In this document: positions 1-64,000 of the stretch, in pieces
Numbering within the stretch: the first letter of the stretch is position 1
How the letters are laid out: every line of letters starts with the position of its first letter
Assembly (NCBI GenBank): GCA_028227395.1
Contig: JAOIZZ010000007.1
Span: forward strand, 1-64,000
Source of the DNA: Woeseiaceae bacterium
GTDB lineage: Bacteria > Pseudomonadota > Gammaproteobacteria > Steroidobacterales > Woeseiaceae
DNA: 64,000 nt
Direction of reading: 5' to 3'
The notes under the pieces: model-generated
What the model saw: only the letters and a program-made list of their open reading frames with translations
Told to the model about the DNA's origin: nothing
Databases searched by the model: none
Position numbers and translations under genes: made by a program

Positions 1-1713
1 ATAAATGTTTTTCCTGTTGCCGATGCTGATACAGGGACAAACCTTTGCCTTTCTCTCGGTCCACTGATCAACATCATTGAAAGTAAAGAAAATCATCATT
101 TAAGCACTCTTCTCAGTGAACTAGCTGACAAGCTCCTCGATAACTCAAGAGGTAATTCAGGCAGTATTATTGCTCAGTTTTTTCAAGGGATAAGTGAATG
201 CTCAGCAAATAAAAGTAAAATGTCTCCAATAGATTTTTCAAAATCAATAAATCTAGGCAGCAAATATGCCAATGATGCGCTATCAAAACCGATTGAAGGA
301 ACTATTATTACTGTTATATCTGTATTTGCAAAAGCAATGTCGGATGAGATAAAAAAAAATCCAGATAATGATTTTCATTCAATATATCGTGCAGTACTTC
401 CACTTGTAAAGATAGCCGTCACTGATACCAAAAATCAAATGGATGTCTTGAAGAAAGCTAATGTGGTAGATGCGGGAGCTAAAGGTTTCTATCTACTAAT
501 AAAGGGTTTTATTAATCATATAACTTTAAATGAAATTGAACCGAAACCAGAAGTATCACTTAATTCATACATTGAAACCGATAATCTTTTCAATGAAGCA
601 TCCAGCCAAACGGGTTTTCAGTATTGCACAGAGTGTATTATTAATGGCAAAAATATTGATAGAAGAAAATTAAGAGAATCTTTATCTGAGCATGGAGATT
701 CTATTGTAATCGCTGGAACAAAACAAAAAGCGAAGATTCATATACATACCGACCAACCCAATACTATTTTTGAGGTTGTAAAACACTATGGCAAAATAAC
801 CTCAGAGAAAGCTGATGACATGCATCTACAGCAAAAGATCACGAAGAAAGGTGCTAATAAATTTGCTGTCATTACTGATTCTGCAGCAGACATTCATGAT
901 GAGGATATTGAGAAGCTAGATATTCATATTGTTCCAATACGAATACAATTTGGTGAAAAAGGATACTTAGATAAAGTAAGCATCACTCCCAATGAATTCT
1001 TTGAAGAACTTAATACAAATCCTATTCACCCAACAACATCACAACCGTCAACGGGTGACTTAAGAAGACAATATCAATATTTGGCCAGCCATTTTGAGGA
1101 TGTTATTTCAATAAATGTCACCAATAAACTTAGTGGCACATATGATGCTGCTAAATTAGCTTCAAAAAAGATCACAGCATCTGGAAAAATACATGTTTTT
1201 AATTCCCTGAATGCATCTCTTGGGCAAGGTCAAATTGCAGTTGCAGCTGCTCAATGTGCTAAAGCAGGAATGAATATTCTTGAAACATTAACTGCCCTGA
1301 AAAAAATAAGAACTAATACCAAAACATATGCGATTATTTCAAATTTAAAATATGCAGTTAGAGGTGGTCGAGTCCCAAATTCAATAAAATTTATTGCAGA
1401 AAAATTAAGACTGACACCAATTTTACAAACTACCCCAGATGGAAATCTCAAAACAAAGAATTTTTTATTTGGAAGAACAGGTATATTAAGAAAATTTTCA
1501 AAATTTATAAGTAAACACCATAATAAAGATAAAAAGATTACTATTTCAATTGGTCATGCTTGCACTCTGGAAAATGCAAAGCTATTAAAATCTTACCTTA
1601 TGCTTGACCTACCAAAAACTACGGAATGTAAAATAACAGAGATTGGTTCTGCAATCGGTGTTCATGGCGGACCAGGTGCAATTGTTGTTGGAATTCAAAT
1701 TCAGTCTGACTAA
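1..1713 (+). CDS. DAK2 (DhaL)-DegV fusion protein, fatty-acid kinase-like; 5' end outside the window
   Basis: The frame of the 220..1713 ORF is open back to base 1 and reads INVFPVADADTGTN...NSRGNSGSIIAQFFQG (DAK2 motifs). C-terminal DegV signatures: AVITDSAADI, HPTTSQPSTGD, GGRVP. Confidence 0.85.
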   Translation: MNVFPVADADTGTNLCLSLGPLINIIESKENHHLSTLLSELADKLLDNSRGNSGSIIAQFFQGISECSANKSKMSPIDFSKSINLGSKYANDALSKPIEGTIITVISVFAKAMSDEIKKNPDNDFHSIYRAVLPLVKIAVTDTKNQMDVLKKANVVDAGAKGFYLLIKGFINHITLNEIEPKPEVSLNSYIETDNLFNEASSQTGFQYCTECIINGKNIDRRKLRESLSEHGDSIVIAGTKQKAKIHIHTDQPNTIFEVVKHYGKITSEKADDMHLQQKITKKGANKFAVITDSAADIHDEDIEKLDIHIVPIRIQFGEKGYLDKVSITPNEFFEELNTNPIHPTTSQPSTGDLRRQYQYLASHFEDVISINVTNKLSGTYDAAKLASKKITASGKIHVFNSLNASLGQGQIAVAAAQCAKAGMNILETLTALKKIRTNTKTYAIISNLKYAVRGGRVPNSIKFIAEKLRLTPILQTTPDGNLKTKNFLFGRTGILRKFSKFISKHHNKDKKITISIGHACTLENAKLLKSYLMLDLPKTTECKITEIGSAIGVHGGPGAIVVGIQIQSD

Positions 1714-1724
1714 ATGAATTACTT

Positions 1725-2540
1725 CTAATCCCTTATCCCAACGCCACGCTTTAATAATAGAAAGCTGAGTGTAAATAAAATTACAATAAATGCACATACC
1801 ACCAAATAAGCATATCTAACATCTATATCGGAGGTTCCCAGTATTCCATAACGAAAAGCATTAACCATATATAAAATCGGATTAAATTTGCTTGCATATT
1901 GCCAGAAATCAGGAAGTAAATTAATGGAATAAAACACTCCACCTAAATAGGTTAAAGGTGTAATAACAAATGTTGGGATGATAGCTATATCATCAAATTT
2001 CTGAGCATATAAAGCATTAATAAATCCCGCTAATGAAAATACTACCGAAGATAAAAAAACCATTGAGAACGTTATTAGTGGATATTTCAATTCTAACTTT
2101 GTAAAACTTAATGCAATAATCGTTACCATCGCACCAACTAATAATCCTCTTAAAACTCCGCCTGCAATATGCCCCAAAATAATAGCCGAATTAGACATTG
2201 GCGAAACTAGCATTTCTTCTATATGACCTCCAAATTTAGCACCAAAGAATGAAGAGACCACATTCCCATAAGAATTTGTTATAACTGACATCATGATTAT
2301 GCCAGGCGCTATAAATTGCATATAACTGTAACCGCCCATAGTGCCGACACGTGATCCAATAAGATTACCAAAAATCACAAAATACAACGTCATAGTAATT
2401 GCTGGTGGTACAATAGTTTGAATCCATATTCGCAAAACACGGATCACCTCTTTTCTGACAATTGTATAAAAAGCAATTAAGTTAAGACTAAGATTCACGT
2501 TATGAGTTTTCCTTTGAGGTATCATTTTTTGAATGAACAA
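1725..2540 (-). CDS. yadH: ABC-2 type transporter permease (YadH-like)
   Basis: Six-TM-like hydrophobic protein with FGGHIEEMLVSPMS and PLTYLGGVFYS motifs; adjacent to its ATPase. True start is probably the second Met, about 2525. Confidence 0.8.
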   Translation of the reverse strand: MFIQKMIPQRKTHNVNLSLNLIAFYTIVRKEVIRVLRIWIQTIVPPAITMTLYFVIFGNLIGSRVGTMGGYSYMQFIAPGIIMMSVITNSYGNVVSSFFGAKFGGHIEEMLVSPMSNSAIILGHIAGGVLRGLLVGAMVTIIALSFTKLELKYPLITFSMVFLSSVVFSLAGFINALYAQKFDDIAIIPTFVITPLTYLGGVFYSINLLPDFWQYASKFNPILYMVNAFRYGILGTSDIDVRYAYLVVCAFIVILFTLSFLLLKRGVGIRD

Positions 2541-3435
2541 GCCTCATAAATAGCTCTTCGAGTCGATTAGATTTATTTCGAAGGCTTGATACTTTAATTT
2601 TTTTTCTATTAAGTAATTCAAATAAATCATTAATACTATGGTCTTCATCCACTAGTACCTCCAGTTGATTTCCACCAATCAATGTATAACTAAATTCATT
2701 CAAATTTGAGTCATTCATTAAATCGTTTTCTAAACTCAATACAAAAGTTTCTTGTTTTAGTTGTTTTAATAAATCAATCATTCGAGTATTTTCTATAATT
2801 ACACCTTCATCGATGATGGCTATATTTCGGCATAAATTTTCAGCCTCTTCAAGGTAATGAGTGGTCAAGATGATGGTTGTTCCGTTAGCATTAGTATCTT
2901 TTAAAAACTTCCACATTGAGCGTCTTATTTCTATATCTACTCCTGCAGTTGGCTCATCTAATATTAATAATTCTGGCTCATGAATTAATGCTCTCGCTAT
3001 CATTAACCTTCTTTTCATACCACCAGATAAATTTCTAGAGATATCATCTTTCTTATCCCATAATTTTAACTCACCAAGATATTTCTTAGCTCTTTTTAGG
3101 GCGATACTTCTTTTAATTCCATAAAAACCGGCTTGGTTTACTAAAATATTTAATGGCGTATCAAATGTATTGAAATTAACTTCTTGCGGTACCATGCCAA
3201 TATTCATCTTAGCTTCCTCAGGATGGGTAGCTAGGTTGTAACCAAAAACCTCGATATTTCCTGCGCTTTTCTCAACCAATGAACAAACGATGCGAATTGC
3301 AGTTGTTTTACCTGCTCCATTTGGACCTAAAAGAGAATAAAATCCGCCAATATCGACCTCTAAATCAATGCCTTTTAGAGCTAAAAATCCATTTGCATAT
3401 GTTTTGGTTAGATTTTTTATTGAGAGGGCTGACAT
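2500..3435 (-). CDS. yadG: ABC transporter ATP-binding protein (YadG-like)
   Basis: Walker A GPNGAGKTT, signature LSGGMKRRL, Walker B LLILDEPTAGVD. The ORF extends to 3483 but the likely start is MSALSIKN at about 3435. Confidence 0.85.
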   Translation of the reverse strand: MSALSIKNLTKTYANGFLALKGIDLEVDIGGFYSLLGPNGAGKTTAIRIVCSLVEKSAGNIEVFGYNLATHPEEAKMNIGMVPQEVNFNTFDTPLNILVNQAGFYGIKRSIALKRAKKYLGELKLWDKKDDISRNLSGGMKRRLMIARALIHEPELLILDEPTAGVDIEIRRSMWKFLKDTNANGTTIILTTHYLEEAENLCRNIAIIDEGVIIENTRMIDLLKQLKQETFVLSLENDLMNDSNLNEFSYTLIGGNQLEVLVDEDHSINDLFELLNRKKIKVSSLRNKSNRLEELFMRLVHSKNDTSKENS

Positions 3436-3628
3436 ATCATCATTATCGCATATTGCACTATTGTTATGATATTGATTTAACAAAAAGATTGAATTTCTAG
3501 CGAGTAATTTTGATTATAAAAAATACCATGATTAAGTGAAAATTTGGTATCACTGGAACACACATATTAAATGAAAATATTTTAATCATCCGTGCCCATA
3601 AACAAAAAATTAAGTTAAAATACCACCA

Positions 3629-4564
3629 ATGTTAATCAACACTCCTTCTAAAAAAATATCCATTCAAACCAAAGAAAAAACCAACAAAACTCATATATTT
3701 TCTGGTAGCTATCTCTGTCAACCAAGTTCATATCAAAAAAAAATTAACATAACAGATGATCCCTATAAAAAAAATCATCGTTTTGTTTTTATGCATAATG
3801 GTCAATGTCTTGCATCCATTGATCCTGACGTTATTTTATTTTTCAAAGTTACTGACCTAAAAAAAGAGATCAATAGCAATAATTGTATTTTCCTTGGTGA
3901 GTTTAACCATGATTTAATTTTTGCTTATGAATTAAATAAGAAAGAATCGTTGTCATTAGAAAAAATTGGTACTTTCTTTAATCTAAGAATTTTAGCAATC
4001 AATCTCTCTATCGAAGAATCAAATTTTGCTGCAAAAGCAGCTATTTTAATAGATTGGCATAAAAATAATAAATTTTGTTCAAAATGCGCCTCAAAGACCA
4101 AACAAAATCTTCATGGTCAAACGAGAAAATGCAGCAATAATAAATGTGAATATCAAATATTCCCAAAACTAAATCCTGCAATTATTGTATTAGTCATGAA
4201 TAAAAATCATTGTTTACTTGGGCGCCAAAAAAATTGGCCTCATAAGCAATTTTCCACCATTGCAGGATTCGTAGAACCAGCTGAAAGTATTGAAGATACT
4301 GTTGTAAGAGAGGTTTTCGAAGAAACAAATATTAGAGTCGGCAGTATTAAATACCATAGCTCGCAACCATGGCCGTTCCCCTCCTCCTTGATGCTTGGTT
4401 TCACTGCTGTGGCATTATCAAATAAAATTAAATTAAATGACAATGAATTAGAAGAAGCTGGTTGGTTTTCAAGAGAAGATCTTGCCTCCGGATTGATTAA
4501 ATTACCTCCGAAATTATCCATCTCACGCGCACTTATTAATGGATGGATCAATGATAAGTATTAA
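3629..4564 (+). CDS. nudC: NAD+/NADH diphosphatase, Nudix hydrolase with Zn ribbon
   Basis: Zn ribbon CSKCASK...CSNNKCEYQIFPKLNPAII and Nudix box GFVEPAESIEDTVVREVFEETNI. Confidence 0.9.
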   Translation: MLINTPSKKISIQTKEKTNKTHIFSGSYLCQPSSYQKKINITDDPYKKNHRFVFMHNGQCLASIDPDVILFFKVTDLKKEINSNNCIFLGEFNHDLIFAYELNKKESLSLEKIGTFFNLRILAINLSIEESNFAAKAAILIDWHKNNKFCSKCASKTKQNLHGQTRKCSNNKCEYQIFPKLNPAIIVLVMNKNHCLLGRQKNWPHKQFSTIAGFVEPAESIEDTVVREVFEETNIRVGSIKYHSSQPWPFPSSLMLGFTAVALSNKIKLNDNELEEAGWFSREDLASGLIKLPPKLSISRALINGWINDKY

Positions 4565-4579
4565 TTAATTAAACTACAC

Positions 4580-5260
4580 TTAAAGCATTAAACTTTTTGA
4601 TATCCATAAACCAATATCTTTAATCTCATCTTGACAGACTGCATGAACCATTGGATATTCATTCCATAAAACTGAATACTTCATTTTCTCAAGCATAATT
4701 CGTGTTTGTTTCCCTAAATCAATCTGAATAACAGAATCATTTGTACCATGCGCTAAAAATATTGGCAATCCCCTACATTGAGATTTTGTGTTCTTGATGA
4801 CTTCATTTTCTAAAGTTAGCTCAAGTGGTAAATATGTCGATAATGCCAACAGTCCGCCAAGTTTTTCTGGATATCTCAAAGCAGTATGTAGAGCAACAGC
4901 TCCACCTTGAGAAAAGCCAGCAATAATAATTCTTTCCGACTTAATTCCTCTTTTATTTTCTCGCTCAATCAAGGACCCTATCATTAAGGCACTTTGTCTA
5001 ATTCCATCTTCATCTTGAGCACCGCCCCTATCAAGACTCATAACGTCATACCATGCACGCATAGTCGAACCACCATTGATCGTAATAGGTCGAAAAGGAG
5101 CATGAGGAAAAATAAAACGCAGGCCAAGACTAACTGGGATTTCTAATTGAGGCACAATTGGCTCGAAATCACTCCCATCTGCACCAAGACCATGAAGCCA
5201 GATGATCGTTGCAGTCGGGATACCATTGATTTCTTTTTCTATAATCTGGTTATTTTTCAA
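4580..5260 (-). CDS. Alpha/beta hydrolase, carboxylesterase/phospholipase family
   Basis: WLHGLGADGSDF oxyanion motif, GFSQGGA nucleophile elbow, AHGTNDSVI. Confidence 0.88.
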   Translation of the reverse strand: MKNNQIIEKEINGIPTATIIWLHGLGADGSDFEPIVPQLEIPVSLGLRFIFPHAPFRPITINGGSTMRAWYDVMSLDRGGAQDEDGIRQSALMIGSLIERENKRGIKSERIIIAGFSQGGAVALHTALRYPEKLGGLLALSTYLPLELTLENEVIKNTKSQCRGLPIFLAHGTNDSVIQIDLGKQTRIMLEKMKYSVLWNEYPMVHAVCQDEIKDIGLWISKSLML

Positions 5261-5398
5261 TTTCGAGTATCCTTAGGCAGAAGATTAAATCATTAATAAA
5301 AAATAATTATCTATTATACGAGTATGAAATAAAAAATTAGCCAATAATTAATATATCATTAATACAAGTAATCTATTTTTAGGTAAGTTATAAAATAA

Positions 5399-5530
5399 AT
5401 GAATAATAATAAACTTAGACACAGCATAATTGGCTTTTTTATGATTTTTCTTTTCATCTCTGGTTGTGGACAAAAAGGGCCGTTGCTTTTACCAGATGAA
5501 AAGCCAGCTGCCAATCTAATGTCTTATTAA
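5399..5530 (+). CDS. lptM: LptM/YifL-like small lipoprotein (43 aa), not in the ORF track
   Basis: MNNNKLRHSIIGFFMIFLFISGCGQKGPLLLPDEKPAANLMSY*: lipobox ISGC followed by the GQKGPLxLP signature. Confidence 0.8.
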   Translation: MNNNKLRHSIIGFFMIFLFISGCGQKGPLLLPDEKPAANLMSY

Positions 5531-5577
5531 AATAATCATATTGAAATTTAAAATAAATATAAATTTGGTAAATAAAT

Positions 5578-8265
5578 GTGAGTAAAGGCAAACTTATTTT
5601 AGTCGATGGTTCTTCATATTTGTATCGTGCTTTTCATGCTCTCCCTCCCCTAGCGAACTCAAAAGGGCATCCAACAGGTGCAATTTATGGGGTCATAAAC
5701 ATGATCAATAAATTATTACATGATCAAGGAACTGATCATTTTGTCGTAATTTTTGATGCGCCAGGAAAAACCTTTAGAAATGATTGGTATTCTGAATATA
5801 AAGCCAATAGACCTCCCATGCCTGATGATCTTAGGCCGCAAATAGAGCCTATCCATCAAATCATAAAAGCAATGGGACTGCCTCTTATTATGATAAAAAA
5901 TGTTGAAGCTGATGATGTAATAGGAACATTAAGCAAAGAGGCTGCTTCAAATGGTATGGATGTAATTATCTCCACGGGTGATAAAGATATGACGCAACTA
6001 GTCGATCAAAATATTACTCTAATCAATACCATGAATGATGAAAAATTAGATCGTAATGGAGTCAAACAAAAATTTGATGTTTATCCAGAACAAATAATAG
6101 ATTACTTAACCCTCATGGGGGACAAAGCAGATAATATTCCAGGAATACCAGGTGTTGGTGCAAAGACGGCCAGTAAATGGCTCAATAAATATCTCACACT
6201 AGAGAATCTGATTAATAAATCGGATGAAATAAGCGGTAAAATTGGTGAAAAATTGCGATCTAGTTTAAGTTTTCTCCCATTATCAAAAAAATTAGTAACG
6301 ATAGACAGAGATTTAGATCTTAGGCTGAAACCCAGTGATCTAAAACGTGTATCAATAGATACAGAAAAACTAAAAAGTATCTATAAAGAGTTAGAGCTCA
6401 AAACATTCTATTCCCAAATTAGTGAAACTCCAGATAAAATTCCATTAAAAAAATCAAAATCAATTTATAAAAATATCTTAAATAAGATTGATTTGATGGA
6501 ATGGGTGGACCATTGTAAACAAAAAAAAATAATCGCGATTGATACAGAAACTAATAGTTTAAATTATATTGAAGCTGAATTAGTAGGGATATCTTTATCG
6601 ATAGATGAGGGCAAGGCCATATATATTCCTTTAGCTCACGATTATGAGAACGCTCCATTACAGCTCGATAGAGTCGATACATTAAATATACTTAAACCTC
6701 TTTTAGAAGATAAAGAAATCAAAAAAATTGGTCATCATTTAAAGTTTGATGCTCATATATTTGCTCGTTATGGAATTACTCTAAAAGGAATGGAATATGA
6801 TTCCATGCTTGAGTCATATGTATTAAACAGTGTCGCTACTCGTCATGGAATGAATTCAGTAGCACAATATTATTTAAATAGGGAAACAACTCACTTCGAA
6901 GATATAGCTGGAAAGGGAGCTAAACAAATAACCTTCAATCAAGTGGATGTTAAGACCGCGACAACTTATGCCGCTGAAGATGCCGATATAACACTTTGTT
7001 TGCATAATCATCTCTGGGGAAAAATCAATCATATTCCTTCACTTAAAGAACTTTATCAAAGAATTGAAATGCCTTTAATTCCAATTCTCTTCGAAATAGA
7101 AGAGACCGGTGTATTAGTTGATAAGGTTATGCTAAAAAAACAAAGTGATGAATTATTGCTTCTCTTAAATAAGCTTGAGAGCAATGCTTACAAAATAGCT
7201 GATATGGAATTTAACCTAGGTTCACCAAAACAACTCCAAGAAGTTCTTTATGAAAAGATGGAGATACCCATAATCAAAAAAACACCAAAAGGCCAGCCAT
7301 CAACAGCAGAAGATGTTCTTCAAGAACTATCTATAGATCATGAATTACCAAAGTTGATATTAAGCCATAGAAGTTTAAATAAACTTCGAAATACCTATAC
7401 AGAAAAATTACCTCAGCAAATATCAGCTGTTACCGGCAGAATTCATACGTCATATCATCAAGCAGTCACGGCTACAGGTCGATTATCATCTAGCTCGCCC
7501 AATCTTCAAAATATACCAATAAGAACTCCTGAGGGTAGGCGCATTAGAGAAGCTTTTGTAGCACCTGAAAATTACAGTATCTTAGCCGCGGATTATTCTC
7601 AAATTGAGCTGAGAATAATGGCTCACCTATCTTCAGATGAATCTCTTTTATTGGCTTTTTCAAAAGGTGAGGATATCCACAGAAAAACAGCAGCAGAAGT
7701 TTTAGATATAACAGCTGAAAAAGTATCTCAAGAGCAAAGACGATGGGCTAAAGCTATAAACTTTGGTTTAATGTATGGCATGTCGGCATTTGGTCTAGCC
7801 AAACAACTAGGAATAACGCGATATCAATCCCAAGAATATATCGACCTGTATTTTAAAAAGTATCCCAAGGTTCAAAATTTTATGGATACCACGAAAGAAA
7901 ATGCTCGCAAACATGGTTATATTGAAACATTATTTGGAAGAAGACTATACCTGCCGGATATCAACAGCAAGAATGGGCTACGAAGAAAATATGCAGAAAG
8001 AAGTGCTATTAATGCTCCAATGCAAGGATCTGCTGCAGATATCATTAAACTTGCCATGATTGATGTGCATAAATGGCTTAAAGATGGAAATACTGAAGCA
8101 AGGATGATTATGCAAGTTCATGATGAGTTGGTATTAGAAGTTAAATCTGATCTTGCCGAGTCCATTAAGCGAGAGATTGTCAAAATAATGGAATCGACAG
8201 TTAATTTGAGTGTTCCGCTAATAGTTGATGCTGGCATTGGCAATAACTGGGACGAAGCACACTAA
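5578..8265 (+). CDS. polA: DNA polymerase I (5'-3' exo, 3'-5' exo and polymerase domains), GTG start
   Basis: LVDGSSYLYRAFHALPPL N-terminus; DTETNSL ExoI motif; polymerase motifs DYSQIELRIMAHLS and MQVHDELVLEV. Confidence 0.97.
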   Translation: MSKGKLILVDGSSYLYRAFHALPPLANSKGHPTGAIYGVINMINKLLHDQGTDHFVVIFDAPGKTFRNDWYSEYKANRPPMPDDLRPQIEPIHQIIKAMGLPLIMIKNVEADDVIGTLSKEAASNGMDVIISTGDKDMTQLVDQNITLINTMNDEKLDRNGVKQKFDVYPEQIIDYLTLMGDKADNIPGIPGVGAKTASKWLNKYLTLENLINKSDEISGKIGEKLRSSLSFLPLSKKLVTIDRDLDLRLKPSDLKRVSIDTEKLKSIYKELELKTFYSQISETPDKIPLKKSKSIYKNILNKIDLMEWVDHCKQKKIIAIDTETNSLNYIEAELVGISLSIDEGKAIYIPLAHDYENAPLQLDRVDTLNILKPLLEDKEIKKIGHHLKFDAHIFARYGITLKGMEYDSMLESYVLNSVATRHGMNSVAQYYLNRETTHFEDIAGKGAKQITFNQVDVKTATTYAAEDADITLCLHNHLWGKINHIPSLKELYQRIEMPLIPILFEIEETGVLVDKVMLKKQSDELLLLLNKLESNAYKIADMEFNLGSPKQLQEVLYEKMEIPIIKKTPKGQPSTAEDVLQELSIDHELPKLILSHRSLNKLRNTYTEKLPQQISAVTGRIHTSYHQAVTATGRLSSSSPNLQNIPIRTPEGRRIREAFVAPENYSILAADYSQIELRIMAHLSSDESLLLAFSKGEDIHRKTAAEVLDITAEKVSQEQRRWAKAINFGLMYGMSAFGLAKQLGITRYQSQEYIDLYFKKYPKVQNFMDTTKENARKHGYIETLFGRRLYLPDINSKNGLRRKYAERSAINAPMQGSAADIIKLAMIDVHKWLKDGNTEARMIMQVHDELVLEVKSDLAESIKREIVKIMESTVNLSVPLIVDAGIGNNWDEAH

Positions 8266-8864
8266 ATATCTTTTTTCCTTTTAATATTTAAAAAACCTTC
8301 TAAAACTATGCGAGCTTCATCAACTCCTTGTCGTTTTAATGAAGAGAAAAGTTGTACGGTTGCTGATTCCTCTAGTTCAGATTCAATAGTTCTTATTGTC
8401 TCACTTGCCATACGTCTTTTAACTTTATCCGCTTTTGTTAATAATATATGAATAGATGTATTTTGTAGTTCTGCAAAAAAAAGCATACTGCGATCATATT
8501 CAGATAGTCCTCTTCGGATATCTACAATCATGAATAATCCTTTTAGACTTTGACGATTCTCACAATAGTGCGAAAGCAGTCTACCCCAATGATCTCTAGT
8601 TGCCTCATTGACGCGCGCAAAACCATAGCCGGGCAAATCTACTATGCGTGTGTCATCAGTTAAATTAAAAAAATTTATGAGTTGAGTTCGACCTGGGGTT
8701 TTGCTGGTTCTTGCAAATTGCCGCCTATTCACAATCACATTAATTGCGCTGGATTTACCAGAATTTGAACGCCCAGCAAACGCAACTTCCGCGCCTCTAT
8801 CTTCCACAAACTGCTTGGGATCATTTGCACTAAGAATAAACTGGGCTTTTGGATATTGTGACAT
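8262..8864 (-). CDS. engB: Ribosome biogenesis GTPase EngB/YsxC
   Basis: GRSNSGKSS (G1), DLPGYGFA (G3), LTKADK (G4); convergent with polA. Confidence 0.95.
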   Translation of the reverse strand: MSQYPKAQFILSANDPKQFVEDRGAEVAFAGRSNSGKSSAINVIVNRRQFARTSKTPGRTQLINFFNLTDDTRIVDLPGYGFARVNEATRDHWGRLLSHYCENRQSLKGLFMIVDIRRGLSEYDRSMLFFAELQNTSIHILLTKADKVKRRMASETIRTIESELEESATVQLFSSLKRQGVDEARIVLEGFLNIKRKKDI

Positions 8865-9010
8865 AGCTGTATAATGATTTAAAAATTAGATAATAGATCG
8901 CATCATAAAGTAAAATTAATCTAATAGTAACGATACTTTAAGTTACAATATCTGAAATCAAAAGCTATAAATATAAAGTTATAATTCTTAAAAATATTAA
9001 TCGAAAAGTA

Positions 9011-9640
9011 ATGGCCACTAACATGAAACTTAATTTTGTTTTGTTTGCTCTTTCATTTATGTTCAATACAGCTAACGCTGACTCACTCGTAGATGGTTCT
9101 TTTGAAAAAGGTAAAGCAATTTCTATTACTTGCGGCGCCTGTCATGGAGCAGATGGGAATAGTATTAACCCCTTATGGCCTAATTTAGCCAATCAACATG
9201 CATCGTATTCAGTCCAGCAACTCACGGCATTCAGAGATGGTAAGCGCATGGATAGTCTCATGTCGGCAATGGCTATGTCGCTCAGTGACCAAGATATCAA
9301 AGATCTTTCAGTATATTTTGAAAATCTACCCTCTTCGATAAAAGACATCGCTGATCCAACTACTTTTGATTTAGGGCAAAAATTATATCGTGGAGGGAAC
9401 AAAGAAAGTGGTGTTGCCGCATGCATGGCTTGTCATGGTCCTGCTGGAAAAGGTAATCCTGCCGCTTTGTACCCAGCGCTAAATGGACAAGGCGCAATGT
9501 ATACTGCAAAACAATTAAATGACTATGCAACTGGAACAAGAGTATCAATAGGTCCTGTTCAAATCATGCGAGATGTTGCAAAAAAATTAACGGCAGAAGA
9601 AATCCAAGCTGTCTCCTCATATATTCAAGGCTTGCATTAG
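9011..9640 (+). CDS. Cytochrome c4-type di-haem cytochrome c
   Basis: Signal peptide plus two CxxCH motifs (CGACHG, CMACHG) in a duplicated architecture; lies between engB and dsbA. Confidence 0.9.
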   Translation: MATNMKLNFVLFALSFMFNTANADSLVDGSFEKGKAISITCGACHGADGNSINPLWPNLANQHASYSVQQLTAFRDGKRMDSLMSAMAMSLSDQDIKDLSVYFENLPSSIKDIADPTTFDLGQKLYRGGNKESGVAACMACHGPAGKGNPAALYPALNGQGAMYTAKQLNDYATGTRVSIGPVQIMRDVAKKLTAEEIQAVSSYIQGLH

Positions 9641-9702
9641 GCAACAATCTTCTGAAGAATAGAAAATCATTAATATAATAAAAATACTACTAAGAGGCTT
9701 TT

Positions 9703-10530
9703 ATGTTAATTAAATTATTATTCAATTTAATCGTCACGATGACATTAATTAGTTGCAGCTCAAATGAAGAACCTTCTGTTCAAAATAACTCAGACATAAA
9801 AAAAGCTGTTTCTCAATTCAATGATCAAGATCTAAATATAATTAAAAAAGAATCTCTTTTAATTGAAGAATCTGATGCTGAGGAAACAATTCAAGATGAT
9901 TCGCAACCAATAATTCTTGCGCAAGCAAATATTATTCAAAATAATAACTGGGAGTACAATGAGTCCCAGCACTTTATGCGCTTAACCCCTACCCAACCAA
10001 CCATTGGTGGGCCAGGTAAAATCGAAGTAGCAGAATTCTTTTATTATGGATGTATCCATTGCATGACATTCGAACCAATTGTAAATGCCTGGAAGAAAAA
10101 TATACCTGATAACGTTCGTTTTGTTAGAGTACCCGCTTTATGGAATCCTCTATTAAGACTTCATGGGCGTATGTATTACACCAAAGAAGTATTAACAAAA
10201 AATGGAAAACTGTCTGATCCAGAGGGTTTCCGTGCTCGTATATTCAAAGAATGGCATAACAAAAAGAATTACATGACATCCGAAGCATCTATACAAAAGA
10301 TTTTTACCGATTTCGGCGTAAGTGAAGAAGATTTCACAAAAACATTCGCTTCGTTTGAGGTGGCACAAAAATTAAGACTAGCAGATGATCTAGCGAGACG
10401 TTATAGCATCTCGAGTACCCCAAGTATGGTCGTCAATGGCAAATATCGAACTGGTGCTGGTGAGGCAGGAAGCTACCCTAAATTAATCAAGGTAATTGAT
10501 GAATTGGTAGCACGAGAAACAATTAGATAA
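9703..10530 (+). CDS. dsbA: DsbA-family thiol:disulfide oxidoreductase with N-terminal lipobox and acidic linker
   Basis: FFYYGCIHCMTFEP active site (CIHC), cis-Pro region STPSMVVNGKYR; N-terminus LISC is a lipobox. Confidence 0.88.
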   Translation: MLIKLLFNLIVTMTLISCSSNEEPSVQNNSDIKKAVSQFNDQDLNIIKKESLLIEESDAEETIQDDSQPIILAQANIIQNNNWEYNESQHFMRLTPTQPTIGGPGKIEVAEFFYYGCIHCMTFEPIVNAWKKNIPDNVRFVRVPALWNPLLRLHGRMYYTKEVLTKNGKLSDPEGFRARIFKEWHNKKNYMTSEASIQKIFTDFGVSEEDFTKTFASFEVAQKLRLADDLARRYSISSTPSMVVNGKYRTGAGEAGSYPKLIKVIDELVARETIR

Positions 10531-10542
10531 TCTAACCTAAAA

Positions 10543-11445
10543 CTATATTAAGTCAGTGGCTATAATTTTCCAGCCATCTTTTTGTTTTTGCCAATAAAGT
10601 CGCTTCTTTTCAGCTGAAATAATATCGTTATACCTTATCTTCTGATTAAAGCGAGTGAGTACAATGTCTGATTTTAAGGGGTCACCAATAATCGTTAAAT
10701 TCTTAATAACTATTGATTTTTTTATAACAGAAGAATCTTCAATTATTGAATACTCACTAATTGAACTCATTAAGACATTAGTATCATAAAAAGACACAAA
10801 TCTTTCTGACTCTGAACTTTCAAAGCTTAGCTTCCAAGCGCCAAGAACTTCATGAAGCTCGTTTCGAATTAGATTAATTTCATTGATAGATTTCCAGTGC
10901 ATTTTTTTAGTGATAATTACTGGGGTTTCCATTGGAAATATTGAATTTGATAAAGAAAGTATTTCTCTATTTGGTAATGCCAAGCAACCATCCGTATCAA
11001 AAGGTGGCCGTTTAAGAATATTTGGATCAGTCCCATGCAACCAAATACCATAACCCGTTTTATTATTATAACGATCCCAAGCATTAGGATAATCCAATGG
11101 ATAAGCTGCTGCGCCATATTTTAATGGTAGTTTCGATACATCTAGTTTTTTTGTAATAAAATATACACCTAAAGGAGTTTTTTTATCACCTTGACTTAGT
11201 TTGCCTGAACCATTTGTACCAACAGACATATAATATTCTTGATTTTTAGTTGGACGATTTTTGACAACGGAATATTGAATTAACTTAGCATTCTCAATAT
11301 CAGCAATAAATACATTCTCTATTGAGTTAGGGATTTCAATTAGATAAGCAGGATAAAGTTCCTCTGCATTTAAATTGGTTATATATCCAAGCTTAGAACC
11401 AAGAATTAACATTATGAAAAATAAGTTTCTTGTGATTATCCTCAT
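10543..11445 (-). CDS. L,D-transpeptidase (YkuD), probable C-terminal NTF2/Cds6-like domain
   Basis: GIWLHGTDPNILKRPPFDTDGCLALPN (HG...DGC catalytic motif); C-terminal LGAWKLSFESSESERFVSFYD resembles SnoaL/NTF2-like segments. Confidence 0.82.
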   Translation of the reverse strand: MRIITRNLFFIMLILGSKLGYITNLNAEELYPAYLIEIPNSIENVFIADIENAKLIQYSVVKNRPTKNQEYYMSVGTNGSGKLSQGDKKTPLGVYFITKKLDVSKLPLKYGAAAYPLDYPNAWDRYNNKTGYGIWLHGTDPNILKRPPFDTDGCLALPNREILSLSNSIFPMETPVIITKKMHWKSINEINLIRNELHEVLGAWKLSFESSESERFVSFYDTNVLMSSISEYSIIEDSSVIKKSIVIKNLTIIGDPLKSDIVLTRFNQKIRYNDIISAEKKRLYWQKQKDGWKIIATDLI

Positions 11446-13532
11446 TAATTATCCTTATTCATGCCAACTGCAAAAGCATCTACAGCTATGCATCCAGTTT
11501 CGTTAATAATCAAAGGATTTATATCCAACTCACTAATAACATCTCTTAGTACATAAACCATATTCGAGAATTTTTCTGCAGTGGAGCAAAAAGAATTTAC
11601 ATCATAAGGTTCCGTTCCACGATAACCCATTAAGGTTCTTTTGAATTTCAATCTATTTAATAACTCTAATGCATAACTTTTACTAAATGGTGGAACTGCA
11701 AATACAATATCTTTCATTAATTCTGAATAGATACCGCCCATACCAAGAATCACAATTGGACCAAACTGGGGGTCACATCGGACTCCCAAAATCATTTCTT
11801 GGCCCGGTAATAACATCTTAGCTATCAATACATCATGCCCGAGATCTAAACTCATTCTCCTGTAAGCAAAAATTAACTCTTGATCTGACTTTATATCCAA
11901 TACAACTCCATCTTTATCAGACTTATGATGCAATCCAGGAACTGCTGTTTTAAGAGCTATTGGGTAACCAATTTCCACAGCCGCTATCAATACATTCTTT
12001 TCAGAGGATGCAGATTGATGTGCAACAACTGGAATGCCAAAATCTGCAATTAGTTTCAATGATTCACTTTCGTTCATTGCTCCTTTATCTCTGAGAGTAA
12101 GTTGCCAGTGCTTAACTAATTGAGAGTCAATTGGTGATGGATGAGAAGTATCTCGCTTAAAAAAATCTCGATATAAGAATAATTTCTTTATTCCAATAAG
12201 GGTATTGGTCACACCATCTAATACTGGATATCCAGCATGTGTAGTTTCTATAACACTACAATCTGAACCTGTTCCTTGACGTGACGATACCAAAATAATT
12301 GGCTTATCGTGTTCTGCTTTAGCAAGCTTCATATATTCGATGTAATCTGAATAAATTAATCCTTTTGGCGCTCGATTTAATATCAAAGCTGCAATCGAAG
12401 TATCTGGGTCTCCAAGCATTAATGTAGCACTTTTTGAAAATTGTTGAGATGCATTTGGGCCACCTCGGCTCCATACATCAAGGGGATTTATAGCGGGTAA
12501 TTCAGGATCAATTACTTTCTCTAATTCTGTTACTGTATTCACATCTAATATCGTTAATGGAACTTTTGTCTCATCTGCTAGATCAACGAGTAATTGTCTC
12601 TCGCCACCAGAATCATGCAACGTTACTAAGCCCCCATCGCCAATAAGACCGAACTCTGAAAATAAAATTAATGCTGTCGCTAACTCATCCATATCTCGGA
12701 CACGTTGTACACCATACTTATCGAATATCGCATCATATGTATCATCATCGCCAGCCATAGCTCCTGAATGAGAGAGTGTGAGCTTTGCAGACTCTTTTGT
12801 TCGTCCTACTTTTAGAGCAACTATTGGGATTTTTTTATCGCGAGCTTTCTTAAGTGCTGATATAAACCCATCAGGATTACGCGCTGTCTCAATAAATAAA
12901 CCAACTACCTTCGTCTCAGGTAGATCTAGAACAAAATCCAAGTACTGATCCATAGTTACCGATAATTCATTGCCCGTCGATACAGCAAAATTAAATCTTA
13001 GCCTCGCTTCACAATCTAATATACCGGACATCCCAGCTCCGGAATGACTAATTAAACTGACATTACCCGGAGAATAATGAGAACTACTATCAAAACCACA
13101 TGCCCAAACATGGTCCCTGATGTTATAAAAACCCATTCCATTTGCACCACAAACAAGGATTTCTGAATCAGATATTTTCTTTTGAAGCCGATCTTTTAAA
13201 AACGGTTTTCTATCATCATCCAGCACTAAGGGTGAGAAGATGACGGCAGCTTTAATCTTTAAAGCAACAACTTCATCAAAAACTGACTCTAATCGTTGAT
13301 CTCCAATAGCAAAAATTGCAAGATCAGGGGTCTCTGGCAATTCTTGAAGACTATTAAAACATGGAATTTCTTGAATTTTTTTATAGGACGGATTAACCGG
13401 ATAAATAACTCCTTTGTACCCACCTTTGATTAGATTTAAGAGCGCCCATTCTCCGACCGAATTGGACTTTTCTGATGCTCCAATTACAACGATAGATTTA
13501 GCTCTTAAGAGAGGATCAAGATTATGTTGCAA
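11445..13532 (-). CDS. ADP(NDP)-forming acyl-CoA synthetase, fused CoA-binding/ligase and ATP-grasp domains
   Basis: IVVIGASEKSNSVG CoA-binding domain, SHSGAMAG catalytic His motif, C-terminal ATP-grasp MLLPGQEMILGVRCDPQFGPIVILGMGG. Confidence 0.88.
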   Translation of the reverse strand: MQHNLDPLLRAKSIVVIGASEKSNSVGEWALLNLIKGGYKGVIYPVNPSYKKIQEIPCFNSLQELPETPDLAIFAIGDQRLESVFDEVVALKIKAAVIFSPLVLDDDRKPFLKDRLQKKISDSEILVCGANGMGFYNIRDHVWACGFDSSSHYSPGNVSLISHSGAGMSGILDCEARLRFNFAVSTGNELSVTMDQYLDFVLDLPETKVVGLFIETARNPDGFISALKKARDKKIPIVALKVGRTKESAKLTLSHSGAMAGDDDTYDAIFDKYGVQRVRDMDELATALILFSEFGLIGDGGLVTLHDSGGERQLLVDLADETKVPLTILDVNTVTELEKVIDPELPAINPLDVWSRGGPNASQQFSKSATLMLGDPDTSIAALILNRAPKGLIYSDYIEYMKLAKAEHDKPIILVSSRQGTGSDCSVIETTHAGYPVLDGVTNTLIGIKKLFLYRDFFKRDTSHPSPIDSQLVKHWQLTLRDKGAMNESESLKLIADFGIPVVAHQSASSEKNVLIAAVEIGYPIALKTAVPGLHHKSDKDGVVLDIKSDQELIFAYRRMSLDLGHDVLIAKMLLPGQEMILGVRCDPQFGPIVILGMGGIYSELMKDIVFAVPPFSKSYALELLNRLKFKRTLMGYRGTEPYDVNSFCSTAEKFSNMVYVLRDVISELDINPLIINETGCIAVDAFAVGMNKDN

Positions 13533-13568
13533 TTTAATGTCTACCCAAAAAACATATCAATTGATAAT

Positions 13569-14765
13569 TTAAAATGGTGCGGGTGGAGTCATTCCTCGCC
13601 TGGCTGGAAACCAAAAAGGTTTATCAACCACTGTGGCTTTCGCCATTACCCGATTCCAATGCATTTCTCGTTGATAATAAACTTCTACCCAAACATTATC
13701 ACCAGGTTTCCCATGCGGTGTGCGAACAGTTCCAAGGGCTATATTTTGTTTACAAACAGGTGACCACGCAGCAGAAGTAATGAATCCAATTTCATCTGAA
13801 TTCTTTTTATCATCAGCATAAATATAAGAATGATCCGCTGTTTTATTTCCCTCAATATCTAGTTTAACCAAACGCCACGTCGAACCTTCTGCCTTTTCTT
13901 TAAGAAGTGCCCTGCGTCCATTAAAGTTATCTTTATTAAAATCCACCAACCATTCCATGCCTATTTCCAGAGGTGAGCGAGTTCTACCTGTCCTGACTGT
14001 GGTTTCTGCGGGCAAAAAATCTTCAAATGGAGCAAGATAACCAGCTTCTTTTCGAGCAAGATCTAATGCATGAGTTCCAATCGCTTGTATGCCATGGAGT
14101 TTTCCTGCTGCAAATAAAGCATCCCATAGATCTATTGCCTTATCGGGGTCAATCCATAACTCATACCCAAGATCGCCGGTAAATCCTGTTCTAGACACCA
14201 TCAGTTCAGTCCCGAATATCTGATGATGAATTAGTCCAAATGGCTTCAAACTATCAAGGCCATCGATTCCCATATTCTTTAATACGCTATAAGATGTTGG
14301 GCCCTGTACGGCAAGTGCGGCTATTTCAGCTGTCTCTTCCTTAACTGTCACATCAAATCCTATTGCGGCAGTTGTTAGCCAAGCGAGATGTCTTTCTTGT
14401 GAACACAATCGATACTCGCCTTCACGTAAGTGAAAGATTGTACCATCATCTATCACTTGCCCTTGATCATCACACCAAATTGCATAAGCAACTCGACCAG
14501 GTTTTATTTTTCTCATGTCACGAGTAACCAATCGATTAAGGTAATCGAGTGCATCTGGTCCTGTAATCCTATATTTTGTCATCGGTGTTATATCGAAAAC
14601 ACCTGTGGAATTTCTAATTGCAAAATACTCCATATCTTCGCAGTACAAAGCCTCAGCACTCGAATAACCAGCCCAATTATGCCATGTATTTAAGCTATCC
14701 AACTCAGCTAATCGCGGATAAAAAGGAGACCGCAACCTACCTGTATTTATACTTACTGGAGTCAT
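13569..14765 (-). CDS. GcvT-family (aminomethyltransferase-like) THF-dependent methyltransferase
   Basis: GVFDITPMTKYRITGPDALDYLNRLVTRDM, VSRTGFTGDLGYELW, ALDLARKEAGY. Start at 14765 (MTPVSIN) overlaps the upstream stop as TAATG. Confidence 0.87.
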   Translation of the reverse strand: MTPVSINTGRLRSPFYPRLAELDSLNTWHNWAGYSSAEALYCEDMEYFAIRNSTGVFDITPMTKYRITGPDALDYLNRLVTRDMRKIKPGRVAYAIWCDDQGQVIDDGTIFHLREGEYRLCSQERHLAWLTTAAIGFDVTVKEETAEIAALAVQGPTSYSVLKNMGIDGLDSLKPFGLIHHQIFGTELMVSRTGFTGDLGYELWIDPDKAIDLWDALFAAGKLHGIQAIGTHALDLARKEAGYLAPFEDFLPAETTVRTGRTRSPLEIGMEWLVDFNKDNFNGRRALLKEKAEGSTWRLVKLDIEGNKTADHSYIYADDKKNSDEIGFITSAAWSPVCKQNIALGTVRTPHGKPGDNVWVEVYYQREMHWNRVMAKATVVDKPFWFPARRGMTPPAPF

Positions 14766-16312
14766 TATCTCTTCTCCCTCTTTAAAATTACCTGCGCAGC
14801 ATTTCGACCTGATGCTCCACTGATACCTCCACCTGGATGGGATCCTGCTCCGCATAAATAAAGTCCATCAATTGGCATTTGATATTGTGCCGATCCAGCA
14901 ACTGGCCTAACAAACATAAACTGATCCAGAGTAAGTTCGCCATGATGCCAATGCCCTCCGGTTATATGAAACTCTTTTTCCAGATCTAAAGGAGTTAATA
15001 TTTCACTAGAGAGGCAACAATTTTCAATATCAGGCATATGCTGTTTTAACACTGAAAATATATCATTTTTAAAATTAGTTCGCGCTTCTTCATTCCAATC
15101 GGATTTTTGTTGATAAGGCGCATACTGAACTACTGCTGACATTACATGGCATCCCGAAGGAGCCAAGCTACTATCTTTTATACTTGGAAATGTAATTTCT
15201 AAAACAGGCAATGGAGAACTTTCTCCGTATTTTGCAGAGTTAAAGGCTCTTTCGACATAATTCTCATCTGGTGCGATGAGTATCCTTTGACTGTAATCCG
15301 ATTCTGAAAAACCTTTAATTGTGGGTAATTTATTGAGCGCAATATGCAGTTTTGCTGCATTACCTTTCATTCGAATATTATCTATTCTATGTGTAAAGCG
15401 AGTCTCCACATTACGGGCACCAACCAACTCCAACATTGTCTTCTTTGGATCCGCATTAGAAACCACAATTTCACTATTATAAATAGTGCCGTCATTAAGC
15501 TCGACACCAGTAGCAGTTCCCTTTTCTATAATTACTTTTTTAACTTTAGCGTTTGTTATAATTTCAACACCAGCTGCTTTAGCGGAATCACTCATTGCTT
15601 TGGTTACACTTCCCATACCGCCCTTAGGGGTCGATAGTGTCCCATGCTTTCCAGCCATTCTGAAGAGGTAAGTCAAGATCGTATTAGGAGATCGTGGCCC
15701 TAAATGAGTGCCTAAGACTGAGTCTAGGCTTAGTCCACCTTTCAGTAGAGGGCTCTCAAAACGCTCGTCCAATTCATCGTAAATATTCATGCCTATGAGA
15801 CGAAGAAATTCACGCATCTCAACTTTTCCCATTCTGCGAAGATCAAAACCTAACATTGCAAGTGTAAATAAATCTTTTTTATTTTTTGTACCTAATCTTG
15901 GCGGTGGTTTATTGAGATATGTGTTTAGTAGATCCGAGAATCTGGTCATTCGTTTAAAAAATTCAGCAAAATTCTTTTGATCGCTCTCATTAACGCCCGT
16001 AACCTTATTACCACAATAAGTTACATGCTCACCAACTTCTGATAGAACTATTGTCGAGAGATTATCGCTGGCAAGATTAATATTTAAATTCAAATCCTTT
16101 TCTACTTGGGATTGGATTTTATACAATAAATGAGCACATGCAGAGACTGAATAGCCATCGGCGAACTCTCTGGTAATGGCTGCACCACCCACTTGATCAT
16201 TTGCCTCTAAAACCAAGACATTTTTACCTGCTTTTGCTAATAAAGCAGAACACACAAGACCATTATGTCCTGCACCTATAACTATCGCATCATATTTATT
16301 AATCATCGCCAA
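14765..16312 (-). CDS. FAD-dependent oxidoreductase, CrtI/PYROXD2-like (copy 2)
   Basis: YDAIVIGAGHNGLVCSALLAKAGKNVLVLEA dinucleotide fold; C-terminal DGLYLCGAGSHPGGGISGASGRNAA. Confidence 0.85.
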   Translation of the reverse strand: MAMINKYDAIVIGAGHNGLVCSALLAKAGKNVLVLEANDQVGGAAITREFADGYSVSACAHLLYKIQSQVEKDLNLNINLASDNLSTIVLSEVGEHVTYCGNKVTGVNESDQKNFAEFFKRMTRFSDLLNTYLNKPPPRLGTKNKKDLFTLAMLGFDLRRMGKVEMREFLRLIGMNIYDELDERFESPLLKGGLSLDSVLGTHLGPRSPNTILTYLFRMAGKHGTLSTPKGGMGSVTKAMSDSAKAAGVEIITNAKVKKVIIEKGTATGVELNDGTIYNSEIVVSNADPKKTMLELVGARNVETRFTHRIDNIRMKGNAAKLHIALNKLPTIKGFSESDYSQRILIAPDENYVERAFNSAKYGESSPLPVLEITFPSIKDSSLAPSGCHVMSAVVQYAPYQQKSDWNEEARTNFKNDIFSVLKQHMPDIENCCLSSEILTPLDLEKEFHITGGHWHHGELTLDQFMFVRPVAGSAQYQMPIDGLYLCGAGSHPGGGISGASGRNAAQVILKREKR

Positions 16313-17918
16313 AATTCTCAGGTACGGTATTTTTTAATTTTAAATCATAAAGTATTTCACGAGCTGCATTAGCCCCTGGCGCCGCCATCACCCCTCCACC
16401 TGGATGAGTACTAGAACCACACATATAAAGTCCATTAACTGGCGCACGATATTGAGCATATCCAGGAACCGGACGATTAAACAAAAGCTGATCCATGGTC
16501 AATTCACCATGAAAAATATTGCCTTCAGTAATTCCTATTTGATCTTCAATATCTTGAGGAGTTCGAGTTTCAACATGTAAAATCAAATCTTTGAAATCAG
16601 GGCTATAATTTGATATTTGATCAATAACACTTTTAGTAAATGCATCTCTTTCTTCAGAAGTCCAAGCTCTTCCTTCAATTTGAGCCGGACAATATTGAAC
16701 AAAACAGCTCATAAAATGTTTACCTGGTGGTGTCATCGTCGGATCAACAGCACTTGGAATGGTACAATCAATATAAGGATCTTTTGACCATGTACCATCT
16801 TTCCAGTCATCATAAGCACGCTCCATTCGCTCCATGGAGTCAATGAAATGCATATCTGCATGTCCAATTAATTCACTTCCAGGGGGTAATGCAGGAAAAG
16901 TAGGCATACCATCTAAGGCGATATTGAGCTTGCCTGATGAGCCTCTAATTTTAAAATTCTTAATACGGTTATAGAAGCTAGCCGGAAGATCTTTCTCATC
17001 CATACAATTTAGGAATGTACGTTTTACATCCATATTTGAAACTACGACTGGTGCATAAATTTCTTCTCCACTCTCAAGAGCAACACCTTGTACACGGTTA
17101 TTTTTTACAATTATCTGATCAACACCAGACTCTGAGCGTATTTCTCCACCATATGACTGCAAAGCTCCAGCTAATGCATTAGAAACAGCTCCCATCCCTC
17201 CTCGAGCAAAACCCCAGCTTCCAACATTACCATCTACATCACCCATATAATGATGTAATAAAACATAGGCAGTCCCTGGTGAATGAATACCTAAAGCAGT
17301 ACCAATAATTCCACTACCAGATAAAGCTGTTTTGATAACATCTGTTTCGAAGTATTCACCGAGATAATCCGCCACACTCATCGTCCAAAAACGAATTGCT
17401 TCGTATAATCGATCTTCGCCTAACTCAAGGAATTTATTTCCAAGTAGCATTAATTCTTTTATATCTCTTGGTTTAAAAGAAGTTGGATCTGGCGCTGTTC
17501 TTAATAAAAAATTACGAATTAAACGGCATTGACGCATAGTATCAGTTGAATATCTCGTATAGGCATCTGCGTCATGCTTAGAATGTCTTGCCATCTCGCG
17601 ATGCGCAGCTTCTGGGTCATGATATGAACCAAAATAATCACCGTTTTCCATAAATTGAACTGAACCACCATAAGGTGTTATTTGGAGCCCATGTTTATGT
17701 AATTCAAGATTTCTATATATTTCAGGTCTTAATAGACTGCAGACATAAGAGCAGTTTGAATATTTCCAATCTTGGTATAATTCACGACTGACCGCCGCGC
17801 CACCTATATAGTCATTTTTCTCTACGCACAGAACATCCATTCCAGCTTTAGCTAAAAACGCCGCATTTGCGAGACCATTATGTCCAGCACCAACTACTAT
17901 CGCATCGTACTTTTTCAT
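16299..17918 (-). CDS. FAD-dependent oxidoreductase, CrtI/PYROXD2-like (copy 1)
   Basis: YDAIVVGAGHNGLANAAFLAKAGMDVLCVEK; C-terminal NGLYMCGSSTHPGGGVMAAPGANAA; paralogous to 14765..16312. Confidence 0.85.
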   Translation of the reverse strand: MKKYDAIVVGAGHNGLANAAFLAKAGMDVLCVEKNDYIGGAAVSRELYQDWKYSNCSYVCSLLRPEIYRNLELHKHGLQITPYGGSVQFMENGDYFGSYHDPEAAHREMARHSKHDADAYTRYSTDTMRQCRLIRNFLLRTAPDPTSFKPRDIKELMLLGNKFLELGEDRLYEAIRFWTMSVADYLGEYFETDVIKTALSGSGIIGTALGIHSPGTAYVLLHHYMGDVDGNVGSWGFARGGMGAVSNALAGALQSYGGEIRSESGVDQIIVKNNRVQGVALESGEEIYAPVVVSNMDVKRTFLNCMDEKDLPASFYNRIKNFKIRGSSGKLNIALDGMPTFPALPPGSELIGHADMHFIDSMERMERAYDDWKDGTWSKDPYIDCTIPSAVDPTMTPPGKHFMSCFVQYCPAQIEGRAWTSEERDAFTKSVIDQISNYSPDFKDLILHVETRTPQDIEDQIGITEGNIFHGELTMDQLLFNRPVPGYAQYRAPVNGLYMCGSSTHPGGGVMAAPGANAAREILYDLKLKNTVPENFGDD

Positions 17919-17932
17919 ATGTTCATATCACT

Positions 17933-19258
17933 CTATGATTTGACTCTTAATTTATTACTTGTAATGTCTACTGCTTCTTCAAATTTGTCCAGAGTTTCTT
18001 GTAAACATTTCATATCATGAGACTCAGAAAGAAACCATGGTTCTCTCGAATCAGGCTCAACCAATACTCCAAGATCATGTAAGTTTGGTGCTAATGTATC
18101 ATAAAAATCATAATTTGAATTCAACCAGCTCCGATAATCATGAGGAACCTCTTCTGCAAAAAATAACCCCATCATTGAAGGGTGGCCGGAAAAATTATGA
18201 GCTATATCTCTTTCTGTTAAGAGCTTGCTCATTCCTTGTTGTAATTTTATTCCATAATTTTCAATATTCTTTAACGCATCAGTTTCATCTAATATTTCGA
18301 GTGTCTTGGCGGCCGCCGAAAGTGAAACTGAATGACCGGTAAATGTCCCTCCATGCACCACTCCATCACCACCGATACAGCGCATAATATCTTCACGCCC
18401 TGCGATTGCTGAAATTGGATAACCATTGCCCATTGCTTTAGCGAATGTACACAAATCAGCCGTTACACCATAAAGTTCCTGCACACCTCCCTTAGCGACT
18501 CTAAACCCTGTTTTGACCTCATCAATGATTAATAAAATATTATATTTAGTACACAGAGAACGAATATCAGTCATATATTGCTGATTAGCACTGATACTGC
18601 AGCAATTTCCCATAATTGGTTCCACGAGAAATGCACCAATATCGTCTCCAGATTTTTTAAATAAATCTTCAATAGCCTCAGCATCATTTATCGGGGCTGT
18701 ATAATTAAGTTTTTTTGTGATTTTTGGAATACCATCTCCATATGGTAACAATTCTGGGTCGCCGCTACTCGGATCCCAATCTTCAATCTCTGAATACCAC
18801 ATCACTTCACTAAAGACCCCATGATAGCCACCCTCTAAAATGACATGACCGTCTTTTCCTGTAAAAGCCCTAGCAATTCTTAATGCTGCCATAACTGCTT
18901 CTGTTCCAGAATTTGAAAAACGAACCAACTCAGCAGCTTTGACCATGCCGCTTATTCGTGTAGCAATCTCATATTCAAGTTCAGTTGCTAATGCAAAAAC
19001 ACCGCCAATATTCATACCATCTTTTGCGGCTTGATCAACTCTTGAATCAGCATATCCTAAAATAATTGGGCCATAACCTAAACGATAGTCAATATATTCA
19101 TTGTCATCGAGATCCCATATGCGTGCGCCTTTTCCGCGCTTTATATACAAAGTTTTATCATCGCCCCAGTAACGAAAATTAGAAGAAACTCCCAAAGGTA
19201 ATTTTGTAATTGCCTTTTTAAATTGATTATTGGATTTATTCAGTTTACGTATAGGCAT
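17933..19258 (-). CDS. PLP-dependent class-III aminotransferase (HemL-like)
   Basis: FSNSGTEAVMAALRIARAFTGK, EGGYHG, LLIIDEVKTGFR, PLP-Lys context TFAKAMGNGYP. Confidence 0.88.
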   Translation of the reverse strand: MPIRKLNKSNNQFKKAITKLPLGVSSNFRYWGDDKTLYIKRGKGARIWDLDDNEYIDYRLGYGPIILGYADSRVDQAAKDGMNIGGVFALATELEYEIATRISGMVKAAELVRFSNSGTEAVMAALRIARAFTGKDGHVILEGGYHGVFSEVMWYSEIEDWDPSSGDPELLPYGDGIPKITKKLNYTAPINDAEAIEDLFKKSGDDIGAFLVEPIMGNCCSISANQQYMTDIRSLCTKYNILLIIDEVKTGFRVAKGGVQELYGVTADLCTFAKAMGNGYPISAIAGREDIMRCIGGDGVVHGGTFTGHSVSLSAAAKTLEILDETDALKNIENYGIKLQQGMSKLLTERDIAHNFSGHPSMMGLFFAEEVPHDYRSWLNSNYDFYDTLAPNLHDLGVLVEPDSREPWFLSESHDMKCLQETLDKFEEAVDITSNKLRVKS

Positions 19259-19261
19259 TTC

Positions 19262-20422
19262 TTACATTCCGTCCAAACCACGTTTCTTAAGCGAACGTGC
19301 AATTATTAATTTTTGTATTTCACTCGTTCCTTCCCAAATTCTATCGCATCGCAATTCACGGTAGAACCGTTCAGCAACATTCTCACGCATATAACCACGG
19401 CCACCAAATATTTGAACGACCCTATCTGCAATACGATTTGCGGCTTCTGAGACGTATAATTTAACCATAGAACAACGATTATGAAGAGTTTTAACATCCA
19501 TGCCATCATCATCCGCGGCGGCGGCTTCAAATGTCATTAATCTTGATGCCCAGAGCTCGGTTACACTATCAGCTAACATAAATTGTATTGCTTGCTTTTC
19601 GCTTAACGGAGCTCCATCAACAATTCTATTTTCTGCAAATATTTTTGCTTCTTCAATCAATCTCGCCGCAGCACCACAACTTCTAGCTCCAATCATAAGA
19701 CGCTCATGCCTAAACCAGCTGTGCGTATAAGACATTCCATCACCCGATTTTCCAACGCGTTGACTCTCATCCACCTGAACATCCTTAAATTGATATGTTG
19801 GATGATGCGCGGCATAAGTATGGCTAAAAAGCGGAGATGCAATCATCTTAATACCTGCTGTATCTTTATCCACCAGAAATAAAGCGTCTTCATTCTCGTC
19901 TGGCATATAAGCCTGAAACCAAAAAAAATCGGCCAGATTAGCGCTGGTTACAAACCATTTTTCGCCATTTAATAGATAACCATTATTAGTTTTTGTTGCA
20001 GTTGCCTTTAGATTTGCAACATCAGAACCAGACTCAGATTCAGTGATAGCATAGCAATCTTTTCGAAGCCCTTGGACCATAGGTAGGATATATTTTTCAA
20101 TTTGTGCCTCTGAACAAGCTTCAAACATCCAGGATTGTGCTTCTGGAAAACACCAAGATAAGGCGTTTGTTACTCTCCCAAGTTGCTCCCAGATTGCGAC
20201 TTGCTCAACCATAGAAAGCTCCAATCCACCGTATTTCCTTGGCACGTCAATGGCCGTAAAGCCTAACTCTACAGCACGCTTTTTATTGCGTTTTGTAATT
20301 TCTTTTGAAAGTTCACCATTATTTAATTCAGCTTCAACTTCATGTGGCTGAAGAAAATTATCTGCATATTCACGAGCAATTTTCTGCCATTTTTTTGTAT
20401 TCTTATTTAATTTGATTTCCAT
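19262..20422 (-). CDS. Acyl-CoA dehydrogenase family protein
   Basis: CYAITESESGSDVANLKATATK, IFGGRGYMRENVAERFYRELRCDRIWEGTSEIQ. Confidence 0.9.
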   Translation of the reverse strand: MEIKLNKNTKKWQKIAREYADNFLQPHEVEAELNNGELSKEITKRNKKRAVELGFTAIDVPRKYGGLELSMVEQVAIWEQLGRVTNALSWCFPEAQSWMFEACSEAQIEKYILPMVQGLRKDCYAITESESGSDVANLKATATKTNNGYLLNGEKWFVTSANLADFFWFQAYMPDENEDALFLVDKDTAGIKMIASPLFSHTYAAHHPTYQFKDVQVDESQRVGKSGDGMSYTHSWFRHERLMIGARSCGAAARLIEEAKIFAENRIVDGAPLSEKQAIQFMLADSVTELWASRLMTFEAAAADDDGMDVKTLHNRCSMVKLYVSEAANRIADRVVQIFGGRGYMRENVAERFYRELRCDRIWEGTSEIQKLIIARSLKKRGLDGM

Positions 20423-20425
20423 ACT

Positions 20426-21640
20426 TTAATCCGAAATTCTTTCAGTTAACTCTTTTAAAATCCACTGAATATAAACACTCTCAGCATCCTCCATTCCAGA
20501 AAAAGGACCAGGCTTATAATATCTTGAAGCAACTCCTTTACGATTATTAACAATTATAGTTTTATCAGCTTCAGTCGTGATATCCCATAACCACATCAAT
20601 TGCTCTTTATCATAATCCTTACCTTCTTCTGCATCATTTCTTACTAACCAGTATATTTCACATTCACTCTTATCTATGTCTACAGGTGTAAATACATAAG
20701 CAACTACATGATCACTATAAGCAAGAAGGAATGTAAAAGGCCCCAAAGCAAAATCTGATGCCCCACCATCATAACCCTTAAAATTTCCCAATAATGGTGC
20801 AATTGGTTCTCCATTTTTACTGCCTGTTTTATAACCCTCAAACAATGCAGTTCGACTATAGCCATAACCTTGCTCACCCTTAGGAGCTTTAATGTCGATA
20901 TAATCAATTTCAATATCTTTTAATCCGCAATGCTCCATTTTCTTGATCATATGGCCTTGAACTCGATCACGCTTATTATCATCAAGAGTTAAAGTATGCA
21001 TCTTGGCATAATCTGGATGGGCGGTAGCGCAGTGATAACATTCCTGATAATTTTCAACCGATAATTTCCAATTAGCATCAATAGGGTAAGTTTTTTGAGC
21101 TGCTACTTTAAGGTTCTCAAAATCAAACATCGCCATCGGTTCTTTCAAATCAGTCTTTGCACCATCCAATGAAGGTGGCGAATCAGAGAAACAGATAAAA
21201 ATCATTCCATGCAAAACATCAATAGAAAGCTGATGAAGACTATAATCCTCTTTATCGAAATCACTGGGCATATTTCGTGCCGCAATTAATTTTCCATCTA
21301 TGTCATAAACCCAACCATGATAGGGACAGTTGAATTTCCTTGCTGAGCCTTGCTTTTCCAAACAAACTAATGAGCCACGGTGGCGACAAACATTGGCAAA
21401 TGCATTTAATGAGCCATCTTTCGCTCGCACAATAATAGCTGATTCATTAGCAACATTTAGTACTTTAAAATCTCCAGTATCTGGGATTTGAGACTCATGT
21501 CCTGCGAAAATCCAATTTTGTGTGATTATATGATCTAATTCTAATTGGTAGATGTCTGGATCAGTATAAAAACTCTGATCAAGGGACCAGCCTGGTTTTT
21601 GAGATGAGATTAAATTTTTTATATCCAGTTTTTGATTCAT
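20426..21640 (-). CDS. Rieske-type ring-hydroxylating oxygenase alpha subunit (GbcA/CntA-like)
   Basis: Rieske motif CRHRGS...CPYHGW; mononuclear-iron motif VENYQECYHCATAHPDY. Probable start at 21640 (MNQKLD); the ORF extends to 21667. Confidence 0.88.
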   Translation of the reverse strand: MNQKLDIKNLISSQKPGWSLDQSFYTDPDIYQLELDHIITQNWIFAGHESQIPDTGDFKVLNVANESAIIVRAKDGSLNAFANVCRHRGSLVCLEKQGSARKFNCPYHGWVYDIDGKLIAARNMPSDFDKEDYSLHQLSIDVLHGMIFICFSDSPPSLDGAKTDLKEPMAMFDFENLKVAAQKTYPIDANWKLSVENYQECYHCATAHPDYAKMHTLTLDDNKRDRVQGHMIKKMEHCGLKDIEIDYIDIKAPKGEQGYGYSRTALFEGYKTGSKNGEPIAPLLGNFKGYDGGASDFALGPFTFLLAYSDHVVAYVFTPVDIDKSECEIYWLVRNDAEEGKDYDKEQLMWLWDITTEADKTIIVNNRKGVASRYYKPGPFSGMEDAESVYIQWILKELTERISD

Positions 21641-21839
21641 AGTTTGCATATCTCGATCGTGCCTCATTCGGGTATATCCTAAAGATTTTCATTTTATCCT
21701 TTCCTCCATGAATAAGGTTAGAAAATTTCGTATTATGAAACTTATTAATACATTTAATTATACACATTCTTTTAACGCGAGAATATTATGTTAAATTAGA
21801 GGAAATTATAATGAATCAGAATAACTCACGGAGCAATAA

Positions 21840-23426
21840 ATGAGAAAAATTCTAGTTTTATGTCTATTAACTGTATCAATCATTGGATGCCAACAAGATC
21901 CGAGTGTCTTTGTTAATAATCAAACTTTAGTTGGAAATTTTCATGAAGATACAGAAATTGCTGCCTTTCTTGGTGTGCCTTTTGCAGAGCCACCTTTAAA
22001 AGATTTGAGATGGCATAAACCAGTGGCTTTTAAAGCAAAAAACTCAGTTCGAAATGCGCAACAATTTTCCTCAGCCTGCATGCAGAAAATGGGAATTCTC
22101 GAATGGTATCGAGATTTAGCAGAAATTTTTGTAAATGATCGAAATGTCGTCTCTGATCTTGTGACTGATGAGGATTGCTTGTACTTAAATATTTGGACAC
22201 CCACTTTAGATAGCTCTGCCAATTTACCTGTAATGGTTTATATTCATGGTGGCAGTAATGACAGTGGTTGGTCGTTTGAGCCAAATTATCACGGATACGG
22301 ATTAGCAGAAAAAAATGTAGTAGTTGTGAGTATCGCTTATAGATTGGGTGGCTTTGGTTTTCTGTCACATCCAGATCTAGACAAATCAAATGGAATAGCT
22401 AATTTTGGTCTTTGGGATCAGATCGCAGGCTTACAATGGATTAAAGATCATATTGATCAATTCGGTGGTAACCCTGATTTAATTACAGCCTTTGGTGAAT
22501 CAGCTGGGGCACAAGATATTTTAGCTTTAATGTTCGCGGCTCCTGCGAAAAATCTTTTTCGGCAAGCCATACTTCAAAGTAATGCCGGTTTTGGTTTACC
22601 AGAAGAAACTGATGGTAATGGGCATGTTAAATCTAGTATTACAAATGAACAAGATCGTGGAATAGCTCTTGCAAAAAGCTTAAGTAAGAATAATATTCCA
22701 CTCTCTTTAAATGAATTAAGAGAAGTATCCGCTTCTGATATCTTAATGAAATACCATGAAATATTTCCAAATTATTATCATTCTCCCGCGGTAGATAATC
22801 AGTTAATCAAAACTGCCACATGGACTGATATTCATCAATCAGATCTATCGCACATGAAAGTAATTATTGGTACAAATGCTGATGAATATTATGCTAATAC
22901 GCCAGAAGAAAGTAACCAAGAAATGGTCAAAAATATCACCTCAATGCTGTTCAAAGAAGAAAGTGAGATAGCATTCAATGCCCTCAAAGATGAAAGCGAC
23001 CCAAGAAATTCTATAGATCGATTATATACAGCTGATGGCATGTTATGCCCTTCTGAAGTTTTAGCTGAGCGCATTACATCCGATAATGGAAATAGCTGGG
23101 TCTACTATTTTAACCGAATCAGAGAGGGTGCCGCGGCTCAGCATCCTATGATTAGGGCTTATCATGGGGCAGAATTACCTTATGTTTTCAATACTCATGA
23201 TAAATGGATGACTACCAATGAGGTGGATTTAAAAATTACTAATATTATAACTGACTACTGGATAAATTTTGCAAAAACGGGTGACCCGAATGGTGAAAAT
23301 ATTCCTACTTGGCCGATGTTCAATACTGATAATCTTGTACAAAGCTTTGGTAATAATGTTCGGACAATCCCATCAACAGAGCCTATTTTATGTAAATTAT
23401 ATGCAGCTAGAGACAATAAAAGTTAA
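21840..23426 (+). CDS. Type-B carboxylesterase, predicted lipoprotein
   Basis: VYIHGGSNDSGW, FGESAGAQDI nucleophile elbow, AYHGAELPYVF catalytic His; N-terminal lipobox SIIGC. Confidence 0.88.
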   Translation: MRKILVLCLLTVSIIGCQQDPSVFVNNQTLVGNFHEDTEIAAFLGVPFAEPPLKDLRWHKPVAFKAKNSVRNAQQFSSACMQKMGILEWYRDLAEIFVNDRNVVSDLVTDEDCLYLNIWTPTLDSSANLPVMVYIHGGSNDSGWSFEPNYHGYGLAEKNVVVVSIAYRLGGFGFLSHPDLDKSNGIANFGLWDQIAGLQWIKDHIDQFGGNPDLITAFGESAGAQDILALMFAAPAKNLFRQAILQSNAGFGLPEETDGNGHVKSSITNEQDRGIALAKSLSKNNIPLSLNELREVSASDILMKYHEIFPNYYHSPAVDNQLIKTATWTDIHQSDLSHMKVIIGTNADEYYANTPEESNQEMVKNITSMLFKEESEIAFNALKDESDPRNSIDRLYTADGMLCPSEVLAERITSDNGNSWVYYFNRIREGAAAQHPMIRAYHGAELPYVFNTHDKWMTTNEVDLKITNIITDYWINFAKTGDPNGENIPTWPMFNTDNLVQSFGNNVRTIPSTEPILCKLYAARDNKS

Positions 23427-23447
23427 TGTTATTTAGGGTTAAAATTT

Positions 23448-24890
23448 ATGTATCTTGGTTTAGATCTCGGCACATCATCAGTTAAAGTCATAGTTATTGA
23501 TAATGATGGATTGACTGTGGCACAGTCTAGTTGCTCATTGTCAATCTCTCATCCACACCCATTATGGAGTGAACAAAATCCTGATGATTGGCTAAAAGCA
23601 GCTGAAGAAAGTATTTTAGGTATCCCCAAACAGATTCGAGAGAATATTCAAGGTATAGGACTTTCTGGTCAGATGCATGGTGCCGTCTTAATAGATAAGA
23701 AAAATCGACCATTAAGACCAGCGATACTCTGGAATGATGGAAGATCCTTCAAAGAATGTCGTGAGATTGAAAAAAATAACCCTCAACTCCATTCAATAAC
23801 TGGCAACCAAGTCATGCCAGGATTTACTGCTCCAAAAATTGCTTGGCTAGAAAAACACGAACCTCAAATTTTTTCCACAATCCATAAAGTGCTTCTTCCC
23901 AAAGATTATTTAAGACTCATCTGGAGTGGTGAATATGCCACTGATCTGTCAGATGCATCAGGGACGTTGTGGCTAGATGTAAAAAATAGAATTTGGAGTA
24001 ATGCTGCAGTTAATGTCTCCAAATTATCTATAGAGCAACTACCTGAAGTGTTTGAGGGATACGAAATAACCGGATCAATCTCACAAACAACCGCAAAAAG
24101 ACTAGGGATCCCTCAGGTACCTATCGTTGCTGGAGCTGGGGATCAAGCTGCTGGAGCTATTGGTGCGTCAGTAATAAAGCCAAATGATGCTTCTTTAGTT
24201 CTAGGAACATCTGGTGTTTTGTTTATCGTAACTGAAGGTTTTTTACCGAATACTAAAGAAGGTGTTCATGCATTTTGCCATGCTCTTCCGAATAAATGGC
24301 ATCAAATGGCTGTAATATTGTCAGCAGCTTCAGCCATTGATTGGGTTGCAAATCTTACTGGTTTTGGTTCCCCAGAAGAAGCTTATCGGGCGGCAGAGAG
24401 AAAAGGCACATCAGATGATGTTATGTTTTTACCTTACCTCAATGGTGAGCGAACTCCTCATAATGACCCGCATGCAAAAGCTATGTTGCATGGATTACAA
24501 GCAACTACCGATAAATCAGCCATCATGCATGCGGCGTTGGAAGGCGTTGCTTTCGCATTAACTGATGGCTATGAAGCATTAAAAAAAGCGGGTGGTTTAT
24601 GTGAATCAATCTCAGTTATTGGGGGTGGCTCTAGATCTTTATATTGGGGAAAAATTATCGCTAATTGTCTCAATAAGACTTTAATATACCGAAATGAGGC
24701 AGATACGGGTCCTGCAAAAGGTGCGGCATGTTTGGCCTTTAGTGGTGTCACAGGTAATAATATTGAATCAATATCTAAACCATTACCCATTAAACAGGTA
24801 ATTGAGCCGGAAAAAAATTATACTGAATTTTATGCTCAAAAATTCCAAACATGGCAATCTCTCTATCAAGAAACCAAACATTTCAATTAA
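23448..24890 (+). CDS. xylB: Xylulokinase (FGGY kinase)
   Basis: YLGLDLGTSSVKVIVID, GLSGQMHGAVLID, PAILWNDGRS; followed by xylA. Confidence 0.92.
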   Translation: MYLGLDLGTSSVKVIVIDNDGLTVAQSSCSLSISHPHPLWSEQNPDDWLKAAEESILGIPKQIRENIQGIGLSGQMHGAVLIDKKNRPLRPAILWNDGRSFKECREIEKNNPQLHSITGNQVMPGFTAPKIAWLEKHEPQIFSTIHKVLLPKDYLRLIWSGEYATDLSDASGTLWLDVKNRIWSNAAVNVSKLSIEQLPEVFEGYEITGSISQTTAKRLGIPQVPIVAGAGDQAAGAIGASVIKPNDASLVLGTSGVLFIVTEGFLPNTKEGVHAFCHALPNKWHQMAVILSAASAIDWVANLTGFGSPEEAYRAAERKGTSDDVMFLPYLNGERTPHNDPHAKAMLHGLQATTDKSAIMHAALEGVAFALTDGYEALKKAGGLCESISVIGGGSRSLYWGKIIANCLNKTLIYRNEADTGPAKGAACLAFSGVTGNNIESISKPLPIKQVIEPEKNYTEFYAQKFQTWQSLYQETKHFN

Positions 24891-24906
24891 ATAAAGAACG
24901 ATCCCT

Positions 24907-26214
24907 ATGTCACATAAAATATTTAGTCATATTCCACCCATTGAATACAAAGGCGCTAATAATAAAGATCCTATGGCATTCAATTTTTATGAAGCAGAGC
25001 GTGAAATATATGGGAAAACTATGCGCGATCATTTGCGTTTCTCAGTCTGCTATTGGCATTCCTTTAATTGGTTAGGTAATGATGTATTTGGGGATGGGGC
25101 TTTTCCTCGCCCATGGCTAACAGGTGAGAATAATAATCAAAATGCACTTCATAAATTAGATGCCGCATTTGATTTTTTCGAACGATTAGGCACTTCTTTT
25201 TTCTGCTTTCATGATGTTGATATGGCAGCTCACGGTAACTCTGTAAAAGAATTGACTGAAAATGTAAAAAAAATATCAGAGCCATTAGCTAAAAAAATGT
25301 CAGATACGGACATCAAACTTTTGTGGGGAACGGCCAATCTATTTAGTCATCCACGTTATATGGCCGGTGCAGCCACAAATCCGGATCCAGAAATATTTAA
25401 ATGTGCTGCTGCCCAAGTTCATTGCATGCTCGACATCACTCACCAACTTAATGGAGAAAATTATGTTTTATGGGGAGGCAGAGAGGGTTATGACACACTT
25501 TTAAATACCAATATAAAGCAAGAATTAGAACAATTGGCTCGATTTCTCTCTTTAGTAGTTGAGCATAAACATAAAATTGGTTTTAAAGGCACCCTTCTTA
25601 TCGAGCCTAAACCACATGAACCAACTAAGCATCAATATGATCGTGATGTTGCCACAGTGGTAGCTTTTCTTGAGCGTTATGACCTCCAAAATGAAATTAA
25701 ATTAAATATCGAAGCAAATCATGCCACGATGGCAGGTTCTTCTTTTGAGCATGAAGTGGCGAATGCTTTTGCCCTAGATGCATTTGGTTCAATAGATATT
25801 AATCGTGGTGACCCTCAAAATGGCTGGGATACTGACCAGTTTCATAATGATCCTAAAGAAATAGCCCTAATAATGAGGCACATTCTTTTAAATGGAGGAA
25901 TGAAAAACGGGGGCTTTAACTTCGATGCAAAACTAAGGCGCCAAAGCATCGATGCTGAGGATCTATTCATCGCCCATATTGGAGGGATAGATAATCTGGC
26001 AAGAGGCTTAATCAACGGTGTTAAATTAATTGAAGAAAAAGTTCTTAATGATTTTTTAAAAAAGCGCTATCAAGACTGGTCTAATGAGGAAGGACAAATG
26101 ATTCTGTCTGGTGAATTGTCGTTAGAACAATTATCTAACCTTGCCCAAGATCCTGAGCCAAAGTCAGGAAAACAGGAATTTCTTGAAAATTACATCAATC
26201 GAATTATCGGGTAA
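24907..26214 (+). CDS. xylA: Xylose isomerase
   Basis: FCFHDVDMAAHG, YVLWGGREGYDTLLNT, LIEPKPHEPTKHQYD, IEANHATMAGSSFEHE. Confidence 0.96.
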   Translation: MSHKIFSHIPPIEYKGANNKDPMAFNFYEAEREIYGKTMRDHLRFSVCYWHSFNWLGNDVFGDGAFPRPWLTGENNNQNALHKLDAAFDFFERLGTSFFCFHDVDMAAHGNSVKELTENVKKISEPLAKKMSDTDIKLLWGTANLFSHPRYMAGAATNPDPEIFKCAAAQVHCMLDITHQLNGENYVLWGGREGYDTLLNTNIKQELEQLARFLSLVVEHKHKIGFKGTLLIEPKPHEPTKHQYDRDVATVVAFLERYDLQNEIKLNIEANHATMAGSSFEHEVANAFALDAFGSIDINRGDPQNGWDTDQFHNDPKEIALIMRHILLNGGMKNGGFNFDAKLRRQSIDAEDLFIAHIGGIDNLARGLINGVKLIEEKVLNDFLKKRYQDWSNEEGQMILSGELSLEQLSNLAQDPEPKSGKQEFLENYINRIIG

Positions 26215-26226
26215 AAAATTTAGCTA

Positions 26227-27687
26227 TCAAAGCTTTATACAAATATTTGTTAACTCAGAATAAAATTCTAAGGAATGCAAACCACCTTCGCGCCCTACAC
26301 CCGAGAGTTTAATGCCACCAAATGGGGTTCTCAGGTCCCTTAAAAACCAAGTATTAACCCACACCACACCAACTCCTAATTGTCGTGAGACACGATGAGC
26401 TCTTTTAATATCCTTAGTCCAAACAGCGGCGGCTAAGCCATATTTACTATTATTCACTTTCTCGACTACTTCTTCTTCTGAATCAAAAGAACTAATGTGG
26501 CAAACTGGGCCAAATACCTCTTGTTTGACCATGTCTGCTTCCTCTGAAAGTCCAGTAAATATGGTCGGCTGAACCCACGATCCTTTTTTTCTCGAATCTT
26601 TAAATTCTGGCACTCCGCCACCAGTGACTAAGTTACCACCCTCTTCTATAGCCCTAGCAAAGCAGGCCAAAACTTTTACTTGATGCTCTTTAGAGATTAA
26701 TGGACCTAATTCTGCCGATTGACCTTCAGGCCAATTCTCAATTAAAGCTTCAGCACGTTTTTTTAATTCTAAAACAAATTTCTCATAGATTGATGCATGA
26801 ACATAAACTCTCTCTGAACACAAACAAACTTGACCGCAATTAGAAAATACTGATCTTACTGTACCCTCAATAGCAGCATCAAAATCTGCATCATCAAATA
26901 TGATGGCAGCATTTTTTCCTCCTAACTCAAAAGAAACTGGTTTAACATCATTCGCAGCCACTTTCATAATCTCTGAGCCAGTTGCCGATTCACCCGTAAA
27001 TGTAATCGCATCAATATCTTCGTGTTTTGTTAGATACTCACCAGTAGAACCTGGACCAAATCCATGCAATAAATTAAAAACTCCAGATGGCAGTCCAACC
27101 TCATGAATAACTTCCGCTAATAAGGTTGCGCTCCCAGGTGTTTCTTCTGATGGTTTGGCAATAACACAATTACCCATGGCTAATGCAGGTGCGAGCTTCC
27201 AAGTTAAAAGCAATAAAGGTAGATTCCAAGGGGCAATAACTGCAATAACACCCGTAGGTTTTCTGACAGCATAATTTAGTGCTCCAGATCCATCGGGTGT
27301 ATCCATCTCAAAACACTCAGTACTCACCGTTCTAGCTAGGTCAGAAAAAAATCTAAAATTCTCCGCCCCACGAGGAATATCAATAGTTCTTGCATGTGAT
27401 TGAGGTTTACCCGTATCAGAAATTTCTGCATCAACAAAATCATCAAACCTTGCTTCAATACCATCCGCAATACGTCGAAGTAATTTACAGCGCTCTATTA
27501 AAGGTATTGTTCCCCATTCTCCTTTCAATGCGATCTTTGCAGCTCCTACAGCTTTTTCTACCATCTGTTTGTCAGCTTCGGCCACCCTGGCAATCAAAGA
27601 TCCATCAACAGGATTGATATCATCAAAAAGACGATCGGATGATAAAAATTCACCAGCTATATAATTTTTATAAATTTTTGATGTCAT
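26227..27687 (-). CDS. Aldehyde dehydrogenase, 2-hydroxymuconic/aminomuconic semialdehyde dehydrogenase-like
   Basis: FELGGKNAAIIFDDADFD, SNCGQVCLCSERVYVH catalytic Cys context, EVFGPVCHI. Confidence 0.85.
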   Translation of the reverse strand: MTSKIYKNYIAGEFLSSDRLFDDINPVDGSLIARVAEADKQMVEKAVGAAKIALKGEWGTIPLIERCKLLRRIADGIEARFDDFVDAEISDTGKPQSHARTIDIPRGAENFRFFSDLARTVSTECFEMDTPDGSGALNYAVRKPTGVIAVIAPWNLPLLLLTWKLAPALAMGNCVIAKPSEETPGSATLLAEVIHEVGLPSGVFNLLHGFGPGSTGEYLTKHEDIDAITFTGESATGSEIMKVAANDVKPVSFELGGKNAAIIFDDADFDAAIEGTVRSVFSNCGQVCLCSERVYVHASIYEKFVLELKKRAEALIENWPEGQSAELGPLISKEHQVKVLACFARAIEEGGNLVTGGGVPEFKDSRKKGSWVQPTIFTGLSEEADMVKQEVFGPVCHISSFDSEEEVVEKVNNSKYGLAAAVWTKDIKRAHRVSRQLGVGVVWVNTWFLRDLRTPFGGIKLSGVGREGGLHSLEFYSELTNICIKL

Positions 27688-27725
27688 AAAATTCTACTAT
27701 GGAAATAATTCTAATTAATTATTCT

Positions 27726-29489
27726 CTAACGTTGGTATTTTAATTCCCCCCCAACATAGGTCATATCTATTTCAGTCGATGGTATATCACTATCTTCAAT
27801 GGTAAGTAGATTTTTTGATAACACTATAAAATCAGCGTATTTACCTGGAGTAAGTGATCCTTTGAAACTCTCTTCAAACGCAGCAAAAGCATTATTAATG
27901 GTATACGTTTCTATTGCTTCCACACGTGTCATTTTATGCTCTGGGTAGAAGGCGTCTCCATTAATCATTTTCCTCGTAACAGAAGAATAGTAAGAAGCAA
28001 TCGGATCAATTCTCTCTACTGGAACATCGGTACCATTTGTAAGTACGGCACCAGTATTGAATAAATCACGCCAAGGCTGGGAAGTTGCTTTTGCACGAAT
28101 ATCACCCAATCTGCTTGGAATCCATGGACCATCTGAAGTACCATGAACCGCTTGAATTGAAGCTATGACACCAAGCCCACCAAATCTTGGTACGTCCTCT
28201 GGATCGATATGTTGAGCATGCTCTATACGCCAACGTAATTGTTTACCATCAACATCTAATTGCTGCCAAATATTTTCATACAAATCTAAAATTTCACGAT
28301 TAGCTCGGTCGCCAATCGCATGAGTATTAACCTGAAACCCGTGTTTGACAGCTATCTCAGCTGTACCTGATATATCCTCTACAGTCTCTAATACCAATCC
28401 GTCCGTTTCGGGTAAATCAAGATATGGATCAAGGAGCCATGCTCCATGCGCACCTAGTGCACCATCTACCTGACGTTTTATAGAACGCACGGTTAGAAAA
28501 TCGTTGCCTTCAGAAACCATTTTATATTGAGGCAAAGCTTGATCCATAAGAGCATTTGATTCACCTCTTACCATTACATAAAGACGGACATCTAGCTCTT
28601 CCTCTGCCTCCAGTTTTTTAAAGAAATCTATAGTCTCAAAACTTGCACCCGCATCATGAAACGAAGTTATGCCATGCTTTAAAGATTCATCTGCAGCAAG
28701 CTTTACTCTTTCTCGATTTTGCAGCTCAATTTGCTGTGGCGTCAGACGACCATCATATTCATTTCTAGGCCCACGAATTAGTCTCTGCGCTGTCTCTCTC
28801 ATTAATCCTGTAGCCTTTCCTGTTGAGTCCCTAACAATAGTGCCACCTTCAGGGTCTAGGGTATTATCATTCACTCCTGCAATCTCAAGTGCAGCATCAT
28901 TCCAAAACGCGGCATGGCCACTAGCATGGCCTAATATAACCGGATTCTCTGGTGATATTTTATTTAAGGTTTCATTGATAGGCACTCCATCAACTGCATC
29001 CGCAGGTACACTTTGCCATTTATCTTGATGCCAGCCACGACCAAAAATCCATTCACCAGGCTTCGATTTATCCACCGCGACCGCGACCTTACGGACAATT
29101 TCTGACCAATCACCGACATCATTTAAATCAAGTATTTGCTTAGAACGACCTAAACTCATGAAATGGCCATGCCCTTCTATAAATCCAGGCATAACAAAGC
29201 GCCCGTTCAATTCTATCACTCGTGTTTTATCACCAATATATTCTGTGATTTCATCATCACTTCCAACAGCAGTTATTTTGTAGTCATTTATGGCCATAGC
29301 AGAGACGTTACCGTAATTAAGATCGACTGTTGCTATATCTCCACCAAGTAAAACTAGATCTGCTTGTTTTGCCATTTTATTTGATTTGTTATCTGATGGA
29401 TCTAATTTAGCTCCATCTCCACAAGCACCTATGATAATCATCATCATAAGACCTATATTCAAGGTAATAATTTTTCTAAGCATAATCAT
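27726..29489 (-). CDS. Amidohydrolase family protein (YtcJ-like), predicted lipoprotein
   Basis: FVMPGFIEGHGHF metal ligands, IEHAQHIDPEDV, TNGTDVPVERIDP; lipobox IIGAC. Confidence 0.85.
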   Translation of the reverse strand: MIMLRKIITLNIGLMMMIIIGACGDGAKLDPSDNKSNKMAKQADLVLLGGDIATVDLNYGNVSAMAINDYKITAVGSDDEITEYIGDKTRVIELNGRFVMPGFIEGHGHFMSLGRSKQILDLNDVGDWSEIVRKVAVAVDKSKPGEWIFGRGWHQDKWQSVPADAVDGVPINETLNKISPENPVILGHASGHAAFWNDAALEIAGVNDNTLDPEGGTIVRDSTGKATGLMRETAQRLIRGPRNEYDGRLTPQQIELQNRERVKLAADESLKHGITSFHDAGASFETIDFFKKLEAEEELDVRLYVMVRGESNALMDQALPQYKMVSEGNDFLTVRSIKRQVDGALGAHGAWLLDPYLDLPETDGLVLETVEDISGTAEIAVKHGFQVNTHAIGDRANREILDLYENIWQQLDVDGKQLRWRIEHAQHIDPEDVPRFGGLGVIASIQAVHGTSDGPWIPSRLGDIRAKATSQPWRDLFNTGAVLTNGTDVPVERIDPIASYYSSVTRKMINGDAFYPEHKMTRVEAIETYTINNAFAAFEESFKGSLTPGKYADFIVLSKNLLTIEDSDIPSTEIDMTYVGGELKYQR

Positions 29490-29620
29490 TAATCTCTTTT
29501 TTAAATTAATTACTAAATTTTTTTCACTTCATAATTACAATAATCTCTTCTTAGTGTACATTATACGCCAATGGTAATTTACTAGAAACACTTGAATTCA
29601 GACTTGAGGTTAATTATTTT

Positions 29621-32107
29621 ATGCGCCAAATTATTTTTTTTATAACTATGTTAATGATGATCAGTCCAGCTACTTGGTCCGATGCAATTCGTCAAACAAA
29701 AGGAGATTTCTATGATGCCTTTCGTCAATTAGATGTTGATCTTCCTAGTCCTAATGTATACAGAACAGCCTCGGGAGCACCAGGCCCTCAATACTGGCAA
29801 CAAGAAGCTGATTACCATATAAAATTAAAACTAGATGAAAATAAACGTCACATTGAGGCCTCAGAAGAAATTACATACAAAAATAATTCACCAGATACTT
29901 TAAATTATATCTGGCTGCAGTTAGATCAAAACAGATTTGCTGATAATTCACTTCAACGAAGATCTGCGAATGTTTTAGGTAATTCTAATAGAGATGGCAG
30001 TGATCGATTAACTTATAATCAAATCGCGGTTGATCAACTCGCCAAAGATATCGATTACGGTTATGACATAAAAAAAGTCATAGATAACAAAGGTAATCCA
30101 ATTCCATTCACAATCGTGGATACTATGATGCGTCTAGATATTGAAGAGGCTCTAGCACCTGGAGATAAAATAACTTTTTCTATTGATTGGTCTTTCAATG
30201 TCTTATTGGAAGCGCGTGTTGGCAGTAGGGGTGGTTATGAATATTTTCCTGAAACTGATACCTCAATTTATTTTTTGGCTCAATGGTTTCCACGTCTCGC
30301 AGCCTATACAGATTACGCTGGCTGGCAACACAAAGCATTCCTTGGTAGTGGAGAATTTACGCTAGAGTTTGGAGATTATACAGTCGAAATTACTGTCCCT
30401 GATGATCATATTGTTTCGGCAACCGGGGAATTACAAAATCCCAAAGAAGTTCTTACAAAAGAGCAAAGGGAGCGACTTAAGAAAGCGGATGATGCGACAA
30501 AACCAATTTTTATTGTTACTCCACAAGAAGCATTAGAGAACGAGAAAGAAAAATCTAATGGTCAGAAAACCTGGATTTTTAAAGCTGATAAGGTGCGTGA
30601 TTTTGCCTGGTCCAGCTCTAGAAAATATATTTGGGATGCTATGACGCATCATCAAGATGACAAGAAACAACCGACTGTTTTAGCGATGTCTTTTTATCCA
30701 AATGAGGCTGAGCCTATCTGGTCAAAATATTCAACGCATGCTGTGGTTCACACGCTTGATGTTTATTCCAGATTCTCATTTGCCTATCCCTACCCTACAG
30801 CTCAATCAGTCAATTCATGGAAAAGTGGTGGCATGGAATACCCGATGATTACCTTCAATGGTTATAGGCCTGAGCTATTTGAGAGCAAAAAGGAAGAAGA
30901 AGATGTTGATAATGAACAAAAAGATGAAGACCCAAAAAATACCTATTCAAGAAGAACTAAATACGGTTTGATTGGCGTCATTATTCATGAAATTGGTCAT
31001 ATATATTTTCCAATGGTGGTTAACTCTGATGAACGCCAATGGACCTGGATGGACGAAGGGATAAATAGCTTCTTAGATTATCTTACTGCAATTGAGTGGG
31101 AAGAAAAATATCCCACATATGGAAATGATGCAAATGTTCTTGATTATATTACTGACTATATGCAAAGCGAGAATCAGGTTCCAATTATGACAAATTCTGA
31201 CTCAGTACTAAGATTGGGACCAAATGCATACTCGAAACCTACCGCAGCACTAACAATATTGCGAGAAACAGTCATCGGTAGAGAGCAATTTGATTTTGCA
31301 TTTAAAGAATATTCACAGCGATGGAAATTTAAGCGCCCAACTCCATCAGATTTTTTTAGAACAATGGAGGATGCATCTGGTGTAGATCTAGATTGGTTCT
31401 GGCGTGGATGGTTTTATTCTACAGATCATGTGGATATCGCTTTAACCTCGGTAAGAGAATATAAAGTATCCACAACAAATCCTGAGGTCGAATTTCCATT
31501 TAATATGAATGAATATGATGCGCGGACACCTGAGGCATTAACGCAAATAAGAAATCGTGATGAAGAGAAAGTGACTTATTTGAAACGAAATCCTGAATTG
31601 GCAGATTTCTATAATGAAAACGATAGATTCACAGTCAGTAATAAAGATAAAAATAAACATTCCTCTCTCATAGATGGTCTGGAAACATGGGAATATAGCG
31701 CTCTAGTAAGAGCTATTGAAGAAAATGATTTTATTTATTTTGCTGATTTTGAAAATATAGGTGGATTGAATTCCCCATTACCCATAATGATTACTTATAC
31801 GGATAATACTGAAGAGTTTTTAACTATACCGGCGGAAATTTGGCGTCGCAGTTACAAGAAGGTCACTAAATTATTAATTAGACAAAAAGCGATAAAATCT
31901 ATCGCATTAGACCCTCGACATGAGACAGCTGATACGGACTTTTCTAATAATTATTTCCCAAGTCAAATAGAAAAATCTCGTATTGAGCTCTATAAATCAG
32001 ACTTTAAACGACGAGATTTAATGGCAGATATGTTAACAAAACTTAGAAAAAGAAAGACGGGGGAAGATGAAACAGAACGAACTGTCCCTCTTATAAAATC
32101 TAAGTGA
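29621..32107 (+). CDS. M1-family zinc metallopeptidase, secreted
   Basis: Signal peptide; SGGMEYPMITF (GAMEN-like); HEIGH-X18-E (HEIGHIYFPMVVNSDERQWTWMDEG). Confidence 0.9.
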   Translation: MRQIIFFITMLMMISPATWSDAIRQTKGDFYDAFRQLDVDLPSPNVYRTASGAPGPQYWQQEADYHIKLKLDENKRHIEASEEITYKNNSPDTLNYIWLQLDQNRFADNSLQRRSANVLGNSNRDGSDRLTYNQIAVDQLAKDIDYGYDIKKVIDNKGNPIPFTIVDTMMRLDIEEALAPGDKITFSIDWSFNVLLEARVGSRGGYEYFPETDTSIYFLAQWFPRLAAYTDYAGWQHKAFLGSGEFTLEFGDYTVEITVPDDHIVSATGELQNPKEVLTKEQRERLKKADDATKPIFIVTPQEALENEKEKSNGQKTWIFKADKVRDFAWSSSRKYIWDAMTHHQDDKKQPTVLAMSFYPNEAEPIWSKYSTHAVVHTLDVYSRFSFAYPYPTAQSVNSWKSGGMEYPMITFNGYRPELFESKKEEEDVDNEQKDEDPKNTYSRRTKYGLIGVIIHEIGHIYFPMVVNSDERQWTWMDEGINSFLDYLTAIEWEEKYPTYGNDANVLDYITDYMQSENQVPIMTNSDSVLRLGPNAYSKPTAALTILRETVIGREQFDFAFKEYSQRWKFKRPTPSDFFRTMEDASGVDLDWFWRGWFYSTDHVDIALTSVREYKVSTTNPEVEFPFNMNEYDARTPEALTQIRNRDEEKVTYLKRNPELADFYNENDRFTVSNKDKNKHSSLIDGLETWEYSALVRAIEENDFIYFADFENIGGLNSPLPIMITYTDNTEEFLTIPAEIWRRSYKKVTKLLIRQKAIKSIALDPRHETADTDFSNNYFPSQIEKSRIELYKSDFKRRDLMADMLTKLRKRKTGEDETERTVPLIKSK

Positions 32108-32124
32108 GTATTTAGGATCTCATT

Positions 32125-32613
32125 ATTCTTTATTGCAAAAGTATAGTTTTCCTATTGTTAACGATATTCGCGTCGAGCGCATTTGCTCATCGTGAACCAG
32201 GAATATTGACAACCATTGAATGGAATAATTGGATTGAGCGAACCGAAATTATTCATAGAGTTCATACGCATGATGCTGAAATAGGCGTAGCTGTTGTAGA
32301 TAACCTGCCATTATTATCTGTTGCTAATGACGAAGACCTAGCACGTATTGCTCTCTATGTTGAAAACCATTTTTCCATTTTAGGTAAAGAAGGTTCCCTC
32401 AATATTCAGCTCATAGGAGCGGAGCTTATTGGTGATTATATTTTTATATATCAAGAATGGATAGAGCCATTATCACCCAATATCTTTATAAAAAACGATA
32501 TTCTTCGTGAAATATATCCTTTGCAAATAAATCAAGTCAATATTATTTCTGAAGGTAATATTAGAACATTAATCTTTACTGAAAATGAAACTATACTTCC
32601 ATATTTAGAATAA
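32125..32613 (+). CDS. Small secreted DUF6702-like protein, probable ATT start
   Basis: Frame open from 32116. ORF track starts at TTG 32155, which leaves a truncated signal peptide; ATT at 32125 sits 7 nt after AGGA and gives MLYCKSIVFLLLTIFASSAFA-HREP. Confidence 0.6.
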   Translation: MLYCKSIVFLLLTIFASSAFAHREPGILTTIEWNNWIERTEIIHRVHTHDAEIGVAVVDNLPLLSVANDEDLARIALYVENHFSILGKEGSLNIQLIGAELIGDYIFIYQEWIEPLSPNIFIKNDILREIYPLQINQVNIISEGNIRTLIFTENETILPYLE

Positions 32614-32710
32614 TCGAATCTCATGTTTCCATAAGCTAAAATTCTTGTTATATTGCGCCCGCGTAAAATAAATTCACACAACAATTTTAATCTCGACATG
32701 GGACTTCAAT

Positions 32711-33385
32711 GTGAGCATTAACAAAAAAAAACAAAGCTATAGAGATATAAAATTAGGCTTAGTCCTGGTTTTGGTTATTATTATATCAACAGTATTAATG
32801 TTGCAAAAAACTGCCAGTCTCGTTGATGAGCGTCGAGTATCAAAATTTGAAACCATTGAGTCAAGAATAGAGCCATTTGGAAGAGTCAGTATACCCAATG
32901 AAGGCTCTGAGATTGTTTATTCTCTTGAAGAAGAAATAGAATCAGCAGAAATCACACCTGAACCAATAATTTTAGAATCAAAAATGGTTGAGCTGTCAAC
33001 AGGCTCTGAACATACCATAAGAATGTTGAATGTTGGGCCAGAAGGGACTATGGTTTTTGACCCTGCAGTCATTAAAGTATCTGTTGGAGATACCATACAT
33101 TTTAAAGCAACGGATTTTGCTCACAATTCTGTTTCCGTTCCTAATATGATTCCTAACGGAGCAACAAGTTGGACTGGCTTACTAAATGAAGATATATCCA
33201 TACAACTAGACAATGAAGGAATTTATGTATTCCAGTGTGACCCTCACTTAATGATGGCCATGATTGGTGTTATTCAAGTTGGCGATGCAGTTAATTATGA
33301 AGAAATTAAACAAACTTCGATAAACTTTCAAAAGAACTTTATGATGAATGCTGATCGACTAGATGATTATCTTGGTCGTTTATAA
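32711..33385 (+). CDS. Membrane-anchored pseudoazurin-like blue copper protein, GTG start
   Basis: N-terminal TM helix and linker, then VGDTIHFKATDFAHNSVSVPNMIPNGA...GIYVFQCDPHLMMAMIGVIQVGD (His/Cys/His/Met copper ligands). Confidence 0.85.
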   Translation: MSINKKKQSYRDIKLGLVLVLVIIISTVLMLQKTASLVDERRVSKFETIESRIEPFGRVSIPNEGSEIVYSLEEEIESAEITPEPIILESKMVELSTGSEHTIRMLNVGPEGTMVFDPAVIKVSVGDTIHFKATDFAHNSVSVPNMIPNGATSWTGLLNEDISIQLDNEGIYVFQCDPHLMMAMIGVIQVGDAVNYEEIKQTSINFQKNFMMNADRLDDYLGRL

Positions 33386-33568
33386 TCTCTTTACAATAAA
33401 CAAATCAATAACCATGCCAAGAAAAGTAAATAAATAATTAAGGTCTCTAATTCGATGCATACGAAAGACGTCATTATGATAATCAAACCGATACAACTTG
33501 GTTTAATAATTATCACGATATAGTGTATAAATAACTTATAAGTAATAAAACTCAATCGATTATGAATT

Positions 33569-33805
33569 ATGGAAAAATATATAAATAAAATTATTCACAA
33601 ACTAAAAGAAACTATCCCGAATGATGTGGAAGTTCTAAAAAATGATATTGAGCAGAATTTTCAATCTGCAGTCAACGCTAAAATCAAAAAACTGGATCTC
33701 GTGACTCGTGAAGAATTTGAAATTCAAGAAGAAGTTCTCCATAGGACACGTGAAAAATTGGAGCAATTAGAAGAGCAAATGGAAGTGCTTAATAAAACTC
33801 AATAA
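33569..33805 (+). CDS. ubiK: Ubiquinone biosynthesis accessory factor UbiK (YqiC/BMFP family)
   Basis: Short amphipathic/coiled-coil protein: VKNDIEQNFQSAVNAKIKKLDLVTREEFEIQEEVLHRTREKLEQLEEQM. Confidence 0.88.
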   Translation: MEKYINKIIHKLKETIPNDVEVLKNDIEQNFQSAVNAKIKKLDLVTREEFEIQEEVLHRTREKLEQLEEQMEVLNKTQ

Positions 33806-33839
33806 CTAAAAGACTTTTTTCTTAAAGGAATTTATCGTC

Positions 33840-35129
33840 GTGCACTTCTTTCTCTGCCTGTCATTTTTAATAATAATTCCAAAAACCTTATACGCTCAAA
33901 CTCTTAATTCTGGTGATACTGCCTGGATGTTAGTCTCAACGGTATTAGTTTTATTCATGACATTACCTGGACTAGCACTTTTTTATGCTGGTCTTGTGAG
34001 AAGAGGAAATGTTTTATCAGTTCTTATGCAGTGCTTTACCATTACATGTATTGCTTCTTTAGTTTGGATTATTTATGGCTATAGCATTGCTTTTAAAGGT
34101 GATGGTCTTTTTATTGGTGATTTAAGTGCAATTTTTTTAAGGGGAGTATCGAGAGATACCTTATTTGGAACAATACCAGAAACAGTTTTTATTATGTTTC
34201 AAATGACATTTGCTGTTATAACGCCCGCCCTAGTAGTTGGTGCATTTGCAGAAAGAATGAAATTTGGTGCCATGTGTATATTTTCTTTTCTTTGGCTTAC
34301 CTTTGTTTATCTTCCCGCCTGTCATATGGTTTGGGGTGGAGGAATATTAGCTAAGATGGGCGTAATAGACTTTGCTGGTGGTCTTGTAGTTCATGTAACC
34401 TGTGGAATTGGAGCCCTTGTAGCAGCAAAAATATTAGGACCGAGAAGAGGTTTTCCAGAAACTGCTATGCCCCCTCACAATAGAACCATGGTAGTAATTG
34501 GAGCTTCAATGTTATGGGTTGGATGGTTTGGTTTTAATGCGGGTAGTGCTTTAGCGGCAAATACAGATGCTGGGATGGCGATGTTAGTCACTCATATAAG
34601 TGCTGCTTTGGGGGCACTTACTTGGATCTCTATTGAGTGGATAAAACAAGGCAAGCCAACCGTGATTGGAATAGCAACTGGGATGGTTGCGGGATTAGCC
34701 AGCATAACTCCTGCAGCTGGCAATGTGGGGCCTCAAGGAGCAATTATTATTGGAATATTAGCAGGCTTTATATGCTTCTATGCAACTCAAGCGATTAAAG
34801 GTTTCTTTAATATAGATGATTCACTAGATGTATTTCCAGTTCATGGAGTTGGTGGGATGCTCGGACTCATAATGTTGTGTTTTGTCGGTACAGAAAATAA
34901 CTTACTAGGTTCAGGAGCGGCCGGTTTGTCATCAATTGCAGAAGGAAGTTCAATGCTACAATTGGTAATTCAACTTAAAGGAATATTACTAATAGGCATC
35001 TGGACGGCTATTGTATCTTGGACTATTCTTAAAACAATTGGGCTCTTTACGGATCTTCGAGTCACTGAAGAAGAAGAATACGAGGGGCTTGATAAAAGTT
35101 TACATGATGAAACTGGATATAATTTTTAA
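33840..35129 (+). CDS. amtB: Ammonium transporter, GTG start
   Basis: DTAWMLVSTVLVLFMTLPGLALFYAGLVRRGNVLS; FNAGSALAANTDAGMAMLVTH; DVFPVHGVGGMLG. Confidence 0.95.
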   Translation: MHFFLCLSFLIIIPKTLYAQTLNSGDTAWMLVSTVLVLFMTLPGLALFYAGLVRRGNVLSVLMQCFTITCIASLVWIIYGYSIAFKGDGLFIGDLSAIFLRGVSRDTLFGTIPETVFIMFQMTFAVITPALVVGAFAERMKFGAMCIFSFLWLTFVYLPACHMVWGGGILAKMGVIDFAGGLVVHVTCGIGALVAAKILGPRRGFPETAMPPHNRTMVVIGASMLWVGWFGFNAGSALAANTDAGMAMLVTHISAALGALTWISIEWIKQGKPTVIGIATGMVAGLASITPAAGNVGPQGAIIIGILAGFICFYATQAIKGFFNIDDSLDVFPVHGVGGMLGLIMLCFVGTENNLLGSGAAGLSSIAEGSSMLQLVIQLKGILLIGIWTAIVSWTILKTIGLFTDLRVTEEEEYEGLDKSLHDETGYNF

Positions 35130-35196
35130 GCCTTAACCTCCGTATGCCATTTAATGTATGTTATAAATTAAATAATATTTTGAAAAAGGTTTCGCT

Positions 35197-36114
35197 ATGG
35201 ATATTCGAATTGCAACTCGTAAGAGTGAGTTAGCTCTATGGCAGGCAAAGCATGTAGCTGTCCTATTAAATGACCTTCCAGAAATCAATAATGTTACTTT
35301 GATTCCCTTAAGTACCAAAGGTGATCAAATACTAGATACCAGTTTACAAAAAATAGGTGGAAAAGGTCTTTTTATTAAAGAGCTTGAAGTCGCAATGACT
35401 GAAAATAGAGCAGATATTGCCGTTCATTCCATGAAAGATATGCCAGTCGTTGTTCCGACAGGTTTCTGTATTGCAGCAACGCTAGAACGTGAATCTCCTT
35501 TTGATGCTCTAATTTCGAAAAATAATCAACGTCTTTTAGAACTCCCCAAAGGTTCGATTATAGGAAGTTCTAGCCTTCGTCGCCAAGCACAAATTTTAAA
35601 TATAAGGCCTGATATAAAAGTCAAAGACCTACGGGGAAACGTCAATACAAGAATAAATAAACTAGATAGAGGCGAATATGATGCAATTGTACTCGCTTAT
35701 GCCGGTTTAAAAAGACTTGGTTTATCTGAAAGAATTTCCCAAACTTTTCTACCTGAGGACATGGTTCCAGCAGCAGCACAAGGAGTAATAGGTATTGAAT
35801 GCCAATCAGAAAAAATTGAACTCATCGCAATATTAGCTCAGCTTAATAATAAAATTTCAGAACTAACTACATCCGCAGAAAGATCAGTTAACAGAGATCT
35901 GCAAGCAACCTGCCAATCACCCATCGGAACTTATGCAATCATTCAAAAGGATAAATGTATCATTGAATCAATTGTGGCATCTCCAGATGGCTCAAAAATA
36001 ATAAGAGAGTTAATAGAGGGGCATAAAAAAGAAACAAAGACTCTTGGAGCAAGGTTAGCAGCTCGTTTAATCAAAAATGGCGCTGATGAGATCCTCAATA
36101 TAAATTCACTATGA
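35197..36114 (+). CDS. hemC: Hydroxymethylbilane synthase
   Basis: IATRKSELALWQAKHV, ADIAVHSMKDMPVVVP, GSSSLRRQAQI, LQATCQSPIG cofactor Cys. Confidence 0.97.
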   Translation: MDIRIATRKSELALWQAKHVAVLLNDLPEINNVTLIPLSTKGDQILDTSLQKIGGKGLFIKELEVAMTENRADIAVHSMKDMPVVVPTGFCIAATLERESPFDALISKNNQRLLELPKGSIIGSSSLRRQAQILNIRPDIKVKDLRGNVNTRINKLDRGEYDAIVLAYAGLKRLGLSERISQTFLPEDMVPAAAQGVIGIECQSEKIELIAILAQLNNKISELTTSAERSVNRDLQATCQSPIGTYAIIQKDKCIIESIVASPDGSKIIRELIEGHKKETKTLGARLAARLIKNGADEILNINSL

Positions 36115-36878
36115 AAAAAGCTGAGCTAAAAAATATCGGTGTACTTGTCACTCGACCCAATAACCAAAACCAAGAATTAAATAGCGCTATAAAGAACCAT
36201 GGAGGTAACTCCATTTTATTTCCTGTAATAAATATAAAACCTTTTTCATATACAACTATTAAGTCTAATAAAGAGCAATTGAAACTTGCCTCTATTGTGA
36301 TATTTGTAAGCGTTAATGCTGCTATAAATGGAGCAAATCATTTTGACTTTACAGACACAAAAGTCATTGCCATCGGCCCGAGCACAAAAGACTATCTTGA
36401 AAAAAATAATATAACGGTAAGCTATTACCCAAAAGAAGGATATAACAGCGAAAAATTACTCCAGCACGCCATGCTAAGTAATGTAAAAAATCAAATAATC
36501 ACTATCATCCGTGGTGAAGCTGGAAGAAGAATTTTAGGTGATGAGCTGTCCAGACGTGGGGGGGAAGTTCAATATCTAGAAACATACAAAAGAGAACAGC
36601 AAAGACATACAAAAGAGGAGATCACTAGTCTAAAGAAAAATTTTCGCGATGGAATTATACATTTTATCGTAATAATGAGTTTTGAAACATTTGAATATCT
36701 ATCAATAATATTAAACTCAAACCATATCAAACTTCAAAATTCGATAAAGTTTGTGGTTCCAAGTCAGCGAATTGCCGATAAAATACATGCTTGCTCTAAA
36801 AATAATACCTGCATTATTTCTCCTGATACTCAAATTTTATCGATTATTGATGCGATTCAAAAAAATAGGTTAGTCTGA
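36111..36878 (+). CDS. hemD: Uroporphyrinogen-III synthase
   Basis: GVLVTRPNNQN start, FVSVNAAINGA, IIRGEAGRRILGDELSRRGGEV; between hemC and hemX. Confidence 0.9.
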   Translation: MKKAELKNIGVLVTRPNNQNQELNSAIKNHGGNSILFPVINIKPFSYTTIKSNKEQLKLASIVIFVSVNAAINGANHFDFTDTKVIAIGPSTKDYLEKNNITVSYYPKEGYNSEKLLQHAMLSNVKNQIITIIRGEAGRRILGDELSRRGGEVQYLETYKREQQRHTKEEITSLKKNFRDGIIHFIVIMSFETFEYLSIILNSNHIKLQNSIKFVVPSQRIADKIHACSKNNTCIISPDTQILSIIDAIQKNRLV

Positions 36879-36884
36879 ATATTA

Positions 36885-37931
36885 ATGAATAAAAATAACG
36901 ATAAAAAAAATCTATCCATTAAAAATAATTCTGAAGATAAAAAATCTTGGATTATCATCATCATGCTTGCGGTTATCTCGATATTTATATTTGGACTTTA
37001 TTTCTATTTTATCAATAACTATACAAATATGGATATTCCAAAAAACAATATCCGTTCTCTGGAGAGTGAAATTATCAGACTAGAAAGTTTGGTTGATGAA
37101 AATAAAAAAAATAATCAAACACTTTTTGAGCAACAAACACAATATTCTAATTTAATCGCATTATTATCAAAAAAAATTGATAATAATTTAAATACCGCAC
37201 AATTGCAGCCCGAGCAAACACAGAAATTATGGCTTCTAGCTGAAATTAAGTACTTATTAAACCTTGCCAATACTCAATATCTCCTCTCTTATAATATCGA
37301 TTCAGCCCTTTTAGCTTATGAATTGGCGCTTGAAAAAATAAAGTCATCAAACATACCTGATTTAATTAATATTGAGAACTCTATTAAAAAAGAACTCAAT
37401 ATACTTAATGACTTCAATGCTTATAACTCAGAGAATTTAATTAAATTTTTTGAAGAAATTATGGAAAAGAGTAAATTATTCCCTTTCAATGAAGATGCTA
37501 AAGATAACACTGAATTGCCTATAAATGACTCATCTTGGCCTACAAAAATAATGCAATCCATCAAAGATTCGATGCAAAAAATTATAATTGTTAGAAATAC
37601 TTCAAAAATAAATCTTAATGAAGTCTATCAACCATCCAGTAAAATTATTTCTGCTCGACTCTTAACTTCATTCATGGATATAAAAGTAGCGCTTATAAAC
37701 AACAACCAAAAGAATTATCAAAGATTACTGAAAAATACTATTAATTGGATTGAGCGCTTCTATGACCAAGAAACATCCATCGTCAAAGATACTTTAAATG
37801 ATTTAAATAAAAAATATGAATATATAATTGTAGGTCAAAAACCTGATACCTCTGCAACACTCCTCTTAATTAATGAATATGAGGATATGTTAAATAAAAA
37901 TAAATTCGATACTGAGAATTCAAATAAATGA
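36885..37931 (+). CDS. hemX: HemX-like membrane protein
   Basis: Single N-terminal TM, coiled coil, LWLLAEIKYLLNLANTQYLL motif; position in hemCDXY. Confidence 0.85.
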   Translation: MNKNNDKKNLSIKNNSEDKKSWIIIIMLAVISIFIFGLYFYFINNYTNMDIPKNNIRSLESEIIRLESLVDENKKNNQTLFEQQTQYSNLIALLSKKIDNNLNTAQLQPEQTQKLWLLAEIKYLLNLANTQYLLSYNIDSALLAYELALEKIKSSNIPDLINIENSIKKELNILNDFNAYNSENLIKFFEEIMEKSKLFPFNEDAKDNTELPINDSSWPTKIMQSIKDSMQKIIIVRNTSKINLNEVYQPSSKIISARLLTSFMDIKVALINNNQKNYQRLLKNTINWIERFYDQETSIVKDTLNDLNKKYEYIIVGQKPDTSATLLLINEYEDMLNKNKFDTENSNK

Positions 37932-39109
37932 AGTATGGTTTCTTTATAGTTGCAACAATTTTAGCTAGTGCTTTTGTTTCAGAGTTGCTGTTAAAAGATT
38001 CCGGTTATGTTGCGATTTATTACCAAAATTATGTCATAGAAATGTCCTTACTAATCTTTTTATTAGTTTTTTTCTTAGTAATCATTCTTTTGTTTTTTGT
38101 AAAAAAAATCTTTGGTACGCCAAATTTAATTTTTAAAAAAACTAATTTATATAAAAAAAGAAACGCCAATGACTTGCTCGAACAAAGCTATCTAATGATG
38201 GCACGAGGTAATTATAAAAAGGCCGAGAAATACGCAAAAAATTCACTCAAATATTCTGACACTCCTTTAATAGCATACTTGCAAGGAGCAATAGCCGCAG
38301 ATAAGCAAAATCTTCAAAAAAAGCGAGATGATTGGATCAGCAATGCCTACGAAAATTACCCCAAAGGTAATGAAGCAATACTTCTGCTCCAAGCTAAATT
38401 TCAACTGTCTGACCGAAACTTCGAAGATGCACGTACGACATTAAATAAAATCAAAAAAATAAATAATAATAGTATAGAAACCCTAAATCTTTTAAAAAAT
38501 TTGTATATTGAATTAAAAGATTGGCAAAAATTATTGGATATATTACCTTTACTGAGAAAATTCAAAAAATCGAATATGCCATCTTTAGAAAAGATAGAAT
38601 CCATAGCCTATATTCATATTATGAATACTACTAATGATACAAAAAAACTAAATCAAATTTGGAGTAGAGCACCTAAAATCCTCAAAAATAATGTCGAATT
38701 CACTAAAGTCTATTGCCAAAGATTAATTACAGATAATCAAGAAGATCTAGCATCAAAAACAATAACTTCTTTTTTAAACAAAGACTATGATTACACTTTA
38801 GTCTCAATGTATTCGCTAATGAATATTGATAATGCTGAAATCAGTCAAAAAAATATAATGCGATGGATGAAAACTCATGGTAAACGTGATGAATTATTAA
38901 TTGTTGCAGCAGCTATCTGCAATAAAGAAAAATTGTGGGGACAAGCCAGTCGCTATCTTGAAGAATCAATAAGCATATCTCCCTCTTCTGAAGCTTTATT
39001 TAAACTCGGTGAAGTGCTCTCACATCTTGGTAAAACTAAGGCAGGAAATTTCGCTTTTGAAAGGGCCTTAAAAATCCAATCTAACTTAGAAAAGAATAAC
39101 CAAATATGA
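37928..39109 (+). CDS. hemY: HemY-like protein with two N-terminal TMs and TPR-like repeats
   Basis: YVAIYYQNYVIEMSLLIFLLVFF, LLEQSYLMMARGNYKKAEKYAKNS; overlaps hemX. Confidence 0.87.
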   Translation: MKYGFFIVATILASAFVSELLLKDSGYVAIYYQNYVIEMSLLIFLLVFFLVIILLFFVKKIFGTPNLIFKKTNLYKKRNANDLLEQSYLMMARGNYKKAEKYAKNSLKYSDTPLIAYLQGAIAADKQNLQKKRDDWISNAYENYPKGNEAILLLQAKFQLSDRNFEDARTTLNKIKKINNNSIETLNLLKNLYIELKDWQKLLDILPLLRKFKKSNMPSLEKIESIAYIHIMNTTNDTKKLNQIWSRAPKILKNNVEFTKVYCQRLITDNQEDLASKTITSFLNKDYDYTLVSMYSLMNIDNAEISQKNIMRWMKTHGKRDELLIVAAAICNKEKLWGQASRYLEESISISPSSEALFKLGEVLSHLGKTKAGNFAFERALKIQSNLEKNNQI

Positions 39110-39939
39110 AATTTGTCATCGCAGGAGCCGGTTACACCGGTTTATCCGTAATAAAAAGATTATCAAAAGAAAATACTACTTACATTTCTAGAACCAAACA
39201 TGATTTTCCTGACTGTAATTGTAAAATAATTGATCTCGATAATGAGATCAATCCAATAAAGCTTGAGACTCCTTATGTACTTCTTTATACCATCCCACCT
39301 AACCCATCAATGGACATTGATATTAGACTCTCATCATTACTAAAGAATATTTCACCATTACCAAAAAGAATAGTCTATATGAGCACTAGTGGTGTTTATG
39401 GCAATCAAAATGGAAAATTGATCGATGAGCTTATAAAACCAAACCCAAAAACCAACAGAGCGAAAAAAAGATTGGCAGCAGAGCAATTTTTGTATCATTG
39501 GTGCTCAATAAAAAATATCGAACTAATTATATTGAGAGTTTCTGGAATCTATGGCCCGGGTCGTCTGGGATTGGATAGAATAGATAAAGATTTCACTATA
39601 ATTAATGAACATGAAACTAGCTCAAGTAATCGAATACATATTGAGGATTTAACAACTTGCTGTATCGCTGCATTAGAGAACATAAATGCCTCAGGTATTT
39701 ATAATATTTCGGATGGTGATTTTAGGAGTAATACATGGTTTATTAAAAAACTATGCGAATTAAAAAATCTACCGCCACCAAAAGAAATCAAGCGCGAAGA
39801 AGCACTGTCTTCTTGGAGTAAAAAGAGAATCTCGTTCCTTGAAGAATCAAGATGTCTAGACACTAAAAAATTACACAAAGAACTAAAAATTAAATTACTT
39901 TATGGCAATGTCGAAAAAGGGATAAAGGCTAGTATTTAA
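39106..39939 (+). CDS. NAD-dependent epimerase/dehydratase family protein (YeeZ-like)
   Basis: FVIAGAGYTGLSVIKRL, YMSTSGVYGNQNG, ILRVSGIYGPGRLGLDR, RIHIEDL. Confidence 0.82.
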   Translation: MKFVIAGAGYTGLSVIKRLSKENTTYISRTKHDFPDCNCKIIDLDNEINPIKLETPYVLLYTIPPNPSMDIDIRLSSLLKNISPLPKRIVYMSTSGVYGNQNGKLIDELIKPNPKTNRAKKRLAAEQFLYHWCSIKNIELIILRVSGIYGPGRLGLDRIDKDFTIINEHETSSSNRIHIEDLTTCCIAALENINASGIYNISDGDFRSNTWFIKKLCELKNLPPPKEIKREEALSSWSKKRISFLEESRCLDTKKLHKELKIKLLYGNVEKGIKASI

Positions 39940-40021
39940 AAATAGTTACATTAAAACTATTAAATATAGTCAAAATACACATTGATAGTATTAATTCGGT
40001 TAATTTAGGAACTCGAATCAA

Positions 40022-40711
40022 ATGACAAAGAAAAAAATTTCACAAAAAAATCAATTAAATGAAAAAGAAGTTGAAATATATTTAGAGGAACATCCAGATT
40101 TTTTTATCAATAAAAACCAACTATTAAGCTCACTTCATCTTCCGCATAGCAAGAAAGGAAGTATTTCACTGGTTGAAAAACAAATGACTTTGTTAAGAGA
40201 GGAAAATAGGCAGCAAAGGGACGCTTTAAACGAATTTATAATTACAGCCACAGAAAATGATGCACTTACAAGTAAAATTCAATCCTTAACCATTCAATTA
40301 ATTTCTACAGAAGACTTAAAAACAACCCTTCAAATCTGTCACGATACTTTAATAAATGATTTTAAAATCGATACTTGTAAATTTATTTTATTCACAGAGA
40401 TGAATGTCAAGAAATGCAACTATGTGGATTGTCTCAAGAAAAATGATAGCTCATTAAAATCATTCCAATCTTTTTTAAAAAGTAAATCACCACGCTGCAA
40501 TAAGTTAACTGTTGATCAATATAAATTCTTATTTACGACATCAATAAACATTGCCTCGAGTGCTCTGATCCCTCTTAATACAGAAAAAAAATATGGTTTT
40601 CTTGCCCTTGGAAGTCTTAATGCTGATCACTTCAATCCCAGTATGAGTACGGATTATCTGTCTTTAATAGGGACCTTGATTTCAAAAAAAATCGAACGAG
40701 ATACTATTTAA
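40022..40711 (+). CDS. DUF484 family protein
   Basis: VEIYLEEHPDFFINKNQLLSSLHLPHSKKGSISLVEKQMTLLREENRQQ; immediately upstream of xerC as is common. Confidence 0.88.
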   Translation: MTKKKISQKNQLNEKEVEIYLEEHPDFFINKNQLLSSLHLPHSKKGSISLVEKQMTLLREENRQQRDALNEFIITATENDALTSKIQSLTIQLISTEDLKTTLQICHDTLINDFKIDTCKFILFTEMNVKKCNYVDCLKKNDSSLKSFQSFLKSKSPRCNKLTVDQYKFLFTTSINIASSALIPLNTEKKYGFLALGSLNADHFNPSMSTDYLSLIGTLISKKIERDTI

Positions 40712-40723
40712 TAAGAAATAGAA

Positions 40724-41641
40724 ATGAAAGATAAAAATAATAAACAACAACGCTGGATAGAAAAATTTATTGAGCACATAAAATATGAAAAAATATTATC
40801 GCCACATACGTGCAAGAACTATTCACGTGATTTGAATATCTTTTTAGTTTATTGCTTGAACAACAAACTTCAATCTTGGCATATTATTGATGCAGAGCAT
40901 ATTAGAGCTTTTAGTGCCTCGCAATATAGAAAAGGTTTAAATCCCAAATCAATTCAACGTAATTTATCTTCAATAAGATCCTTCTTTCGTTATCTAATAC
41001 GTGAAAATGAAATAAAAAATAATCCAGCACAATCCATCCGATCACCAAAAATAGGAAAAAGATTACCTGAGAATCTTGATGCAGATAGCATGTCAAAACT
41101 TCTAGACATTAAAGATACGGGTTTTATTGCCGATAGAGATAAAGCAATTTTAGAGCTATTGTATTCCTCAGGACTAAGATTAGCGGAGCTTATAAATCTT
41201 AATATCACTGATATTGATTTAGCGGATGCCACAGTTAATGTTCTTGGTAAAGGTAATAAAGAGCGAATTATTCCAATAGGACGTTATGCGTTAGCTTCAT
41301 TGCAAAAATGGCTCAATACAAAAAAGAACATTAAAACAATTGATTATGATGCATTATTTATCAGCAAAAGAGGTAGCCGCATAAGTCCAAGATCAGTTCA
41401 ATCAAGGCTTAATTATTGGGCCAAGAGGCAGGGTATAACCACAAAAGTATACCCTCATCTCTTAAGGCACTCATTCGCAAGTCACCTTCTTGAATCCAGT
41501 CATGATTTAAGAGGTGTGCAAGAATTATTAGGTCATGCCAATATAAGTACTACTCAAATATATACGCACCTTGATTTTCAGCATCTTGCCCAAATATATG
41601 ATGAAACTCATCCGCGAGCTCGTATAAAGCGGAATAAATAA
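40724..41641 (+). CDS. xerC: Tyrosine recombinase XerC
   Basis: ELLYSSGLRLAELINL, HLLRHSFASHLLESSHDLRGVQELLGHANISTTQIYTHLD (R..H-x-x-R..H..Y catalytic set). Confidence 0.93.
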   Translation: MKDKNNKQQRWIEKFIEHIKYEKILSPHTCKNYSRDLNIFLVYCLNNKLQSWHIIDAEHIRAFSASQYRKGLNPKSIQRNLSSIRSFFRYLIRENEIKNNPAQSIRSPKIGKRLPENLDADSMSKLLDIKDTGFIADRDKAILELLYSSGLRLAELINLNITDIDLADATVNVLGKGNKERIIPIGRYALASLQKWLNTKKNIKTIDYDALFISKRGSRISPRSVQSRLNYWAKRQGITTKVYPHLLRHSFASHLLESSHDLRGVQELLGHANISTTQIYTHLDFQHLAQIYDETHPRARIKRNK

Positions 41642-41696
41642 ATCTGTAATAATTAACTGGCTCTAAACCAATAAATTACTAACACAGGGGATAAAA

Positions 41697-42236
41697 ATGG
41701 ATCAATTCCGAGGCACAACTATCGTTTCAGTCCGTCGTAATGGAAAAGTTGCCATAGCGGGTGATGGTCAAGTCAGTTTAGGAAATACCATAATGAAAGG
41801 TAATGCCAAAAAAGTCAGAACTCTCGCTTCAGGTAAAGTTATTGCTGGTTTTGCAGGTGGGACAGCCGATGCTTTTACATTGTTTGAATTATTTGAAAGC
41901 AAGATTGAGCAATACGGTAATTTAACTAGAGCCGCAATTGAGCTCGCAAAAGAATGGCGCACTGATCGTCGCTTAAGACGCTTAGAAGCACTTCTATGCG
42001 TTGCTGATAAGGAATCTTCTTTTATAATTTCAGGTAATGGTGATGTAATTGAACCTGAAAATAATATTATGGCTATCGGTTCTGGCGGAGCATTTGCTCA
42101 AGCTTCGGCACTAGCTTTGATAAACCATACCAAATTAGACGCAGCCACAATAGTTGAAGAATCTTTAAAAATAGCCGGCGAGATATGTGTTTATACAAAT
42201 CACAGCATTACTATTGAAGAATTAGCTTGCAAATAA
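41697..42236 (+). CDS. hslV: ATP-dependent protease subunit HslV
   Basis: [36 protein letters not shown]; adjacent hslU. Confidence 0.96.
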
Positions 42237-42255
42237 CCCATACGGAAAAATAATT

Positions 42256-43590
42256 ATGTCGCAAATGACACCAAGAGAAATTGTTCAAGAACTTGATAAC
42301 CATATCATTGGTCAAGATGAAGCAAAGAGAGCGGTAGCGATTGCTTTAAGAAATCGCTGGAGAAGAATGAAAGTTGATGAGCCATTAAGAAGTGAGATCA
42401 CTCCTAAAAATATTCTCATGATCGGGCCTACGGGTATTGGTAAAACAGAAATTTCAAGACGACTTGCGAAATTAGCTAAAGCGCCTTTCATCAAAGTTGA
42501 AGCCACAAAATTCACCGAGGTAGGTTATGTTGGCCGTGAAGTGGATAGTATTATTCGTGACCTTGTAGATATTGCCGTGAAAATTACACGTGAAACAGAA
42601 ATGGAGAAAGTTCGGCATCGTGCTGAAGACTCTGCAGAAGAAAGAGTGCTTGATGCTTTACTGCCCCCCTCACCAAGTAACAGTGAAACTCATACCAATA
42701 CTAAAGAAAATATGCCAGGTACAAGGCAAAAATTTCGCAAGATGCTCAGAGAAGGAAAATTAGATGACAAAGAAATTGAACTAGAAATTCAAGCTGCTCC
42801 TGTGGGCATAGAGATTATGGCCCCACCAGGAATGGAAGAAATGACTAATCAATTACAAGGAATGTTTCAAAACCTTTCTAACAACAAAACAAAAACTCGA
42901 AAACTAAAAGTTCAAGATGCAATGAAAATCTTGATTAACGAAGAAGCCGCTAAAATGCTTGATGAAGAAAAATTAAAAGCTCAAGCTATCGATTCAGTTG
43001 AACAACAAGGCATAGTTTTTTTAGATGAAATAGATAAAATCGCTAGGCGTTCAGAGGGAATGGGAGCCGATGTCTCAAGAGAAGGTGTGCAAAGAGATCT
43101 TCTGCCCCTTATTGAGGGCTCCACAATTAATACCAAATATGGAATGGTAAAAACAGACCATATTTTATTCATCGCCTCTGGCGCATTTCATGTTTCAAAA
43201 CCATCTGATTTAATCCCTGAGCTACAGGGCCGTTTCCCAATTAGAGTAGAATTAAAATCACTCAAGACGGAAGATTTTGTTCGCATTTTGACGGAACCAG
43301 ATGCATCTCTGACAACTCAGTATATGGCATTAATAAAAACCGAAGGCGTACATTTAAAATTTACCAGTGGTGGAGTTAAACGTCTGGCTGAAGTTGCTTT
43401 TCATGTGAATGAAAATACTGAAAATATTGGTGCCAGAAGATTGCACACTGTTTTGGAAAGATTATTAGAAACAGTCTCATTTGAAGCTTCAGAAATAGAA
43501 GGCAGCAATATTAAGATAGATGAAGATTATGTTAACAAGCATCTTGCTGAATTATCAAAAGATGAGGATTTAAGCCGCTATATTTTATAA
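42256..43590 (+). CDS. hslU: ATP-dependent protease ATPase subunit HslU
   Basis: [61 protein letters not shown]-terminus. Confidence 0.97.
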
Positions 43591-43615
43591 TAAAATTCTA
43601 GCCTAAATATATCCA

Positions 43616-43984
43616 ATGATAACCTCGCCAATCGAAATTAAATTACGCAATAAATCAAGATTGCTCTCAATTGAATTTAAAGATAATGAGGTTTTTGAGC
43701 TATCTTTCGAGTTTCTTCGAGTTCATTCACCCTCTGCTGAAGTCAAGGGACATAGCCCTAATCAAGCAGTGCTACAGCTAAATAAACATGATGTAATGAT
43801 TAAAGATATAGAACCCATAGGCCATTATGCGATAAGATTAATTTTTGATGATGGGCATGATAGTGGTCTCTATACATGGAAATATCTTTATGAATTAGGC
43901 CGAGATCATGGGGTACTATGGCAAGCTTATCTCGACCAACTTCTGGCCTCTGGATATAATCGCCCTAAAGTAACAGATGATTAA
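43616..43984 (+). CDS. DUF971 (gamma-butyrobetaine hydroxylase N-terminal-like) protein
   Basis: IEFKDNEVFELSFEFLRVHSPSAEVKGH...IRLIFDDGHDSGLYTWKYLYELG; common downstream of hslU. Confidence 0.88.
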   Translation: MITSPIEIKLRNKSRLLSIEFKDNEVFELSFEFLRVHSPSAEVKGHSPNQAVLQLNKHDVMIKDIEPIGHYAIRLIFDDGHDSGLYTWKYLYELGRDHGVLWQAYLDQLLASGYNRPKVTDD

Positions 43985-43987
43985 TTA

Positions 43988-44731
43988 ATGGATAAAAAAA
44001 CAACTCACTTTGGTTACAAAACTATTGCCAGAGAAGAGAAAGCGGCGCATGTAAAAGATGTCTTTGACTCTGTGTCAAGTCGATACGATGTTATGAACGA
44101 CTTAATGTCGGCTGGCTTACATAGGTTATGGAAGAAATATACTATTGAAAAAGCAGCAGTAAAACGTGGCCAAATAATTTTAGATCTAGCTGGAGGTACT
44201 GGTGATCTTGCAAAAGCTTTTTCTAAACAAGTCGGTGAAGATGGTCATGTGGTATTGGCTGATATTAATTTATCAATGCTAAAAGAGGGGCGCGCTCGAT
44301 TAATTGATGCTGGTGTATCAAAAAATCTATCGATAGTTCAATTGAATGCTGAAAACCTTCCATTTCCAAAAAATAGTTTTGATCTAATCACAATAGCTTT
44401 TGGTCTTCGAAATGTAACTGAAAAACAACTAGCTTTAGAATCAATTTACAAAGCCTTAAAACCTGGTGGCAAGCTATTAATTTTAGAATTCTCAAAACCC
44501 ATAAGTATAATGCAACCTCTATACGATCTTTACTCATTCAAAATCTTACCTTTTCTTGGTGAATTAGTAACTAATGATGCTGAAAGTTATCGTTATTTAG
44601 CAGAATCAATTCGCATGCATCCTGATCAAGATACCTTGATTGGAATGATGAAAAATTCTGGATTAGAGCGTTGCCGTTACCAGAATTTAACTGGTGGAAT
44701 TGTAGCGCTTCACGAAGGTTATAAATTCTAG
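43988..44731 (+). CDS. ubiE: Demethylmenaquinone/2-methoxy-6-polyprenyl-1,4-benzoquinol methylase
   Basis: [69 protein letters not shown]. Confidence 0.97.
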
Positions 44732-45333
44732 TGAATATTCTTGATAAAACATTACAACCATTTATAAATATGGTTAATAGGCAGATTGCAGAAAAAACTC
44801 CGGCCCTTGACCTTAGTAAAGAACTTGAAGGTAAAGTAATTTCAATGAAAATAAGAGACACTGAGCATCATCTAGATTTCATTATGATTGAAAATAAACT
44901 TCAAGCGGTTAATGATTCAGATGATCATGATGTGCAGATAACCGGCTCGTTACTGACTTTTACAAGCTTAATCAAAAATAGTCCAGAAGAGGCTGTCAGA
45001 GATGGCTTATTAAATTTTCAAGGTGATATCGGGATAGGACAAAAGTTTCAAGAACTAATGCGATATGCAAAGCCTGACTTTGAAGAAGAATTATCACGAG
45101 TATTTGGAGACATGGCAGCACAAAATATTGGAAAGGTAAATTCTAAAGTATCTCATTGGGTAAAAGATTCAAAAAATATCTTAGAACAAAATATCTCTGA
45201 ATATCTTCAAGAAGAGCAAAAAATACTGCCGAGTCAATACGAGTTTAATAAATTTCAAGTAGCCGTAAATAAGTTACGTGATGACGTTGATCGTATTGAA
45301 ATTAAATTCAAAAAAATAAATCATCTTGATTAA
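44731..45333 (+). CDS. ubiJ: Ubiquinone biosynthesis accessory factor UbiJ (SCP2 domain)
   Basis: DVQITGSLLTFTSLIKNSPEEAVRDGLLNFQGDIGIGQKFQELM; between ubiE and ubiB. Confidence 0.9.
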   Translation: MNILDKTLQPFINMVNRQIAEKTPALDLSKELEGKVISMKIRDTEHHLDFIMIENKLQAVNDSDDHDVQITGSLLTFTSLIKNSPEEAVRDGLLNFQGDIGIGQKFQELMRYAKPDFEEELSRVFGDMAAQNIGKVNSKVSHWVKDSKNILEQNISEYLQEEQKILPSQYEFNKFQVAVNKLRDDVDRIEIKFKKINHLD

Positions 45334-45340
45334 ATAAAGT

Positions 45341-46960
45341 ATGTCTTCATTTAAAAATTTAAAAAGATTAATAAAAATCCAGCATGTTCTTGTCAGTTAT
45401 GGTCTTGATGAATTGATTGATAAAACCGGATATTTAAAGCCTTTAAAGTATCTATTTTTGTTATGGCCAAAAAGAGTTAATAAGAAACTCCCACTGGGAC
45501 AAAGAATACGAAAGGCGCTTGAAGAATTGGGACCAATTTTTATTAAATTTGGCCAAGCCATCTCCACTCGACGTGACCTGCTCCCTCTAGAAGTAGCAGA
45601 TGAACTTGCAAAACTTCAAGACCAAGTGCCTCCATTCCCAAAAGAACAGGCTTTAGAGATGCTGGTCAAAGAATATGATCAACCACTCGATGAATTATTT
45701 TCAAGAATTGATAATGAACCATTAGCAGCAGCATCTATTGCACAAGTTCATAGTGCGGCACTCATGGATGGTCAAGAAGTAATCATAAAAATTTTACGCC
45801 CAAATATTAAAAATCTTATCGAAAGTGATGTTGCCGTTCTTCATATATTGGCTCGTTTAGCACAAAAATACTGGCATGAAAGCGAACAAATTAAACCCAT
45901 AGAAATAGTAAATGAATATGAAAAAACAATAATCAATGAATTAGATCTTAAACGCGAAGCAGCCAATACCACGAAATTAAAAAGGAATTTTTCTGGCTCT
46001 GAACTACTTTATGTTCCTGAGATATACTGGGATTTCTGCCGAACAAATATTTTAGTACAGGAGCGTATTTTTGGTACCTCAATACGTGATATTGATACCC
46101 TGAAGTCGAACAACACGAATTTTAAAGTCCTCGCTGAAAATGGAGTAGAGATATTTTTTACACAAGTATTTCGACATAATTTTTTTCATGCGGATATGCA
46201 CCCGGGAAATATTTTTGTTCTACTTGATGATCCAGAGAATCCAAAATATGCCGCTGTTGATTTCGGAATAATCGGTACGCTTACTGAAAATGATCAATAC
46301 TATTTAGCTGAAAACTTTTTAGCTTTTTTTGAAGAAGATTATAGAAAAATTGCTCAATTACATATTGATTCAGGGTGGGTACCTCCCGATACGAGAGTTG
46401 ATGAATTAGAAATTGCTGTACGTACCGTCTGTGAGCCAATTTTCAATAAACCATTATCTGAAATCTCTTTTGCTAAAGTATTAATAAGTCTATTCAACAC
46501 AGCTAGACAATTTAATATGGAAATACAACCTCAACTCATTTTATTACAAAAGACTTTATTCAATATCGAGGGTCTTGGTCGACAGTTATACCCTGAATTG
46601 GATCTCTGGAAAACCGCCTATCCAGTCCTAAAAGAATGGATGGGAGAGCAAATGGGTCCTCGAGCAATTCTTAAAGATTTTCGAAACAATCTTCCTTTAA
46701 TGAGACAAACAGCTCGTAACTTTCCTAAAATTCTAAAACATCTCTCACAGCAAGCGGCGAGTAAAAATGACAACGATATTCTGTTAATTCGAATACAACA
46801 ACAAATATCCCAACAACAACAAAAACAGTTTTACATCGGTGTTGGAGTAACAGCCATTTCATCGAGCGTTCTAATTTATTATCTGGCATCACTACCTTGG
46901 ATTGCTTATTCACTGCTTTTAATTGGAGTAATTTGTTTATATAAAGGCAAACCAACCTAA
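45341..46960 (+). CDS. ubiB: Ubiquinone biosynthesis kinase-like protein UbiB
   Basis: LGPIFIKFGQAISTRRDLLP (KxGQ), PLAAASIAQVHSA, FFHADMHPGNIFV, AVDFGIIGTL. Confidence 0.96.
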   Translation: MSSFKNLKRLIKIQHVLVSYGLDELIDKTGYLKPLKYLFLLWPKRVNKKLPLGQRIRKALEELGPIFIKFGQAISTRRDLLPLEVADELAKLQDQVPPFPKEQALEMLVKEYDQPLDELFSRIDNEPLAAASIAQVHSAALMDGQEVIIKILRPNIKNLIESDVAVLHILARLAQKYWHESEQIKPIEIVNEYEKTIINELDLKREAANTTKLKRNFSGSELLYVPEIYWDFCRTNILVQERIFGTSIRDIDTLKSNNTNFKVLAENGVEIFFTQVFRHNFFHADMHPGNIFVLLDDPENPKYAAVDFGIIGTLTENDQYYLAENFLAFFEEDYRKIAQLHIDSGWVPPDTRVDELEIAVRTVCEPIFNKPLSEISFAKVLISLFNTARQFNMEIQPQLILLQKTLFNIEGLGRQLYPELDLWKTAYPVLKEWMGEQMGPRAILKDFRNNLPLMRQTARNFPKILKHLSQQAASKNDNDILLIRIQQQISQQQQKQFYIGVGVTAISSSVLIYYLASLPWIAYSLLLIGVICLYKGKPT

Positions 46961-47641
46961 GTGCGTACCATAAAAAGTTATGTCAAACGCAAAGGAAGAA
47001 TCACTGAAGGTCAAAACCAAGCGATTAATACACTATGGACAAAATATGGAATTGACTATTCAAAAGAATTCTTAAATTTTCCTTTTATTTTTAATAACAA
47101 CCATCCAGTACATTTAGAAATTGGTTTCGGTGATGGAGAATCACTGATTAAGCAAGCAGCCTCTAATCTTGAAAACAATTATTTCGGCATTGAAGTGCAT
47201 GACCCAGGAATTGGTCGTTGCCTAATGAATATTAAAAAACATAATCTAACTAATATAATGATTTCTTCTCATGACGCTATTGAAGTTATGAATGATCAAA
47301 TAAAAGAAAATACACTGGAAAGAATTAATCTCTATTTTCCAGATCCATGGCCAAAAAAACGTCACCATAAACGCCGAATCGTGCAGCCCATGTTTCTGGA
47401 TATGATCGCAAGTCGCCTAAAAGAAGGTGGCACACTTAACATTGCAACCGACTGGGCAGCCTATGCAGAGCATATCGACGAAGTTTTTTCCCATTCGGAT
47501 CACTTTATCTGCATCGAGCGTCGCGAACACGACGGTGAACTGCCATTCAAGCGTCCTCAAACAAAATTCGAACGTCGCGGACTAAAGAAAGGTCATCGAA
47601 TATGGGATTGGTGTTTTAAAAAAAACCTAATACTTAAATAA
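46961..47641 (+). CDS. trmB: tRNA (guanine-N7-)-methyltransferase, GTG start
   Basis: LEIGFGDGESL, NLYFPDPWPKKRHHKRRIVQP, NIATDWAAYAEH. Confidence 0.95.
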   Translation: MRTIKSYVKRKGRITEGQNQAINTLWTKYGIDYSKEFLNFPFIFNNNHPVHLEIGFGDGESLIKQAASNLENNYFGIEVHDPGIGRCLMNIKKHNLTNIMISSHDAIEVMNDQIKENTLERINLYFPDPWPKKRHHKRRIVQPMFLDMIASRLKEGGTLNIATDWAAYAEHIDEVFSHSDHFICIERREHDGELPFKRPQTKFERRGLKKGHRIWDWCFKKNLILK

Positions 47642-47719
47642 GCTTACGCTTCGTCTTCCCCAATCGAAGACTCACGACAACCCGGATCATGAAGTTCCTT
47701 TAACTTACCTACCATTATT

Positions 47720-49015
47720 TTAACGTCCTGCATTGGTCCGATTCTCGTTCCATGGCGCCACCTTGATTAGTAGCAACATACCTGGGATCGCAAAAACCAT
47801 ACAGAGTAAAAAGAAATTCGTCCAGCCAGTTTGCTCAACAATCACTCCCGTAACCGAGTTTGCGAAGACTCTTGGAACTGCTGCAATCGCGGTAAATAAA
47901 GCGAGCTGCGTTGCAGCAAATGCCGGATTCGTTGTACGCGCCATAAATGCAATCAAAGCCGCTGTGCCAAGACCAACACCAAGGTATTCGAAAAAGACGG
48001 CTACACCGAGCATCCATGGGTTCGGGCCTACTTCTGACAATATAACGAACCCAAGAATACTAACGATTTGCACGATGCCGAACAGCCAAAGAGCACGATT
48101 GATTGCCAACTTCACCATGATTATTCCGCCCACTATTCCACCGAGAATTACGGCGACGAGGCTCGCCATCTTCGAGATCGAACCTATCTGCGTCCCGGTA
48201 AATCCCAGGTCTATGAAGAAGGGTGTCTGCAGCGCGGTCGCCATATTGTCACCGAGTTTATAGAGAAATAGAAAAGTCAGGACTAGCAACGCAGGGCGTA
48301 ATCCAGCACGTCCAAGGAAGTCTCGAAATGGCTCTATCACTGAATCTCTTAACGTTTTCGGTGGTGTGGGTTCGGCTATCGCTTCGTCAATGACAAGAGT
48401 TGCAATGATTCCAACCAACATGAACAGGGCCACAATTACGAACACCATATGCCAAGGCAGATGGTCCGCCAGAATGAAACCAAGTGCGCCAGGTATTAAC
48501 CCAGATAGACGATAGGCTTGTACATGAATTGAATTTCCCAACCCAAGCTCTACGTCCGGTAATAATTCGCGCCTATAAGCGTCAAGCACAATATCCTGAC
48601 TGGCGCTGAAGAACGCGACAGCAATAGAAAGATAAGCGATGCTCCAAATCGACACATCGGGCTTAAAAACTCCCATCGAGCCCATGGAAAACAATAAAAC
48701 CACTTGCGTGAAGAGCATCCAACCACGGCGATGGCCCAGAAATGGCAAGGTGAAGCGATCAATAATCGGCGACCAAATAAATTTCCATGTAAAGGGAAAC
48801 TGAACGAGTGCAAAGAAACCAATCTCAGCCAGACCGACACCCTCCATTCTTAACCAGCCTGGAACCAATTGAAACAATAGGTACAACGGCAGTCCCGATG
48901 TAAAGCCTGTGAAAACGCAAATTAACATTCGTCGATTCAGAATCGCTTCTTTGAAGCTTTCCGATCGCGAGCGATCATGTATGGCGTTATTTAGCATGAA
49001 CCCAATCATAATCAA
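47720..49015 (-). CDS. MFS transporter, AmpG-like
   Basis: LLICVFTGFTSGLPLYLLFQLVPGWLRMEGVGLAEIGFFALVQFPFTWKFIWSPIIDRF; SQDIVLDAYRRELL. Start uncertain (29 aa before MLICV). Confidence 0.87.
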   Translation of the reverse strand: MIMIGFMLNNAIHDRSRSESFKEAILNRRMLICVFTGFTSGLPLYLLFQLVPGWLRMEGVGLAEIGFFALVQFPFTWKFIWSPIIDRFTLPFLGHRRGWMLFTQVVLLFSMGSMGVFKPDVSIWSIAYLSIAVAFFSASQDIVLDAYRRELLPDVELGLGNSIHVQAYRLSGLIPGALGFILADHLPWHMVFVIVALFMLVGIIATLVIDEAIAEPTPPKTLRDSVIEPFRDFLGRAGLRPALLVLTFLFLYKLGDNMATALQTPFFIDLGFTGTQIGSISKMASLVAVILGGIVGGIIMVKLAINRALWLFGIVQIVSILGFVILSEVGPNPWMLGVAVFFEYLGVGLGTAALIAFMARTTNPAFAATQLALFTAIAAVPRVFANSVTGVIVEQTGWTNFFLLCMVFAIPGMLLLIKVAPWNENRTNAGR

Positions 49016-49769
49016 TCGTTACGGGTGCGTGGTCAGAAAATCGTTCGTCACGGTAAATCACGGAGTTTTTAACTTTATTCTTCAGTCCTGGCGTGACGAC
49101 GTGGTAGTCGAGGCGCCACCCAACATTATTATCCCAAGCGCGACCGCGGTTGGACCACCAGGTATATTGCTCATCATCCTGCGACAACATCCGGAACGCG
49201 TCTGTAAACCCATACTCTCGATATACCTTGTCTAACCAAGCGCGCTCTTCGGGTAGGCACCCTGATTTTTTCTGGTTTTGTTTCCAATTCTTGATATCAC
49301 CTTCTTTATGGACGATATTCCAATCACCGCATAAGATATATTCAGAATGACGCCGCCTCAATTTTATTAAATGCTCCGCAAATGCCTTTAAACATTTCAT
49401 CTTAAAAGCTTGACGAACATCTCCGGAAGAGCCGGAAGGTAAGTAAACTGAAACAATATTAATCGAACCAAGTCTAACTTCAATATATCGCCCCTCATCA
49501 TCGAATTCTTTAAAGCCAATACCAAAGATAACTTTCTTAGGTTTGTGTCGAGTGTATATCGCTACTCCGCTGTAACCTTTTTTTAGAGCATCCTTGTAAT
49601 AACAAAAATAATCAGTCGGTTTAAAGCATTCGTCCACAAGTTGAAATTCTTGTGCCTTTGTTTCTTGAATGCATATGACATCTGCATTTTGTATTTTTAA
49701 CCACTCAAAGAATCCCTTCCTTGCAGCAGCCCTAATACCATTTGCATTTAAACTAATAACACGAAACAA
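48987..49769 (-). CDS. xthA: Exodeoxyribonuclease III family
   Basis: SLNANGIRAAARKGFFEWL, ICIQETKAQ, WRLDYHVVTPGLK, FSDHAPVTIDYD. Confidence 0.93.
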   Translation of the reverse strand: MFRVISLNANGIRAAARKGFFEWLKIQNADVICIQETKAQEFQLVDECFKPTDYFCYYKDALKKGYSGVAIYTRHKPKKVIFGIGFKEFDDEGRYIEVRLGSINIVSVYLPSGSSGDVRQAFKMKCLKAFAEHLIKLRRRHSEYILCGDWNIVHKEGDIKNWKQNQKKSGCLPEERAWLDKVYREYGFTDAFRMLSQDDEQYTWWSNRGRAWDNNVGWRLDYHVVTPGLKNKVKNSVIYRDERFSDHAPVTIDYDWVHAK

Positions 49770-49904
49770 TTTTCATTCCTTTTGGGTGCGTTTTATTATA
49801 AGACTTGGGTTAACTAACAATCCTACTGACTTCGACCTATAATAGGAATTATATTTTGGCTTAATATTATATCGACTTAATAGAAACTATAGTGATCCCA
49901 TAAA

Positions 49905-50552
49905 ATGCAAATGTATAAAAGAAATTTTCTCGAATTGGCTATAAAATTAGGTGTTCTTAAATTCGGAGAATTTACTTTAAAATCTGGTCGAAAAAGTCCT
50001 TATTTTTTTAATGCAGGGCTTTTTAATACGGGTCAAGCAGTCGCAGATTTAAGTCAATACTACGCAAATGCTATAGTCGATTCTGGAATAGAATTTGATA
50101 TGATATTTGGTCCTGCTTATAAAGGCATACCACTAGCTACTCAATCAGCGGCAGCACTTGCCGAGCACCACCAAATAAATAAACCGTTTTCCTATAATAG
50201 AAAAGAACTAAAGAAACATGGTGAAGGTGGAATTATTGTTGGTGCACCTCTAGATGGTCGAGTACTAATCATTGATGATGTAATTACTGCTGGCACAGCT
50301 GTAAGGGAAGCGTTCGATTTGATCGAAAATTCAAATGCAAAGATTGCTGGATTGGTAATTTCAATAGATAGACAAGAAATAGGGGTAAACGAAAAATCAG
50401 CTGTTCAAGAGCTGGAAGACAATCTTAATATACCAGTTGTCAGTATCGCCAAACTTGATGATCTTATCGAACTAATGAAAATAACGAGTGACTTAAAAGT
50501 TCACTTGCCATCAATAATTCAATATCAGCAACAATACGGCATCACAGTTTAA
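49905..50552 (+). CDS. pyrE: Orotate phosphoribosyltransferase
   Basis: [49 protein letters not shown]. Confidence 0.96.
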
Positions 50553-50580
50553 ATAGGCTAGTATTCCGCTCAAATAAAAC

Positions 50581-51477
50581 CTATATTTCGCGCATCATGT
50601 CTAGGACAGCAATATTTTGCATTGGGGTTCCAGTAATTCTTAAAATGTTCTTTTTTTCTGCCATATTTAAAGTCACATCAACATCCAAAATATCTTTAAG
50701 AAGAGTCACTTTTTTAAGATATCCAGCCTTATCTGCAATTCGCATATCCGAAGTAAATGACCGCGTGAGATCATAGTCAAATAATACATTTACATCTTTA
50801 CGTCCATAGACATCGCCGGTAATTTCACCAGATTGAGAGGTCGTACACAGCGAAGCAACAACTGCTCCATTTTTGATGGATTCTATATTTTTATCATCTA
50901 TTAAACATTCAGAGGTATTGGTCACCATAATAACGGTGTCGTAATCGCTTAGGTCCATGACATCTTGAAATTCAGCACTTATACCTAAATCATTGCATGA
51001 GGCCTCAAATGAATCAGCACGTTGATTTCTGGCATGATAATCAATGCAATCAATTAAGGGAAAGGCATAATTAAGATATCGAATTACCTCAATCGCCAAT
51101 TTTCCTGCCCCTATTATTAGAATTTTATTTGGTTTATGTTTTAAACTTTCAAAAAATAAACAAACCATCGCAGCAGTTCGTTGTTGAATCTGTTCCTTAA
51201 TATTACACTCAAAGATGCATTGACCTTTTTCATAAATTCGACCAGTAGTTGCGTATTCATTACTTATAACATCATAAGGGCCAGATACTTCATAAATCAA
51301 CGGAGCCTGATTATCACGTAAAAGAAAAGTCGTTTCAAAAACATTATCACCCAAAAAACTTCCGTCTATATTTTCGAATTCTAATAAAGCACGTTGGTAT
51401 TTTAAGCGATGATTATTTATTAATAGTTGCCGAATATTAGCTATTAATCTTTCTTTATTAAGAATAATTTCACTCAT
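50581..51477 (-). CDS. Ornithine cyclodeaminase/mu-crystallin-like NAD(P)-binding protein (tentative)
   Basis: Rossmann motif ILIIGAGKLAIEVIRYL, DTVIMVTNTSECLI, GAVVASLCTTS; overall layout OCD-like but divergent. Confidence 0.55.
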   Translation of the reverse strand: MSEIILNKERLIANIRQLLINNHRLKYQRALLEFENIDGSFLGDNVFETTFLLRDNQAPLIYEVSGPYDVISNEYATTGRIYEKGQCIFECNIKEQIQQRTAAMVCLFFESLKHKPNKILIIGAGKLAIEVIRYLNYAFPLIDCIDYHARNQRADSFEASCNDLGISAEFQDVMDLSDYDTVIMVTNTSECLIDDKNIESIKNGAVVASLCTTSQSGEITGDVYGRKDVNVLFDYDLTRSFTSDMRIADKAGYLKKVTLLKDILDVDVTLNMAEKKNILRITGTPMQNIAVLDMMREI

Positions 51478-51540
51478 AATTTTCTTTTTGAATTAAACGG
51501 TTAATTGTTAAATTGAAATAACAGAGAACTTACAAATCAA

Positions 51541-52008
51541 CTAAGATCTTCCAGAATGTCCAAATCCACCTTCGCCTCTATCGGTTTCTTCAAACTCATC
51601 AACTACCTCAAATTCAACTCTCTCGACAGGAATAAAAACCATTTGAGCAATTCGATCACCGGGTTTAATAATATAAGCCTTACCACTTCGGTTCCAACAA
51701 GAAATAAAAACTTGGCCTTGGTAATCCGAATCAATTAAACCTGTTAGATTACCCAATACCAATCCGTGTTTATGCCCTAATCCTGACCTCGGTAACAATA
51801 TAGCTGCTAAATTATTGTTGGCTATATAAATAGCTAAGCCTGTTGGAATTAGATGGGTTTCACCCGATTCAACCACCAATTCCTCATCAATACATGCACG
51901 CATATCCATACCTGCTGATCCATCAGTTGCTAAATGTGGCAATGGAATATCATTACCAATCCGCGGATCTAATATTTTTAACTGTATGGATTTCATATTT
52001 TTTTCCAA
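51541..52008 (-). CDS. dut: dUTP diphosphatase
   Basis: [68 protein letters not shown]. Confidence 0.97.
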
Positions 52009-53241
52009 TTAACGAATAGAGGTTATATTTGAAGGATTTGTTTTTTTTTGTTCAAATTTAATTTGAAATCTTTCTGTAATTAAGAGTACTAACTTTTTTG
52101 CTAGAATATTTTTTGGCATTTTTTTAAATTTTTTTCCTGACGCTCCCCAGAAGACATGCACAGCATTATCATCTTGATCAAATCCATGATCTGGACCGAC
52201 TCTATTCGCAATGATCATATTCAATGATTTGTCATTGAGTTTTTTTAAAGCATATTCTTTCAATCGGTGTGTTTCAGCAGCAAATCCAACAGTGAACGGT
52301 GCTATTTCTAACTTACTAACGGATGAAAGCACATCTTCAGATTTTACTAACTCAATGATTAAATCATTCTTCATTTTTTTAATTTTATTCTTATGAATGA
52401 TAACTGGGCGATAATCTGCCACTGCTGCTGCTGCCACAAATATATCCACATCATTGATGTTTTTGTGCACAGCTTTGAGCATATCATCAGCGGTTTCTAT
52501 ATAGGTAAGTGCCATATGTTCAGGCTTAGGTAAATTAGTTGGTCCACTGACCAAGTGAACGTCTGCGCCTGCGGCTCTGAATTCAGAAGCAAGTGCATAG
52601 CCCATCTTTCCTGAGCTTCTATTAGTGATATAACGAATTGGATCAATAGCTTCTCGAGTTGGACCAGCCGTGATAAGAACTTTCTTACCTATTAACGGCC
52701 TATCAATATTCATCACCTTATTGATTAGAGACTCTACTATGAATTCAGGTTCAGGCATTCGGCCAATACCGGTTTCTCCACAAGCTTGATCCCCAGTTTC
52801 TGGATCAATAATCACTATCCCTCTGTTTAGAAGAATATTTCTATTTTCCTGAACAGCTGAATTCCCCCACATCACATGATTCATTGCAGGCGAAATTACA
52901 ATCTTCGCTTTTGTCGCCAAACATAATGTGGTTAATAAATCGTCGGCTGATCCTTGCGCAATTTTTGCCATAAAATTAGCTGTAGTTGGAGCAATTAATA
53001 TGTAATCAGCCCAGCGAGCTAATTCAATGTGATTCATCACTGCTTCGGCTTCTTTATCCCATAAATTAGATCTCACGGGATTTAATGACACAGCTTGGAG
53101 ACTTGTTTCCGTAACAAATTCCTTGGCACTCTCAGTTAAAACTACCTTTATTGAAAACCCATGTGCGCGCAACTGTCTCACTAATTCTGGTGATTTATAA
53201 GCTGCAATACTTCCAGTAACGCCGAGTAATATATTTTTCAT
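52009..53241 (-). CDS. coaBC: Bifunctional phosphopantothenoylcysteine decarboxylase/phosphopantothenate-cysteine ligase
   Basis: ILLGVTGSIAAYKSPELVR, APAMNHVMW-like SPAMNHVMWGN, ITAGPTREAIDPIRYITNRSSGKMGYALA. Confidence 0.96.
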   Translation of the reverse strand: MKNILLGVTGSIAAYKSPELVRQLRAHGFSIKVVLTESAKEFVTETSLQAVSLNPVRSNLWDKEAEAVMNHIELARWADYILIAPTTANFMAKIAQGSADDLLTTLCLATKAKIVISPAMNHVMWGNSAVQENRNILLNRGIVIIDPETGDQACGETGIGRMPEPEFIVESLINKVMNIDRPLIGKKVLITAGPTREAIDPIRYITNRSSGKMGYALASEFRAAGADVHLVSGPTNLPKPEHMALTYIETADDMLKAVHKNINDVDIFVAAAAVADYRPVIIHKNKIKKMKNDLIIELVKSEDVLSSVSKLEIAPFTVGFAAETHRLKEYALKKLNDKSLNMIIANRVGPDHGFDQDDNAVHVFWGASGKKFKKMPKNILAKKLVLLITERFQIKFEQKKTNPSNITSIR

Positions 53242-53413
53242 AGTATAAATAAATTCAATAATTTCTTACGTTAAATGCAAGCTTATACGTTGGTGTACCT
53301 ATATTTCCAGTAAATTAAAGAATTAATCAATACTTAATAAAATAGTTCTTTCTATTATACGAAAAATAAGAGGCTTAATTATTCAAGATAAATAAGGTAA
53401 AATACTCTTATTA

Positions 53414-53434
53414 ACCTTGATTACACATCAAGGT
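53414..53434 (+). promoter_or_regulatory. Stem-loop in the rpmB-rpmG leader
   Basis: ACCTTGAT-TACAC-ATCAAGGT: perfect 8-bp stem, 5-nt loop, about 73 bp upstream of the rpmB ATG. Confidence 0.5.
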
Positions 53435-53506
53435 ACTGGTATAAAGTTCCGCTGCTCGCTACTTATTAAGCGACTATCTTTTAACAACACAGCAAGAGAC
53501 TGAGCC

Positions 53507-53743
53507 ATGTCTAAAATTTGTCAAGTTACAGGCAAAAGCCCAATGAGCGGAAACAATGTTTCCCATGCTCACAATAAAACTCGTCGTCGTTTTCTGCCTA
53601 ATCTTCAAAATAAAAGATTTTGGCTAGAAAAAGAGAAGCGATTTGTTAGGCTAAAAGTGTCAGCAAAAGGTCTAAGAATCATCGATAAACATGGCCTAGA
53701 GAAAGTCCTAGCTGATATGCGCGCACAAGGTCAGCGCGTTTAA
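53507..53743 (+). CDS. rpmB: 50S ribosomal protein L28
   Basis: [39 protein letters not shown]. Confidence 0.98.
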
Positions 53744-53762
53744 TTTTATATCGGAAACTAAA

Positions 53763-53918
53763 ATGAGAGAAAAAATAAGATTAGTCTCAAGCGCCGGAAC
53801 CGGTCATTTTTATACTACAGATAAAAATAAGCGTGTTCATCCTGAAAAAATGGAAACTAAAAAATACGATCCTACAATTCGCAAACATGTTCTTTATAAA
53901 GAAGCAAAGATCAAATAA
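53763..53918 (+). CDS. rpmG: 50S ribosomal protein L33 (51 aa), not in the ORF track
   Basis: [51 protein letters not shown]; directly after rpmB. Confidence 0.97.
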
Positions 53919-53932
53919 GTCTTTGTATTAAT

Positions 53933-53958
53933 CAATCTATTGTTAGTGAAATAGATTG
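53933..53958 (+). terminator. Inverted repeat between rpmG and mutM, possible terminator
   Basis: CAATCTATT-8 nt-AATAGATTG perfect 9-bp stem; no strong T-tract. Confidence 0.4.
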
Positions 53959-53988
53959 TTCCTAAAATAATTTAATCTTCTAAATCCA

Positions 53989-54801
53989 ATGCCTGAATTG
54001 CCAGAAGTCGAAACCACAAGACTAGGCATAATTCCATGGGTCCTCTCAAAGAAAATTACTGATGTCCAAATAAGAGAGTCTCGATTGCGTTGGCCGATAC
54101 CTGCAAAAATAAAAGATCATCTAATAAATAAAAATATTCTCTTTGTAAAGAGACGTGCAAAATATTTATTACTCGAGACGATTAATGGATCTGCCATCAT
54201 CCATCTTGGAATGTCAGGTAGTTTAAGAATTATTAAAGATTCTGAGCCTGCCGGTAAACATGATCATTTTGATATTATATTCAGCGATGGTTTGGCCTTA
54301 AGGTATAGAGATCCACGACGATTTGGTTCTTTTCTATGGTCAATAGACCCTCTTTCGCACCCCTTATTAAGTAAACTTGGGCCTGAACCACTTGAAGATA
54401 TTTTTACTGGTAACTATCTCTGGAATAAGTCGTATAAGCGTAAAGTATCCATCAAACAATTTATCATGAATGCTCAAATCGTTGTTGGTGTGGGTAATAT
54501 TTATGCCAGTGAGTCACTCTTTATGGCTGGCATTAATCCTAAACGTCAAGCTGGTAGGATTTCAAAAATACGTATGGAAAAATTAGTGGCTTCAATTAAA
54601 AAAATCTTATTACAGGCAATTGATGCTGGTGGTACGACTTTACAAGACTTTCATACTTCGGATGGAGGTGATGGATATTTCAAAGCTAAGCTCAATGCCT
54701 ACGACCGCAAAGGCAAGCCATGTCTATTTTGTTCTTCTGCAATATCGATGATTGTTATTGGCCAGCGATCAACATTCTACTGCAAAAACTGTCAAACTTA
54801 A
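53989..54801 (+). CDS. mutM: Formamidopyrimidine-DNA glycosylase
   Basis: MPELPEVETTRLGI N-terminus, VVGVGNIYASESLF, C-terminal zinc finger CLFC...CKNC. Confidence 0.97.
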   Translation: MPELPEVETTRLGIIPWVLSKKITDVQIRESRLRWPIPAKIKDHLINKNILFVKRRAKYLLLETINGSAIIHLGMSGSLRIIKDSEPAGKHDHFDIIFSDGLALRYRDPRRFGSFLWSIDPLSHPLLSKLGPEPLEDIFTGNYLWNKSYKRKVSIKQFIMNAQIVVGVGNIYASESLFMAGINPKRQAGRISKIRMEKLVASIKKILLQAIDAGGTTLQDFHTSDGGDGYFKAKLNAYDRKGKPCLFCSSAISMIVIGQRSTFYCKNCQT

Positions 54802-55286
54802 TTCTTGGATTTATTAAAACGATCAACAAGAATCCTCTCTACAACTGGCGCAACAAAATTGCTCACATTACCACCCATATTGGCAACTTCGCGAACTAAA
54901 CTAGAGGTAATAAATGCATATTCGGTTGGAGTTAGAAATGCCGTTTCAATCTCCTTAGCTAAATATCGATTCATATTCGCAAGCTGCAGTTCATACTCAA
55001 AATCTGACACAGCACGCAAACCTCTAACTATTACTGTAACGTCATTCGCCATAGCAAAATCCACAGTCAATCCTGAATAATCACAAACTTCAATATTATT
55101 TAAATCCTTCAAGACAGACTTGGCCATATCGACTCTTTCTTCCAACGTAAACATTGGATTTTTTTCAGGATTTGCAGCAATAGCCACAACAACTTTGTCA
55201 AAAATTTTTGACGCACGAATTGCCAACTCTCTATGACCAAGTGTCATTGGGTCGAATGTACCAGGATACATCGCTTTTACTGTCAT
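54798..55286 (-). CDS. coaD: Pantetheine-phosphate adenylyltransferase
   Basis: AMYPGTFDPMTLGHRELAIRA, RGLRAVSDFEYELQLANMNR, YAFITSSLVREVANMGG. Confidence 0.97.
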   Translation of the reverse strand: MTVKAMYPGTFDPMTLGHRELAIRASKIFDKVVVAIAANPEKNPMFTLEERVDMAKSVLKDLNNIEVCDYSGLTVDFAMANDVTVIVRGLRAVSDFEYELQLANMNRYLAKEIETAFLTPTEYAFITSSLVREVANMGGNVSNFVAPVVERILVDRFNKSKN

Positions 55287-55314
55287 TAAAAAATCCTCGC
55301 TCTGTTTATAATAA

Positions 55315-55914
55315 CTAATTCACTTTTATTAATGCAAAACAAACTTTGCCAATGTTCTTTTGATGAGTAATTGCCCAATTCTCTGGAAGAACTGGAAAAT
55401 CTTGTTTAATGTCAAGCTCAACATATATTTTAGCGTCAGGCGATAACCATTGACTATGATATAGAAGTCCAAGCACATCTGTTAATGAATTATCTGCAAA
55501 AGGAGGGTCCAAGAAAATTAAATTGAATGTTTGATTTACTTTAGATTTTAAAAAAACCATTGCTTCCTGATTATAAATGTTTAAATTTATTGCTCCAAAT
55601 AACTTAGCAGTTTCATGCAAATAACTATTTGCCAACTTAGAATTTTCCACAAATGTTACTGATGAAGCGCCTCTTGATAGTGCTTCGAATCCTAAACTTC
55701 CAGTTCCAGCGAATAAATCCAAACATTGCGCATTTTCAATATCAGGGGCCAGCCAATTAAATAAGGTTTCCCTGATACGTTCAGATGTAGGGCGTAAATT
55801 TTCTAAATTAGCAACTTTCAAGAAGCGATTACGCCATATTCCGGATACAATTCGGATACGCCCCGGATAATGATTGTTGTGTAATGTATTTTTCTTTTTT
55901 GACATAAAGAACAA
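55315..55914 (-). CDS. rsmD: 16S rRNA (guanine966-N2)-methyltransferase
   Basis: RIVSGIWRNRFLKV, LRPTSERIRETLFNWL, CLDLFAGTGSLGFEALSRGA, LIFLDPPFA. Confidence 0.95.
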   Translation of the reverse strand: MFFMSKKKNTLHNNHYPGRIRIVSGIWRNRFLKVANLENLRPTSERIRETLFNWLAPDIENAQCLDLFAGTGSLGFEALSRGASSVTFVENSKLANSYLHETAKLFGAINLNIYNQEAMVFLKSKVNQTFNLIFLDPPFADNSLTDVLGLLYHSQWLSPDAKIYVELDIKQDFPVLPENWAITHQKNIGKVCFALIKVN

Positions 55915-55958
55915 GTTATTTTTATATAATCAATAAATCTAAAACTAGGAATATAGCA

Positions 55959-56927
55959 GTGACTAACGAACATAATGACATAGATGATAAGCCAAAAAAC
56001 TTTTTTTCACGGCTAACTAGCGCCTTAAAAGGGAAAAAAGACGTTCTAAAAAATAACTTAGTCAATATTCTAACAACAAATAAAATCAATGAAGATCTAT
56101 TGGAAGAAATTGAAACTGAACTTATCATCGCAGATATTGGAGTTCATACTACCCAAAAAATAATCAATCAATTAAAAGAAAAAAGAAAGAAAAATTCTAA
56201 AAAAAATGAAGATCTAAAGCACAATATTAGAGATATTATGTTATCTATATTAGAGCCTGTATGTACTCCACTTATCATAAAAAATAATGATGATCCTTTC
56301 GTGATTCTAATGATAGGGGTAAATGGAGCTGGAAAAACAACCTCTATTGGAAAATTATCACGGTACTTTAAAGATCAAAATCATTCAGTAATATTAGCTG
56401 CCGGCGATACATTTCGCGCAGCTGCTATAGAACAACTTCAAGTTTGGGGCCAAAGAAATAAAATCGAAGTAATATCCCAAGAAACTGGCGCTGATCCTGG
56501 TGCCGTAATTTTTGACGCTCATGCATCTGCTAAAGCAAAAAAAATTAATGTACTTCTAGCGGATACCGCAGGTCGTTTGCATACACAAACAGGCCTAATG
56601 GATGAATTAATTAAAATAAAAAAAATTCTTAACAAACAATGCGATGCAGCACCGCATGAAGTTATGTTAGTTCTCGATGCCAGCCTTGGTCAAAATGCAT
56701 TAATACAAGCTGAAAAATTCAATGAAGCACTAGGTATAACTGGACTAATTGTCACCAAGCTCGACGGAAGTGCAAAGGGTGGAATCGTATTAAGTATCGC
56801 GGATAAACTAAAAATTCCAATCCGATTTATTGGTATAGGCGAGAAACTTGAGGATATGCAAGTCTTTAATCGTCATGATTACGTCAATGCTTTATTGAAT
56901 CTACCTCAAAATCATCAAAATAATTAA
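55959..56927 (+). CDS. ftsY: Signal recognition particle receptor FtsY
   Basis: GVNGAGKTTSIGKLS, AAGDTFRAAAIEQLQVW, LADTAGRLHTQTGLMDEL, TKLDGSAKGG; short N-terminal acidic region. Confidence 0.97.
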   Translation: MTNEHNDIDDKPKNFFSRLTSALKGKKDVLKNNLVNILTTNKINEDLLEEIETELIIADIGVHTTQKIINQLKEKRKKNSKKNEDLKHNIRDIMLSILEPVCTPLIIKNNDDPFVILMIGVNGAGKTTSIGKLSRYFKDQNHSVILAAGDTFRAAAIEQLQVWGQRNKIEVISQETGADPGAVIFDAHASAKAKKINVLLADTAGRLHTQTGLMDELIKIKKILNKQCDAAPHEVMLVLDASLGQNALIQAEKFNEALGITGLIVTKLDGSAKGGIVLSIADKLKIPIRFIGIGEKLEDMQVFNRHDYVNALLNLPQNHQNN

Positions 56928-56944
56928 ACTTTTTAAAAATGAGT

Positions 56945-56974
56945 AAATTTACGCATTTATCAAGTAAATTTTTT
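56945..56974 (+). terminator. Candidate AT-rich intrinsic terminator after ftsY
   Basis: AAATTTAC-11 nt-GTAAATTT perfect 8-bp stem followed by TTT. Confidence 0.45.
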
Positions 56975-57079
56975 AGTATTTTATTGAAATTTCCTCATAT
57001 CTTTAAACAGTAAACTACTGATTTATAAAGTTATTATAACTTATAGATGTATCTATTTGTAAAATCATTCACCATATTA

Positions 57080-57106
57080 TTAGCACTCAATCTTACTGAC
57101 TGCTAA
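57080..57106. promoter_or_regulatory. CIRCE-type HrcA operator
   Basis: TTAGCACTC AATCTTACT GACTGCTAA: left arm 9/9, spacer exactly 9 nt, right arm 8/9 of the CIRCE consensus TTAGCACTC-N9-GAGTGCTAA. Confidence 0.85.
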
Positions 57107-57143
57107 AATGTGTATCTTATTGATTAATATAGACATTGAATTT

Positions 57144-58007
57144 ATGGACATAGCTCTACCAAAAGTAAATTACGATTTAATACAGGCAGGTCCTGTTGGA
57201 AGCCTTGATGCTTATATTCAAGGTATAGGTATTATTCCCGTTCTCAGTAAAGAAGCTGAACAAAAACTTGCGCGTAAATATAATAATGAAGAAGATCTTC
57301 AAGCAGCAAGAGAACTAGTAATGGCGCATCTTCGCTTCGTCATCCATATCGCAAAAGGTTATAAAGGCTATGGCCTTCCATTAGAGGATCTAATTCAAGA
57401 AGGTAATGTCGGGCTTATGAAGGCTGTAAAACGCTTTGATCCTGATTTTGGAGTGCGCCTAGTCTCATTTGCCGTACATTGGATTCGAGCTGAAATTCAT
57501 GAGTATGTGCTTCGTAACTGGCGTATCGTGAAAGTTGCTACAACAAAAGCGCAACGTAAATTATTCTTTAATCTTCGTAAGCAAAAAAAGAGTTTGAGCT
57601 GGTTGTCCTCAGAAGAAACCAAAGCCGTAGCAGACGATCTTGGCGTCTCAACAACTGAAGTATCAGAAATGGAAAAACGTCTAAGCTCTCGCGATATGAC
57701 ATTTGATCCAACACCTAGCGATAATGATGACAATAACAACTACAATCCTTCGGCCTATCTACCAAATCCTGATAGTGATCCAGCAACAGCGGTCGAAAAT
57801 GAACAATGGCATAATAATGCTGTCAGTAAAATGCAAGAATCTTTAGCATCGCTCGATAATCGTAGTCAAGATATTCTTCGCAGTCGTTGGTTAGCAGAAA
57901 AGAAAGAAACATTGCATGAATTAGCCGATAGGTATGATGTCTCTGCGGAAAGAATAAGGCAAATTGAAGCCAATGCTATTAAGAAACTTCGTCACTCTAT
58001 GCAATAA
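57144..58007 (+). CDS. rpoH: RNA polymerase heat-shock sigma factor (sigma-32)
   Basis: GSLDAYIQGIGIIPVLSKEAEQKLA, HLRFVIHIAKGYKGYGLPLEDLIQEGNVGLMKAVKRFDPDFGVRL, RpoH box QRKLFFNLRK. ORF opens at 57108; the likely start is MDIALP at 57144. Confidence 0.95.
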   Translation: MDIALPKVNYDLIQAGPVGSLDAYIQGIGIIPVLSKEAEQKLARKYNNEEDLQAARELVMAHLRFVIHIAKGYKGYGLPLEDLIQEGNVGLMKAVKRFDPDFGVRLVSFAVHWIRAEIHEYVLRNWRIVKVATTKAQRKLFFNLRKQKKSLSWLSSEETKAVADDLGVSTTEVSEMEKRLSSRDMTFDPTPSDNDDNNNYNPSAYLPNPDSDPATAVENEQWHNNAVSKMQESLASLDNRSQDILRSRWLAEKKETLHELADRYDVSAERIRQIEANAIKKLRHSMQ

Positions 58008-58080
58008 AAAATCCACTTTTAAATAGAAATTAATTCTCTAAAATCATTTAGTTTTTTTAATTCCATTAAAATATATTCAC

Positions 58081-58551
58081 ATGAATGATCCACATAAATG
58101 GTTAATTGACTATGGCAATAGTCATGAGAATATTCGATATCCAGCATTTTTTTGGTCGGCTGTAATTTTATTTCCAATTAGCCTGATAGGAATTTTATGG
58201 CATATAGAAATGCCGGTTTCTTTTTATATTTCTGTCTCACCAATAATCAATTGGGGAGTAATGTTTCTTTTAGCAACAATTATTTACTATTTTATTATTT
58301 CCATAACACTAGCAATTGGTATGATACCTTTCATTGTATGTGTAATTGCTTTTTTTCTTTGGCTAGAAAACATGGATTATCCTATAATATCAATCTCGAT
58401 TGGAATCAATATAACCAGTTTGTATGGTCTCTATCGAGGGAAAGATAAGCACACTAATTTTAACAATTTATGGCAAGACATACAGATGACCATAATTGGT
58501 CCAATTTGGATGATGTCAAAAATATATAAAAAACTTGGAATACCTGAATAA
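58081..58551 (+). CDS. Small multi-TM membrane protein, possibly DUF962/Mpo1-like
   Basis: About 156 aa, several hydrophobic helices; N-terminal WLIDYGNSHEN resembles the start of DUF962 proteins. Weak. Confidence 0.45.
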   Translation: MNDPHKWLIDYGNSHENIRYPAFFWSAVILFPISLIGILWHIEMPVSFYISVSPIINWGVMFLLATIIYYFIISITLAIGMIPFIVCVIAFFLWLENMDYPIISISIGINITSLYGLYRGKDKHTNFNNLWQDIQMTIIGPIWMMSKIYKKLGIPE

Positions 58552-58573
58552 CAGAATAATATCTGGAGAAATA

Positions 58574-59767
58574 ATGTCTACACCAACAAAAGATGGCAAA
58601 AAAACAAATAATTTAGATCCTCTTGATCTATTAGATATAAAGAGTGATTTAACTGAAGAAGAATCTATGGTTCAAGATTCTGTGGCTCGTTTTGTGGATG
58701 ACAAGATTCTACCCATTATTCAGTCATCTTTTGAAGATCATACTTTTCAGTCAGAATTAATTAAAGAAATTGCAGATCTTGGTCTGCTTGGCAGTTCTAT
58801 AAATGGTTATGACTGCGCTGGTTTAAATAGTATTTGTTATGGCCTAATTTGCCAAGAACTAGAACGTGGTGATAGTGGATTCAGGAGTTTTGTTTCTGTA
58901 CAAAGTAGCTTGGTGATGTATCCAATTTATACTTATGGATCAGAAGATCAAAAAAATAAATGGTTGCCGTCATTAGCTAAAGGTGAATCCATTGGCTGTT
59001 TTGGTTTAACTGAGCCACACGGTGGCTCCGATCCTAATAATATGAAAACGCATGCGAAAAAAGATGGTGATGATTGGATTCTAAATGGATCAAAAATGTG
59101 GATAACTAATGGCTCTATTGCAGACATTTGTATCGCATGGGCTATGACAGATCAAGGAGTAAAAGGATTCATTGTTGAAAAAGATATGCCTGGCTTTGAT
59201 GCTCAAGAAATCCATAATAAATTTTCTCTAAGAGCGTCCGTAACAGCAGGACTTTTCTTTGATAATGTCAGAGTTCCAGACGCTAATGTATTGCCTAATA
59301 TAGTAGGAATGAAAGGCCCTTTAAGCTGCTTAAGCCAGGCACGTTATGGCATATCTTGGGGAGTTATAGGTGCTGCACAAGCTTGTCTAAATGAAGCGCT
59401 AAATTATACCAATGAACGTATATTGTTTAATAGACCTGTCTCTCATACTCAAACTATCCAAATAAGACTCGCAGAAATGGCTCGCAGAATCACACTTGCC
59501 CAGCTACTCTCCTTCAAGCTTGGTAAACTTAAAGATTCTGGAAAAATCACCCCATCGCAAATATCTATTGCTAAATGGAATAATTGCCGGATGGCTCTCG
59601 ATATAGCCAGAGATGCCAGAGATATTCTTGGTGGTAGTGGTATAAGCGCAGAATATGTTCCCATCCGTCATATGTTAAATCTCGAGAGTGTTATAACTTA
59701 TGAAGGTACTGAAACTGTTCATCAGCTAATTGTAGGTAAAGAGTTAACAGGCGTTAATGCCTTTTAA
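58574..59767 (+). CDS. Glutaryl-CoA dehydrogenase-like acyl-CoA dehydrogenase
   Basis: GCFGLTEPHGGSDPNNMKTHAKKDGDDWILNGSKMWITNG, DILGGSGISAEY, TYEGTETVHQLIVGKELTG. ORF extends to 58535; probable start 58574. Confidence 0.88.
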   Translation: MSTPTKDGKKTNNLDPLDLLDIKSDLTEEESMVQDSVARFVDDKILPIIQSSFEDHTFQSELIKEIADLGLLGSSINGYDCAGLNSICYGLICQELERGDSGFRSFVSVQSSLVMYPIYTYGSEDQKNKWLPSLAKGESIGCFGLTEPHGGSDPNNMKTHAKKDGDDWILNGSKMWITNGSIADICIAWAMTDQGVKGFIVEKDMPGFDAQEIHNKFSLRASVTAGLFFDNVRVPDANVLPNIVGMKGPLSCLSQARYGISWGVIGAAQACLNEALNYTNERILFNRPVSHTQTIQIRLAEMARRITLAQLLSFKLGKLKDSGKITPSQISIAKWNNCRMALDIARDARDILGGSGISAEYVPIRHMLNLESVITYEGTETVHQLIVGKELTGVNAF

Positions 59768-59802
59768 ACGAGTAAATTAATACTTTAGATTTAAATAAAA
59801 AA

Positions 59803-61086
59803 ATGTGGCGTATCGCAGCGCCCATGATTCTATCTAATATTTCTATACCTCTTGTTGGAATTACAGATACTGTCATTACAGGGCATCTAGAGAACCCAGA
59901 GTATATTGCCAGTATTGCCGTAGCTACAACCATAATTGGTTTTTTCATTGCTAGTATGAATTTCCTAAGAATGGGGACCACAGGAATAACGGCCCAATAC
60001 TTTGGGGCACAAGATCAGAATGGATTAAAAGTAATACTTGGACAAGCATTAATTGTCGCCTTGTTGATTTCTTTTTTGGTACTTTTGCTGCAATCTGATA
60101 TAAATAAAATAGGGTTAATGCTAATCGGCTCAAATGAAGGTGTTGCTTATTATGCAAGCCAATATTTCTATATCAGAATTTGGGGAATACCAGCCACACT
60201 CATAAATTTCTCCTTAATTGGATGGTTTATTGGTCTTCAAAATGCATCCGTGCCACTTAAAATGGTAATCGCGACAAATATTACCAATATTGTATTGAGT
60301 TTAACTTTTGTATTAATTTTTAATAAGCAAATTAATGGCATCGCTCTAGCATCAGTCATAGCTGAAATTACTGGTATGTTAATTGGTTTTTACTATATAA
60401 AAAATGAACTAGCAAAATATCCAGGTGAGTGGCTTTACAAAAGAATTTTCCGATTAAGTACTTATAAACGATTTATTAAAATCAATACAAATATATTTAT
60501 TAGAACTATTGCCCTTATTTTTACCTTTGCATTCATAACAGCCCAAGGCGCTAGATACGGAGGAGTCATTTTAGGGGCAAACGCTCTTCTTATGAATCTG
60601 CAAAATCTTTTGGCTTATATTCTTGATGGCTTCGCTCATGCGTTAGAAGCATTGGTAGGAAAAGCTGTAGGTAAAAAAGATAATCAATTATTCAAAGCTG
60701 CTGTTAAAATTTGCTTAAAATGGTCAGTTTATATCGCGATTATATTCGCTCTAATCTATGCTTTGACAGGTAAATATATGATCTCTCTCATGACCCATCA
60801 TCAAATTATTCGTGATACCGCCATCGAATATCTGCCATGGATGATTATCTCGCCAATCGTTTCAGTCTGGTCTTTTTTATATGATGGCGTATTTGTTGGA
60901 GCTACCCGCTCTAAAGATATGCGAAATGCAATGCTAGGCTCATTATTTTTAGTTTTCTTACCGAGCTGGTATTTTCTTCAACCTTTCGGCAATCATGGCT
61001 TATGGTTGGCATTCACTCTATTCATGATCAGTAGAGGCGTCACTATGCATTTTCTTTACAGAAGAATCGATCTTACTAGCGATTGA
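59803..61086 (+). CDS. MATE family efflux transporter (DinF-like)
   Basis: MWRIAAPMILSNISIPLVGITDTVITGHL, FFIASMNFLRMGTTGITAQYFGAQD; 12-TM-like. Confidence 0.9.
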   Translation: MWRIAAPMILSNISIPLVGITDTVITGHLENPEYIASIAVATTIIGFFIASMNFLRMGTTGITAQYFGAQDQNGLKVILGQALIVALLISFLVLLLQSDINKIGLMLIGSNEGVAYYASQYFYIRIWGIPATLINFSLIGWFIGLQNASVPLKMVIATNITNIVLSLTFVLIFNKQINGIALASVIAEITGMLIGFYYIKNELAKYPGEWLYKRIFRLSTYKRFIKINTNIFIRTIALIFTFAFITAQGARYGGVILGANALLMNLQNLLAYILDGFAHALEALVGKAVGKKDNQLFKAAVKICLKWSVYIAIIFALIYALTGKYMISLMTHHQIIRDTAIEYLPWMIISPIVSVWSFLYDGVFVGATRSKDMRNAMLGSLFLVFLPSWYFLQPFGNHGLWLAFTLFMISRGVTMHFLYRRIDLTSD

Positions 61087-61153
61087 TAATAATTAGTTTT
61101 CTGTACTTAAATGGCATTTTCAAAATACCTTTGATCATTTGATTTAACAAAGG

Positions 61154-63049
61154 TTATGACGTTTGTTCCTCCACAGCCCGCCATGCAGAATCAATCGCTG
61201 CATTAACATATGCATAAGCTTCAGAATCTGAATTAGCGATTGAAATTTTTCCAAATTGTGCACGCCCTATTTCATGTGGTGCTTTTCCTTCTTCCCATTC
61301 CGGGTCATATAACGTTGAATACTCATAAGCATAGCCATGCGGCCATCGGTTCACTGTGATAGCCCTGATATCAGTCTCATGATTGAAGCCGTGAGGCCCT
61401 AATAATGCTTGAAGCTGATCGCGTATTTGCTGCTCATAAGTAGCAAATGATGTTGAGTACACAACATGACGACCTGCTTTATATAATTCTCGTGCAGTTT
61501 CTTTGCCAGTTGCTTTTACCTCTGGAATGGTCATCATAAAGATTACCATTGAATCACTGGGTTTTTTAGGTGGCTGATATCCACCTGTTGAAGTATAAGG
61601 AGGTGTAGTAACTACAACAAAAGGATCTTTTGGACAGTCAATTCTATTAACACCAAGCTCAGAGTATGCAATGCCATCTTCTAAATGGATATTAGCCCAA
61701 ACAAGTGGAACTTTTTCAGCATAACGAAGACCGTCTTTTTGTGATTCAGGTAACTCTGGACATAAGTGAGGAATCATATTGTTGTAACAAGCTAAAATGC
61801 TGTGCTTCCCTATAACCCTTAATGCCTTGCCCTCCTTTACATAATCCACTTCTACCCTATTATCTTCTGTTTGTCGCACACCAACTACCGTGCTATTGAG
61901 TCTTAATCGGACTGATTGTTCATTTCTATCAAGGACATTGTATTTAAAATGACTGGTAGAAATATTAGTAAAATCTGCATCACCCAAGGTTACTGCTGGA
62001 ATCAATTTCTTTACCAATAATCTTGGTACAGAGGCATTTCCATCGGGAAAATATAAGGATTCACCGCCACTCATTGTCCGTAATAAAATTTTTTGCAAGA
62101 ATTTTGCCAGCCTACCCATTCCTTGCATACCCGGTGCACCAGCTGCAATAGCATCCATAATGCTAATATTTTTTCCGTCAACACCCCAAAGTATTTTTAT
62201 CAATGCATAGAATATCGATGAGGTTTCAGCATCTAAACCAACCCGATCTGATAAGAAATCTTCGTAACTTACAGATTGAACATATCGATAAGATTCACGA
62301 AGAGAAAGATCATCTAGATAGTCTCGCCCCCCACTTAAAAATTCTATTAATTTATCTTGCTCAATGACTGATATAGGCAATGCTTTAATAGCAGTCTCAA
62401 TATCACCTTCACCTTGATTTAAAGATATCCAATTAGCTTTAACAGTTACATGGCCATTTGGACCTGGAAGAGCTAAAGCGCTTTGTCCATTAATACTGCT
62501 TAGTGATTCAAAACTATCAATCTCATTGTTCTTCATAGCATCTAAATCAATGCCTAAGTCCTGAAGTAACCCTTTTGCTTCCTCACTGTAATCTCTCGGA
62601 TTTTCTAAATTGACAGATCCGCCAATACCTAGCAATAATCGCCCATCATGGTTAAATTCATTACGTTTGGCGTGACCACCAAAATCATCATGGTTATCCA
62701 ATAGTAAAATGCGTGCATCTTGGCCCATTTTTTGTTGATAAAACCACGCTGTCGCAAGACCACTAATACCTGCCCCCACTATCACAAGATCATATTCTTG
62801 ATCATGTTGTTTGTAGGAGGACGGTTTTTGACCTGCCCATGCTAGCGCATGCGCTACCTCAAAAGAACCTTGATGGCTGCCACGCATACCATTAAGCATG
62901 GGCGGATAATTAGAGAAGGATTCACCTAATTCATGAGTCAATAAATCACTCTGTCCAAATAAATTAAGAGGACTGAGAACATTAACTCCTGTACCAATGA
63001 TCACACCATTAAAGAAATCTCGCCGTGTTACATTTTTCTTCATAACCAA
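61154..63049 (-). CDS. Tat-exported FAD/NAD(P)-binding oxidoreductase (amine oxidase/spermidine dehydrogenase-like)
   Basis: Tat-like TRRDFFNGVIIGTG; YDLVIVGAGISGLATAWFYQQKMGQDARILLLDNHDDFGGHAKRNEF. Confidence 0.82.
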   Translation of the reverse strand: MVMKKNVTRRDFFNGVIIGTGVNVLSPLNLFGQSDLLTHELGESFSNYPPMLNGMRGSHQGSFEVAHALAWAGQKPSSYKQHDQEYDLVIVGAGISGLATAWFYQQKMGQDARILLLDNHDDFGGHAKRNEFNHDGRLLLGIGGSVNLENPRDYSEEAKGLLQDLGIDLDAMKNNEIDSFESLSSINGQSALALPGPNGHVTVKANWISLNQGEGDIETAIKALPISVIEQDKLIEFLSGGRDYLDDLSLRESYRYVQSVSYEDFLSDRVGLDAETSSIFYALIKILWGVDGKNISIMDAIAAGAPGMQGMGRLAKFLQKILLRTMSGGESLYFPDGNASVPRLLVKKLIPAVTLGDADFTNISTSHFKYNVLDRNEQSVRLRLNSTVVGVRQTEDNRVEVDYVKEGKALRVIGKHSILACYNNMIPHLCPELPESQKDGLRYAEKVPLVWANIHLEDGIAYSELGVNRIDCPKDPFVVVTTPPYTSTGGYQPPKKPSDSMVIFMMTIPEVKATGKETARELYKAGRHVVYSTSFATYEQQIRDQLQALLGPHGFNHETDIRAITVNRWPHGYAYEYSTLYDPEWEEGKAPHEIGRAQFGKISIANSDSEAYAYVNAAIDSAWRAVEEQTS

Positions 63050-63083
63050 ATCCGATATTTTACATTATCAAGTTCATAGTCTA

Positions 63084-63101
63084 ACATGTCATATGACATG
63101 T
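63084..63101. promoter_or_regulatory. Candidate TetR-family operator
   Basis: 18-bp perfect palindrome ACATGTCATATGACATGT in the divergent region, overlapping the TetR start codon. Confidence 0.65.
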
Positions 63102-63694
63102 CAAATAATAACCAATCTATAACTAAACGAAAAATTCAAATAGTCCAAAATGCTATAGATATTATTGCTCATCAGGGTTATTCGCAATTAAGTATGAGAG
63201 CAGCGGCGCGAAAGAGTGAATTAAAGTTAGGCGCCTTACAGTATCATTATCCAAAATGGGAAAACCTACTTAAAGCTATAGCCGACTATATAATTCATGT
63301 TTATTATTTAGATGCCAAGCAAGAATATAAAGGCTCAATGAATCTCGAAGAAATACTCATATTCATTCTAGATGACCCGCTAAAACACACAATACCAACA
63401 GATAAACTATTTCCACAACTATGGGCAATGACTCAAGTTGAGCCAATCATGAAAAATCTCATGAATGAAATTTATGAGATGTACTTTAATAATTTAAAGA
63501 AGCTATTAGAAAAAGGTGGCGCTGTTCAACCGCGAATCCAAGCACTTGTTCTTATGTCCTTCTTAGAAGGAACAACCTTATTTATTGGTAAAGACTCTAA
63601 ATGGGAAAATGATGCTGAAAACGTAAAAGAATTCGCTCTTGATTACATAAAAAATATGAATAACATCAATAATGATAAAAAGGAAAAATTATGA
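63086..63694 (+). CDS. TetR/AcrR-family transcriptional regulator
   Basis: IVQNAIDIIAHQGYSQLSMRAAARKSELKLGALQYHYPKWENLLKAI helix-turn-helix. Start at 63086 or 63098. Confidence 0.9.
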   Translation: MSYDMSNNNQSITKRKIQIVQNAIDIIAHQGYSQLSMRAAARKSELKLGALQYHYPKWENLLKAIADYIIHVYYLDAKQEYKGSMNLEEILIFILDDPLKHTIPTDKLFPQLWAMTQVEPIMKNLMNEIYEMYFNNLKKLLEKGGAVQPRIQALVLMSFLEGTTLFIGKDSKWENDAENVKEFALDYIKNMNNINNDKKEKL

Positions 63695-64000
63695 GTACGA
63701 AAATCATACTAGATTACCAAATCAACCGGTTGGGCTTGTGGTCCGCCATCCTGCTGATCGTCTCGGGGGTGGTCTCCATGTTTTTGCCACTGGATATCCC
63801 CGCAGGTGCTGCTGCGGAACACGCAGAACGTGTGGCTTGGCTGAGTACCAACCGAGGTGATTTTATCGCCGGTTGGGCAAACCAGATTGTCGCTATGCTC
63901 TGTGCATCTGGCGTTTTATTTGGAATTACCTGGCAGATTAGCGGGAAAAATCCGCTGTGCGCGATACTCGCGGCGATGGTGGTTATGATATCCGTTGTTG
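63691..64000 (+). CDS. Partial CDS, membrane protein; 3' end outside the window
   Basis: ATGA overlap with tetR; MSTKIILDYQINRLGLWSAILLIVSGVVSMFLPLDIPAGAAAEHAERVAWLSTNRGDFIAGWANQIVAMLCASGVLFGITWQ... open to the window end. Confidence 0.7.
   Translation, partial: MSTKIILDYQINRLGLWSAILLIVSGVVSMFLPLDIPAGAAAEHAERVAWLSTNRGDFIAGWANQIVAMLCASGVLFGITWQISGKNPLCAILAAMVVMISVV

Follow-up and report, generated by a model that had tools for sequence, protein, structure and literature searches.

A predicted HrcA operator within the promoter of rpoH in a Woeseiaceae bacterium and in hrcA-bearing relatives

The stretch of DNA analyzed here (64 kb from a Woeseiaceae bacterium, hereafter the window) carries on its plus strand rpoH, the gene for the heat-shock sigma factor sigma32 (57144..58007, 287 amino acids; TIGR02392 rpoH_proteo, 400.8 bits for a cut-off of 323.1), with ftsY as its upstream neighbor on the same strand (55959..56927; TIGR00064, 349.3 bits for a cut-off of 260.7). 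In the 216-nt gap between the two genes, positions 57080-57106 read TTAGCACTC AATCTTACT GACTGCTAA, a predicted CIRCE operator of the form TTAGCACTC-N9-GACTGCTAA, which is palindromic and is given on the plus strand, the one reading into rpoH. Compared with the consensus TTAGCACTC-N9-GAGTGCTAA with its exact spacer, the site agrees at 17 of 18 bases and keeps the 9-nt spacing; the single mismatch is a G to C change at the third base of the right arm. From base composition, sites with at most one mismatch are expected 1.4e-7 times in the ftsY-rpoH gap and about 0.001 times in the whole genome. The window holds no other match with three or fewer mismatches (mean of 0.04 in shuffled sequences), nor do the contigs of the 1.62-Mb genome in a pattern search for full-length sites. 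The CIRCE that the preliminary description had placed here is thus borne out, far above chance.

The operator ends 37 nt before the rpoH ATG at 57144 and overlies the predicted -35 and -10 elements. An alternative in-frame ATG at 57108 would open a 299-aa ORF; since this codon overlaps the predicted -10, the start at 57144, already thought probable in the preliminary description, is the likelier one. An Rfam scan of the CIRCE/rpoH region gave no match. As regards gene order, rpoH directly follows ftsY in the window's genus (55959-58007 in the window). At a Woeseia locus (L084), rpoH is preceded by genes for an ATP-binding cassette protein and a membrane protein; we take these to be ftsE-ftsX, the pair that occupies the corresponding place in E. 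coli. It seems that ftsEX was lost or moved in the window's genus, whose genomes are small (1.1-2.0 Mb).

Sequence alignment suggests that the operator is embedded in a housekeeping promoter. When rpoH sites are aligned on CIRCE, the right arm followed by A-A-T forms TGCTAAAAT, an extended -10. In the window this predicted sigma70-type element, TG-C-TAAAAT (57101..57109, plus strand), overlaps the right arm, and the pattern TGCTAnnnT recurs in 129 of 131 rpoH sites. A weak -35-like hexamer, TTAGCA (57080..57085, plus strand; 4 of 6 positions), lies in the left arm, 18 nt before the -10. The promoter scan scored 9 of 12 matches over both hexamers with a TG before the second, a level that equally many sites reach in shuffled sequences. 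The predicted rpoH transcription start is near 57116. CIRCE sites at groES have a different surrounding: the last T of the extended -10 is present in 99% of 143 rpoH sites versus 3% of 37 groES sites, and the latter show a TTGA-containing sigma32-type -35 upstream in 97% of cases, with a matching -10 in the profile. This contrast shows that the promoter features at rpoH do not simply come with CIRCE.

The genome encodes the cognate repressor, for which the preliminary description had suggested a search. A complete hrcA is found at G000:C50:30391-31056 (TIGR00331 equivalog, 313 bits for a cut-off of 197), adjoining grpE (locus L001); the divergent gene is presumably an NAD kinase, named by reading its protein. 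The hrcA gene apparently starts with TTG. Of the further sites that had been proposed for inspection, the one at groESL was found: contig C11 opens on groES-groEL, and its first bases, AGCACTCTTCATAATTGAGTGCCAA, form a CIRCE with 25 of 27 bases present. The first two bases of the operator fall beyond the contig end, so the pattern search missed it; the site is complete in the sister genome G003. No CIRCE was found at the hrcA-grpE operon, where the best match upstream of hrcA has 8 mismatches, and across the order a CIRCE with at most four mismatches lies upstream of hrcA in only 3 of 31 loci. A CIRCE at the hrcA operon is common among CIRCE systems and is not a requirement. The predicted HrcA regulon of this genome therefore consists of groESL and rpoH, and HrcA is predicted not to be autoregulated through CIRCE. 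An automated search for a sigma32 promoter before hrcA returned one weak candidate in this genome, TTGACCATCAGTCTCCGCAT, which was not used, and relatives showed nothing consistent.

The same arrangement extends through the order. The nearest named relatives by RpoH are Woeseiaceae, Steroidobacteraceae and similar Gammaproteobacteria. CIRCE occurs in 57 of 60 related genomes, typically twice per genome, and in the loci that we fetched the usual pair is groES and rpoH; the few extra sites lie at hrcA (two genomes) or beside none of the tested genes. All 80 named related rpoH loci, from close and distant relatives alike, carry the site with 0-2 mismatches, 25-109 nt before the matched coding region. 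In the shuffled control, even 3 mismatches were reached only once in 1600. Both hrcA in the genome and a conserved repeat upstream of rpoH, on which the preliminary description had let its proposal depend, are hence in place.

We then compared 144 rpoH upstream regions drawn class-wide from GTDB Gammaproteobacteria (which include the beta-proteobacteria) at least 90% complete, accepting CIRCE sites with up to four mismatches. The regions are those of the best RpoH matches, which favors RpoH proteins like that of the window and under-samples distant types. Of 119 genomes that have hrcA, 110 carry CIRCE ahead of rpoH, compared with 4 of the 25 that lack hrcA (Fisher p=1.5e-14). Genomes within a family are not independent, so a count by family is fairer: the site is present in 69 of 73 sampled families with hrcA versus 1 of 14 without. 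The exceptions run in both directions. Nine sampled genomes have hrcA and no CIRCE at the best rpoH; conversely, a good CIRCE was found with no hrcA in G139, G169, G039, G048 and G054, possibly owing to assembly gaps. In families with only a partial loss of hrcA, the site is decayed in G205 (versus G069 and G300) and in G123 and G238 (versus G326), while G169 keeps it; G047 has neither hrcA nor an rpoH CIRCE. Where hrcA is lost, the CIRCE at rpoH thus usually decays. As a prediction from sequence, HrcA control of rpoH is well supported. The preliminary description had proposed that HrcA represses sigma32 synthesis in this lineage; the proposed control stands, while its restriction to the lineage does not, since the rpoH CIRCE is class-wide in hrcA-bearing Gammaproteobacteria and was predicted in Geobacter in 2004.

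A second promoter is nested in the same element in most relatives. In 97 of 131 rpoH loci, GGAAC is found 15-17 nt upstream of CIRCE (0.12 expected at one position by shuffling), and GAAC occupies the expected position in 88% of 143 rpoH CIRCE loci versus 3% of 37 groES loci. The spacer usually starts with NAA, and TCTAA is accordingly the commonest reading across arm and spacer. In these relatives, left arm and spacer form the -10 of a predicted sigmaE promoter, GGAACT-N17(18)-TCTAA, in the layout of the sigmaE consensus; E. coli rpoH P3, TGAACT-N17-TCTGA, has the same register. In the window, the flank profile shows ATCATT (57064..57069, plus strand) where relatives carry the -35 GGAACT, and the sigmaE promoter is absent. 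Neither this nested promoter nor the overlap of operator and promoter core had been pointed out in the preliminary description.

The sigma factor itself also went undetected: a search of nine genomes of the window's genus, two of them 99% and 93% complete, gave no RpoE match at E<=1e-3. RpoE is otherwise present in most of the family, and it scores over the cut-off in 43 of the 60 related genomes searched. Within the order, the sigmaE -35 is present at 39 of 41 rpoH loci of genomes with RpoE versus 1 of 10 without. Six of these ten loci belong to the window's genus; G033, G041 and G048 represent lineages of their own, and the one exception comes from G042, a genome of 82% completeness. The window's genus has, as far as sequence tells, lost the sigmaE half of the element and kept CIRCE and the housekeeping -10. 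The association is strong within the order; the class sample has only 3 CIRCE-bearing genomes without RpoE (p=0.11), and the -35 is missing at its expected place in 22 of its 111 genomes with RpoE. Among class genomes lacking hrcA, an intact sigmaE promoter in the right context was matched in G205 only; that loss of hrcA spares the promoter is therefore suggested by G205 and E. coli rather than by a general count. In one family of the order, G055 (L016) has RpoE and no sigmaE -35 at rpoH, and its family-mate G041 (L017) has neither, a hint that loss of the promoter half may come first and loss of rpoE later. In family f54 (L289, L294, L269), a CTTCTAAT- or CCTCTAAT-like sequence, which may be a further promoter element, recurs directly ahead of CIRCE at the rpoH sites that lack a sigmaE -35.

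With two promoters overlapping the repeat, we may ask whether the palindrome is conserved only for its promoter elements, HrcA having no role at rpoH. Several of its bases do double as bases of the sigmaE or sigma70 -10; such constraint alone would conserve TC, AA and TGCTA..T, but would leave unexplained GCAC/GAGTG, the exact 9-nt spacer and the identity with the groESL operator. Furthermore, the palindrome is usually lost where hrcA is gone, and the left arm is still perfect in the window's genus despite the absence of a sigmaE promoter. We regard this explanation as very unlikely. Inverted repeats at the 5' end of a transcript can also affect mRNA stability, as CIRCE is described as doing in Bacillus, and the repeat might accordingly act at rpoH as an mRNA hairpin influencing transcript stability or translation, not as a DNA operator. 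A sigmaE transcript would indeed start within the repeat. The predicted sigma70 start, however, lies downstream of it, with the -10 at the right arm, so that the repeat would not be transcribed from the sigma70 promoter. Changes in the arms are uncompensated (the G to C change at one right-arm position recurs alone), and presence of the site follows hrcA. A hairpin role thus appears, if anything, still more improbable than purely promoter-based conservation.

What we observed is how this sequence is built, how well it is conserved and how it co-varies with hrcA and rpoE. Our preferred reading, to which we give a probability of a little over 0.8 as a whole, is that the rpoH CIRCE is a working operator at which HrcA, gated by GroEL, would sit over the promoter core and repress rpoH, and that the window's genus has lost RpoE and the sigmaE promoter. 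HrcA binding, repression and promoter use are what we infer from such patterns, and gating by GroEL is taken from established HrcA biology. HrcA on CIRCE would block RNA polymerase by covering the -35, where the left arm lies, and the extended -10, which the right arm overlaps. As long as the temperature is normal, GroEL would keep HrcA active, holding rpoH and groESL expression low. Once GroEL is taken up with misfolded protein, HrcA would leave the DNA; groESL would be derepressed directly and sigma32 would be made, which would then add sigma32-driven groESL expression. Repression of groESL by HrcA and its activation by sigma32 would together give two routes, coherent with each other, by which a shortage of GroEL leads to more of it. 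In most relatives the operator also covers the sigmaE -10, and envelope stress may thus raise sigma32 only if HrcA allows it or is outcompeted. In the window's genus, HrcA over the housekeeping promoter would be the only visible transcriptional input to rpoH.

In E. coli, sigma32 is controlled mainly after transcription. In the window's genome and its relatives, HrcA might likewise bind at rpoH and mainly tune its basal expression, with sigma32 governed chiefly by mRNA structure and protein stability as in E. coli. Such post-transcriptional layers can coexist with an operator, and the size of the HrcA effect is not readable from sequence; on the other hand, that a nearly perfect operator is conserved throughout the class points to an effect that is more than marginal. 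We hold a merely tuning role to be rather unlikely. It is compatible with HrcA acting at rpoH and differs from our preferred reading only in how much HrcA matters.

A survey by Permina and Gelfand (2003/2004) reportedly treated heat-shock regulons of beta-, gamma- and epsilon-proteobacteria and would be the likeliest earlier report of a CIRCE at rpoH in the class. Apart from this survey, which was not covered, we found no description of HrcA at rpoH in Gammaproteobacteria in the literature searched. In Geobacter sulfurreducens, a perfect CIRCE upstream of rpoH is listed at position -51 and HrcA control is predicted (Rodionov et al. 2004, PMC545781); as a prediction, control of rpoH by HrcA therefore has a precedent. 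As in our genome, groESL is the constant partner. Geobacter, however, belongs to a different class, no nested sigmaE and sigma70 promoter is described there, and its hrcA-grpE-dnaK operon also has a CIRCE, unlike the hrcA operon of our genome (PMC545781). With the Bacillus-type system (groESL, hrcA-grpE-dnaK), this genome shares the operator consensus, the spacing, the repressor family and the groESL target; it differs in that the targets include a sigma factor gene and that in most of the order the hrcA operon has no CIRCE. RpoE was first identified through E. coli rpoH P3 (PMC8103513), a sigmaE promoter with the 17-nt register of the window's relatives. HrcA is absent from E. coli and CIRCE from its P3 region, whereas the window's genus has CIRCE and no sigmaE promoter. 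In the beta-proteobacterium Bordetella bronchiseptica, SigE-driven transcription from the fam (rpoH) promoter was shown in vitro (PMC3490749), as we propose for the sigmaE-type factor of the window's relatives; the portion of that text searched does not mention HrcA. For the nested operator-promoter architecture, its class-wide spread and the two-way pattern of loss, our limited search found no earlier description, which is weak evidence of novelty.

The textbook account of sigma32 control comes from E. coli, a species without HrcA. In HrcA-bearing gamma- and beta-proteobacteria, the distribution of sites suggests that the two classic heat-shock circuits are probably wired in series, a link lost in E. 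coli. On balance we favor a more general proposal: hrcA-bearing Gammaproteobacteria, beta-proteobacteria included, would have a composite rpoH promoter, with a single operator lying over the -10 of sigmaE and that of the housekeeping factor alike; sigma32 synthesis would thereby report on GroEL capacity and envelope stress together. E. coli P3 would then be a remnant left after the loss of HrcA, and streamlined lineages such as the window's would have lost the sigmaE half and kept HrcA. Nature offers a direct way of testing the idea: when rpoE is lost, and usually also when hrcA is lost, the half of the element that belongs to the lost gene disappears. If it is true, GroEL state, envelope stress and housekeeping transcription would be three inputs joined at a single element of ~50 bp, and E. 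coli would be a derived exception in a class where, in large part, a chaperonin-sensing repressor stands above sigma32.
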